A DNA stretch of 43,290 nucleotides from Meiothermus luteus (GCF_003574085.1 NZ_QWKZ01000011.1:1-43290), one strand, 5' to 3'; counted from the first letter of the stretch, positions 1 through 43,290 are shown. Program-made: numbers and translations. The notes: generated by a model not told the origin, from the letters alone.

Positions 1-445
1 GGGCCGCCCCCACCAACCCCCCCAGGCTGAAAAAGGCGTGGAACCCAGACATGATGGGCCGGGCCAACCGCCGCTCGGCCTCCACGGCCTGGGCGTTCAT
101 GGAAACATCCATGGCTGCATTGGCAAAGCCAAAGGCGAAAAGGGCTAGGGCCAGCAGCCCTCCGCTGCCCGCCAGGGCCAGCAGGGGCAGGGCCAGGCAG
201 TTGGCCAGCGCCGAAGCGACCAGCACCGGCCGGCTCCCCAGGTGGGCGATAAGCCCTCCAGTAAGGGGCATGGCCAGCACCAGGCCCAAAGGCGCGCTGA
301 GCAGGATTAGGCCCAGCTCCCCAGTGCTGAGGCCTAGGTTTTGCTTGATAGCCGGGATGCGGGAAACCCAGGCCGCCACCAGCAGCCCACAGACAAAGAA
401 GACCAGGTAGATGGCCAACCGGGCCCGTAGGAGGTTCTGGTTCAT
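1..445 (-). CDS. MFS transporter, N-terminal part (cut by window start)
   Basis: The reading frame begins at the ATG at 445 and runs off the window without a stop, giving about 148 residues. The protein starts MNQNLLRARLAIYL and continues with several hydrophobic helices separated by short Gly/Pro-rich loops (for example GLIAHLGSRPVL, resembling the conserved loop between helices 2 and 3 of major facilitator transporters, and a helix ending FANAAMDVSMNAQAVE). The latter is typical of MFS proteins annotated as sugar or fucose-type permeases, but the substrate cannot be told. The ATG overlaps the stop of the upstream cupin gene (ATGA), so it is translationally coupled and is the third gene of a DUF2227-cupin-MFS operon. 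The 3' half lies outside the window. Confidence 0.8.
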   Translation of the reverse strand, partial: MNQNLLRARLAIYLVFFVCGLLVAAWVSRIPAIKQNLGLSTGELGLILLSAPLGLVLAMPLTGGLIAHLGSRPVLVASALANCLALPLLALAGSGGLLALALFAFGFANAAMDVSMNAQAVEAERRLARPIMSGFHAFFSLGGLVGAA

Positions 446-942
446 CGGGTCAGCCTTTCTATGAGCGTGCGGTGCTGAGGGAATCGCTTGACCAGGGCTT
501 GTCGTTCGGCCAGCTCAAAATCGGCGAAGTCAAAGCCGGGGGCCATGGTGCAGCCCACCAAGGCGAAGCCGTGGGGCTCCTCGAGGCTGGCCGCAAACCA
601 GTGGCCCGCCGGAACCACCGCCTGAAACCGCTGGCCGCGCGTGGGGTCGGGCCCCAAGGACAAAACCTGAAGCCCCCCAAGGGGCGAGATGAGCCACAGG
701 GTAAGGGGCGCCCCCAGGTAAAAGTGCCAGACTTCGTCGCTTTTTAGGCGATGAAAGGCCGAAAAGTCGGGGTGCGCCAGCAGGTAGTAAATCGCCGTGG
801 AAAAGGGCCGAGGCCCCCCATAGCGGGCGGGCAGAACAGCCCCGTTCAGCTCCTCAGCAGCCCGGTAGGTCTGGCGGTAGTAGCCCCCTTCGGGGTGAGG
901 GAGCAGCTCGAGCTTCTCTATCCAAAACGAGGCACTTTGCAT
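442..942 (-). CDS. Cupin, DUF985 family
   Basis: A 166-residue single-domain protein of the DUF985 (cupin_5) family. Recognition rests on the N-terminal HPEGGYYRQTYR segment, the FSTAIYYLL strand, the FHRLKSDEVWHFYLG strand with candidate metal-binding His/Glu, and the later GHWFAA and GCTMAPGFDFADFEL segments, all in the family's usual order and length. These proteins fold as a small beta-barrel. Their reaction is not established, so no function is assigned. The start is the ATG at 942, only 8 bases after the DUF2227 stop. Its own stop overlaps the start of the MFS gene, so the three genes form one transcript. Confidence 0.85.
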   Translation of the reverse strand: MQSASFWIEKLELLPHPEGGYYRQTYRAAEELNGAVLPARYGGPRPFSTAIYYLLAHPDFSAFHRLKSDEVWHFYLGAPLTLWLISPLGGLQVLSLGPDPTRGQRFQAVVPAGHWFAASLEEPHGFALVGCTMAPGFDFADFELAERQALVKRFPQHRTLIERLTR

Positions 943-950
943 GGTGGAGT

Positions 951-1466
951 TCAGCGGCGGCGCCTAGGCCGCCCCAACGGAATGGGGTCGGGCCAAATTC
1001 CATCGGCCAATAAGTGCAGCCACTGGGAGGTATAATACCCCATCACCAAAGCCCAAACGACCTCCTGTGGGGGGGCTCGGAGGCTTGCCCGCAGGTCAAA
1101 GCCCAGCCGCAGGTAGCCGGCCAAGGCTAAAGTAGCCCAGCCCAAGGCCAACCCCACCACCCCCAGGTAGAGCAGCCGGGTGAGGGGCCCCACAATCCAG
1201 GTGTGAGAAAGGCCGCGGTGGGAGAACATCCACCCATACGGCACCCAAAGCCAACCCAGCCAGCCCCATCGCCCCTTGGAACGCACCCGCCGCTCGGCCA
1301 GGTCCAGGTCAGGGGTAATAAGGAAGGTGCCCACCAGATAGCTCCCCACAAAGGCCACCGCCACCGGCTCTGGCAGGGCCAGCTCCTCCCGGTAGGCCCA
1401 GTAAGCGGCGGCGGCCAGGCCCAGCACGCTCAGGTTGATGGCCTCGTGAACCCGTCCCGACGGCAC
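951..1466 (-). CDS. DUF2227 putative metal-binding membrane protein
   Basis: A 171-residue protein with about four hydrophobic segments. It opens MPSGRVHEAIN, carries a TPDLDL acidic motif near residue 52, and has a SHRGLSHT histidine motif near residue 82, followed by more membrane helices and a final HLLADGIWPDP. This His/Asp pattern is that of the DUF2227 metal-binding membrane family, related to the YdjM/LexA-induced hydrolase fold. The biochemical role is unknown. The start is a GTG at 1466, supported by a -10-like TAGACT six bases upstream, which would give a leaderless mRNA. It is the first gene of the operon with the cupin and MFS genes. Confidence 0.75.
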   Translation of the reverse strand: MPSGRVHEAINLSVLGLAAAAYWAYREELALPEPVAVAFVGSYLVGTFLITPDLDLAERRVRSKGRWGWLGWLWVPYGWMFSHRGLSHTWIVGPLTRLLYLGVVGLALGWATLALAGYLRLGFDLRASLRAPPQEVVWALVMGYYTSQWLHLLADGIWPDPIPLGRPRRRR

Positions 1467-1478
1467 GGGGCTAGTCTA
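1467..1478 (-). promoter_or_regulatory. Leaderless-type -10 box of the DUF2227 operon
   Basis: On the minus strand TAGACT lies at 1478-1473 and is followed after six bases by the GTG at 1466, so transcription would begin at or next to the start codon. No convincing -35 hexamer is visible. This spacing is common in Deinococcus-Thermus. Confidence 0.4.
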
Positions 1479-1646
1479 AACACCCAGGCCTCCAAAACCG
1501 GGTGCAAGCGAACAATCCGCCTTTTGCATAAAAACAAGGGCTCTTTGGGAAAAATAACGAGCGAAAAGCCTGCCAAAACCCCGTCGTTACTGGTTAGAAG
1601 ACCCATCTCATCCAGGCCGCCAGCCCTTCTGTTAGACTTTATATCC

Positions 1647-2210
1647 GTGACCGCGGAGGCTCGGACTGCCCCCAAGCGCGAGGCGATCCTCGAGGCAACC
1701 ATCCGAGTCCTAAGAGACCGAGGGTTGTCGGGGCTAAAAATCGAGGAGGTGGCCAGGGAGGCCGAGGTCGGGAAGGGTACGGTCTACCTCTACTTCCGAG
1801 ATAAACAAGACCTGCTCAAGGCCTTGGTGGAGTACCACACCTTCTCCTATTACCGCAAGGTGGAGGGCGTGGTGAGCCAGGATACCTCCTTCCGCCAACG
1901 GCTGGCCGAGGTGGTACGGCTTCGGATCGCCTGGGTGGAGGAGTGGCGCGGGCTTTGGGCAGCGGTGGCGCGGGAGGCCCACCCAACCGACACCAGCGGG
2001 TGGCTCCGGGGCATGCACGAGCACTACCAGCATCTGCTGGAAAGGCTGGTGCGGGATGGTCAGGCCCGGGGCGAGGTGCGGCCTGACCTTGACGTGAGCC
2101 TTACCGCCGCCAGCATCGCCGCCCTGGCCTGCAGCCCGCAGCTCGAGTTTCCGCGGGAAACCTACCTCGAGCACCTGCTCGAGGTTCTTTTGAAAGGAGT
2201 GGCGTTGTGA
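1647..2210 (+). CDS. TetR family transcriptional regulator
   Basis: A 187-residue TetR-type repressor. The N-terminal helix-turn-helix domain is clear: KREAILEATIRVLRDRG, then GLKIEEVAREAEVGKGTVYLYF and KQDLLKALVEYH, at about residues 10-60. The remaining 120 residues are an all-helical ligand-binding domain with no recognisable ligand signature. I place the start at the GTG at 1647 because the longer open frame upstream has no TetR homology and runs antisense to the DUF2227 gene. A TAGACT element lies eight bases before this GTG, so the mRNA may be nearly leaderless. The stop overlaps the GTG of carD (GTGA), and the carD ribosome site AAAGGAG lies inside this gene's last codons, so the two are translationally coupled. 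Confidence 0.85.
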   Translation: MTAEARTAPKREAILEATIRVLRDRGLSGLKIEEVAREAEVGKGTVYLYFRDKQDLLKALVEYHTFSYYRKVEGVVSQDTSFRQRLAEVVRLRIAWVEEWRGLWAAVAREAHPTDTSGWLRGMHEHYQHLLERLVRDGQARGEVRPDLDVSLTAASIAALACSPQLEFPRETYLEHLLEVLLKGVAL

Positions 2211-2701
2211 GCGAGTACCGTCCAGGAGATAAGGTTGTTCTGCCGCCGTATGGGGTAGGCGTGGTGGCGGGGATAGCCCAACGTTCGGTGGCCGGCTCGG
2301 ACAAGTCCTACTATCAAGTTGACTTTCCCGGAACCCGTTCTAAGGCTTATGTACCGGTAGAGTCCCCCCAAAGCACCCGCCTGCGCCGGGCCTTGTCGCC
2401 GGACCAGGTAAGCGAGATTCTAGCCCTGCTGCGCGACGGCCGCCTACCGTTGCCCCGCCAGTGGGCCGCACGGCACCGCAAGACCACCGAAATTCTGGCC
2501 GAAGGCGACCCTTTCCGCATCGCCACCCTGGCTGGCCAGCTCCGGGCCTGGGAACTGGAAAAGGGCCTGCCCGATCTGGACCGCCAGGCCCTGCGAAGGG
2601 CTCTACACCTGCTGGCCGAGGAAATCTCCCAGGTGCTGGAGATAAGCCCTGAGGAAGCCCGAAAGATGTTTGAGGAGGCCGTAGGCGAGGGCCTCAACTA
2701 G
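2207..2701 (+). CDS. carD: CarD/CdnL-type RNA polymerase-binding regulator
   Basis: A 164-residue protein matching Thermus CarD in length and plan. The N-terminal Tudor-like RNA-polymerase-interaction domain (about residues 1-60) begins YRPGDKVVLPPYGVGVVAGI and ends YVPVES. The C-terminal all-helical DNA-binding domain (about 65-160) carries a Trp in PRQWAARHRKT and the final SPEEARKMFEEAV helix. CarD binds the RNAP beta subunit and stabilises the open promoter complex at many promoters, including rRNA promoters. The GTG start overlaps the TGA of the TetR gene. A strong hairpin follows the stop. Coupling of a global transcription factor to a TetR repressor is unusual enough to note. Confidence 0.92.
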   Translation: MSEYRPGDKVVLPPYGVGVVAGIAQRSVAGSDKSYYQVDFPGTRSKAYVPVESPQSTRLRRALSPDQVSEILALLRDGRLPLPRQWAARHRKTTEILAEGDPFRIATLAGQLRAWELEKGLPDLDRQALRRALHLLAEEISQVLEISPEEARKMFEEAVGEGLN

Positions 2702-2724
2702 GACGAACAGGACGAACCCACCCC

Positions 2725-2746
2725 AAGGAGCCCCTAGGGGCTCCTT
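2725..2746 (+). terminator. Perfect palindrome after carD, possible terminator
   Basis: AAGGAGCCCC is followed directly by its reverse complement GGGGCTCCTT, a perfect 22-bp palindrome starting 23 bases after the carD stop. It lacks a U-tract, so efficient intrinsic termination is uncertain. It lies just before the transglutaminase start. Confidence 0.5.
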
Positions 2747-2762
2747 GTGCTACTTTGGGGCT

Positions 2763-3587
2763 GTGCTCCTTTCGGTCTACCACCTGACCGAGTACAGCTA
2801 CCCTGAGGCGGCCAAAGACTCCTACAACGAGCTCTGGCTTTGCCCGGTAGACGACCACCGGCAGGGGCTCCTCGAGTTCTGCCTAAACATCACCCCGCCC
2901 GCCCGAACCCAAAGCCGCCTGGACTACTTCCAAAACCGGGTCTACCAGTTCCACATCCCCCAACCCCACCGGCAGCTAAGGGTGGAGATGCGGGCCCGGG
3001 TGGCCACATTCCCTTCCCCTCAACCCCCCGAGGTAGCGCTTCAGGCCCTCTACCCGCTAAAAGATCGGTTCTTTGAGTACCTGGCCCCCACCCCTCGTAT
3101 CCCCCTTCACCACCCCTGGCTCGAGCTTCTAGGCCTCCGACAGCCCCACCCTAAGGAAGGGCTGCACGCCTACTTGCTTGAGGTCACCCAGCACATCCAC
3201 CAAACCTTCACCTACGACCCCCAGGCCACCCAACTAGACACCCCGCTTCACCAAGCCGTACAGGGCCGGGCGGGGGTCTGCCAGGACTACGCCCAGGCCA
3301 TGCTGGCCGCACTGCGCAGCCTGGGCATCCCAGCCCGCTACGTCTCGGGTTACCTGGCCAACGGGGTGGGTGCGGAGGGCAGCCACGCCTGGGTGGAGGC
3401 CTTCTTGCCGGGGGCGGGCTGGCTCGGCTACGACCCCACCAACGGCAGCGTGGTCGGCGAAGCCTATGTGAAAAAAGCCCACGGACGCGACTACGACGAC
3501 TGCCCACCCCTGCGGGGCCAGCGCCGGGGCGGGGGGCTAGAGCAGCTCCGGGTCTTGGTCCGGGTAGAGCCCCTGGGGCAGCCCTAG
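2763..3587 (+). CDS. Transglutaminase-like cysteine protease family protein
   Basis: A 274-residue protein with the two-part plan of bacterial transglutaminase-like proteins. There is an N-terminal beta-rich domain (about 1-100, LLSVYHLTEYSYPEAAKDSYNE) and a C-terminal transglutaminase core. The core contains the catalytic cysteine in GRAGVCQDYAQ, then the ARYVSGYL strand, the histidine in GSHAWVEAF and the aspartate in GYDPTN, so the Cys-His-Asp triad is complete. The family includes peptidases and uncharacterised proteins often grouped with proteasome-like or peptide-ligase systems; the substrate is unknown. I chose the GTG at 2763 over the TTG at 2745 because family homology begins at LLSVYHL and the TTG lies in the terminator palindrome. 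Its stop overlaps that of ribokinase on the other strand. Confidence 0.82.
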   Translation: MLLSVYHLTEYSYPEAAKDSYNELWLCPVDDHRQGLLEFCLNITPPARTQSRLDYFQNRVYQFHIPQPHRQLRVEMRARVATFPSPQPPEVALQALYPLKDRFFEYLAPTPRIPLHHPWLELLGLRQPHPKEGLHAYLLEVTQHIHQTFTYDPQATQLDTPLHQAVQGRAGVCQDYAQAMLAALRSLGIPARYVSGYLANGVGAEGSHAWVEAFLPGAGWLGYDPTNGSVVGEAYVKKAHGRDYDDCPPLRGQRRGGGLEQLRVLVRVEPLGQP

Positions 3588-4531
3588 GAAAGCCGGGCCA
3601 CCCCCTCCAGCACCTCGGTTCGGCAGGGCAGGGCCGACTGTGCGCCCACCCGGGTAGTGGCCAGGGCGCCGGCCACCACCCCCCACCGCACCGCCTCAAC
3701 CAGGCTGTGCCCTTCATACAAGGCCGCCGCCAGGGCCCCTACGAAAGCATCACCGGCCCCAGTGTTGTCCACACTCTCCACCCTAAGGGCGGGCTGGTAG
3801 CCCGAGGCCGCCGGCTCAGCCCAGACCGCCCCTTGTTCGCCCAGGGTGATCACCACCCTGGCCACTTTCTGGCTCAGCTGTCGGGCCAGCTCGAGGGCCT
3901 TCTCGGGCGAGGCCGGCGCTACCCCGGTCAGGCTCAGCGCCTCGCTTTCGTTGACGACCAGGAGGTCCACCTGCTCCAAAAGCTTCTCAGGAAGCTTTTG
4001 CGCCGGCGCAGCGTTCAAAATGACCCGGGCACCGGCCGAGCGGCCCAGCTCTGCGGCCCGGCGCACGGTATCCAGGGGAATCTCGAGCTGCAGGACCACC
4101 ACCTTGGCCCCATCAAACTCCGCCGGGGTTAGGTTCTCAGGGCGCAGGCGATAGTTGGCCCCCGGGGAGACGATGATGGTGTTCTCCCCCTTCTCGTTTA
4201 CGGCAATAAAGGCCACGCCGGTTGGGGTGGGAATGGGCAGGACGGCGTGGACATTTATCTGCTCACGCTTGAGGCTGTTGCGCAGCCGCTGACCAAACTC
4301 ATCCTGCCCCACCCGGCCAACCATGCGCACAAGGGGTTGGGGAGGGGTCGCGCCGGCTTTGGCAGGCGCGGGCTTCCCAAGCGTCCGGGCTGCGGCCACA
4401 GCCTGATTGGCCCCCTTGCCCCCACAGTGGGTCTCGTAGTCCGAACCCAAGATGGTCTCCCCAGGACGGGGGTGCCGCCCAACCCGCACCACCAGGTCCA
4501 TGTTCAGGCTTCCCACCACCACCACGCTCAT
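3584..4531 (-). CDS. rbsK: Ribokinase, PfkB family
   Basis: A 315-residue PfkB-type sugar kinase that phosphorylates ribose to ribose 5-phosphate with ATP. Landmarks are the N-terminal GSLNMDLVVRV strand, the PfkB signature 1 region GETILGSDYETHCGGKGANQAVAAARTLG with the family's double Gly and Asn, and the signature 2 NTGAGDAFVGAL near residue 255 containing the catalytic aspartate and anion hole. The CGGKGANQA form is characteristic of ribokinases rather than fructokinases. A Pro/Ala-rich insertion (about residues 52-65) follows. TAAGCT lies seven bases before the ATG, suggesting a leaderless transcript. No ribose transporter is adjacent, so it may serve nucleoside or ribose salvage. The gene is convergent with the transglutaminase gene and shares the CTAG stop palindrome with it. 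Confidence 0.88.
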   Translation of the reverse strand: MSVVVVGSLNMDLVVRVGRHPRPGETILGSDYETHCGGKGANQAVAAARTLGKPAPAKAGATPPQPLVRMVGRVGQDEFGQRLRNSLKREQINVHAVLPIPTPTGVAFIAVNEKGENTIIVSPGANYRLRPENLTPAEFDGAKVVVLQLEIPLDTVRRAAELGRSAGARVILNAAPAQKLPEKLLEQVDLLVVNESEALSLTGVAPASPEKALELARQLSQKVARVVITLGEQGAVWAEPAASGYQPALRVESVDNTGAGDAFVGALAAALYEGHSLVEAVRWGVVAGALATTRVGAQSALPCRTEVLEGVARLS

Positions 4532-4541
4532 GGCCTATAGC

Positions 4542-4754
4542 TTACCCCGCCCCCAGCTCTATCTCCCCCGGTGGGGCTTGAAAACCTACCCACTTGTGGC
4601 TGCCGTCGCAAAAAGGCTTGGAGGCCGACTGGCCACAGCGGCACAGGGCCAGCTTGGCCCTCTCCAAACGCCTTTCCTCCCCGTTAAAGAGGTAACAGCT
4701 CCCCTCGGGCAGGTCTATCACCAACGACCCGTTCTCCCGCAAGCGGATTTTCAT
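4542..4754 (-). CDS. CDGSH-type iron-sulfur protein
   Basis: A small 70-residue protein with the CDGSH zinc-finger/iron-sulfur motif in the segment CRCGQSASKPFCDGSH. The three cysteines and the histidine would hold a 2Fe-2S cluster. The N-terminal half (KIRLRENGSLVIDLPEGS) is a beta-hairpin region common in bacterial versions. The family is linked to electron transfer or redox sensing, without a settled role. The ATG at 4754 is preferred over the in-frame TTG two codons upstream. It stands alone between rbsK (11 bases downstream on the same strand) and lysK. Confidence 0.85.
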   Translation of the reverse strand: MKIRLRENGSLVIDLPEGSCYLFNGEERRLERAKLALCRCGQSASKPFCDGSHKWVGFQAPPGEIELGAG

Positions 4755-4796
4755 ACCCAAAGCCTAAGCGCCCTCCCGGCAGGCCACAAGTACCCC

Positions 4797-5940
<1,144 letters not shown>

Positions 5941-5996
5941 AGGTAGCTAGGCCCAAGGGTCGCCTCAAGCGACCCATCGCCAAAGCGGAGGAAGCC

Positions 5997-6236
5997 ATGC
6001 CCCACGTGATCACCGAACCTTGCATCGGAACCAAGGACAAGTCCTGCGTAGAGGTCTGCCCGGTTGAGTGCATCTACGACGGCGGGGACCAGTTCTACAT
6101 CCACCCCGACGAGTGCATTGACTGCGGGGCCTGCGTCCCCGCCTGCCCGGTGTCCGCCATTTACCCCGAGGAGGACGTACCCGAGCAGTGGCGCGACTAC
6201 ATCGCCAAGAACCGTAAGCTTTCGGGCCTAGAGTAG
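5997..6236 (+). CDS. fdx: Seven-iron ferredoxin (3Fe-4S plus 4Fe-4S)
   Basis: A 79-residue ferredoxin. Cysteines lie at 9, 17, 21, 25, 40, 43, 46 and 50. The usual second cysteine of the first motif (residue 12) is a threonine, as expected where the first cluster is 3Fe-4S held by C9, C17 and C50. C21, C40, C43 and C46 would hold the 4Fe-4S cluster. The segments CPVECIYDGGDQFYIHPDEC and PEEDVPEQW closely resemble Azotobacter FdI and the Thermus ferredoxin. It is a soluble low-potential electron carrier for oxidoreductases. The start ATG at 5997 follows GGAGGAAGCC. It is monocistronic, between the divergent lysK and the convergent ilvE. Confidence 0.93.
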   Translation: MPHVITEPCIGTKDKSCVEVCPVECIYDGGDQFYIHPDECIDCGACVPACPVSAIYPEEDVPEQWRDYIAKNRKLSGLE

Positions 6237-6251
6237 CGGCAAGGGGCCATA

Positions 6252-6275
6252 GGCGGGGTCGCCGGTGGCCCCGCC
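6252..6275. terminator. Hairpin between convergent fdx and ilvE
   Basis: GGCGGGG pairs with CCCCGCC around a ten-base loop in the 50-base gap between two convergent genes. It is followed on the plus strand by ATTATCCTTTT, so it could end fdx transcription and perhaps ilvE from the other side. Confidence 0.6.
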
Positions 6276-6286
6276 CATTATCCTTT

Positions 6287-7243
6287 TCACACGTAGGTCA
6301 GCCATCCCTCGTAGCGGGGGTTTTTGCCCTGGACTACCTCCATGTAGGCGGCCCGCAGGCGCAGGGTGTGGGGTCCGGCCTCGCCGGTGCCAATGGGGCG
6401 GTGGTCAAGGTAGGAGATCGGGGTAACCTCGGCAGCGGTGCCCACCATGAAGGCCTCATCGGCCATATAGAGCTGGTCGCGGGTAGCCCGCACCTCACGA
6501 ACCTCGTAGCCCAGGTCGCGGGCCAGGGTAATCACCGTGTCGCGGGTGATGCCCATTAGGTTGACCGAGTGCTCAATGGCGTAGAGCACCCCTCCACGGA
6601 AAAAGAAGATGTTCTCCCCCGACCCCTCGGCGATAAAACCTTCTTTGTCCAGCAGCAAAGCCTCATCGGCCCCGGCCTGATGCGCCTCCATGCGGGCCAG
6701 GGCGCTGTTGACGTAGTTGCCCCCCACCTTGGCCTTGCCGGGCATCACATTGGCAGGAAAGCGGGCCCAGGAAGATGTAATCAGCCGGGCCCCTTTGCGC
6801 ACCGCTTCGTCCCCCAGGTAGGTGCCCCATTCCCAGGCCGCCACCATCACCTCGGCAGGGTTGTTGGGCAGCGGGTTCACCCCCAGGGTGTGGGCCCCCA
6901 TCCAGGCCAGCGGGCGGATGTAGCAGCTTCTGTAGCCGTTGGCCCGGACTACCTCCAGAATGGCTTGATTGATGGCCTCAGGGCCAAAAGGCATCTCAAA
7001 CCTCATCACCCGGGCGCTGTGAAAGAAGCGCTCGGTGTGCTCCTGCAAGCGGAAAACAGCCGGACCCTTGGGGGTCTCGTAGGCCCGGAGCCCCTCAAAG
7101 ATGCTGGTGCCGTAGTGCAAGGCATGGGTCAGCACAGAGACCTTGGCCTCCTCCTGGGGCACCAGCCGCCCGTTGAACCAAATAAGCCCAGCTTTTATCT
7201 TGCTGTCGCCGCCTATGCTTTTGGGTCTGGCTTCGGTGGACAT
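6287..7243 (-). CDS. ilvE: Branched-chain amino acid aminotransferase
   Basis: A 318-residue fold-type IV PLP aminotransferase that interconverts valine, leucine and isoleucine with their keto acids. The N-terminal IWFNGRLVPQEEAKVSVLTHALHYG, the FEGLRAY motif, the PLP-lysine segment MPGKAKVGGNYVNS and the class IV signature from EGFIAEGSGENIFF to the GITRDTV cofactor-phosphate segment are all present. The GKAKVGGNY form is typical of IlvE rather than D-amino acid transaminase or aminodeoxychorismate lyase. The start is the ATG at 7243, preceded by GGAGG at a good distance; the longer open frame upstream (to 7267) lacks a ribosome site. It is transcribed after the DUF721 gene (52-base gap) and may be co-transcribed with it. 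Confidence 0.93.
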   Translation of the reverse strand: MSTEARPKSIGGDSKIKAGLIWFNGRLVPQEEAKVSVLTHALHYGTSIFEGLRAYETPKGPAVFRLQEHTERFFHSARVMRFEMPFGPEAINQAILEVVRANGYRSCYIRPLAWMGAHTLGVNPLPNNPAEVMVAAWEWGTYLGDEAVRKGARLITSSWARFPANVMPGKAKVGGNYVNSALARMEAHQAGADEALLLDKEGFIAEGSGENIFFFRGGVLYAIEHSVNLMGITRDTVITLARDLGYEVREVRATRDQLYMADEAFMVGTAAEVTPISYLDHRPIGTGEAGPHTLRLRAAYMEVVQGKNPRYEGWLTYV

Positions 7244-7295
7244 GGGTTCCTCCATGCAAGCGCCCAACAGGCTCAGCCGCGGGCGGTATGGCCCA

Positions 7296-8093
7296 TCATA
7301 TCTCCTTTAGCAAAGAGGCCACCCGCTCAGGCAGCAAGTGGCGGTAGGGTCGAACCTCCCGCTGGCCTGTACGAAGCTGCAGGTAGCGGCGCGCGGTGTC
7401 CTGCAAGATGGCGATAAGCTCGGGGTTCCGGACCACCTCGGGCAGGAGTTCTTGAAGCTGGGCCAGAAGCCTTTGCTGGGCCAGGTACCGCGCCGCCTCG
7501 AGCGGTTCCCCCTCGAGCCTGGGCCGAAGCGGAAAGCAGGCCAGCCGACCGGCCTCCCGCTGCACGTAGGGCTGGGCCAGCAGGCGCTGGCAGGCGGCGC
7601 AGGGCTGCTCTGGGCTGGCGGCCCCACATACCGGGCAAGGCGGGTGAGGGCTGGCTTTCTGCCTTTGCAGCACCGCTCGGCCTGTACGTAAAACAGCCTG
7701 GCGAAGCGCAGGGGGCACCCTCTCCGCCAGGGCTTGCAAACCCGCCTCCTCCGCAGGGGCGATGGACGGGGGGGGTGGGTTTTCAGCCTGCGTCTGTTTA
7801 AAAACAGCCCCCACCTGAAAACGCACCTCCCGCACCACCCCGGGCAACCTTTCTTGGTAGCGCCGGAGAAACTCTTCCCTTAGGTAGGCGAGCTGATGGG
7901 CCACCACCGAGTCCGGCACCCGCACGAACAGCACCCCGTCCTCCAGCCGCTCGGCCTGGCTCATCTCGCTCAGGATGGGCCCTACCACCTGGGGCCAGAG
8001 CAAAAGCGCCCGACCCCGCTGGAGGCCGGCCTGAAGGGGGCTTTGTTCCAGGATTTTGCGGATGATCTCAGCAGCCGTCCGGGCCTCCGACAT
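7296..8093 (-). CDS. DUF721/DciA-like protein with C-terminal zinc ribbon
   Basis: A 265-residue protein. Residues 1-100 form a DUF721 domain (IIRKILEQSPL, LLWPQVVGP, GVLFVRVPDSVVAHQLAYLREE), the family that includes DciA, which loads the replicative helicase DnaB in bacteria lacking DnaC/DnaI. After a Pro-rich linker (about 104-113) comes an extra region with two CxxC pairs, C153/C156 and C165/C168, in a CPVCGAASPEQPCAACQ context, a probable zinc ribbon, followed by about 95 helical residues. Ordinary DUF721 proteins are around 100-170 residues, so this is an extended form. The ATG at 8093 is where homology begins; the upstream open frame is not family-like. Whether it acts as DciA is inference. 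Confidence 0.72.
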   Translation of the reverse strand: MSEARTAAEIIRKILEQSPLQAGLQRGRALLLWPQVVGPILSEMSQAERLEDGVLFVRVPDSVVAHQLAYLREEFLRRYQERLPGVVREVRFQVGAVFKQTQAENPPPPSIAPAEEAGLQALAERVPPALRQAVLRTGRAVLQRQKASPHPPCPVCGAASPEQPCAACQRLLAQPYVQREAGRLACFPLRPRLEGEPLEAARYLAQQRLLAQLQELLPEVVRNPELIAILQDTARRYLQLRTGQREVRPYRHLLPERVASLLKEI

Positions 8094-8359
8094 GTCTATA
8101 GGGTAGACCCCAAAGGAAGGGCTGGCTAGAGGCCCCCCAAGCCTATAAGAAAGCCACCCGCATCGGCCTGAGGGTGCTTTCCAAGGCGGGGCATCCCGTG
8201 TTATGGTGCAATTACGAGCGAGGCCGAAAGAGGCTCTACTGGGCCTTTTTCGGGATGGGAAGGGTGGAGAAAACCCGACCCAGCACACCGGTGAGGCGTT
8301 CGCCCACCCGCGCGGCGCGACCATAAATCGCGATTTTTCCCACACAAGGAGGAAGCGTG

Positions 8360-9856
8360 ATGAAACGTTGGTTGCTCGTCGGTTTGCTGGCCTTTTTCGG
8401 GCTGGGCCTAGCCCAGCAGCGGGGGGGCTCCATCACCATCGCCCTTCAGACTGAGCCCGCAGCCTGGGACCCCACCCAGGTGGCGGGGGCCGATATCTCC
8501 CGGGTAGTCTACGACAACGTGCTGCAAGGGCTGGTCAAGCGCAACCCCAAGGGCGAGATCGTGCCCTCGCTGGCCACCCGCTGGACGGTTTCAGACTCCG
8601 GGCTTACCTACACCTTCACCCTGCGCCAGGGCGTGAAGTTCCACGATGGCTCCGACTTTACCGCCCAGGACGTGCTGGCCAAGTTCAACCGGGCCCGCAA
8701 CCCCGACACCCGGGCCTCGGGCCACCTACGTCCCGACCTCTACCGCGACATCGCGGACATTTCCAGCCCCAATCCCAGCACGGTGGTCTTCCGTCTACGC
8801 CAGCCCAACAACGATTTCCTCTTCATCCTCTCGCGCCCCGAGTCCCTGATTGGCCCCCGCCAGCGCCCCCTGGCCGAGCAGCGGGTGCAGCCCATCGGTA
8901 CCGGTCCCTTCCGCTTTGCTGGATGGGAGCGGGGGGTGGCGGTGCGGCTGGAGCGCAACCCCAACTACTACCTGCCGAACCTACCCTACTTGGATCGGGT
9001 CAACTTCCGCTTCCTAGGGGATGGGGACGCTCAGCTCGCCGGGTTGCGGGCCGGCGACCTGGACGTGATCGCCTACAGCCTGCTGCCTGAGAACGCGGTG
9101 GTGCTCTCGCGCGACCCCAACTTCAAGGTCTTCTCCGGCTCAGGCACCGCCGAAGCGGTGGCGGGTTTCAACAACAGCCGCCCCCCCTTCAACGACGTGC
9201 GGGTGCGCCGGGCCATCACCCTGGCCACCAACAAGGACGAACTAATCCAGGGGGCCATGCTGGGTTACGGCACCAAAATCGGCTCCATGCGCTCGCCGGG
9301 TGAGGCCTGCTACGTTGACCTCTCCAACTTCAACGCCTACAACCCCGACGAGGCCCGCCGCCTTTTGGCCGAGGCCGGCTTTACCAACCAGAACCCCTTG
9401 CGCTTTACCTTCAACCTGGCTGCCGAGTTCCCCTACGAGCGGCGCATCGGCGAGGCCATGGTGGCCCAGCTCAACCGGCTGGGGCCCCTGCAGGTAACCA
9501 TCCAGGTGACCGACTTCAACACCTGGATTCAGCGGGTTTTCAGCCAGGCCGACTACGCCATGACCATCATCGGGCACGTGGAGGCCAACGACATCGGCAA
9601 CTACGCCAACCCGCGCTACTACTGGCGCTACAACAACCCCCGCTTCCAGCAGCTTTTTACCCAGTACCTGCGGGCCCCCAACCAGACCAAGGCCTGCGAG
9701 GCCCTGGCTGCGGCCCAGCGCCTTTTGGCCGAGGACGCTGCCAGCGTGTGGGTGATGAGCCTGCCCGCGCTGGGGGCCCACCGGGCTAGGGTGCAGAACT
9801 GGCCGGACAGCTTCCTCTCCCCCGGCATCAGCGTGGCCGAGGTCTGGGTCCGGTAG
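8360..9856 (+). CDS. Peptide/nickel-type ABC transporter substrate-binding protein (SBP_bac_5)
   Basis: A 498-residue extracytoplasmic binding protein. It has a Sec signal peptide (KRWLLVGLLAFFGLGLAQ, cleavage near residue 19) with no lipobox cysteine. The mature part shows the family 5 hallmarks: GGSITIALQTEPAAWDPT, VPSLATRW, YTFTLRQGVKFHDGSDFTAQDV (near residue 90), GTGPFRF and FNNSRPPFNDVRVRRA. Such proteins bring oligopeptides, dipeptides, nickel or glutathione to DppB/DppC-type permeases; the substrate here is unknown. AGGAGG at 8347-8352 favours the ATG at 8360 over the GTG one codon earlier. A strong terminator separates it from the permease genes. The preceding 266 bases (8094-8359) hold no gene that I can support. 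Confidence 0.9.
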   Translation: MKRWLLVGLLAFFGLGLAQQRGGSITIALQTEPAAWDPTQVAGADISRVVYDNVLQGLVKRNPKGEIVPSLATRWTVSDSGLTYTFTLRQGVKFHDGSDFTAQDVLAKFNRARNPDTRASGHLRPDLYRDIADISSPNPSTVVFRLRQPNNDFLFILSRPESLIGPRQRPLAEQRVQPIGTGPFRFAGWERGVAVRLERNPNYYLPNLPYLDRVNFRFLGDGDAQLAGLRAGDLDVIAYSLLPENAVVLSRDPNFKVFSGSGTAEAVAGFNNSRPPFNDVRVRRAITLATNKDELIQGAMLGYGTKIGSMRSPGEACYVDLSNFNAYNPDEARRLLAEAGFTNQNPLRFTFNLAAEFPYERRIGEAMVAQLNRLGPLQVTIQVTDFNTWIQRVFSQADYAMTIIGHVEANDIGNYANPRYYWRYNNPRFQQLFTQYLRAPNQTKACEALAAAQRLLAEDAASVWVMSLPALGAHRARVQNWPDSFLSPGISVAEVWVR

Positions 9857-9869
9857 ATGAACTGAGCAT

Positions 9870-9905
9870 AGCCGGTGGCCGGGTTGCTTTGGCCGCCGGC
9901 TTTTT
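9870..9905 (+). terminator. Intrinsic terminator after the binding-protein gene
   Basis: GCCGGTGGCC pairs with GGCCGCCGGC (one G-T pair) around a ten-base loop and is followed by TTTTT. Partial termination here would give more binding protein than permease, a usual arrangement. Confidence 0.88.
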
Positions 9906-9927
9906 GCTGTAAGCTGCGGCTGTCTTT

Positions 9928-10875
9928 ATGCTTTCCTACGCGCTTCGGCGTCTAGCCCTAGCCCTGATCACGCTCTGGCTGGCCACCCTGCTGGTCTTCG
10001 GAGCCCTGCTCCTGATTCCGGGCAACCCGGCCCAGGCCATCCTTGGCCTCGAGGCCACCCCCGAGGATGTGGCCGCCCTAGAGGCCCGGCTGGGCCTAGA
10101 CCGCCCCCCCCTCGAGCGCTACCTGAGCTGGCTGGGAGGGGTGCTGCGGGGCGACCTGGGCCAGTCCATCCGCTACGAGCAGCCTATCTCGGAGCTGATT
10201 GTGGCCCGGCTAGGCATCACCTTGCCCATTGTGGTGGCCTCTTTGCTCCTGGCCACCTTCATTGCGGTACCGCTGGGCATCCTGGCCGCCCGACAGGCAG
10301 GAAGCCTGGTGGACTTGGCGGTTTCGCTGGGGGCACTTTTGGGCATCGTGCTGCCTTCCTTCTGGGTGGGGCTGATGTTCATCTACATCTTCATCGTCTG
10401 GCTCAAGCTGCCCCTGCCCACCAGCTTCCCCATAGGGGGCTGGGAAAACCCAGAGCGGGCCCTGGCCGCGTTGGTGCTGCCGGTGCTCACGGTGGGGCTG
10501 GCCAGCGCTTCGTTTCTGGTGCGGTTGGTCCGGGGGAGCGTGCTAGAGGTTCTGCACCAGGACTACATCCGCACCGCCAGGGCCAAGGGCCTCTCCGAGC
10601 GGGTGGTGCTCTACAAGCACGCCCTCAGGAACGCGGCGCTGCCGGTGGTGACGGTGCTGGGGCTCGAGTTCGCCAGTCTGCTCATCGCCACGGTGGTGGT
10701 GGAGACGGTCTTTGGCATCCCCGGGCTGGGCTCCTTGTCGCTCACCGCCATCAGCGCCCGCGACTACCCCTTGGTGCAGGGGGTGGTGCTGGTCATCGCG
10801 GCCTTCATCGTGCTGATGAACCTGGCGGTGGACCTGCTGTATGGTCTTTTGGACCCAAGGGTGAGCTATGGGTAG
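9928..10875 (+). CDS. ABC transporter permease, DppB/OppB type
   Basis: A 315-residue inner-membrane permease with six predicted helices. The N-terminal YALRRLALALITLWLATLLVFGAL helix, PGNPAQAILG and the LRGDLGQSIRY segment are typical of the DppB/OppB subfamily. The EAA loop that docks onto the ATPase is in DYIRTARAKGLSERVVLYKHALRNA near residue 215. It is the first of two permease genes and overlaps the next by eight bases. No ATPase genes (DppD/DppF) are adjacent, so the system must use ATPases encoded elsewhere. Confidence 0.92.
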   Translation: MLSYALRRLALALITLWLATLLVFGALLLIPGNPAQAILGLEATPEDVAALEARLGLDRPPLERYLSWLGGVLRGDLGQSIRYEQPISELIVARLGITLPIVVASLLLATFIAVPLGILAARQAGSLVDLAVSLGALLGIVLPSFWVGLMFIYIFIVWLKLPLPTSFPIGGWENPERALAALVLPVLTVGLASASFLVRLVRGSVLEVLHQDYIRTARAKGLSERVVLYKHALRNAALPVVTVLGLEFASLLIATVVVETVFGIPGLGSLSLTAISARDYPLVQGVVLVIAAFIVLMNLAVDLLYGLLDPRVSYG

Positions 10876-11704
10876 GGAAAACCAACGGAAATGGCGGCGG
10901 CTGCCCCTCTCCCTCAGGCTGGGGGCCTGCCTAATCGGCCTGGTCCTGCTGATGGCCCTGGCCGCCGCCCTCAACCCCACCGACCCCAACGCCACCACCC
11001 CCAACCGCTTGGCCCCGGTCTTCTCCGAGGGGCACCCCCTGGGCACCGACATCCTGGGGCGCGACACCCTGGCCAGGGTGCTGGCCGGGGCCCAAAATGC
11101 GCTCTATGTGGGCCTGGTGGCGGTGGGCATCGGGCTCTCGCTGGGGATGGCCCTGGGGGTTCTGGCGGGGTACGTGGGCGGATGGCTGGACCAGGTCCTC
11201 TCGGTGTTGCTGGAGGCCCTTTACGCCCTGCCGGCCCTGCTGCTGGCCCTCCTTCTGGCGGCCGTCTTCAGCCCCGGGATAACCACCTCCATGGTGGCGA
11301 TTGGGCTGGCTGCGGTGCCGGCCTTCGCTCGAGTGGCTCGAGCCGGGGTGCTGGCGGTCAGAAACCTTCCCTACGTTGAGGCTGCCCGGGCCTTGGGGAT
11401 GGGTGGTGGACGCATTGTGCTGCGGCACATCCTGCCCAACATCCTAGGGCCCTTGGTGGTCCAGGCCAGCTTGGCCTTCGCCGTGGCCATCCTGGCCGAG
11501 GCCGCGCTCTCGTACCTGGGCCTCGGTACCCAGCCCCCCGACCCAAGCTGGGGCCGGATGCTGCGCGAGGCCCAAAGCTACCAGGAACTCACGCCCTACC
11601 CGGTCGTCTTCCCTGGCCTGGCCATCGGCCTGGCGGTGCTGGGGTTCAACCTGCTGGGCGATGGCCTGAGGGACTACCTGGACCCCAGAAGACAGGGCCG
11701 GTAG
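10868..11704 (+). CDS. ABC transporter permease, DppC/OppC type
   Basis: A 278-residue partner of the upstream permease, forming the heterodimeric channel. It has a short cytoplasmic N-terminus, a first helix (LGACLIGLVLLMALAAAL), then the subfamily motif HPLGTDILGRDTLARVLAGA near residue 57 and the EAA loop in PYVEAARALGMGGGRIVLRHILPN near residue 170. The C-terminal LNLLGDGLRDYLDPR is the standard end of DppC-type proteins. The ATG lies inside the dppB-like gene, eight bases before its stop, so translation is coupled. Confidence 0.92.
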   Translation: MGRENQRKWRRLPLSLRLGACLIGLVLLMALAAALNPTDPNATTPNRLAPVFSEGHPLGTDILGRDTLARVLAGAQNALYVGLVAVGIGLSLGMALGVLAGYVGGWLDQVLSVLLEALYALPALLLALLLAAVFSPGITTSMVAIGLAAVPAFARVARAGVLAVRNLPYVEAARALGMGGGRIVLRHILPNILGPLVVQASLAFAVAILAEAALSYLGLGTQPPDPSWGRMLREAQSYQELTPYPVVFPGLAIGLAVLGFNLLGDGLRDYLDPRRQGR

Positions 11705-11715
11705 CCCCACCGCGG

Positions 11716-11727
11716 TAGTATGTGCGC
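11716..11727 (+). promoter_or_regulatory. Leaderless-type -10 box of the SDR gene
   Basis: TAGTAT at 11716-11721 is followed after six bases by the ATG at 11728, so the transcript would start at the first codon. It lies in the 23-base gap after the permease gene. Confidence 0.5.
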
Positions 11728-12519
11728 ATGGACTACACAAAGATGTTCCGACTGGATGGGCAGGTAGCCCTGGTGGTAGGTGGGGGCTCGGGAATTGGGC
11801 AGGCCTCGGCCGAAGCCCTGGCCGCCCAGGGGGCCACGGTGGTGGTGGCCGATCTGAAGGCTGAGCTTGCCGAAGAAACCGCGGGCAAAATCCAAGCTGA
11901 GGGTGGCCGGGCCGAGGCTCAAGGGGCCAACATCGCCCATCTCGAGGAGGTTAAAAAGCTCATCCAAGGCCTTCGGGAACGCCACGGCCGGCTGGACATT
12001 GCCGTGACCACCCCCAGCATCAACATCCGCAAACCCGCGCTGAGCTACAGCAGCGAGGAGTTTGACCGGGTGGTGGGGGTCAACCTCAAGGGGACCTTCA
12101 ACCTCCTAACCGAGGCCGGCCGGGTTATGGCCGAGCAGGGCTCGGGCGTCCTCATCGCTTTCTCCTCCATCCGCTCCTTGGTGGTGGAGCCGGGGCAGTC
12201 GGTCTACGCCATGACCAAGGCCGGTACCGTTCAGCTCATCCGCGGTCTGGCAGCAGAGCTGGGCCCCAAGGGCGTGCGGGCCAACGCCATCGCCCCTGGG
12301 GTGATTGACACCCCCCTGACCGCCCCCATAAAGGAAAGGCCCGGGTGGTACAAAGCTTATGCCGAACGCAGCATTCTCAAGCGCTGGGGCCGGCCAGAAG
12401 AGGTGGCGGCCGCAGTGGTCTTCCTAGCCTCCCCAGCCGCCTCCTACATCACCGGTACCGTGCTCTTCGTGGACGGCGGCTGGACAGCCATAGACGGCCG
12501 TTTTGAACCACCCTTGTGA
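11728..12519 (+). CDS. Short-chain dehydrogenase/reductase (SDR)
   Basis: A 263-residue classical SDR. The nucleotide-binding GGGSGIG lies near residue 18, VVVADLK is the second strand, the catalytic Tyr and Lys are in VYAMTKAG near residue 160, with SSI as the serine position upstream, and the C-terminal substrate loop and ITGTVLFVDGGW follow. The usual NNAG motif is replaced by TTPSINIRKPA, which is atypical. The aspartate after the second strand suggests NAD rather than NADP. The substrate is unknown. The ATG at 11728 is preceded by a -10 box, so the gene can be transcribed separately from the transporter genes on both sides. Confidence 0.87.
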   Translation: MDYTKMFRLDGQVALVVGGGSGIGQASAEALAAQGATVVVADLKAELAEETAGKIQAEGGRAEAQGANIAHLEEVKKLIQGLRERHGRLDIAVTTPSINIRKPALSYSSEEFDRVVGVNLKGTFNLLTEAGRVMAEQGSGVLIAFSSIRSLVVEPGQSVYAMTKAGTVQLIRGLAAELGPKGVRANAIAPGVIDTPLTAPIKERPGWYKAYAERSILKRWGRPEEVAAAVVFLASPAASYITGTVLFVDGGWTAIDGRFEPPL

Positions 12520-12607
12520 GGGCCAACTTGGTTTAGGCCTGCCCTGGACCAGGCTGCCGATATAGTAACCTGGGGACGTTTGCCCCTCGGGGCAGGCGAG
12601 GTCGCGC

Positions 12608-13441
12608 ATGGGTCGGAGGTCTGCATACTGGTTCGCTCTTCCTGCGGTGGGGTTTCTAGGGCTTTTTTTGCTCTACCCCTTTTTGGATGTGCTGCGCTTT
12701 TCCACCTGGGACTGGTCGGGGCTTTCTGAACCCAGGCCCATCGGGCTAGAAAACTACCGGGACATCCTCCAAGACCCTGACTTCTACAAAAGCCTGCGCA
12801 TCACCCTGGTCTTCGGGGCCATGACCCTGGCCCCCTTTATCCTGCTCTCTATTCTGCTCGCGCTGGCCCTGGACGGCCAGCCCTATGAGCGGCCGGTCAA
12901 GGCCCTGCTCTTCCTGCCCGGGCTGGTCACCCTGGGGGGGGCCACGGTGGCCTGGTATACCCTGTTCAGCCCCGAGTACGGTGCCCTGGCCTCGCTGGTA
13001 CCGGTACCCCGCTGGGACCAAAGCCCTTTTTGGGCCCTGGTGCTGGTCACCCTCTTTACCATTTGGCGCCACATTGGCTACGGGGTGCTGGTGGTCTCGG
13101 CGAGGCTCAAGGCCATTCCCAAGACGCTGCTCGAAGCTGCCGCGGTAGACGGGGCCTCCCCTGCCCAAACCTTTCGCTTCATCACCCTGCCGCTTCTGCG
13201 GCCGGCCATCACCTACCTTTTGGTCATCGGCACAGTGCTGTCGCTTCAGTCCTACACGGCGGTGTTCCTCCTGACCCGCGGGGGGCCTTTTGGGGGCACC
13301 GAGGTGCTGGGCTACTACCTATACAAAACCGGCTTTGAGGTGGGCCGGCTGGGCTACGCTGCGGCGCTTACGGTGGTCATCCTGCTGCTGACCTTGTTCT
13401 TCGCCGCGGCCCAGGTGCGGCTTTTGCGGGAGGAAAAATGA
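12608..13441 (+). CDS. Sugar-type ABC transporter permease (UgpA/MalF-like)
   Basis: A 277-residue inner-membrane permease of the carbohydrate-uptake class. It starts with a helix (YWFALPAVGFLGLFLLYPFLDVL), then FSTWDWSGLSEPRPIGLENYRDIL, a segment shared by UgpA/MalF-type proteins. The EAA loop is in PKTLLEAAAVDGASPAQTFRFITLPLLRPA near residue 180. TATAGT at about 12562 could be a -10 box, though the -35 is poor. Together with the next gene and the two binding proteins it forms a Ugp-like sugar or glycerol-phosphate uptake system without a local ATPase. Confidence 0.9.
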   Translation: MGRRSAYWFALPAVGFLGLFLLYPFLDVLRFSTWDWSGLSEPRPIGLENYRDILQDPDFYKSLRITLVFGAMTLAPFILLSILLALALDGQPYERPVKALLFLPGLVTLGGATVAWYTLFSPEYGALASLVPVPRWDQSPFWALVLVTLFTIWRHIGYGVLVVSARLKAIPKTLLEAAAVDGASPAQTFRFITLPLLRPAITYLLVIGTVLSLQSYTAVFLLTRGGPFGGTEVLGYYLYKTGFEVGRLGYAAALTVVILLLTLFFAAAQVRLLREEK

Positions 13442-13478
13442 ACGGGAGGTTCTTGCCGTTGGACAGGGGGTGGGCCTG

Positions 13479-14273
13479 ATGCGCTGGCTCAGCCATGCCT
13501 TCGTGGGGCTGGTGGTCTTCCTGGTGGCCCTACCCTTCCTCTGGATGGCCTACGCGGCTTTCATCCCCCCCCAGCTCATCTTCACCGGGGACATCTTCAG
13601 CCAGCTCGCCTTTAGCCTAGAGAACTTCCGGGTGCTGGGGCAGGAGGGGTTTTGGGACGGCTTCTGGGGGCGCCTCCTCTTCTCGGCCCTTCTTACCGGG
13701 GGGGTGACCCTACTCCAACTCTTCACCGGGTTCCTGGCGGCCTACGCCCTAAAGGAAGGAGCCCCCTTGCTGCCCTTCTTCTTGCTCCTGCTGGCCATTC
13801 CGGTGGAGCTTCTACTGGTGCCCCTGTACGGCCTGTTGGCCGGGCTTCGGCTGTTGGACACTCTTTGGGCCCTGGTGCTGCCCTTTGCAGCAAGCCCCTT
13901 TATCGTCTACCTGCTCTTCCAAGGAATGCGCACCGTCCCGGAGGAGCTTTTGGAGGCAGCCCGGCTGGATGGGGCCGGCCACCGGGTGCTCCTGACCCGC
14001 ATCCTGCTGCCCCTGTTGCGCCCCCAGCTCATCGCCGCAGGGGTGCTGGCCTTCGCCGCCCACTGGAACCTGGTACTCTACCCCCGCATCGTGGCCGGCG
14101 GCAAAGAGCTCAAAACCGTCCAAACCTGGATCACCGACCTACAACGGCAAAACCCCGCCGACTGGGGGCCGCTGTCCGCTGCAGCCCTGGCCGCCACCCT
14201 GCCCTTGGTCATCATCTACCTGCTCTACGAGCGCCGCATCGTGGAAACCTTTGAGGAGGGGCTCAAGGGCTAA
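13479..14273 (+). CDS. Sugar-type ABC transporter permease (UgpE/MalG-like)
   Basis: A 264-residue partner permease. Helix one is HAFVGLVVFLVALPFLWMAYAAF, followed by a FTGDIFSQLAFSLENFRVL segment as in UgpE/MalG. The EAA loop is in PEELLEAARLDGAGHRVLLTRILLPLLRPQ near residue 155. The final AHWNLVLYPRIV resembles the family's conserved NEFLWPLI-like helix. The ATG at 13479 lies eight bases after a GGGGG ribosome-site-like run; a GTG nine bases earlier is possible. It begins 37 bases after the first permease. Confidence 0.88.
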   Translation: MRWLSHAFVGLVVFLVALPFLWMAYAAFIPPQLIFTGDIFSQLAFSLENFRVLGQEGFWDGFWGRLLFSALLTGGVTLLQLFTGFLAAYALKEGAPLLPFFLLLLAIPVELLLVPLYGLLAGLRLLDTLWALVLPFAASPFIVYLLFQGMRTVPEELLEAARLDGAGHRVLLTRILLPLLRPQLIAAGVLAFAAHWNLVLYPRIVAGGKELKTVQTWITDLQRQNPADWGPLSAAALAATLPLVIIYLLYERRIVETFEEGLKG

Positions 14274-14354
14274 GCTGAAGGGGCCCAAATAAACAGCTTT
14301 CTCATGCACCCTATGCCAAACTTATCTGGGGCCTAAGAGGGCCAGGAGGAAGGC

Positions 14355-15554
14355 ATGCGTGCTTGGATAGGCTTTTTGGTGGTTCTAGGGGTGGCCCTGG
14401 CCCAGCGTCCGGTGGAGATTCCCTTCTGGCACACCGCGGGGCCGCCAGGGCAGGAGCCGTTGGAGGAGATGATCCGCGAGTTCAACGCCCGACAGCGGGA
14501 GTACCGGGTTGTCCCCAGCTTCGTGGGCGACTACCGGGAGGGCGGGCTGAAACTCCTGGCCGCGCTGCGCTCGGGTGGAGCCCCGGTGCTCTTCCACGCT
14601 GAGCTCTCCTTCCTAGGGCGGATGGCCCAGGACAACGTGGCGGTTCCCTTGGACGAGTACTTGAGCGGCATACCAAACGACTTTTATCCGAGTTTTCTAG
14701 AGGCGGGCCGGTTCCGTGGCCGTACCTACGGCCTACCCATCGGGCTATCGGTACCGGTCTTCTTTTACAACGCCGACCAGTTCGCCGCCCGTGGCCTAAA
14801 CCCTCCCCGCACCTGGGAGGAGGTGGTCCAGGCTGCCCAGCGGCTAACCACCCGGGCGGCCAAGGGGTACACCCTCTCCAGCGACATCTACAGCTTCAAC
14901 GTGTTGGTGATGAGCCGGGGTGGGCGCATCGTGGACGCCCAGGGGCGCCCAGACTTCACCAACCCCAAGGTGGTGGAAAGCCTGGAGTTCCTGCAGGATA
15001 TGGTGCGCAAGAACATCGCCCAAAGCCGCAACATCGCCGAGGCCCAGTTCTCGGTGGCCGACTTCCTACGCACCAAGACCTTTATGGGCATCGCTCCTAT
15101 CACCATGTGGCCCCTGATTGAAAGCCGAGCCCCCATCCCCTTCCGATTAGGGGTGGCGGCGGTGCCTCGGGTGGAGGGGGGCAAGGTGCCGCTGGCCGGA
15201 GGGGCCCTTGTGGTGCTGCGGGGAGCCAGCGAAGCCCAGGTACGCGGCGCGGTAGCCTTCTGGCGTTACCTGATGGAGCCCACCAACATCGCCCGTTGGG
15301 TGCGGGCCACCTACTACATGCCCATGCGGAGGGCGGCCCAGGCCCAGCTCGAAGACTTCTACCGCGAAGACCCACGCCGCCGGGTAGCTTTTGCCCAGGT
15401 GGAGCACGCCGACGTATGGTTGCAAGACCCTGAGTTCACCATCTGGTACAGCTACCTGGAAGACGCCCTCGAGCGGGCCCTAAAAGGCAACGCCAACGCC
15501 CGGCAGGTCTTGGAAGAGGCCCAGCGCCGGGCCCTGGCGGTAGAGCGGCGCTAG
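14355..15554 (+). CDS. Extracellular solute-binding protein, family 1 (UgpB-like), copy 1
   Basis: A 399-residue binding protein with a Sec signal peptide (AWIGFLVVLGVALAQ, cleavage near residue 17). The mature start PVEIPFWHTAGPPGQEPLEEMIREFN resembles the WH(S/T)xxGP segment of glycerol-3-phosphate binding protein UgpB. YGLPIGLSVPVFFYN and NPPRTWEEVVQAAQ are standard family 1 motifs. The ligand may be glycerol-3-phosphate, a glycerophosphodiester or a sugar. AGGAGGAAGGC precedes the ATG. It is followed by a strong terminator and a paralogue, with which it shares many short identical stretches (PFWH, YRVVP, GDYREG, ALRAGGAPVLF-like, VVLRGAS). Confidence 0.88.
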   Translation: MRAWIGFLVVLGVALAQRPVEIPFWHTAGPPGQEPLEEMIREFNARQREYRVVPSFVGDYREGGLKLLAALRSGGAPVLFHAELSFLGRMAQDNVAVPLDEYLSGIPNDFYPSFLEAGRFRGRTYGLPIGLSVPVFFYNADQFAARGLNPPRTWEEVVQAAQRLTTRAAKGYTLSSDIYSFNVLVMSRGGRIVDAQGRPDFTNPKVVESLEFLQDMVRKNIAQSRNIAEAQFSVADFLRTKTFMGIAPITMWPLIESRAPIPFRLGVAAVPRVEGGKVPLAGGALVVLRGASEAQVRGAVAFWRYLMEPTNIARWVRATYYMPMRRAAQAQLEDFYREDPRRRVAFAQVEHADVWLQDPEFTIWYSYLEDALERALKGNANARQVLEEAQRRALAVERR

Positions 15555-15572
15555 CCCCAAAGCAGTAAGCGG

Positions 15573-15595
15573 CCCCGGCTTCAGCCGGGGTTTTT
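15573..15595 (+). terminator. Intrinsic terminator between the two binding-protein genes
   Basis: CCCCGGCT and AGCCGGGG form a perfect eight-base stem with a TC loop and are followed by TTTTT. This separates the permease/binding-protein transcript from the second binding-protein gene. Confidence 0.9.
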
Positions 15596-15672
15596 ACGCC
15601 AGCCTGACAAATAGCTGATGGCCGGGTGGTTTTTTGGATGGCGTAGAATGGGTCTACCCGTAGGAGGAAAAC

Positions 15673-16869
15673 GTGAAGCGCCTCGCATCCTTGCTCCTGC
15701 TCATCGGAACCGCCCTGGCCCAGACCGAAATTCCCTTCTGGCACAGCATGGACGGCCCCGCCGAGCGGGCCATCAACCAGTTCGCCAACACCTTCAACGC
15801 CTCTCAACGCAGCTACCGGGTCGTCCCACGGCTCATCGGGGACTACAGGGAGGGGGAAACCCGGCTTCTGGCCGCACTCCGGGCGGGTGGTGCCCCGGTC
15901 TTGTTCCAGGCCGAGATTCTGCTCTTCCCCAGACTAGTGGCCGAAGGGGTGGTGCTGCCCCTAGACGAGCTGGCCGCCAGCCTACCCAAGGCCTTCACCG
16001 ACGACCTCTTTGAGGCTGCTTGGGAATACGGCCTCATCAACAACCGCCGCTACGGCCTGCCCTTTAACACCTCCACCCCGGTGCTTTACTTCAACGAAAG
16101 CCAGCTCAGGGCCAAGAGGCTCAGGGCACCCAGCAACTGGCGGGAGTTTGAGCAGGCGGCCCGGGCCCTCACCAGCCGGAGCGCCAAAGGGTTCATTGCC
16201 CTATCGGAATCCTGGACCTTTGAGGCCCAGGTCACAAGCCGTGGAGGCAATTTGGTTACACCGGATGGGCGGCCCAACTTTACCTCCCAGGAGGTTGTGG
16301 AAACTTTGGAGTTCCTGCAGCGCTTGGGACGGGAGGGGATTATCAGCGTGCGCAACCTCTCGGAGAGCTTTTTCGCCCAGACCGACTTCATCCGCACCAA
16401 GGGGATGATGGTCATGGCCTCCATCGCCAACTGGCCAGCTGCCGAAAACGCCTCCTTCGCCTTCAAGCTGGGCGTGGCCCCTGTTCCACGAGAACCGGGC
16501 GGTAAGGTACCCCTAGGAGGGGCCCAACTCGTGGTGTTGAGGGGAGCTAGCCCGGAGCAGCAGCGCGGTGCTTTTGAGTTCTGGCGCTTCTTAATGGAGC
16601 CGCAAAACATCAAGACCTGGGTAGAGGCCAGCTACTATGTGCCCCTGCGCAAATCAGCCACACCCTTGTTGGAGGGATTTTACCGGGAAAACCCCTACCG
16701 CAAGGTGGCCTTTGAGCAAGTGGCGGTGGCCCAGCCCCGACCAAGAACCCCGCAGTTTGCGGTCTGGCGCAACTTTCTGGAGGAGGCCCTGGAAAAAGCC
16801 CTCAAGGGAGGCATCCCTGCGCGGCAGGCCCTGGAGGAGGCCCAGCGAAAAGCTGAGGCAATCCGCTAA
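15673..16869 (+). CDS. Extracellular solute-binding protein, family 1 (UgpB-like), copy 2
   Basis: A 398-residue paralogue of the preceding gene, collinear over the whole length. The signal peptide is KRLASLLLLIGTALAQ. The mature protein begins TEIPFWHSMDGPAERAINQFAN, where PFWHSMDG is a close match to UgpB. YGLPFNTSTPVLYFN and the PSNWREFEQAAR segment follow as in family 1 proteins. The start is GTG at 15673 behind a strong TAGGAGG. TAGAAT at 15644-15649 may be its own -10 box. The pair looks like a tandem duplication after which the two copies diverged, perhaps in ligand. The stop overlaps by four bases that of the convergent thioesterase gene. Confidence 0.88.
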   Translation: MKRLASLLLLIGTALAQTEIPFWHSMDGPAERAINQFANTFNASQRSYRVVPRLIGDYREGETRLLAALRAGGAPVLFQAEILLFPRLVAEGVVLPLDELAASLPKAFTDDLFEAAWEYGLINNRRYGLPFNTSTPVLYFNESQLRAKRLRAPSNWREFEQAARALTSRSAKGFIALSESWTFEAQVTSRGGNLVTPDGRPNFTSQEVVETLEFLQRLGREGIISVRNLSESFFAQTDFIRTKGMMVMASIANWPAAENASFAFKLGVAPVPREPGGKVPLGGAQLVVLRGASPEQQRGAFEFWRFLMEPQNIKTWVEASYYVPLRKSATPLLEGFYRENPYRKVAFEQVAVAQPRPRTPQFAVWRNFLEEALEKALKGGIPARQALEEAQRKAEAIR

Positions 16870-17234
16870 AGCGGAGATACCGGCTTCGGCCTGCCGTCTG
16901 GCCCCAGGGCCACCATCACAAAACCGGCCCGGCAGGCCAAGCGACGTTCCTCGCGCTCTATGGGCTCCACCCACATCTCCACCTCGAGCCGCAGCGAGCT
17001 CCTGCCCACCTCTTTGACCCAGGCCACCAGCTCCACGATGGAGCCCTGCGGCACCGGGTGGCGGAAGTCCATGGCGTCGGCGTGCACCGTGACCACCTTG
17101 GCCCGGGCATGCCGGGTGGCAGCCACGAAGGCTGCCTCGTCCATCCAGGCCATGGCCGTACCACCAAAGAGGCTGCCGTAATGGTTGCAGTCACCCGGGC
17201 GCACCAGGTGCACGGTGCGGGTTTCGTTCCTCAT
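16866..17234 (-). CDS. Acyl-CoA thioesterase, hotdog fold
   Basis: A 122-residue single hotdog-domain thioesterase of the cytosolic acyl-CoA hydrolase (YciA/BACH-like) group. Recognisable parts are VRPGDCNHYGSLFGGTAMAWMDEAAF, with the Asn and Asp near the active site, and the ADAMDFRHPVPQGSIVELVAWV strand region. The ATG at 17234 overlaps the nrdF stop (ATGA), so it is the last gene of the nrdI-nrdE-metE-nrdF operon and should fall under the same riboswitch control. A longer open frame to 17357 lies inside nrdF and is not used. Its link to nucleotide or methionine metabolism is unclear. Confidence 0.85.
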   Translation of the reverse strand: MRNETRTVHLVRPGDCNHYGSLFGGTAMAWMDEAAFVAATRHARAKVVTVHADAMDFRHPVPQGSIVELVAWVKEVGRSSLRLEVEMWVEPIEREERRLACRAGFVMVALGPDGRPKPVSPL

Positions 17235-18523
17235 GCCTCCCCCCGCCGAGCCCGCGTGCGGGCCTCGCGGTAGAGGATGTAGGCCCGGGCCACCTCCGGG
17301 TAGGTGGCCATCAGCCCCTCCTCCACCAGGTCTTGAATCTCTTCCACCGAGAGGCACTTTGCTTCCGCCCTTCGCTTGATGGGCTCCACCACACCCCGCG
17401 CAATCCGCTCGGGTTCCACCGTCACCCCCGCGGCGGCCGCAGCCTTTCCCACCGCCCGTACGATGCGCATCTCGTCAAAGGGCACCTCTCGACCATCCCG
17501 CTTCCGCACCGGCTTCAGGTCAGGGCCCCCCTCCGGAAAGTAAAAATCCAGGTCCGAGAGGGGCTCCACCCGGGTAGCCTTAATGTAGCCGTTGCCCTTG
17601 GTGGAAAAGAAGTCGTGGTGCTTGGTCTCGGTGCGCAGCCCGGCCAGCACCACTGGGTTCACCTCTTCAGGCTCCACCCCAAAGTGGGGCTCCATCCCCA
17701 GGTTCATCAGGGCCTTGTCGGCGTTGTAGCGGGAGAAGCGCAGCACCGCCTCCTCCAGGCCAATGGGAGCGTAGAGGGCCTTTGTGTAGCGGGCCTCCAG
17801 GGCATCCAACCGCTCTAGAAGTCCTATTACCTCCCCCTGAGCCCTCTTCCGCCCCACCTCCCCCATTCCCGCAGCCCGCTCCTGGGCCAGAAGACCCACG
17901 TACACCCCGTGAACCGCCTCGTCGCGGATGATCAGGCTGATGATCTCCCCCGAGTTCACCAGCCGCCCCCCTCCGGCCAGGTAGAGGGGGTAGAAGAAGC
18001 CCGAGTAGAAAAGGTAAGACTCCAGCAAAACGCTCGCGGCCATGGCCCGGTAGAGGGTGGCCCCGTCCCGGATACCCGTGTAGGCCTCGTGGATCAAGGC
18101 CAGCTTGGCCTGCAGCTCAGGCTGCTCCCTTACCCAGGTGAAAAGCTCCTCGATTCGCTCCGAGGTGCACAGCGTGGAGAAGATCGAGCTGTAGCTCTTG
18201 GCGTGCATGTGCTCCATGGCCCCCATGAACGAGAGCACCGCCTTGGCCTGGAGCCCTTCCACCCACTGGGATATCCGGGGCATGCCCACGCCTCCTTGCA
18301 GGGTGTCCAGCAAGGTGAGCCCAGCCAGCACCTCCTCGTAGGCCCGTTTTTCCTCCGGGGCCAGGGTCATCCAGGAGAGCTTATCGTCGGCCAGAGGGAT
18401 TTCCTCGTCCACCCAGAACTGCCGCACGTTCTGGTCCCAGAACATCTTGGTGTAGGCGTCCTCGGGACGATTCCAGTTAACCGCGCTGAAAGGGCCTTGG
18501 GAGGTAGAAAGCATCTCGTTCAT
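17231..18523 (-). CDS. nrdF: Class Ib ribonucleotide reductase beta subunit with C-terminal ATP-cone
   Basis: A 430-residue radical-generating subunit. The ferritin-like domain has all expected metal ligands (D73, E104, H107, E168, E202, H205) and the radical tyrosine Y111 in EHMHAKSYSSIFSTL, a class Ib pattern. Presence of nrdI in the operon agrees and implies a dimanganese-tyrosyl cofactor. The alpha-docking tail (FFSTKGNGYIK to SDLDFYF, about 305-329) is normally the end of NrdF. Here it is followed by about 90 residues (337-425) that read as an ATP-cone: LKPVRKRDGREVPFD, then EMRIVRAVGKAA, LSVEEIQDLVEEGLM and EVARAYILYREAR. ATP-cones normally sit at the N-terminus of the alpha subunit, where they bind ATP/dATP and set overall activity. 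The start ATG overlaps the metE stop. Confidence 0.93.
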   Translation of the reverse strand: MNEMLSTSQGPFSAVNWNRPEDAYTKMFWDQNVRQFWVDEEIPLADDKLSWMTLAPEEKRAYEEVLAGLTLLDTLQGGVGMPRISQWVEGLQAKAVLSFMGAMEHMHAKSYSSIFSTLCTSERIEELFTWVREQPELQAKLALIHEAYTGIRDGATLYRAMAASVLLESYLFYSGFFYPLYLAGGGRLVNSGEIISLIIRDEAVHGVYVGLLAQERAAGMGEVGRKRAQGEVIGLLERLDALEARYTKALYAPIGLEEAVLRFSRYNADKALMNLGMEPHFGVEPEEVNPVVLAGLRTETKHHDFFSTKGNGYIKATRVEPLSDLDFYFPEGGPDLKPVRKRDGREVPFDEMRIVRAVGKAAAAAGVTVEPERIARGVVEPIKRRAEAKCLSVEEIQDLVEEGLMATYPEVARAYILYREARTRARRGEA

Positions 18524-20835
18524 AAGGACTCCTGCGGATTAGGGCGGGATTCCGACTGCTTCCGGAGGTGCTGGGCAGCCTCAACGAGGTTGGCCAGAGC
18601 TGGCTTAACCTCCTCCCATTTGCGGGTTTTTAGGCCGCAATCGGGGTTGACCCAGATCTGATCGGGAGCCAGGTGCTTTTGGGCCTTCTCCAAAAGCTCC
18701 ACCAGCTCAGCCACAGAGGGCACCCGCGGGGAGTGGATGTCGTAAATCCCCGGGCCAATCTGGTTGGGATATCGGTAAGAGATGAAGGCCTCGAGCAACT
18801 CCATTTTTGAGCGCGAAGCTTCGATGGAGATGACGTCGGCGTCCATATCGCCGATGAATTGGATGATGTCGTTGAACTCGGAGTAACACATATGGGTATG
18901 AACCTGGGTCTCATCGGCCACCCCCGAAGCGCAAAGCCGGAAGCACTCCACCGCCCAGGCCAGGTAGCCATCCCACTCCGCCCGGCGCAGCGGCAGGCCC
19001 TCCCGCAGGGCTGGCTCGTCAATCTGAATGATGCGAATCCCGGCTCGCTCGAGGTCGGCCACCTCATCCCGAAGAGCCAGGGCGATCTGGCGGCAAACCT
19101 GCTCACGCGGAAGGTCATCGCGCACAAACGACCATTGCAGCATGGTCACGGGCCCGGTCAGCATGCCCTTCACCGGCTTTGAGGTGAGGGACTGGGCGTA
19201 GGTCGCCCACTCGAGGGTCATTGGGCGAGGGCGCGAGACATCGCCAAAGAGAATCGGGGGGCGAACGCAGCGTGAGCCGTAGCTCTGGACCCAACCGTGC
19301 TGGGTAAAGGCATAGCCGCAGAGCTGCTCGGCGAAATACTGCACCATATCATTGCGCTCAAACTCCCCGTGGACGAGGACGTCCAGGCCAATCTCCTCCT
19401 GCCAGCGCACCGCTTCTTCCACCTTGCTTTTGAGGAAGTCCGTATAGTCGGCGGCGCTCAGCTCACCTTTAGAGAAAGCGGCCCGGGCTTTGCGCACCTC
19501 GCCGGTCTGGGGGAAAGAGCCGATGGTGGTGGTCGGGAAAAGGGGCAACCCAAGGTGGGTCTGTTGGGCCTCGCGCCGCACTGGAAAAGGGCTTTTGCGG
19601 CGGGTCATCTCGGGCGTGATCCGCGCTAGGCGCTCTTGCACCCGAGGGTCGTGAATTTTGGGCGAGCTGCGGCGCGCGGCTACCGCTGCCGCCGAGGCAG
19701 CCAGCTCGTCTTTTGCCGCCCCTCGTCCCTGGTTGAGGGCCCGGCCCAGAACCGAGAGCTCTTCCAGCTTCTGCACCGCAAAGGCCAGCCAGCCCTTTAG
19801 CTCCGGGTCAAGGGCGGTCTCTAGCGAGAGATCTATCGGCACGTGCAGCAAGGAGCAAGAAGGAGCGAGAATCACCTTGTCTTCTCCTCGTGCTTCAACC
19901 ACCGGCTCGATCCAATCCAAAATGGCCGGCAGGTCTGCCCGCCAGACGTTGCGCCCATCGATCACCCCAAGCGAGAGGGTGAGTTCTGCCGGGGCCTTCT
20001 GCGTGACTAGATCGAGTTCCCCTGGGGCGCGCACCAAATCAAGGTGCATCCCAGCTACCGGCAGCGAAAGCGCGAGCTCGAGGTTATCCCCATAACCGCC
20101 AAAATAGTTGGTCAGGAGAAGGTTTAGCCCCGGCACCGCCTCAGCCAAAGCTGTGTAAGCCTTGCGGAACGCGCCTTGGCTGGCCTCATCGAGGTCGAGC
20201 GAGAGCACCGGTTCGTCCATCTGTACCCACTTGGCGCCGTGGCTGTGCAATCGGCGCAGCACCTCGGCGTAGACCGGTAGAAGGCGCTCGAGCCAATCGA
20301 GGGGGTTCAGGGCCTTGTCCTTGCTTTTGGCAAGCTTGAGGTAGGTCACCGGCCCCAGCAACACCGGTCGGGTCTCGTAGCCCAAAGCTTTAGCCTCCAG
20401 GTACTCGTCAATGGGCTTGGTGGAGGCTAACTGGAAGACTTGGTCCGGCTCGAGTTCCGGCACCATGTAGTGGTAGTTGGTGTCGAACCACTTGGTCATC
20501 TCGAGCGCGGGCAGGCCCATGCTTCCGCTGCCACGGGCCATGGCGAAGTAGAGCTCGAGCGAAACCTCCGCGCCTTTCCACCCATAAACCGCCGGGATCG
20601 CACCGACCATGACGCTGGTATCGAGCACATGGTCATAAAGGGAGAAGTCGTTGCTAGGAATGTGGGTGATGCCCAAAGCGTGTTGCTTGGCCCAGTTGGC
20701 CCTGCGCAAGCCCCGCGCAACTTCCAGCAAGGTAGCCGCAGAGGCTTTGCCCGACCAAAAATCTTCCAAGGCGAACTTGAGTTCCCGTTTGGCTCCAATC
20801 CTTGGAAAGCCCAAACTGCCAACAGAAACAGGCAC
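18520..20835 (-). CDS. metE: Cobalamin-independent methionine synthase
   Basis: A 771-residue MetE that transfers the methyl group from 5-methyltetrahydropteroyl-triglutamate to homocysteine without B12. The N-terminal domain begins SLGFPRIGAKRELKFALEDFW. The C-terminal catalytic domain has zinc ligands at H648 and C650 (HTHMCYSEF), E672 (SIEAS) and C733 (NPDCGLKTR), the same spacing as in E. coli MetE. The start is GTG at 20835, seven bases after AAAGGAG; the longer open frame upstream overlaps nrdE and lacks homology. It lies 35 bases after nrdE and overlaps nrdF by four bases, so it splits the two RNR subunit genes. By eye its codon use is a little less GC-rich than its neighbours, which may hint at separate acquisition. 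Confidence 0.95.
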   Translation of the reverse strand: MPVSVGSLGFPRIGAKRELKFALEDFWSGKASAATLLEVARGLRRANWAKQHALGITHIPSNDFSLYDHVLDTSVMVGAIPAVYGWKGAEVSLELYFAMARGSGSMGLPALEMTKWFDTNYHYMVPELEPDQVFQLASTKPIDEYLEAKALGYETRPVLLGPVTYLKLAKSKDKALNPLDWLERLLPVYAEVLRRLHSHGAKWVQMDEPVLSLDLDEASQGAFRKAYTALAEAVPGLNLLLTNYFGGYGDNLELALSLPVAGMHLDLVRAPGELDLVTQKAPAELTLSLGVIDGRNVWRADLPAILDWIEPVVEARGEDKVILAPSCSLLHVPIDLSLETALDPELKGWLAFAVQKLEELSVLGRALNQGRGAAKDELAASAAAVAARRSSPKIHDPRVQERLARITPEMTRRKSPFPVRREAQQTHLGLPLFPTTTIGSFPQTGEVRKARAAFSKGELSAADYTDFLKSKVEEAVRWQEEIGLDVLVHGEFERNDMVQYFAEQLCGYAFTQHGWVQSYGSRCVRPPILFGDVSRPRPMTLEWATYAQSLTSKPVKGMLTGPVTMLQWSFVRDDLPREQVCRQIALALRDEVADLERAGIRIIQIDEPALREGLPLRRAEWDGYLAWAVECFRLCASGVADETQVHTHMCYSEFNDIIQFIGDMDADVISIEASRSKMELLEAFISYRYPNQIGPGIYDIHSPRVPSVAELVELLEKAQKHLAPDQIWVNPDCGLKTRKWEEVKPALANLVEAAQHLRKQSESRPNPQESL

Positions 20836-20870
20836 AACCGCTCCTTTCAGTCTAGCCTCAAAACACCCCA

Positions 20871-22949
20871 TCACACCGCGCAGCTCAGGCACTCCTCCAC
20901 GGAGAGGTTCTTGGTACGGGTGTAGTAGAGGCTTTTGAGGCCCTTCTTCCAAGCGTAAACGTAAAGCCGGGCCAGCTCGCGGGTGCTGGTCTCGCTGGTC
21001 ACGTAGAGCACCGTGCTGATGCCTTGGTCCACATGGGGCTGAATCTCGGCCACCAAGTCTATGAGGCGGTACATGTTCATGTGGTAGGCCGACTTGTAGT
21101 ACCAGTAGGTCTCCTCGGAGAGAAAGGGCACCGGGTAGTAGGTGGTGGCGTTGCCGTAGGTGCGGGTCTCCACCACGTCCACGATCGGGGCGATGGAGGG
21201 GGTGGCGTTTTGGATGTAGCTGATGCTGGCTGTAGGGGCAATCGCCAAGCGGTAGGCGTGATAGAGTCCGTGCCGTGCCACTTCGGCCTTTAGCCTCGCC
21301 CAGTCGGCAGGGGTGGGCAGGGCAATCCCCTCAAAAAGCCACCGCACAGCTTCGGTCCGCGGGCGGAAATCCTCCTCCAAGTAGGGCTCAAAGTAGGCCC
21401 CGGTGGCGTAGTCCGACTGGGCAAACCCTTCAAAGGTCACCCCACGCTCGCGGGCAATTCCCATGGAGCGCTCTAGGGAATAAAAGTTCACCGCAGCAAA
21501 AAAACTGCGGGCAAAGTCGCGGGCCTCCTCCGACTCGTAACGGATGCGGTTTTTGGCCAGGTAACCGTGCAGGTTCATGGCCCCCAGGCCCACCGAGTGG
21601 AAGGCCTGGTTGGCCCGACGCACCCCGGGAGCGTTCCTCACATCCGAGAGGTCGCTTACCGCGGTGAGCATGTCCATGGCGATGTGCACGCTTTCCCTCA
21701 ACTTCCCCGACTCCATCACGTTCACGATGTTGAGTGAGCCCAGGTTGCAGCTGATGTCGTAGCCAATCTGATCGCCCTCACCGTAGTCGCCGATGGTGGA
21801 GGTGGTCTGGAGCTGGAAGATCTCGGTGCAGAGGTTGGACATCTTTATCTGCCCAAGGCGCTTGAGCGGGTGGGCCCGGTTGGCGTTGGTCTTGTAGACG
21901 ATGTAGGGATAGCCAGACTCAAACTGGGTCTGGGCGATGCGGGTGAGCATCGCCCGAGCCGAGAGGGGACGCTTCTTCACCGCGGGGTGGGCCAAGAGCT
22001 CCTCATAGCGCTGGTCAATATCCATGTCGTCCAGGTGCTCCCCAAAAGCCTGGTAGACCGAGTAGGGGGCAAAGACGTAGAAGTCCTCCCCTCGCTCGGC
22101 CAGCTCAAAGAACTTGGAGGGCACCACCAGGCCCAACGAGAGGGTCTGGATACGGCTTTTTTCGTCGGCGTTGATTTTCTTGGTGTCCAAGAACTCCTCC
22201 ACATCCCAGTGGAAGATGTTGAGGTAGACCGCCCCGGCCCCCTTGCGCTGGCCCATCTGGTCGGCGTAGTTGAAGGCGTCCTCAAAGAGCTTCATCACCG
22301 GGACCACCCCCTTGGCCGCGTGGGCCACCCCCTTGATGGCCTCACCCCGGGCCCGCAGTTTGGAGAGGTTGATGGCCACCCCCCCGCCGATTTTGGAAAG
22401 CTGCATGGCGGTATTGAGGGTGTAGCCAATGGAGTTCAAGGAATCGTCCAACTCCAGGAGAAAACAGCTAACCAGCTCGCCGCGTCGGGCACGCCCGGCG
22501 TTCAGGAAGGTAGGGGTGGCAGGCTGGTAGCGCCCCTCCATAAGGGCCCGCACGTAGGCCCGAGCCCGTTCCACATTTCCCTGGGCCAGGTGCAGCGCCA
22601 CCGCCAAAACGCGGTCCTCATAACGCTCGAGGTACTGCCTTTTGTCGTTGGACTTGAGGGCATAGTCCTTGTAGAACTTGGAGATGGCCATGAAGCTCGG
22701 AAAGCGGAAGCCGTAGCTGTAGGCCAGGTCAGAGAGCTCGAGCAGATCCTCCTCGCGGTAAAGCCGGAAGAAGTCCTCGTAGTAACCCTCGGCGATAAGG
22801 GCTCGCAGGCGCTCAATGGGCCCGGGGAAAGGCCTTAGCCGCTTCTCAACCTCCTCCTCAAAGGCCCGAGCAGCCTCGAGGTCCTTCTCGAGCTGAAAAA
22901 AGCCGTTCTTCTTCTGGAGAATGGCGCTGTTGAGTTCAAGGTAACGCAT
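20871..22949 (-). CDS. nrdE: Class Ib ribonucleotide reductase alpha subunit
   Basis: A 692-residue catalytic subunit that reduces ribonucleoside diphosphates to deoxyribonucleotides. It lacks an N-terminal ATP-cone: the protein starts MRYLELNSAILQKKNG and goes directly into the barrel domain, as in class Ib. Active-site residues are N372, C374 and E376 in SNLCTEIFQ, with the redox cysteines C162 (VSCFLLEL) and C401 (ISCNLGSLN), and the C-terminal shuttle pair C687/C690 in ECLSCAV. The ATG at 22949 is preceded by GAGGAGGAAC, which lies within the last codons of nrdI; the two genes overlap by 14 bases. No nrdH is present, so the external reductant is encoded elsewhere. Confidence 0.95.
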   Translation of the reverse strand: MRYLELNSAILQKKNGFFQLEKDLEAARAFEEEVEKRLRPFPGPIERLRALIAEGYYEDFFRLYREEDLLELSDLAYSYGFRFPSFMAISKFYKDYALKSNDKRQYLERYEDRVLAVALHLAQGNVERARAYVRALMEGRYQPATPTFLNAGRARRGELVSCFLLELDDSLNSIGYTLNTAMQLSKIGGGVAINLSKLRARGEAIKGVAHAAKGVVPVMKLFEDAFNYADQMGQRKGAGAVYLNIFHWDVEEFLDTKKINADEKSRIQTLSLGLVVPSKFFELAERGEDFYVFAPYSVYQAFGEHLDDMDIDQRYEELLAHPAVKKRPLSARAMLTRIAQTQFESGYPYIVYKTNANRAHPLKRLGQIKMSNLCTEIFQLQTTSTIGDYGEGDQIGYDISCNLGSLNIVNVMESGKLRESVHIAMDMLTAVSDLSDVRNAPGVRRANQAFHSVGLGAMNLHGYLAKNRIRYESEEARDFARSFFAAVNFYSLERSMGIARERGVTFEGFAQSDYATGAYFEPYLEEDFRPRTEAVRWLFEGIALPTPADWARLKAEVARHGLYHAYRLAIAPTASISYIQNATPSIAPIVDVVETRTYGNATTYYPVPFLSEETYWYYKSAYHMNMYRLIDLVAEIQPHVDQGISTVLYVTSETSTRELARLYVYAWKKGLKSLYYTRTKNLSVEECLSCAV

Positions 22950-23313
22950 GTTCCTCCTCTTTGAGTTGGGCCACCGCCGCGAGAAAGCGCAGGCGGTCCC
23001 CCTCTGTGCCTGATAGTTCAAACTTGTGCAGGATAGGCAGCCCATACCGCAGGGCCAGAAGGTCTGCCGCGCGGGCAAAGTTCAACCCCCAGTTGCGGTT
23101 CCCGCTGGCCGCCACACCTCTTATGAAGGGCCGGTTCCGCTCCACGAAGCGCTCCACCTCCGGGGGCACCTGGCCAAACCCGGTGGTGTAGGTCACCAGC
23201 ACACAGGGCTCCTCCACCCCCTCCCCTCCGTCCAGAATCCGCCTTCTGGGCAGGGGAAGGCGCTCCGCGAAGCGGGCCACATTCCCGGTTTTGGAAGCGT
23301 AGACCACCAGCAC
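22936..23313 (-). CDS. nrdI: NrdI flavodoxin, class Ib RNR activation factor
   Basis: A 125-residue flavodoxin-like protein that supplies oxidant for assembling the dimanganese-tyrosyl radical of NrdF. Features are the FMN phosphate loop YASKTGNVARF near residue 5, the TYTTGFGQVPPEVERF segment and the NrdI-specific ASGNRNWGLNFARAADLL. The start is GTG at 23313 behind a perfect TTAGGAGG; the open frame continues upstream into the leader but without homology. It is the first gene after the cobalamin riboswitch and its terminator, so its translation begins about 107 bases past the terminator. Confidence 0.93.
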   Translation of the reverse strand: MLVVYASKTGNVARFAERLPLPRRRILDGGEGVEEPCVLVTYTTGFGQVPPEVERFVERNRPFIRGVAASGNRNWGLNFARAADLLALRYGLPILHKFELSGTEGDRLRFLAAVAQLKEEEHALP

Positions 23314-23419
23314 GACTCCTCCTAAGACGCCAACCCCCTGGTGGGGCAACAGCCAGCCCAAACGGGCACAGCGAGCCGCGCAACCAAACCCTTATCCCCT
23401 GCAAGACAGGGGTGGGCGG

Positions 23420-23438
23420 AAAAAGGCGGTATCCGCCG
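23420..23438 (-). terminator. Riboswitch expression platform: intrinsic terminator
   Basis: On the minus strand GGCGGATACCGCC forms a five-base stem (GGCGG/CCGCC) with a three-base loop and is followed directly by TTTTT. It lies a few bases after the 3' side of the riboswitch P1 stem and before nrdI. Ligand binding is expected to favour this terminator. Confidence 0.8.
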
Positions 23439-23445
23439 TTCTCTA

Positions 23446-23601
23446 GGTTTTCTGGGAAGCGCTCACCTTAGCCATCCTTTCCGTCCTTGACGCGAGGACT
23501 AGGAGACCCAGCCGGGCAGGTAATCGGGCTTTCACCGTTGCGCGACAGCGGCGGAATTGCACCGCACTTCCCCTGTCACCGGTGGGGAAACCACATCTTG
23601 T
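23446..23601 (-). ncRNA. Cobalamin riboswitch controlling nrdI-nrdE-metE-nrdF
   Basis: On the minus strand the leader holds the conserved cobalamin riboswitch core. It has a GGGGAAGTGCGGTGCAA segment with a matching CCGC hairpin, the CTGTCGCGCAACGGTGAAAG segment, and the B12 box AGCCCGATTACCTGCC at 23530-23515. A GTCCTCGCGTCAAGGAC hairpin follows, and closing bases GGTTTC/GAAAACC can form P1. The order and spacing match Rfam-type cobalamin aptamers. The transcript would start near 23609. An intrinsic terminator follows at once, giving transcription attenuation. The genes below it encode the B12-independent RNR and methionine synthase, so B12 (probably adenosylcobalamin) should repress them. 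This is a sequence match by eye, not a covariance-model hit. Confidence 0.9.
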
Positions 23602-23634
23602 GGTTTCTGGCCGAAAGACTACTACATGTTGTGT
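23588..23634 (-). promoter_or_regulatory. Pair of NrdR-like boxes at the nrdI promoter
   Basis: Box 1 (23619-23634, minus ACACAACATGTAGTAG) and box 2 (23588-23603, minus CCACAAGATGTGGTTT) start exactly 31 bp apart, the usual spacing for tandem NrdR boxes. Against the consensus acaCwAtATmTwGtgt, box 1 fails clearly only at positions 7, 15 and 16 (position 10 is G). Box 1 lies between -35 and -10. Box 2 lies at about +6 to +21 and overlaps the first hairpin of the leader RNA. Confidence 0.75.
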
Positions 23635-23645
23635 TTTTCTGTCAA
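23616..23645 (-). promoter_or_regulatory. Promoter of nrdI-nrdE-metE-nrdF operon
   Basis: The -35 TTGACA (23645-23640) is a perfect consensus hexamer and the -10 TAGTCT (23621-23616) lies 18 bases away. Transcription should start near 23609, directly upstream of the riboswitch. The spacer is occupied by an NrdR-like box. Confidence 0.75.
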
Positions 23646-23663
23646 GGCGGCCCTCGTTTCTAG

Positions 23664-23700
23664 AAACCGCCCCTGACCGGGTTTTCCCGCTCAGGGGCGG
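23664..23700 (-). terminator. Terminator of nrdJ
   Basis: On the minus strand CCGCCCCTGA and TCAGGGGCGG form a perfect ten-base stem around a 14-base loop and are followed by TTTCT. It begins 16 bases after the nrdJ stop and ends 19 bases before the -35 of the next operon, so the two RNR operons are insulated. Confidence 0.82.
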
Positions 23701-23715
23701 CCTAGGGCTCGAGCC

Positions 23716-26613
23716 CTACCCACACTTGCTGTACCCGCAGCTATAGCACTTCACACACCCCTCCTCCCGCACCAAGGTGGCCTCACCGCACTCTGGGCAG
23801 GGGGAGCCGGGTTTGGACGGAGGGGTCAGGGCCCGCTGCATGGCCTGGGGTACCAGCTCCTCCCCATTAATCCCCGGAAGGGAAACCTTCCCGCTGGTTT
23901 CCAGCGCCACCGCAATCAGGTCGGCCTTGCTGGTCACAAAGCGGCCCTGGTAGCTGCCGTACAGCCCCCCGTTGATGCCCCGCAGGGTCCGGACCAGCTC
24001 GGCCGGGGGCACCCCATACTGCAAGGCCTTGGAGATGATGCGGCCTAGGGCCTCGCTGTCGGCGTTGGCCTCGTCCCCCGCCTTACCCGAGGTGAGGATG
24101 ACCTCCACCGGATGCTCGCCCTGCATGTTCACCGTCACCAAGAAGCTACGGCGGGTACCGTCGGCAGCGGTGAGCTTGACCATATCGGTATAGCCCACCA
24201 ACCGCCCGGTGCGCTCAAAGACGGGCCGGGCCGGGGCCGGCGCGGGGGGCACCTCGAGCAGCCCGGGTTGGACCGCCACGGTCTTCTCCGCGGGCTTTTC
24301 TATGGGCTTCTCCTCCTTGCTCACCGAGAGTACCTGGAACTCCCTCGAGCCGTCCCGGTATACGGTAATTCCCTTGCACCCCGTGCGGTAGGCCTCCGTG
24401 TAGGCGGCCTCCACGTCCTCCACCGTGGCCTCATGGGGCAGGTTGATGGTTTTTGAGAGGGAGTTTGCGGCGTACCCCTCGGCGTCGAAGGCAGTCTGGA
24501 CCACCCCTTGCATCCGCACATGGTCCAAGGGCGAGACATCGTGGGCACACTGGAAGACCTTCCGGATGGGTTCGGGCACAAAGGTCAGGCCCTGCACCGA
24601 ACCCCGCCCGTCCTTCTGGATTTCCTCTACAACCCTCTCCCAGTCCCACTTTCCGCCCTTCTCATAGCCGGGGGCCGGGGGGTAGGCCTCCATAAGCTCT
24701 ACAAAAAGAGGGTGGAGAAGAGGCTTGTATTCTCCTCCAATCCGGCGCCAGACGAAGGGGCTGAAAACCGGCTCAATGCCGCTGCTAACCCCCATCAGCA
24801 TGCTCGTGGTACCGGTAGGGGCCACGGTGAGGAGGGCCACGTTGCGGCGGGGGCGGACGCCCAAGGAGCGGAAGTATTCCTCGCGCTCAGCGTAGAGAGG
24901 GAAAACCCCTCGCTCCTCACCGAGCCCCTCCGAGGCCGCAATGGCTTCCTCCCGCAGGGCATTCATCACCTGGGCCACCACCCGCCTCGCCTCGGGGGAG
25001 GAATAGGGCAAACCCAGTTTGATGAGCATATCGGCCAGGCCCATGACCCCTAGGCCCAGCCGGCGCAGCTCCTGGCTGGCCTTCCGGTTGTCCTCCAGAG
25101 CGAAGACGTTCACGTCTAGAACGTTGTCCAAAAACCGCACCGCGGTCCGGATGTCCTTACGGAACTCCTCCATCTGGAAGGTCCCGTCTTTGACATAGGC
25201 GGCCAGGTTCAAGGCTCCGAGGTCGCAGGGCTCGCCCACGGTGAGCGGAATTTCACCACATGGGTTAGTGGAACGTATCTGGTAGCGCTCCCCCAACCCC
25301 TTCAGGGCCGAAAGGGCGTTGACCCGGTCCACGAAGATGAGCCCCGGCTCCCCCGTGGCCCAGGCGTGCCAGGCGATCTCGTGCCAAAGCCAGCGGGCCG
25401 GCACCTTGCCCCCGTAAAGCGGGATGGGGCGGGCCCCATCCGAGGGGCGTTCTGGCAAGTCGGGGAGCTTGCCGGTGTAGGCCCCTTGAACAGGGTAGGG
25501 GTAGTACTTACCCGACACCTCAGCCGGCTCCACCGCCCAAAGCCCATCGGCCTGCAAGGCCTGCCAGAAGGCCTCGGTAACTAGGATGGAAATGTTAAAG
25601 GTAGAGATGTCGCCCTCGGCGGCCTCGCGGTCCAGGTCCTTGGCGGTGAGGAAGTCTAGGAGGTCGGGGTGGTCAATGGAGAGGGTGGCCATGCCAGCGC
25701 CGCGGCGGCTCCCCCCCTGCCGCACCACCCGGAGCACGGGGGCGTAGACGTAGCGTAGTGTCGCCACCGGCCCCGCCTTCTCCGCCCCCAGGTTGGCCCA
25801 CTCCAGGAAGTTGTCAAAAATCTCCACCAAAAAGCTTACGGGCCCGCTGCTGGTACCCCCTGAGCCCCGGATGGGAGCCCCTTCAGGCCGAAGGGCGCTG
25901 AAGTCCACGTGGGGCTCCTGGCCCCTTACCGCCAGGCTCGAGGCAGCCTGGGCGCTCTCAATGATGCCTCGCATATCGTCGGGGATGACCAAGGCTTCGG
26001 CGGGCTTCTCCCGCACCGTCATCACCCCGTGGCGGCGGGCCAAAGCGGCCAGCTCAGGGGACAAAAGGCCGTAGACCACCCGGGTCCAGTTGCGCACGGT
26101 AATGGGTTCCTTCTGCCCATCGGGGTTGATGGGGGGGCGCATCAGCCCCCTGATGAAGTCTTCCACATCCGGGTGGGCGGCGCTGATGTAGGCGAACCCC
26201 CGTACGGTGCCGCGGGAGCCGGCATTCCTCCGAGAGACGTAGGGGTCCAGGTTCACCCCGTTGCCCCCTCCTACCTTGGTGACCAGGGCCAGTTTAGTGG
26301 CCACCTCCATAATCCCTTCAAAGCTGCTGGGGTCGTGCGCGGTGGCCCCTTGCACAAAGCAATTGAGCACGTTGCCGTGCTGGGTGCCGGCCCCGGCCAG
26401 CACCCGCCCCCCTGGGCAAAAGCGCTTGGAGGCCATCAAGCGGTAGAATTCCTCCGCCCAATAGACCCTTTTCTCCTCCTTCTCCGGCAAGGCCACCCAA
26501 TTGGCTACCCGCCGGAACATCCCGAAGATATCCCCATCCTCGGGCTGCATGTACTGGCGCTTGGCGATGGAACGGGCGTGGTCGTCAAAAGCGGCCGGCT
26601 GGAAACTGCCCAT
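23716..26613 (-). CDS. nrdJ: Class II (adenosylcobalamin-dependent) ribonucleotide reductase
   Basis: A 965-residue single-chain RNR that generates its thiyl radical with adenosylcobalamin and works with or without oxygen. Recognised parts are the N-terminal FCPGGRVLAGAGTQHGNVLNCFV, KVGGGNGVNLD, the RRGAGMATLSIDHPDLLDF segment, the active-site C452 in NPCGEIPLTVGEPCDLGALN, and SKTINLPHEATVEDV. The C-terminal 250 residues hold a linker, a TSCPD-type domain (MQGEHPVEVILTSGKAGDEANADSEAL), and a zinc ribbon with four cysteine positions (CPECGEATL and CVKCYSCGYSKCG) that also supply the redox-active cysteines. No N-terminal ATP-cone is seen. The ATG at 26613 follows GGAGGACCT. It is not preceded by a riboswitch, as expected for the B12-using enzyme. 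Confidence 0.95.
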   Translation of the reverse strand: MGSFQPAAFDDHARSIAKRQYMQPEDGDIFGMFRRVANWVALPEKEEKRVYWAEEFYRLMASKRFCPGGRVLAGAGTQHGNVLNCFVQGATAHDPSSFEGIMEVATKLALVTKVGGGNGVNLDPYVSRRNAGSRGTVRGFAYISAAHPDVEDFIRGLMRPPINPDGQKEPITVRNWTRVVYGLLSPELAALARRHGVMTVREKPAEALVIPDDMRGIIESAQAASSLAVRGQEPHVDFSALRPEGAPIRGSGGTSSGPVSFLVEIFDNFLEWANLGAEKAGPVATLRYVYAPVLRVVRQGGSRRGAGMATLSIDHPDLLDFLTAKDLDREAAEGDISTFNISILVTEAFWQALQADGLWAVEPAEVSGKYYPYPVQGAYTGKLPDLPERPSDGARPIPLYGGKVPARWLWHEIAWHAWATGEPGLIFVDRVNALSALKGLGERYQIRSTNPCGEIPLTVGEPCDLGALNLAAYVKDGTFQMEEFRKDIRTAVRFLDNVLDVNVFALEDNRKASQELRRLGLGVMGLADMLIKLGLPYSSPEARRVVAQVMNALREEAIAASEGLGEERGVFPLYAEREEYFRSLGVRPRRNVALLTVAPTGTTSMLMGVSSGIEPVFSPFVWRRIGGEYKPLLHPLFVELMEAYPPAPGYEKGGKWDWERVVEEIQKDGRGSVQGLTFVPEPIRKVFQCAHDVSPLDHVRMQGVVQTAFDAEGYAANSLSKTINLPHEATVEDVEAAYTEAYRTGCKGITVYRDGSREFQVLSVSKEEKPIEKPAEKTVAVQPGLLEVPPAPAPARPVFERTGRLVGYTDMVKLTAADGTRRSFLVTVNMQGEHPVEVILTSGKAGDEANADSEALGRIISKALQYGVPPAELVRTLRGINGGLYGSYQGRFVTSKADLIAVALETSGKVSLPGINGEELVPQAMQRALTPPSKPGSPCPECGEATLVREEGCVKCYSCGYSKCG

Positions 26614-26656
26614 AGGTCCTCCGATAACTCCAGAACACAACCCCCATCGGCTGTCC

Positions 26657-26703
26657 AATCAATATATGGGGGATTTCGGGCAAGATGCTACTACATATTG
26701 TAG
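26657..26703 (-). promoter_or_regulatory. Pair of NrdR-like boxes at the nrdJ promoter
   Basis: Box 1 (26688-26703, minus CTACAATATGTAGTAG) matches the core of the NrdR consensus except at position 10. Box 2 (26657-26672, minus CCCCCATATATTGATT) matches nine of the eleven core positions. They start exactly 31 bp apart. Relative to the -10 hexamer they occupy the same places as the boxes at nrdI. Confidence 0.75.
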
Positions 26704-26713
26704 CTCACGGCAA
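26685..26713 (-). promoter_or_regulatory. nrdJ promoter
   Basis: TTGCCG (26713-26708) and TAGCAT (26690-26685) are separated by 17 bases. The start of transcription would be near 26678, giving a 65-base leader. The spacer contains NrdR-like box 1. Confidence 0.65.
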
Positions 26714-26835
26714 GGGTGCGCGGGCAAGGATTAATTTAGACAAAAACAGAATACAACCCCCACCCTTCAACCATCAACCGCAGCTCAGGCCAGCACCAGC
26801 CGGCAGCCCAAAGCCGGTGGCCGGCCTCCTGGAGG

Positions 26836-28290
26836 CTACCCTTGAACCCGCCAAACCGCCAGGGAAAACGGTTCGAGCCCGCCGCCCTCGAGATACCCTC
26901 CCACGCAGCGCCCTTCCCTGCCGGAAACCAGGTCTACAGCCCGCTCACCCCGCGACCAAATCCCGTGGAGCGGAATCTGGGCACGCCAGGGCTCAGGGGC
27001 AGCATTGACAGCAACCACCACGCTTTCCGTCCCGTGGGAACGGGCAAAGGCCAAATGGCCATCCTGCCCGTAGAGGTACTGGTAGCGCCCGTAGCGCAAC
27101 GGGGCCACCAAGCGGCGCAGCTTGGCCATCCGACGGATGGTCTCCTGGATATGGGTTTGCCAGCCCTCAGGGTCCCATATCATCCCCCGGCGGTTGTCGG
27201 GGTCATGCCCACCAGGCATCCCTATCTCGTCACCGTAGTAGACCATAGGGGCCCCCGGCAGGGTAAAAAGCAGGGCAAAAGCCAAGGAAACCCGCTCCAC
27301 CTGACCCCGCATCAGGGTGAAGATGCGGGGCGTGTCGTGGGAGGTCATAAGGTTCATCTGGGCGGTCACAACCTCCCATCGGTACCGGCCAAAGAGGTCT
27401 TCTAAGCGGTGATGGAAGGCCAAGGCCCCCAGGCTTTCCAGTCGCCCCAGCCCACTCCGGGCTGCCAGGTCCTTGTCCAAGGCCTCGCCCCCCACAAAAC
27501 CCAGGATGGCCCGGCCCAGGGGGTAGTTCATCACCGCATCAAACTGGTCGCCCTGAAGCCAGCGGCTGGCATCGTCCCAAATCTCGCCCACGATATAGGC
27601 CTCTGGGTTTATAGCCTTGACCCTTCGGCGGAACTCCCGCCAAAACTCGTCGTCGTCTATCTCGTTAGGAACGTCCAACCGCCAGCCGTCAATGCCCTGC
27701 TCGAGCCAGTACTCGGCCACCCGGAACAAGTACGCACGGCACTCTGGGCTCGAGGTGTTGAACTTGGGCAGCTCAGGGTTGTTCCACCAGGCCGCATAGT
27801 TAGGGTGCTTGGTATAGGCGGCCAAGGGGAACTTGTAGATGTGGAACCAGTCCCGGTAGGGCGAAGCGGCCTCGTTCTCCATCACGTGTTGGAAGGCAAA
27901 ATGAGCCCTTCCACAGTGGTTGAAAACCCCGTCCAAGATAACCCGCATCCCCCGGCGGTGGGCCTCCTCGAGAAGCCGCTTCAGGGCCTCATTGCCCCCC
28001 AGGATGGGGTCCACCTGGAAGTAGTCGCTGGTGTGGTAGCGGTGGTTGGCGGTAGAGCTGAAGACAGGACAGAAGTACAAAGCGTTGAAGCCCAGCTCCT
28101 GCAGGTAGTCAAGAGCCTCTATCACCCCCCAGAGGTTGCCCCCCTTGAAACCCCGGAGGGTAGGCGGGGCTTCCCAAGGCTCAAAGCCTTCCCGTACCGG
28201 GGCGGGCTGCCCTAAAGGCCCCTGGCCGATGCGAAAGCGGTCGGGAAAAATCTGGTAAAAAACCGCGTCTTTGACCCAATCGGGTGTCAT
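26836..28290 (-). CDS. GH13 alpha-amylase family enzyme (neopullulanase/cyclomaltodextrinase-like)
   Basis: A 484-residue cytoplasmic GH13 glycosidase without a signal peptide. The catalytic barrel is complete: region I DGVFNHCGRAHFAFQ, region II GWRLDVPNEID with the nucleophile Asp, region III IVGEIWDDAS with the acid/base Glu, and region IV MTSHDTPR with the stabilising Asp. The VPNEID form of region II and the FKGGNLWGVIEALDYL segment are typical of the neopullulanase/maltogenic amylase/cyclomaltodextrinase subgroup, but the usual N-terminal starch-binding domain is missing. The ATG at 28290 follows GAGGGTCAG. TATAAA at 28318-28313 is a possible -10. The 222 bases between this gene and nrdJ hold a GC-rich hairpin region and the nrdJ promoter. 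Confidence 0.88.
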   Translation of the reverse strand: MTPDWVKDAVFYQIFPDRFRIGQGPLGQPAPVREGFEPWEAPPTLRGFKGGNLWGVIEALDYLQELGFNALYFCPVFSSTANHRYHTSDYFQVDPILGGNEALKRLLEEAHRRGMRVILDGVFNHCGRAHFAFQHVMENEAASPYRDWFHIYKFPLAAYTKHPNYAAWWNNPELPKFNTSSPECRAYLFRVAEYWLEQGIDGWRLDVPNEIDDDEFWREFRRRVKAINPEAYIVGEIWDDASRWLQGDQFDAVMNYPLGRAILGFVGGEALDKDLAARSGLGRLESLGALAFHHRLEDLFGRYRWEVVTAQMNLMTSHDTPRIFTLMRGQVERVSLAFALLFTLPGAPMVYYGDEIGMPGGHDPDNRRGMIWDPEGWQTHIQETIRRMAKLRRLVAPLRYGRYQYLYGQDGHLAFARSHGTESVVVAVNAAPEPWRAQIPLHGIWSRGERAVDLVSGREGRCVGGYLEGGGLEPFSLAVWRVQG

Positions 28291-28361
28291 CTGACCCTCA
28301 ACAATCAGCCAGTTTATACCTTGGCGGCGAAACAGCAAGGTCAAACAAACCACAAACCCTC

Positions 28362-28390
28362 TTGATCTTTGCTAAAAGGAGTGCTAGCAT
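28362..28390 (+). promoter_or_regulatory. Cold-shock gene promoter
   Basis: TTGATC (28362-28367) and TAGCAT (28385-28390) are separated by 17 bases. The start would be near 28397, giving a leader of about 44 bases before the csp start codon, preceded by TAGGAGAAGTA. Confidence 0.7.
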
Positions 28391-28440
28391 TAAGCGTCCC
28401 CCTAAAACCAGTAGGTTGCGGTTGGACGGTAGGAGAAGTA

Positions 28441-28647
28441 ATGAACAAAGGTACAGTCAAGTGGTTCAACGCGGAAAAAGGCTACGGCTTCATTGCTCAA
28501 GAGAACGGCCCCGACGTTTTTGTGCATTTCACCGCCATCCAAGGCCAGGGGTTCAAAACCCTGAACGAGGGGGATCGCGTGGAATTTGAGGTTGAGCCGG
28601 GCAGGAACGGCAAGGGCCCCCAAGCTAAGAGCGTGCGGGTGCTGTAG
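28441..28647 (+). CDS. csp: Cold-shock domain protein (CspA family)
   Basis: A 68-residue single-domain nucleic-acid chaperone. The RNP1 motif KGYGFIAQ and RNP2 motif VFVHFTAI are intact, and the start [17 protein letters not shown] is standard. The 'acidic' loop usually reading DG/SR is [21 protein letters not shown]. It binds single-stranded RNA/DNA and melts secondary structure, mostly at low temperature or in fast growth. It has its own promoter and a strong terminator, after which a fatty-acid desaturase gene begins, another typical cold-adaptation function. Confidence 0.96.
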
Positions 28648-28660
28648 ATTTACCCCTTCT

Positions 28661-28686
28661 AAAGCCCCCCAACCCGGGGGGCTTTT
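28661..28686 (+). terminator. Intrinsic terminator of csp
   Basis: AAAGCCCCCC and GGGGGGCTTT form a long stem with a short loop and are followed by TTCTTG. The T-rich end and symmetric A/T arms make it potentially bidirectional. Confidence 0.88.
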
Positions 28687-28725
28687 CTTGTAAAATCCAT
28701 CCTCCTAGTCCATAAGGAGCCCTAA

Positions 28726-29763
28726 ATGCACCAGGAACAGCACCTCCGTGAATACACCCGAACCCTAAAAAACCACCTTCCCCGCCACTGCTTTGAACCG
28801 GTGCCAACGCGGCTGGCCTATTTACCTGCTCTGCTCGCCCTGTTTGGGCTTTGCCTCTGGGGCATCCTATCTACCCCTCTCGTAGCCCTCAAAATTCTCT
28901 TATCCCTGGGAATCGGCTACGCCTTCGTGGGGATGGGCTTTTTGGCCCACGAAATCCTTCATGGGGCGGTTACCAAAAACCCCTGGGTTCGCTCCATCAC
29001 CGGAACCATCGCCTTTCTCCCCCTGATGGTGGGGGCCAGGCTCTGGCGCAGGTGGCACAATGTGGAGCACCACGGCCATACCCAGCACCCCGAGGACGAT
29101 CCAGACACCATGGGGGCGCTCGAGAGCATCGGCCAAAGACCCTTCATGAGGTGGCTGTTCCGCCAGGCCCCAGCCCTACGCAGCTTTCTCCTGTTCCTCT
29201 CCTTCACCTTCTGGTTTACCCTGCATGCCCAGATGATGCTCTGGCGGTTCTTGCCCGGGTTCAAGCCTTCCGAGCGGCCAGCGGTGGTCTTTCAGGCCCT
29301 CCTCCCTCCTTTGGTCTGGGGGGGCGTGCTCCTCTGGGTAGGGCCCCTCAACTTCCTGTTCATCTACTTGGTCCCTTGGATGCTGGCCAACGCTACCGCC
29401 ATGAGCTTCATCGCCACCAACCACTTGCTGAACCCCCTTACCGAAACCAACGATCCGCTTCTAAACAGCCTGACCGTGCGCAACCCTCCCTTCGTTGAGT
29501 GGCTCACCCTGGGCTTTGGCTACCACACCGAGCACCACATCTTCCCTGCCCTCTCGCCCAAGTACGCACCCCAAGTAGGGCAGAAGCTCAAGGCCCTCTG
29601 GCCGGAGCGCTACAACGAACTGCCCCACTGGAAAGCGCTGTATTACCTGTGGAAAACCCCACGGCTTTACCGGGACCACCGCAACCTGATTGAACCCACC
29701 ACTGGACGGGTTTTCGGCACCCTGGGCTTCGGCCTGGAGGAAAAGCTCCGCCAAGAGAAGTAA
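28726..29763 (+). CDS. Membrane fatty acid desaturase
   Basis: A 345-residue integral membrane desaturase that would introduce double bonds into membrane-lipid acyl chains. The three histidine boxes are clear: HEILH (about residue 75), HNVEHHGH (about 111) and HTEHH near residue 266 in GFGYHTEHHIFP. Four hydrophobic stretches separate them. It resembles the beta-carotene hydroxylase/fatty-acid desaturase (FA_desaturase) superfamily, so another lipid-type substrate cannot be excluded. The start ATG at 28726 follows AAGGAG. It follows the cold-shock gene by 78 bases, in the same direction, and may be read through from it in the cold. Confidence 0.88.
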   Translation: MHQEQHLREYTRTLKNHLPRHCFEPVPTRLAYLPALLALFGLCLWGILSTPLVALKILLSLGIGYAFVGMGFLAHEILHGAVTKNPWVRSITGTIAFLPLMVGARLWRRWHNVEHHGHTQHPEDDPDTMGALESIGQRPFMRWLFRQAPALRSFLLFLSFTFWFTLHAQMMLWRFLPGFKPSERPAVVFQALLPPLVWGGVLLWVGPLNFLFIYLVPWMLANATAMSFIATNHLLNPLTETNDPLLNSLTVRNPPFVEWLTLGFGYHTEHHIFPALSPKYAPQVGQKLKALWPERYNELPHWKALYYLWKTPRLYRDHRNLIEPTTGRVFGTLGFGLEEKLRQEK

Positions 29764-29798
29764 GCAGCCCTTGGGTTTTTGGTTTAGGCTAATCCCGT

Positions 29799-30563
29799 AT
29801 GCGCATCCTGGTCGCCAACGACGACGGCATCTTCTCTCCGGGAATCAAAGCCCTGGCGTTTGCCTTGCGCGGGCTAGGAGAGGTCAACGTGGTGGCCCCC
29901 GACGTGGAGCAGTCAGGGGTGGGCCACAGCATCACCTTCCGCCGCCCCTTGCGTTTCAAGCACACCGCCTCGGCAGGATTCGGCGAGATACCCGCTTACC
30001 GGGTAGACGGAACCCCGGCGGACTGCGTGGTGCTGGGCAGCCAGCTCCTGGGCCGGCCCGATGTGGTGGTTTCGGGCATCAACATTGGGGTCAACATGGG
30101 CCTAGACCTGACCCACTCCGGCACCGTAGCCGCTGCTCTGGAAGGCGCCTCTTTGGGCATCCCCTCCATCGCCTTCAGCCTGGACGCTTCGGGCGAGGAA
30201 CTGCGCTTTGACGAGGCTGCTCGCCACGCTGCGTCCATCGTGCGCTGGGTGCTGGAACACGGGCTTCCCCCCAAGACCCTGCTCAACGTGAACTTTCCCA
30301 ACCGAAGCCCGCTCGGCATCCGGATCACCCGGCTCTCCACCCACCGCTACGAAGACTCGGTGGTCAAGCGCATAGACCCCGAGGGGCGCCCCTACTACTG
30401 GGTAGCAGGCAAACCCACCGCCGAGCTAGAGGAAGGCACCGACTTCTGGGCAGTCCAGCAGGGCTACATCTCGGTCACCCCCATCACCTTGGACTACACC
30501 AACCACGCCTTTGCCGCCGAACTCAGGGAAAGCTTCCGGTTAGAAATCCCCCAGCTAGGCTAG
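29799..30563 (+). CDS. surE: 5'/3'-nucleotidase SurE
   Basis: A 254-residue survival protein SurE, a metal-dependent phosphatase acting on nucleoside monophosphates and other phosphate esters. The metal-binding NDDG at residues 7-10, DVEQSGVGHSITF, the conserved DGTPADCV near residue 69 and SGINIGVNMGLDLTHSGTVAAALEG near residue 92 are all typical. TAGGCT eight bases before the ATG suggests a short-leader transcript. It overlaps the stop of the convergent histidine kinase by nine bases. Confidence 0.95.
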   Translation: MRILVANDDGIFSPGIKALAFALRGLGEVNVVAPDVEQSGVGHSITFRRPLRFKHTASAGFGEIPAYRVDGTPADCVVLGSQLLGRPDVVVSGINIGVNMGLDLTHSGTVAAALEGASLGIPSIAFSLDASGEELRFDEAARHAASIVRWVLEHGLPPKTLLNVNFPNRSPLGIRITRLSTHRYEDSVVKRIDPEGRPYYWVAGKPTAELEEGTDFWAVQQGYISVTPITLDYTNHAFAAELRESFRLEIPQLG

Positions 30564-31976
30564 CTGGGTCTGAGGAGCGCGGGCCCGACGTAGGGAAACG
30601 CTGAAGACCGAGCCTCTGCCCGGCTCGCTCTCTACCCAGACGCTCCCCCCATGGGCCTCCACGATAGAGCGAACAATGGCCAACCCTAGCCCGCTACCCC
30701 CCCGCTCCCGGTCGCGGGCCTTATCCACCCGGTAAAACCGCTCAAACAGATGGGGCAGGTGCTCTTTGGGAATGCCATCCCCGTCGTCTTCTACCCGCAG
30801 CACCACCCGCTCATCCAAGTCGCGTACCACCAACCGCACCCGCCGGGCATGGGCCTTGATGGCGTTGGAAACCAGATTGGCCAGCACCTGGTGTAGCCGC
30901 TCAGCATCTCCCAAAACCCATAGGTCTTCCGGAGCCTCAATCTCAATCTGCCCCTCAAAGCTCTTGCTGTACTCCTCCTGAATTTCATTCAGCACCGTTT
31001 GAAGGTGCACCGCCCCTAGCTCCACCTTCCAGCCCCCACCGGTTTTGGATAGCTCGAGCAAATCCCCCACCAGCTTCTGCATCCGCTCGGCCTCACGTTT
31101 GATAATCTCCAGGCTCTCCCGCTGCTGCTCGGAAACCTGGGTGCGCCGAAGCAGGTAGTTGATGTGGCCCAGGATGGCCGTGATGGGGGTACGCAGCTCA
31201 TGCGAAGCATCGGCCAGAAACCGACCCTGGGTCTCCCAGGCGGCCTCGAGCCGGGCCAGCATCCGGTTGAGCGACTTGACCAGCGAGGCCACCTCGTTGT
31301 TCCCCATGAGCTCGGGCAGCCTCTCGGGCTTGGCGCTCATCTGCTCGGCCTTCTTGGCCACCCACTCCAGCGGCTCGAGAGTTTGGCGCACGAGCCGAAA
31401 GGCCAAAAACCCTCCGAAGACCAATACCAACAACGCCGTAGCGGCATAGGTGCGGGCAAAGTCAGCCAGGGTGCTCCTTATTCCCTCAGTAGACCTTCCC
31501 ACCATCAGGATGACGAGCTGGGGTCCTTGGGGGATGCCGGCAATCTCCGTTTCTATCCGCTCGGCCCGCAACCGCAGCGGCACTTGGGCCCCATCGCGGC
31601 GAAGCAGGGTGGTCTCGGTGTAGATGCCCCCCAGGCGCAACACCTCCTGCAAGGCTTTTTCCGAAAGGGTGAGGCTGGCGCCATCCAGGGCCAGCGACTT
31701 GGCGATGGGAATGGCTGCCCCTTGCAGAATATCGCTTGCGGTGGGGTTGGGAAAGGGCACCCAAAGGGCCTGGCCGTAGACCGTGAAGGGGAGTCCCTCC
31801 AAACTGCCCTGCTCACGGATCAGCCGCTGGGCGGTCTGAGAAGCCTCCACGAGCTCACGGCGCAGGTTCTCGTAAAGGATAAACTGAAGGGTACCGTAGA
31901 CCGACCCCCCGATGAGAAGCTGGAGCACAAACAACAGGCCCAGGGTGAGCAGGGTAATGCGGGTGCGGAGGGTCAT
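30555..31976 (-). CDS. Sensor histidine kinase, orphan
   Basis: A 473-residue membrane sensor kinase. TM1 is near residues 8-33, an extracytoplasmic sensing region of about 140 residues follows, and TM2 is at about 175-197. A HAMP-like segment leads to the HisKA domain with the phosphorylated H259 in FLADASHELRTPITAILGHI. The HATPase domain has the N box (VLANLVSNAIKAH), G1 (VEDDGDGIP), F box (LFERFYRVDKARD) and G2 (GSGLGLAIVRSIVEAHGG). The ATG at 31976 is chosen because it starts TM1; a longer open frame to 32090 overlaps cbiB. No response regulator is adjacent: surE is convergent and cbiB divergent. The partner must be elsewhere. Confidence 0.88.
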   Translation of the reverse strand: MTLRTRITLLTLGLLFVLQLLIGGSVYGTLQFILYENLRRELVEASQTAQRLIREQGSLEGLPFTVYGQALWVPFPNPTASDILQGAAIPIAKSLALDGASLTLSEKALQEVLRLGGIYTETTLLRRDGAQVPLRLRAERIETEIAGIPQGPQLVILMVGRSTEGIRSTLADFARTYAATALLVLVFGGFLAFRLVRQTLEPLEWVAKKAEQMSAKPERLPELMGNNEVASLVKSLNRMLARLEAAWETQGRFLADASHELRTPITAILGHINYLLRRTQVSEQQRESLEIIKREAERMQKLVGDLLELSKTGGGWKVELGAVHLQTVLNEIQEEYSKSFEGQIEIEAPEDLWVLGDAERLHQVLANLVSNAIKAHARRVRLVVRDLDERVVLRVEDDGDGIPKEHLPHLFERFYRVDKARDRERGGSGLGLAIVRSIVEAHGGSVWVESEPGRGSVFSVSLRRARAPQTQLA

Positions 31977-32013
31977 ACCTCTGATGATACGCCCGATGGT
32001 AGGCTCTGGAGGG

Positions 32014-32916
32014 ATGTCCATCCTGCTGGCTCTGCTTCTGGACTGGTGCTTTGGGGAACCCCCGGCCAAAGCCCATCCGGTGGTGCTCATGGGCCGCTAC
32101 CTCCACCTAGCCGGGCAGGGGCTGACCCGCCTCCCCCCTCGCTTGGCCTTCTGGCGAGGGGCCCTGTTTTGGTGCTTGGGGGCCGGAGCCTTTGCCGGGG
32201 GGTACGGCCTGCTGGGCTGGCTCCTGGGCCACCTACCCTCCTGGCTGGGGCTGCTCCTAAGCGGCCTCTTCCTAAAGCCCTTGTTCGCCTTTCGGATGCT
32301 CCTGGAGGAGGCTCAGGCGGTAGAGGAAGCGCTGAAAGGAGGGCTGGAGCGAGGCCGCGAGCGGCTCCGCTACCTGGTAAGCCGCGACACCCAGGCCCTT
32401 TCCGAAAGCGAGGTGCGGGAAAGCCTGCTGGAATCGGCAGCAGAAAACCTGTCCGACTCAGTTGTGGCCCCCCTCTTCTGGTACCTGCTCCTAGGGTTGC
32501 CGGGGGCCGCCCTTTACCGCTTTGCCAACACCGCCGACGCCATGTGGGGCTACCGCGGTGCCTGGGAGTGGAGCGGGAAGTGGGCGGCTCGAGCCGACGA
32601 CCTTCTGAACTGGCTCCCGGCCCGGGTCACAGCGGGCCTCCTTTGGCTCGTCTCACGGCGCTTTTCCCCTCGAGCTTTGTTCCAAGAAGCCTGCAAAACC
32701 CCCTCCCCCAACGCGGGCTGGCCCATGGCCGCGCTGGCCCTGGCCTTGGGCCTGCGGCTGGGCAAACCAGGGGTGTATACCCTAAACCCCTCCGGCCGCC
32801 CTCCTCGGTCTGAGGAAGTCGCCCAGGGGCTGCGGATGGTGGCCCGGGCTGGCTGGCTGGGCGGGCTGCTCCTAGCCTCAATCGAGGCCTGGGCCTATAT
32901 CCTGAAATGGTTCTAG
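32014..32916 (+). CDS. cbiB: Adenosylcobinamide-phosphate synthase
   Basis: A 300-residue integral membrane protein (CbiB, also called CobD in other schemes) that joins adenosylcobyric acid with aminopropanol phosphate late in cobalamin synthesis. The N-terminal LLDWCFGEPPAKAHPVVLMGRY and the middle ESLLESAAENLSDSVVAPLFWYLLLGLPGAALYRFANTADAMWGYR are diagnostic. The start could be the ATG at 32014, directly after a GGAGGG run, or the ATG at 31996. The divergent kinase begins 37 bases upstream of 32014. The following gene, 15 bases on, belongs to the same pathway. No riboswitch is seen upstream. Confidence 0.9.
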   Translation: MSILLALLLDWCFGEPPAKAHPVVLMGRYLHLAGQGLTRLPPRLAFWRGALFWCLGAGAFAGGYGLLGWLLGHLPSWLGLLLSGLFLKPLFAFRMLLEEAQAVEEALKGGLERGRERLRYLVSRDTQALSESEVRESLLESAAENLSDSVVAPLFWYLLLGLPGAALYRFANTADAMWGYRGAWEWSGKWAARADDLLNWLPARVTAGLLWLVSRRFSPRALFQEACKTPSPNAGWPMAALALALGLRLGKPGVYTLNPSGRPPRSEEVAQGLRMVARAGWLGGLLLASIEAWAYILKWF

Positions 32917-32931
32917 GATAAAGCTGTAGCT

Positions 32932-33945
32932 ATGATTGACGACGTGCTCAAACCCATCCACGGCGGAACGGACAGCGGCTCCCCGCCCCGCTACGACTTC
33001 TCCACCAATGCCAACGGCCTGGGCCCCGATCCCCACGCCTTGGCCGCCATCCGGCAGGCCGACCCCAGCCGCTACCCCGACCCCCTCTACACCGAGACCC
33101 ACGCCGCACTGGCCTACCACCACGGGGTAGCCCCCGAGCAAGTGGCGGTAGGCAGCGGCACCAGCGAACTAATCCACCGCCTGACCCGGCTGCGCTACCT
33201 GCGGGGGCCCATGCTCATCCTGCCCCCCACCTTCTCGGAATACGCCCGGGCGGCCCAGCCCGCCGAGCTGCCCCTGCTCAAGGCGGAAAGCCCCCAGCGC
33301 TTCCTACAGCTTTTGCCCCAGGCCACCCTGGCCTTCCTGTGCGTGCCCAATAACCCTACTGGGGAGATCTACGAATTTCTCTTTGAAGCCGCAGAAATCG
33401 CCCAGCAGCGCCAGGTGGTGCTGGTGCTTGACCTGGCCTACTACCACCTCTGCCCAGACCCCCCACCCCTTCCCCCCTCGGCTTGGAAGCTCTACAGCCC
33501 CAACAAGGCCCATGGCCTGACCGGGGTGCGGGCGGGGTATCTGGTAGCCTCCCAGGACCTGAATCACTTTCGGCACATCGCCCCTTCCTGGGTGCTGGGG
33601 GTCCACGGGGAGGCCTTCCTGAGGGCCGTGCTCCAGCCCCCCTCACAGGCCTGGCTGGCCCAGACCCGCGCCGAGCTGTGGCGGCTTCGGGCAGAGCTGG
33701 CCCAGGGCCTGCGGGCGCTGGGGCTGGAGGTGCGGGAAAGCCCGGCCAACTTCCTCCTGGTACGGGTAGGCCAGGCCACCCCGGTAGCCCTCAGGCTGCG
33801 GGAAAAGGGTCTGCGGGTACGGGACTGCACCAGCTTTGGCCTACCCGAGTGGCTTCGCCTCTCCGCCCAGCCCCCCGCTGCCCAAAGGGCGCTGCTGCAA
33901 GCCCTGCCAGAGGTGCTGGCCGAGCTCCGCGTGGGAGCCTTCTGA
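32932..33945 (+). CDS. cobD: Threonine-phosphate decarboxylase-like PLP enzyme (CobD/CobC-type)
   Basis: A 337-residue class I/II aminotransferase-fold protein close to histidinol-phosphate aminotransferase. The N-terminal HGG and FSTNANGLGP with the AVGSGTSELIHRL segment are typical. The PLP lysine is in SPNKAHGLTGVRAGYL. Two enzymes share these features: HisC and the L-threonine-phosphate decarboxylase that makes aminopropanol phosphate. The gene lies 15 bases after cbiB, whose product uses this compound, so the decarboxylase is favoured. Thus the symbol is an inference from context. It ends just before lon, which is convergent. Confidence 0.82.
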   Translation: MIDDVLKPIHGGTDSGSPPRYDFSTNANGLGPDPHALAAIRQADPSRYPDPLYTETHAALAYHHGVAPEQVAVGSGTSELIHRLTRLRYLRGPMLILPPTFSEYARAAQPAELPLLKAESPQRFLQLLPQATLAFLCVPNNPTGEIYEFLFEAAEIAQQRQVVLVLDLAYYHLCPDPPPLPPSAWKLYSPNKAHGLTGVRAGYLVASQDLNHFRHIAPSWVLGVHGEAFLRAVLQPPSQAWLAQTRAELWRLRAELAQGLRALGLEVRESPANFLLVRVGQATPVALRLREKGLRVRDCTSFGLPEWLRLSAQPPAAQRALLQALPEVLAELRVGAF

Positions 33946-33959
33946 GGAGCTCCCCCAGG

Positions 33960-36338
<2,379 letters not shown>

Positions 36339-36462
36339 AGGGTATCCGTCTCCCGTGTTCCGCCTGGGGGTTCATCGCTCGCTCGGCGGATAGGAGCGAC
36401 AGGTACTTTTGATTTTACTGGGAGACGACCCAGGGATAGGGTCAAATCTTACACTTAGTCTA

Positions 36463-36483
36463 TTTGAGCGTTAGAGGCTCAAG
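36463..36483. promoter_or_regulatory. HAIR-like inverted repeat upstream of lon
   Basis: The minus strand reads CTTGAGC-N7-GCTCAAA. The HspR-associated inverted repeat (HAIR) consensus is CTTGAGT-N7-ACTCAAG, so 11 of 14 arm bases and the seven-base spacing agree. HspR represses heat-shock genes in Deinococcus and actinomycetes, lon included. The lon -10/-35 cannot be assigned with confidence. Confidence 0.55.
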
Positions 36484-36485
36484 CT

Positions 36486-36755
36486 TAGCGCGCCCCCAAG
36501 GCCAAGCGCTGTCTGCCCCTTTGGGAGGGTCTTTGTGGATTCAGAGAAGAGCAGCCGGCCGTTAACGCGCGTAAACCAGGCCCTTGGCTCCGGGTTCGTC
36601 CCCCCGTCGTCCCCCTCTTTGAGGATATGGAGGACAAGCCCAGGGATCGAGCTTCTGGGCACCACGCACACACATCCCCAAAGCCCAAAAAGCGCAAGGG
36701 CATCCTCGGTGGAGAAAAGGGTCTTCAGTCTGTCTAGCCTTTTTCAATGGGCAAA
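36486..36755. other. Gene-free stretch between lon and rplI
   Basis: About 270 bases with no supported gene. Small open frames exist on both strands but none has a ribosome site, codon bias or recognisable protein. It holds an imperfect palindrome GTTAACGCGCGTAAAC at 36561-36576 and a GCCCAG/CTGGGC inverted repeat near 36638-36660. It could contain a small RNA, or remnants; nothing decides this. Confidence 0.3.
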
Positions 36756-36784
36756 CCCCCGCTCGAGCCTGGGCTCGAGCGGGG
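36756..36784 (-). terminator. Probable terminator of the rpsF-ssb-rpsR-rplI operon
   Basis: CCCCGCTCGAGC and GCTCGAGCGGGG form a 12-base stem with a short loop, 14 bases after the rplI stop. On the minus strand it is followed only by GGGTTTG, so the U-tract is weak. A run of T precedes the stem. Confidence 0.65.
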
Positions 36785-36797
36785 AAAAAGCAGGCCG

Positions 36798-37250
36798 TCA
36801 GTCTCCCTTTTCGGCCTGGACCGAGACCTTCAGGGTAATGGGCACCTCGGGGTGGGGCTTGTAAGGAACCGCGTACTCCCCCAACTCCTTAATGGGCCGC
36901 TCCAAGGCTAGCTTCTTGGGGTCAATGGTGATTTGGTGCTGGGCCTCGAGGGCCGCGGCAATCTCGCGGCTGGTCACCGAGCCGTAGATTTTCTGGTCAC
37001 CGGCCTTTACCCGCAGCACCAGGGTAATAGGCTCTAGAAGCTCGCGCAGCCGCTCAGCCTCGGCCCTGCGCTCAGCGGCCCTCTTGGCCTGGGCCTGAAT
37101 TTTGGCCTCCAGGGTTTTTAGGTTGCTCTCGGTCGCCAGCGCAGCCAGGCCGCGGGGCAGCAGGTAGTTGCGGGCGTAGCCTGGCTTGACGTTGACCACC
37201 GCCCCCACATCGCCCAGGTTCTCCACGGGTTCAAGCAGGATTACCTTCAT
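36798..37250 (-). CDS. rplI: Ribosomal protein L9
   Basis: A 150-residue large-subunit protein. The N-terminal rRNA-binding domain has the signature KVILLEPVENLGDVGAVVNVKPGYARNYLLPRGLA. A long connecting helix (about 43-75, rich in Ala/Glu/Lys) leads to the C-terminal domain. It binds 23S rRNA and helps frame maintenance. It is the last gene of the operon, 11 bases after rpsR. Confidence 0.97.
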   Translation of the reverse strand: MKVILLEPVENLGDVGAVVNVKPGYARNYLLPRGLAALATESNLKTLEAKIQAQAKRAAERRAEAERLRELLEPITLVLRVKAGDQKIYGSVTSREIAAALEAQHQITIDPKKLALERPIKELGEYAVPYKPHPEVPITLKVSVQAEKGD

Positions 37251-37261
37251 CGCTTTACCCC

Positions 37262-37540
37262 CTACTTGCGCACCAGCTTTTCGGTAAAGGGCAGCAGACC
37301 CATCACTCGAGCCCGTTTAATGGTGCGGGCCAGCTTGCGCTGTTCTTTGGCGGAAAGCCCGGTGCGGCGACGGGGAAGAATCTTGCCCGTCTCTGAGAGA
37401 AAGCGCTTCAAAATCTCCACGTTCTTGAAGTCGGTGAGGTCAAAGGGCCCTACCGCCGCGGCGACCTTAGGCTTGCGGCCCCGGCGCACGTTCTTTTCCT
37501 GGCGCTCCTTGCTACGGTTGGAAACTTTTTTGCTGCTCAA
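37262..37540 (-). CDS. rpsR: Ribosomal protein S18
   Basis: A 92-residue small-subunit protein, with the conserved [43 protein letters not shown] core and a basic N-terminal tail. No zinc-binding cysteines are present. It pairs with S6 on the platform of the 30S subunit. The start appears to be TTG at 37540 overlapping the ssb stop (TTGA), with AGGAGG inside the end of ssb, so translation is coupled. Confidence 0.95.
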
Positions 37541-38349
37541 AACGGCAAATCCTCCTCAGGTGGGAAGTCTTCTAAGCCTTCTTCAATGTCTATCTTGCCC
37601 GTACGGCCATTTTGGGAACCGTCTCCACCTGACTGAACGGTTCCACGGGCAAGCCGCTCGAGGCGCACCAGCTCTACCCGGGTGACGTAGCGCTTAGTGC
37701 CATCCTGAGCTACCCAGGAGTCGTTTACCAAGCGTCCCATGAAGAACGCCCCTTCACCCTTCCTGAGTTCCCCCGCGTACTCGGCCAGCTCCCGCCAAGC
37801 CTGGGCCTCTATGTAATGGGTCCTCTCCTGCTCCGCACCCTGCCGGGAGGTGTACCGCTCGTTCACCGCCAGCCCCAGCCGGGCCACGGCGGTTCCCTGA
37901 GGGGTGTAGCGCACCTCTGGGTCGCGGGTCAGGTTGCCCACCAGCATCACCAGGTTGAGCCCTCCCCGGAGCCGCTCCTGCCCCCGGGCGTCGGTCACCG
38001 TGACCGTCCCCCGCTTGCCCTCCAGCGCCAGCACCTCAATTCGCTCGGCGCGGATCTCTAGGCTGCTCTTCTTCTGGCCCTCCTGCTCCCAGGTGCGGTA
38101 CTCGAGCCGCCCGTCCACAAAAAGGGCCATCCCTGCTTTCAGGTTGTCCCCCCAGAACTCCGCGCTCTTACCGAGCAGCTTGGCCCGGTGGTACCAGGGC
38201 ACCTCACGGGTCTGGCCCTGCTCATCGGTGATGAACTCGGTGCCTGCCAGGTTAAGCTCCATCACCGCCAGGCCACCTGCGGTGTAGCGCAGCTCAGGGT
38301 CTTGGGTCAGGGTGCCCACCAGGGTCACGCGGTTGAGGCCTCGAGCCAT
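37537..38349 (-). CDS. ssb: Single-stranded DNA-binding protein, two OB-folds
   Basis: A 270-residue SSB of the Deinococcus-Thermus type, which carries two OB-folds per chain and acts as a dimer rather than a tetramer. The first fold starts [30 protein letters not shown], and the second, near residue 130, starts [32 protein letters not shown]. The acidic C-terminal tail [11 protein letters not shown] is the protein-interaction tip that recruits replication and repair partners. It lies between rpsF and rpsR in the conserved order. A hairpin lies in the 63-base gap after rpsF. Confidence 0.96.
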
Positions 38350-38380
38350 AATTTTCCCTCTTTTTGCTCCTTTTCACCCG

Positions 38381-38410
38381 CTTTGCTCGAGCCCCAGAAC
38401 TCAAGCAAAG
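38381..38410 (-). other. Hairpin in the rpsF-ssb gap
   Basis: On the minus strand CTTTGCTTGAG and CTCGAGCAAAG form an 11-base stem with one G-T pair and an eight-base loop, two bases after the rpsF stop. No U-tract follows, so it may be an RNA-processing or attenuation element rather than a full terminator. Confidence 0.6.
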
Positions 38411-38412
38411 GT

Positions 38413-38724
38413 CTACTCCTTCTGGCTGTTGCGCCACTCGGGGCGGTCGCGGATGATGGTCACCCGGCGGACATGGTCGCGCAAGCGCAGCTCACGCTCC
38501 AAGGCGGCGTTCTGGTCGCCGGCCATCTCCACGGTGTAGAAGACCAGGCGGCCATCGGGGTCCTTCCGGATGGGGTAGGCCAGCTTGCGGTTGCCCCAGT
38601 CGTCCACGTTCTTAATCTGGGCCCCGTGGCGCTCCAGGGTAGCCTTGATGCTCTCCAGCTCCTGCGCAGCCTGGACCCCATCCAGGTTGGGGTTTAGGAC
38701 CAAGCCCACTTCGTACTGCGGCAT
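38413..38724 (-). CDS. rpsF: Ribosomal protein S6
   Basis: A 103-residue small-subunit protein, PQYEVGLVLNPNLDGVQAAQELESIKATLERHGAQI, then VDDWGNRKLAYPIRKDPDGRLVFYTVEM. This is the Thermus form, similar in length to the crystallised T. thermophilus S6. It binds S18. The ATG at 38724 lies five bases after AAAGGAGG; the GTG two codons upstream is less likely. It is the first gene of the operon and has its own promoter. Confidence 0.96.
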   Translation of the reverse strand: MPQYEVGLVLNPNLDGVQAAQELESIKATLERHGAQIKNVDDWGNRKLAYPIRKDPDGRLVFYTVEMAGDQNAALERELRLRDHVRRVTIIRDRPEWRNSQKE

Positions 38725-38743
38725 GCTCACCTCCTTTCCTCAG

Positions 38744-38762
38744 GCCTCCTTTTCCCGGAGGC
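38744..38762 (-). promoter_or_regulatory. Hairpin in the rpsF leader
   Basis: In the mRNA GCCTCC pairs with GGAGGC around a GGGAAAA loop, just before the ribosome site. The stem contains CCGGG and an anti-Shine-Dalgarno-like CCTCC. Many rpsF leaders carry an S6:S18-binding autoregulatory hairpin with an unpaired CCG, so such a role is possible here, but the motif was not confirmed. Confidence 0.4.
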
Positions 38763-38803
38763 ACAGCAAAGCGCAGCGACCCTTCCCAGGTCACTAAGCT
38801 GGC

Positions 38804-38812
38804 AGTATAGCA
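38804..38812 (-). promoter_or_regulatory. Extended -10 promoter of the rpsF operon
   Basis: The minus strand reads TGCTATACT, an extended -10 (TGnTATACT). No good -35 is seen, which fits extended promoters. The start would be near 38797, leaving a leader of about 73 bases. Confidence 0.65.
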
Positions 38813-38829
38813 GATGGCCGGCTCCAGGG

Positions 38830-39504
38830 CTACAGCCGATGGCCCTCTGGGGCCTGCCCTTCCACCCAGTAGGCCCCATCGGGCAGGTATTCCTTCTTCC
38901 AAACCGGTAGAATCTGCTTGACCCGCTCTATGGCGTAACGGCAGGCCTCAAAAGCCTCGGGGCGGTGCGGCGCGGAAACCACGATGAGTATAGAGGCTTC
39001 CCCGGGGTTAACCCGGCCCAGGCGGTGCCAAATGGCCACCCGGCCCAGCACCCAGCGGGCCCGCATCTCATCCACAATCTGCCGCAACACCTTCTCGGCC
39101 ATGCTGGGGTAAGCCTCATACTCCAGGTGGGTCACCGGAAGGCCCCTGTTGGGGCTGCGGACGGTGCCCAAAAAGCTCACCACCGCGCCGTAAGGCCCCT
39201 CCGAGGCCCAGTCCACCCAGCGCTCCACCGACAAAGCCTCGTGGGTCAGGCCCAGGCTGTCCTCCGCCGCACCCCCCGAGACCGGCGGCAGAAAGGCCAG
39301 CTCATCCCCTTCTTTGAGGGCATCCCCTGGTTGGGCCAAAGCCTCGTTGATGGCTGCCAAGCCGCCGGAGAGCCGAAGAGGATACTGCCCCTCCAGAAGC
39401 GCTTTGACCTCACCCACGGTGGCCCCAGGAGGAAGGGTGAGCTCGAGCCGGCCCTGCCCCACCTGCTCCCGGTACGCGCCAAACAACAGCACCGAAACCC
39501 GCAT
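38830..39504 (-). CDS. moaDE: Molybdopterin synthase, MoaD-MoaE fusion
   Basis: A 224-residue fusion. Residues 1-78 are MoaD, a ubiquitin-like sulfur carrier, ending LPPVSGG with Gly77-Gly78. Residues about 85-224 are MoaE, with VVSFLGTVRSPNRG, YEAYPSMAEKVL and the catalytic lysine region IERVKQILPVWKKEYLPDGAYWVE. Molybdopterin synthase inserts two sulfurs into cyclic pyranopterin monophosphate, using the MoaD C-terminal glycine as a thiocarboxylate. Here the Gly-Gly is internal, so cleavage after Gly78 would be needed. Fused MoaX of mycobacteria is known to be processed this way. The ATG at 39504 is at the start of the MoaD fold. No other molybdenum-cofactor gene is in the window. Confidence 0.9.
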   Translation of the reverse strand: MRVSVLLFGAYREQVGQGRLELTLPPGATVGEVKALLEGQYPLRLSGGLAAINEALAQPGDALKEGDELAFLPPVSGGAAEDSLGLTHEALSVERWVDWASEGPYGAVVSFLGTVRSPNRGLPVTHLEYEAYPSMAEKVLRQIVDEMRARWVLGRVAIWHRLGRVNPGEASILIVVSAPHRPEAFEACRYAIERVKQILPVWKKEYLPDGAYWVEGQAPEGHRL

Positions 39505-39551
39505 AAGAAGATTCTGCACAGCCCTCCCCAGTGGTGTCCAGCCCAGGCCGT

Positions 39552-39557
39552 TATAAA
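39552..39557 (+). promoter_or_regulatory. Leaderless-type -10 of the rhodanese-murE operon
   Basis: TATAAA lies eight bases before the ATG at 39566. The mRNA would start at or a base or two before the start codon. No clear -35 is seen. Confidence 0.45.
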
Positions 39558-39565
39558 CTGGAACC

Positions 39566-39970
39566 ATGCAGCTTAAGGTAGGTTACAAAGCCCTGCTCGA
39601 GCAGGCCCTAGCCGAGGTGGAAACCGTCCCCGTAGAACAGGCCAAGGGCTACCTGGGCCACCCCAACTACGTCTTCGTGGACCTGCGCGACATCAGGGAG
39701 CTGTGGCGCGAGGGCAAAATACCCGGGGCCTTTCACGCCCCACGGGGGATGCTGGAGTTCTGGATTGACCCCGAAAGCCCCTACCACAAGCCCATCTTCG
39801 CCTCGGGGAAGAAGTTCGTCTTCTACTGCGCTGGGGGCTGGCGCTCGGCTCTGGCCGCCCAGACCGCCCAGCGCATGGGCCTAGAGGCGGTCTGCCACAT
39901 TGAAGGAGGGTTCAAGGCCTGGGTGGAAGCCGGGGGGCCGGTTGAGCGGGTGGAGGCCAAGCAAGGGTGA
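39566..39970 (+). CDS. Rhodanese-like sulfurtransferase
   Basis: A 134-residue single-domain rhodanese. The N-terminal VFVDLRDIRELWREGKIPGAFHAPRG segment and the active-site loop FYCAGGWRSALAAQTA (catalytic C88) are typical, ending VCHIEGGFKAWVEAGGPVE. It would carry a persulfide on C88 for sulfur transfer to an unknown acceptor. It lies next to the MoaD-MoaE gene on the other strand, and a role in feeding sulfur to molybdopterin synthesis is an attractive but unproven guess. Its stop overlaps the murE GTG (GTGA), so it is translationally coupled to murE. Confidence 0.88.
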   Translation: MQLKVGYKALLEQALAEVETVPVEQAKGYLGHPNYVFVDLRDIRELWREGKIPGAFHAPRGMLEFWIDPESPYHKPIFASGKKFVFYCAGGWRSALAAQTAQRMGLEAVCHIEGGFKAWVEAGGPVERVEAKQG

Positions 39971-41409
39971 GGCCTAACCTGAAGGAGCTCCTCTCCGCCT
40001 TCGGACTGGAGGCCCCCCCACTGGAGGTGCGGGGCATCACCCACGACTCCCGTCTGGTGGAGCCAGGGTACCTCTTCGTAGCCATGCCGGGGGTGCCGCT
40101 GCCCAGCCGCAAGCCCCTAGACGGCCACGACTTCATCCCCGAGGCCCTGCGGCGGGGAGCGGTGGCAGTGGTCGGCACGCGTGAGCTGGAGCTGCCGGTG
40201 CCCTATCTGCGGGTGGAGAACCCCCGGGCGGCCCTGGCCGACCTCTCGGCGGCCTTTTTTGGGCATCCAGGGAGGAGGCTGGAGCTTTTCGGGGTTACTG
40301 GCTCCAAGGGGAAGACCACCGTAGCGGTGCTGCTGCACCACCTGCTGCAGTCGGCCGAGCCCCCGGTAGGGCGGCTCTCTACGGTAGGGGTTAGGGTCGG
40401 GCAAGAGGATTTTTCCCTACCAGGCCACTTCACCACCCCCGAGGCCCCCCAGGTACAGGAGCTGCTTTACCGCTTTGTGCAGGCCGGCTGCCGACGAGCG
40501 GTGCTGGAGGTGAGCAGCCACGCCCTGGCCCTGGAGCGGGTGCGGGGGCTTTCCTACGCGGTGGGAATTTTCACCAACCTCTACGAGGACCACCTTGACC
40601 TGCATGGCAGCATGGAGAACTACTTTGCTGAGAAGCGCAAGCTGCTGGAGCGCTCGAGCTTTGCCGTGGTGAACAGCGATAACCCCTGGACGCGGACCCT
40701 GGCCCACCGGCCCCAGTCCTGGACCTACGGCCACGCCGGCCACTGGCGGGCCGAGCACCTCTTGGAGGAAAGCGCCGGGCTCCGCTTTGAGGTGGTCTCC
40801 CCCCTGGGCCGCTTCCCGGTGGAGCTGCCCATGCTCGGGCGCTTCAACGCGGACAACGCCCTGGCGGCCATGGCCGCCGCCGCCCGGGCGGGCCTACCGA
40901 CGGAGCAGATGCAAGAGGCCCTGGCCCGCTTTCCAGGGGTACCGGGCCGAATGCAGCTCATCCAGCACCACCCCTTCCGAGTGGTGGTGGACTTCGCCCA
41001 CACCGGGGCCAGCCTAGAAGCAGCCCTGCGAACGCTCCGGCCCACCACCCAAGGTCGCCTGGTGGTGGTCATCGGCGCAGCCGGGAACCAAGATCCCTCC
41101 CGGAGGGCAGGGATTGGGCGGGTGGCCGCCCGGCTGGCCGACTATGCCATCTTCACCGAAGAAGACTACCGCAGCGAGCCGCTGGAGGCCATCCTAAAAG
41201 CCATGGCCGAGGCCCACGGCGACCCACGGCGCCACACTCTAATCCCCGACCGACGGGCGGCCATCCACTACGCCATCGCCCACGCCCAACCCGGCGACAC
41301 CCTGCTCTTCAGCGGCAAGGGCCACGAGCGCACCCTGGAGCGGGGCGACCAGGTCCTGCCCTGGAACGAGGTGGAGGAGGTGCGGCGGGCGCTGGGGCAG
41401 GAAGTCTAG
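39967..41409 (+). CDS. murE: UDP-MurNAc-tripeptide synthetase MurE
   Basis: A 480-residue Mur ligase adding the third residue of the peptidoglycan peptide. The N-terminal GITHDSRLVEPGYLFVAMPG, the ATP-binding GVTGSKGKTTVAVLL (about residues 112-126), SSHALALERV and NLYEDHLDLHGSMENYFAEK segments are typical of MurE. The position that reads DNPR in diaminopimelate-adding enzymes reads E399-D400-Y401-R402 here. Thermus and Deinococcus peptidoglycans contain L-ornithine at this place, so this may be an ornithine-specific version. It starts with a GTG overlapping the rhodanese stop and ends one base from the convergent coiled-coil gene. Confidence 0.92.
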   Translation: MRPNLKELLSAFGLEAPPLEVRGITHDSRLVEPGYLFVAMPGVPLPSRKPLDGHDFIPEALRRGAVAVVGTRELELPVPYLRVENPRAALADLSAAFFGHPGRRLELFGVTGSKGKTTVAVLLHHLLQSAEPPVGRLSTVGVRVGQEDFSLPGHFTTPEAPQVQELLYRFVQAGCRRAVLEVSSHALALERVRGLSYAVGIFTNLYEDHLDLHGSMENYFAEKRKLLERSSFAVVNSDNPWTRTLAHRPQSWTYGHAGHWRAEHLLEESAGLRFEVVSPLGRFPVELPMLGRFNADNALAAMAAAARAGLPTEQMQEALARFPGVPGRMQLIQHHPFRVVVDFAHTGASLEAALRTLRPTTQGRLVVVIGAAGNQDPSRRAGIGRVAARLADYAIFTEEDYRSEPLEAILKAMAEAHGDPRRHTLIPDRRAAIHYAIAHAQPGDTLLFSGKGHERTLERGDQVLPWNEVEEVRRALGQEV

Positions 41410-41410
41410 C

Positions 41411-43290
41411 CTACAGGGCCTTCAAGGCCTCCCGCTGGCGCTCGAGCAACACCAGAAGCCGGGAAAGCAGGGCCTTCTCGGCCAGCACCACCAGCCCCTT
41501 CCGCCCCAGCGGCACCAGGAGCAACACCCACTGGGGCAGGGAAATGACCGAGAGCTGGGCCGGACTGCCCCGCAGCTCCTGGGCCAGATTACCCAACTCG
41601 TCAAAGACCACCTGGGCGGTCTTGGGGGCAAAGGGGAGCTGGCCGCAGACCAGCCGGCCCCCCTCAATCAGGGCCACCGCCTCCACACCCCGCAACAAGA
41701 AGGGCTGTAGGGCCTCAGGGTAGCCCTGGGGGCCCTGCTTGGGGGCATCAAAAACGTTGAGCAGGGAATCTAGGTCGGCCTGCTTGAGCTCCTGCATCAG
41801 GCTTTGGGCCGCAGCGTACTCCTGGGCGAGCTGGGCCCCTAGCCGCTCGGCCTCTTCCAGCGCCCGCCGCACCTCCAAAAGCCCTCCTGCCCCCAGTCGG
41901 GGCAGCCGCTCGGCGGCGGCCTCCAGAAAGTCGCAAAGCGGCTTGAGGCGCAGCGCGGTCTCGCCTCCAACCGACTTGTGGGTCGCGTAGGCCTCAAGCA
42001 AGGCCAAAATCCGCTGCGAGAGCTCCTTTCGCAGGGCCTCTTGGGCCTGGCGCAGCCTGCCCAGCAGGGCGTGCACCTGGCTAAGGTCGGGCAGCTCGCC
42101 CGACTGGAGGTGGGCCCGGGCCTGGTTCACCTTTTCCAGAAGCTCCTCACCACCCAGCCCCGCCATGCTGCGGGCCACCGCCTCGTAACGGGCCAGCTCC
42201 TCAGCAATCGCATTGCGCCGAGCGGTGTAGAGTTCCGAGAGGGCCTGCTCGAGGGGCCTGGGGTCGGCAATGCGCCCCTGGGAAAGGGCCTCTCGAGCCG
42301 CCTGGAGGGGCCTTTTGAGCTCAATGAGGGACTCCTTGAGGGTCTGCTCCAGGTGGCGGATGCGGGCCTCGAGGGCCGCAAGCCGTTCGGCCACCAGCTT
42401 CTGGGCCCGCCCCATCAGCTCGCCCACCGCGCGCTCCAACTCCCCCAAACTGCCTCCCCCCTGCTCCAGCCGGGTCAACAGGTTTTTCCTGTCCGGTTCG
42501 AGGATTTCCAGGGTAGGCAGGGCCTGCACCTGGGCCTTCAGCCCCATCCGCTTGAGGCTCTCCTCCTCCCGCTCTTTGGCAAGCTGGGCCAGCAGCTCGG
42601 AAAGCTGGTGGCGCAGGGCCTGCAGGGCCTCCTCGGAAACCTCTGGATAAGCCAGAGCTTGCAAAAAGGCCTCTACCTGGGGCCGGCCGCGGAAAGGGGA
42701 CAAAGAGACCTCGGCCTCGCTGCGCAAGGTGGCCAGGGCCTGCTCGAGGCGGGCCTGGCGTTCCCGCTGCTCCCGCAGGGCCCGTTCCTCAGCCTCCAAC
42801 TCCTCAGCTGCCCGCTCCAGCTCGGGAAGCTCGCTGGGGAGCCCGCCCGCCTGCAGGGTTTCCGAGAGGGCCGCAAGCCGGGCCCGCAGCGAGGCGGTCT
42901 TCTCCTGGGGCAGGCTCAGCCGGCGCAGCCGCTCCACCAGCCACTCGTAGCGCACCCGGGCCTCCGAAAGGGCCTCGGCGTAGGCCTTCTTGAGCTGTTC
43001 CTCAAAAGCCCCAAGCCGCTCGCCCAAGGGGTTGCCCGAGGCCAGCTCAGCCTCCAAGCGGGCCAACTCCTCGGCCACCGGGGGCAGCCCCAGCACCGCA
43101 GCGTAGCGCTCACAAAGCCCCTCCAGGCGCCTTTTGTCCTCGGCTACATCAATCTCGCGGATGCGCGACTGCTGCTCGGCGGTGAGGGAGTCAAAGTCCA
43201 GGTCAAGCACCAGCGCGCTTTCGTCAAAGTCGTCAACCAAAACCTCCCGGGGGGCCTCGAGGGTGGGGTCCTTTAGCACCACCTGGGGCT
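41411..43290 (-). CDS. Long coiled-coil protein with C-terminal Roadblock/LC7-like domain (partial)
   Basis: At least 623 residues; the frame is open to the window end, so the N-terminus may lie outside (a GTG at 43282 is possible but not supported by a visible ribosome site). The N-terminal 20-60 residues are acidic (VDDFDESALVLDLDFDSLTAE). A very long helical, Leu/Glu/Ala/Arg-rich region with heptad-like repeats runs from about 45 to 500. The last 110 residues (PFLLRGVEAVALIEGGRLVCGQLPF, VVFDELGNL, LSVISLPQWVLLLVPLG, GLVVLAEKALLSRL) alternate strands and helices like Roadblock/LC7 (MglB-type) domains. I do not recognise a named family. A role as scaffold or regulator in polarity, motility or division is speculation. 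Confidence 0.7.
   Translation of the reverse strand, partial: PQVVLKDPTLEAPREVLVDDFDESALVLDLDFDSLTAEQQSRIREIDVAEDKRRLEGLCERYAAVLGLPPVAEELARLEAELASGNPLGERLGAFEEQLKKAYAEALSEARVRYEWLVERLRRLSLPQEKTASLRARLAALSETLQAGGLPSELPELERAAEELEAEERALREQRERQARLEQALATLRSEAEVSLSPFRGRPQVEAFLQALAYPEVSEEALQALRHQLSELLAQLAKEREEESLKRMGLKAQVQALPTLEILEPDRKNLLTRLEQGGGSLGELERAVGELMGRAQKLVAERLAALEARIRHLEQTLKESLIELKRPLQAAREALSQGRIADPRPLEQALSELYTARRNAIAEELARYEAVARSMAGLGGEELLEKVNQARAHLQSGELPDLSQVHALLGRLRQAQEALRKELSQRILALLEAYATHKSVGGETALRLKPLCDFLEAAAERLPRLGAGGLLEVRRALEEAERLGAQLAQEYAAAQSLMQELKQADLDSLLNVFDAPKQGPQGYPEALQPFLLRGVEAVALIEGGRLVCGQLPFAPKTAQVVFDELGNLAQELRGSPAQLSVISLPQWVLLLVPLGRKGLVVLAEKALLSRLLVLLERQREALKAL

Follow-up and report, generated by a model that had tools for sequence, protein, structure and literature searches.

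Paired NrdR boxes at the class II and class Ib ribonucleotide reductase promoters of a Meiothermus-type bacterium, and a conserved RNA hairpin overlapping one of them

Genes for two classes of ribonucleotide reductase (RNR) lie side by side in the window analysed here, a stretch of 43,290 nucleotides (43 kb) from a heat-loving, Meiothermus-type bacterium. The genes and the riboswitch aptamer are as follows:

23716 to 26613, minus strand: nrdJ, adenosylcobalamin-dependent class II ribonucleotide reductase (TIGR02504, 610 bits)
23510 to 23584, minus strand: AdoCbl-II (B12) riboswitch aptamer in the nrdI leader (RF01689, 43.1 bits; gathering score 36.5)
22936 to 23313, minus strand: nrdI, class Ib assembly flavoprotein (TIGR00333, 103.8 bits; cut-off 74.65)
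20871 to 23078, minus strand: nrdE, class Ib catalytic subunit, extent of the open reading frame (TIGR04170, 1038.8 bits)
18520 to 20952, minus strand: metE, B12-independent methionine synthase, extent of the open reading frame, between nrdE and nrdF (TIGR01371, 1134 bits)
17231 to 18523, minus strand: nrdF, with a C-terminal ATP-cone (TIGR04171, 433 bits; Pfam ATP-cone at residues 339-423)

As read from the sequence, nrdJ starts with an ATG at 26613 that follows GGAGGA, and nrdI likely starts with a GTG after AGGAGG. Reports of NrdF proteins with a C-terminal ATP-cone are confined to a few Meiothermus species (PMC5794259). Among the loci compared, metE was found inside the nrd operon only here and in a metagenome-assembled genome (MAG) of Meiothermus sp. 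SKYB64 (L057); it is absent from the operon in M. hypogaeus, M. taiwanensis, an uncultured Meiothermus MAG and M. rufus. A match to metH is present elsewhere in the genome.

A B12 riboswitch match above the gathering score was found at all 18 distinct nrdI loci, the present one included. The first-pass annotation had described the riboswitch as a second control on class Ib only. The first half of this description stands: the nrdI leader holds the sole AdoCbl-II match of the window, and nrdJ is without one. The second half is too narrow, since the aptamer precedes nrdI-nrdE-metE-nrdF and therefore spans methionine synthesis besides class Ib. One tentative feature lies downstream of the aptamer:

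23425 to 23437, minus strand: possible intrinsic terminator of the riboswitch, GGCGGATACCGCC-TTTTT (shuffled sequences give 0.7 such sites)

This candidate suggests, weakly, transcriptional riboswitch control in this genome; the mode of control is uncertain because the terminator is weak and was not seen in the closest relative.

Upstream of each operon lies a pair of sites resembling the binding sites of NrdR, a repressor that senses DNA precursors, together with predicted promoter elements:

26708 to 26713, minus strand: predicted nrdJ -35, TTGCCG (TTGCCA/TTGTCA-like in most relatives)
26688 to 26703, minus strand: nrdJ NrdR box 1, CTACAATATGTAGTAG (19.4 bits; C4/G13 in 16 of 16 Meiothermaceae nrdJ promoters)
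26685 to 26690, minus strand: predicted nrdJ -10, TAGCAT, 17-bp spacer (TAGNNT in 16 of 16 nrdJ promoters)
26657 to 26672, minus strand: nrdJ NrdR box 2, CCCCCATATATTGATT (11.2 bits; 31 bp from nrdJ box 1; conserved)
23640 to 23645, minus strand: predicted nrdI -35, TTGACA, from the sequence (TNGACA-like in relatives)
23619 to 23634, minus strand: nrdI NrdR box 1, ACACAACATGTAGTAG (19.8 bits with the E. coli matrix, best site in the window; C4/G13 in 18 of 18 loci)
23616 to 23621, minus strand: predicted nrdI -10, TAGTCT, 18-bp spacer (TAKNNT in 18 of 18 nrdI promoters)
23588 to 23603, minus strand: nrdI NrdR box 2, CCACAAGATGTGGTTT (11.9 bits; C4/G13 in 18 of 18 loci; overlaps an RNA hairpin)

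Read along the minus strand, the promoter of nrdI is TTGACA-GAAAA-ACACAACATGTAGTAG-TCTTTCGGCCAGAAA-CCACAAGATGTGGTTT and that of nrdJ is TTGCCG-TGAG-CTACAATATGTAGTAG-CATCTTGCCCGAAAT-CCCCCATATATTGATT. All boxes are 16 bp long. Their offset is exactly 31 bp at both loci, which leaves a 15-bp spacer, inside the 14-17 bp range of NrdR operators (about three helical turns). The first-pass annotation was exact in placing the box starts at 23588, 23619, 26657 and 26688 (all on the minus strand) and in giving 31 bp as the distance within each pair. It had also placed box 1 in the spacer between -35 and -10, as is the case in both promoters, where box 1 also reaches three bases into the start of the -10. 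The position it gave for box 2, about +6 to +21, agrees with our reading provided that transcription begins 8 nt beyond the -10, which puts the predicted start sites near 23608 (nrdI) and 26677 (nrdJ). Neither promoter was called when sigma-70 sites were sought at a strict threshold (9 of 12 matches), and the assignment of both promoters therefore rests on conservation.

A weight matrix for NrdR was built from only six E. coli boxes, taken from oligonucleotide probes with measured NrdR binding (PMC12176259). In the matrix scan, a check named in the first-pass annotation, the four boxes ranked first to fourth among 86,550 positions on both strands of the window, and the next site reached 10.2 bits. 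The offset-31 pairs score 31.6 and 30.7; the second boxes have 11-12 bits, compared with 16-21 for the E. coli boxes from which the matrix was made. A regular expression for NrdR operators, taken from a published survey that covered every GTDB species (PMC12051234), matched exactly the nrdI and nrdJ loci in the window, where simulated windows give 0.33 matches each, and 0.08 at offset 31. All four boxes fit the core pattern C.[AT].A[AT].[AT].G from the same survey (PMC12051234). All 224 contigs of the genome (2.87 Mb) were also searched with an IUPAC pattern for the pair, at most two mismatches being tolerated. At 0-1 mismatches it found the nrdI and nrdJ loci and no other, so that the regulon visible to this test consists of nrdJ and nrdI; no box pair was found by it at nrdR itself. 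The sole two-mismatch match (G000:C171) is at the level of a reversed-pattern control and was set aside as background. A third NrdR-like pair in two other genomes (G023 and G024) is probably due to chance; in G023 it lies inside an open reading frame of 173 aa (L054) that has no Pfam match and is located between genes for a dynamin-like GTPase and an AMP-binding enzyme.

The gene for the regulator, whose presence the first-pass annotation had named as a point to check, was found as one copy in the genome (Zn-ribbon PF22811, 81.4 bits). The encoded protein of 170 aa has two CxxC motifs and has kept the DNA contacts Asp15 and Arg17, residues that appear to confer sequence specificity in the NrdR of Streptomyces coelicolor (PMC9110341). 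Across the class, nrdR was detected in 105 of 111 genomes. The operators are conserved as well. The pair occurs at exactly 31 bp in 18 of 18 nrdI promoters (own locus included) and at 31 or 32 bp in nearly every nrdJ promoter examined (32 in L034 and L037), and even the nrdI promoter of the distant Paenibacillus sabuli has a 31-bp pair. C4 and G13 are present in all 90 boxes (180 of 180 positions) of the 45 nrdI and nrdJ promoters tallied, relatives included; in S. coelicolor, inverting the C4/G13 G-C pairs in one box lowers NrdR binding about 50-fold (PMC9110341). For nrdI box 1, and for the two nrdJ boxes of the Meiothermaceae, the NrdR axis is the one that gives the best dyad.

It might be argued that the two promoters resemble each other by chance or through promoter sequence, a common GTAGTAG -10 region and AT-rich spacers, with NrdR uninvolved. 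The conservation of box 1 could indeed be partly promoter conservation, because its right half overlaps the -10. Nevertheless, the second boxes are conserved though they lie outside the promoter elements, the two loci are unique genome-wide, the spacing is exact and nrdR is intact, and we regard such a likeness as hardly credible. NrdR control of both reductases, as proposed in the first-pass annotation, is strongly supported at the sequence level: the regulator is present, and the boxes, their phase and their overlap with the promoters are conserved. The identical geometry, which had been taken as a sign of co-regulation, provides no separate evidence beyond the boxes. A spacer of 15-16 bp is the rule in most bacteria (PMC12051234, PMC9110341), and the geometry shared by nrdI and nrdJ is expected because the 31-bp phase follows this general NrdR rule.

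The second nrdI box departs from the other three. It is contained in a predicted RNA structure:

23587 to 23607, minus strand: 5'-terminal RNA hairpin GAAACCACA-AGA-TGTGGTTTC, predicted +2 to +22, containing nrdI box 2 (-11.2 kcal/mol, z -4.4)

No shuffled sequence was equally stable. A hairpin of 9-11 bp encloses box 2 at the predicted mRNA 5' end in 18 of 18 nrdI loci; here it ends 2 nt ahead of the aptamer match and is not part of the Rfam RF01689 match. A search of this genome that allowed up to 3 mismatches found no second copy. In genomes bearing nrdI, close copies are located at nrdI; genomes without nrdI have no copies, apart from isolated 3-mismatch matches in a few of them. At the other B12 riboswitches of the genus this hairpin does not abut the aptamer, the one hairpin seen there (L082) being unrelated.

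As DNA, the element is a near-perfect inverted repeat of 21 bp, of a size suited to a protein operator and located at the start site, and could be read as the operator of another regulator with no RNA hairpin formed. This reading is very unlikely to be correct, given that the outer arms have kept complementarity and not sequence: compensatory changes occur in four of the nine core pairs (in M. rufus, G031, and in G023 and G025), the outer arm of M. rufus being TGT/ACA in place of AAA/TTT, and G-U pairs, which would be wobbles in RNA, occur in three species. The near-restriction of close copies to nrdI also speaks against it.

The covariation is that of a hairpin, and nrdI box 2 is an atypical NrdR dyad. 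Complementarity within this box, taken over the 18 loci, amounts to 43% about the NrdR axis but reaches 97% when the axis is placed 1.5 bp farther upstream. All of its covariation follows the hairpin, no double change being found along the NrdR dyad, and position 12 is G in 17 of 18 loci where the consensus has A/T. These three features favor a reading in which a complete NrdR operator exists at nrdJ alone: nrdI box 1 would be a single site, the apparent second box would be purely leader RNA of the riboswitch, and the 31 bp would be set by the start site. Yet box 2 of nrdI scores the same as box 2 of nrdJ (11.9 and 11.2 bits), and C4 and G13 have not changed in any of the 18 loci. In the loop, the first and third bases are always A; the NrdR core requires this, whereas a hairpin has no obvious need of it. 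Four of the five stem pairs inside the box never vary, whereas three of the four outside it covary. Moreover, E. coli NrdR binds nrdAB tightly despite a non-canonical second box (PMC12176259). We thus think it unlikely that box 2 is hairpin only.

Frozen pairs inside the box, covarying pairs outside it and an invariant loop A form the pattern to be expected if selection maintains the site in DNA as well as the stem in RNA. One set of bases appears to act both as DNA half-operator and as RNA stem, and on balance we favor the interpretation that selection acts doubly on a segment of about 20 bp, for a transcription-factor half-operator in DNA and for a 5'-terminal hairpin before a riboswitch in RNA. 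The evidence for dual selection is good, not overwhelming, because independent changes are few. In the open-access literature we found no description of a dual-coded box 2 and hairpin of this kind.

Taken as a whole, the explanation that we consider very probable from the sequence comparisons has three parts: genuine NrdR operators at both promoters, a B12 riboswitch in the leader of the class Ib operon, and an nrdI box 2 shared with the hairpin. It has been established elsewhere that NrdR tetramers loaded with ATP and dATP occupy the two boxes, kinking the DNA and limiting the access of polymerase (PMC9110341). In the present organism, accumulating dATP would lead to ATP/dATP-loaded NrdR tetramers that span each promoter by bridging its two boxes, which are separated by three helical turns; RNA polymerase would be blocked both at the class II gene nrdJ and at the operon nrdI-nrdE-metE-nrdF, which encodes class Ib and MetE. 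The leader riboswitch would act on the second operon only, reducing its expression when adenosylcobalamin is plentiful. Such repression would mean reliance on the B12-dependent NrdJ, together with MetH, when B12 is at hand; without B12, the class Ib RNR and MetE would be used. The downstream nrdI box would be shared, acting in DNA as NrdR half-operator and in RNA as part of the 9-11-bp hairpin directly before the aptamer. Most likely the hairpin shields the mRNA 5' end or prevents it from pairing with the aptamer, although this is a guess.

NrdR control of both RNR classes, joined to a B12 riboswitch for the class that does not depend on B12, is already known from Streptomyces (PMC9110341, PMC4991794) and from Propionibacterium acnes (PMC3848588). 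In S. coelicolor (nrdRJ, nrdABS), a 31-bp box pair is present on the class II operon and on the B12-independent class I operon, and nrdABS carries a B12 riboswitch (PMC9110341, PMC4991794). In contrast to that system, where the class I enzyme is class Ia and nrdR is co-transcribed with nrdJ, the enzyme here is class Ib and nrdR lies elsewhere, without a box pair; the C-terminal ATP-cone of NrdF, metE in the operon and a box 2 inside a conserved RNA hairpin are further differences. Propionibacterium (Cutibacterium) acnes (nrdRJ, nrdAB, nrdDG) likewise has nrd-boxes at nrdRJ and nrdAB and a cobalamin riboswitch on nrdAB, but a single box was called at nrdAB, and no hairpin is reported in the available part of that study (PMC3848588). 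The E. coli operators (nrdHIEF, nrdDG, nrdAB) share the 16-bp boxes, the 15-bp spacing, the promoter overlap and the tolerance of one non-canonical box, whereas a riboswitch and an overlapping RNA hairpin are not described in the available part of the study (PMC12176259). The aptamer resembles other AdoCbl-II riboswitches (RF01689) in scoring above the gathering threshold, and differs in the conserved 5' hairpin that precedes it.

For the Thermaceae, these results point to a clean two-promoter NrdR regulon. At class Ib, one dATP signal may act twice, on transcription via NrdR and on the enzyme via the ATP-cone of NrdF. The operon structure suggests that B12 selects isozymes in two pathways together, RNR and methionine synthase. 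An operator half-site overlapping a covarying RNA hairpin would be a testable case of dual-coded regulatory DNA. If the double selection is real, control at the DNA level (dATP via NrdR) and at the RNA level (B12) would meet in one physical element, and the hairpin may modulate how the riboswitch folds or how long the message lasts.

The pair of 16-bp NrdR boxes found at the nrdI and nrdJ promoters of M. luteus, offset by 31 bp, was also detected upstream of nrdI in Paenibacillus sabuli (L062:1093-1133), whose NrdI is 58% identical to that of the window. The nrdI region is present in two copies on one contig of a relative, G023 (L018, G023:C2:35817; L020, G023:C2:233329); the two copies have equal match scores and identical promoter box sequences. 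A further NrdR-like pair with a 31-bp offset was observed in both G023 and a second relative, G024. In G023 it lies at L054:1966-2006, near two genes, one for a dynamin-like GTPase and the other for an AMP-binding enzyme. This pair is probably a chance match or coding sequence.

Two features of the riboswitch operon are:

18520-20952, minus strand, metE, between nrdE and nrdF
17231-18523, minus strand, nrdF; ATP-cone at the C-terminus of the product (residues 339-423)

The ATP-cone is an allosteric domain rarely seen on a radical subunit. Because NrdF bears it, dATP may act on the class Ib reductase at both the promoter and the enzyme level. For the class II enzyme, the nrdJ open frames at L038, L057 and many other loci of relatives are 1,400-2,300 aa long and their matches are split, which suggests inteins in the NrdJ of these relatives; no intein-like insertion was seen in NrdJ of the window.

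Among the Meiothermus loci compared, metE is likewise flanked by nrdE and nrdF in the SKYB64 MAG (L057), and is absent from this position in all four others (L058-L061). From this gene order, metE is probably a recent insertion, which brought both B12-independent isozymes under a single B12 riboswitch.
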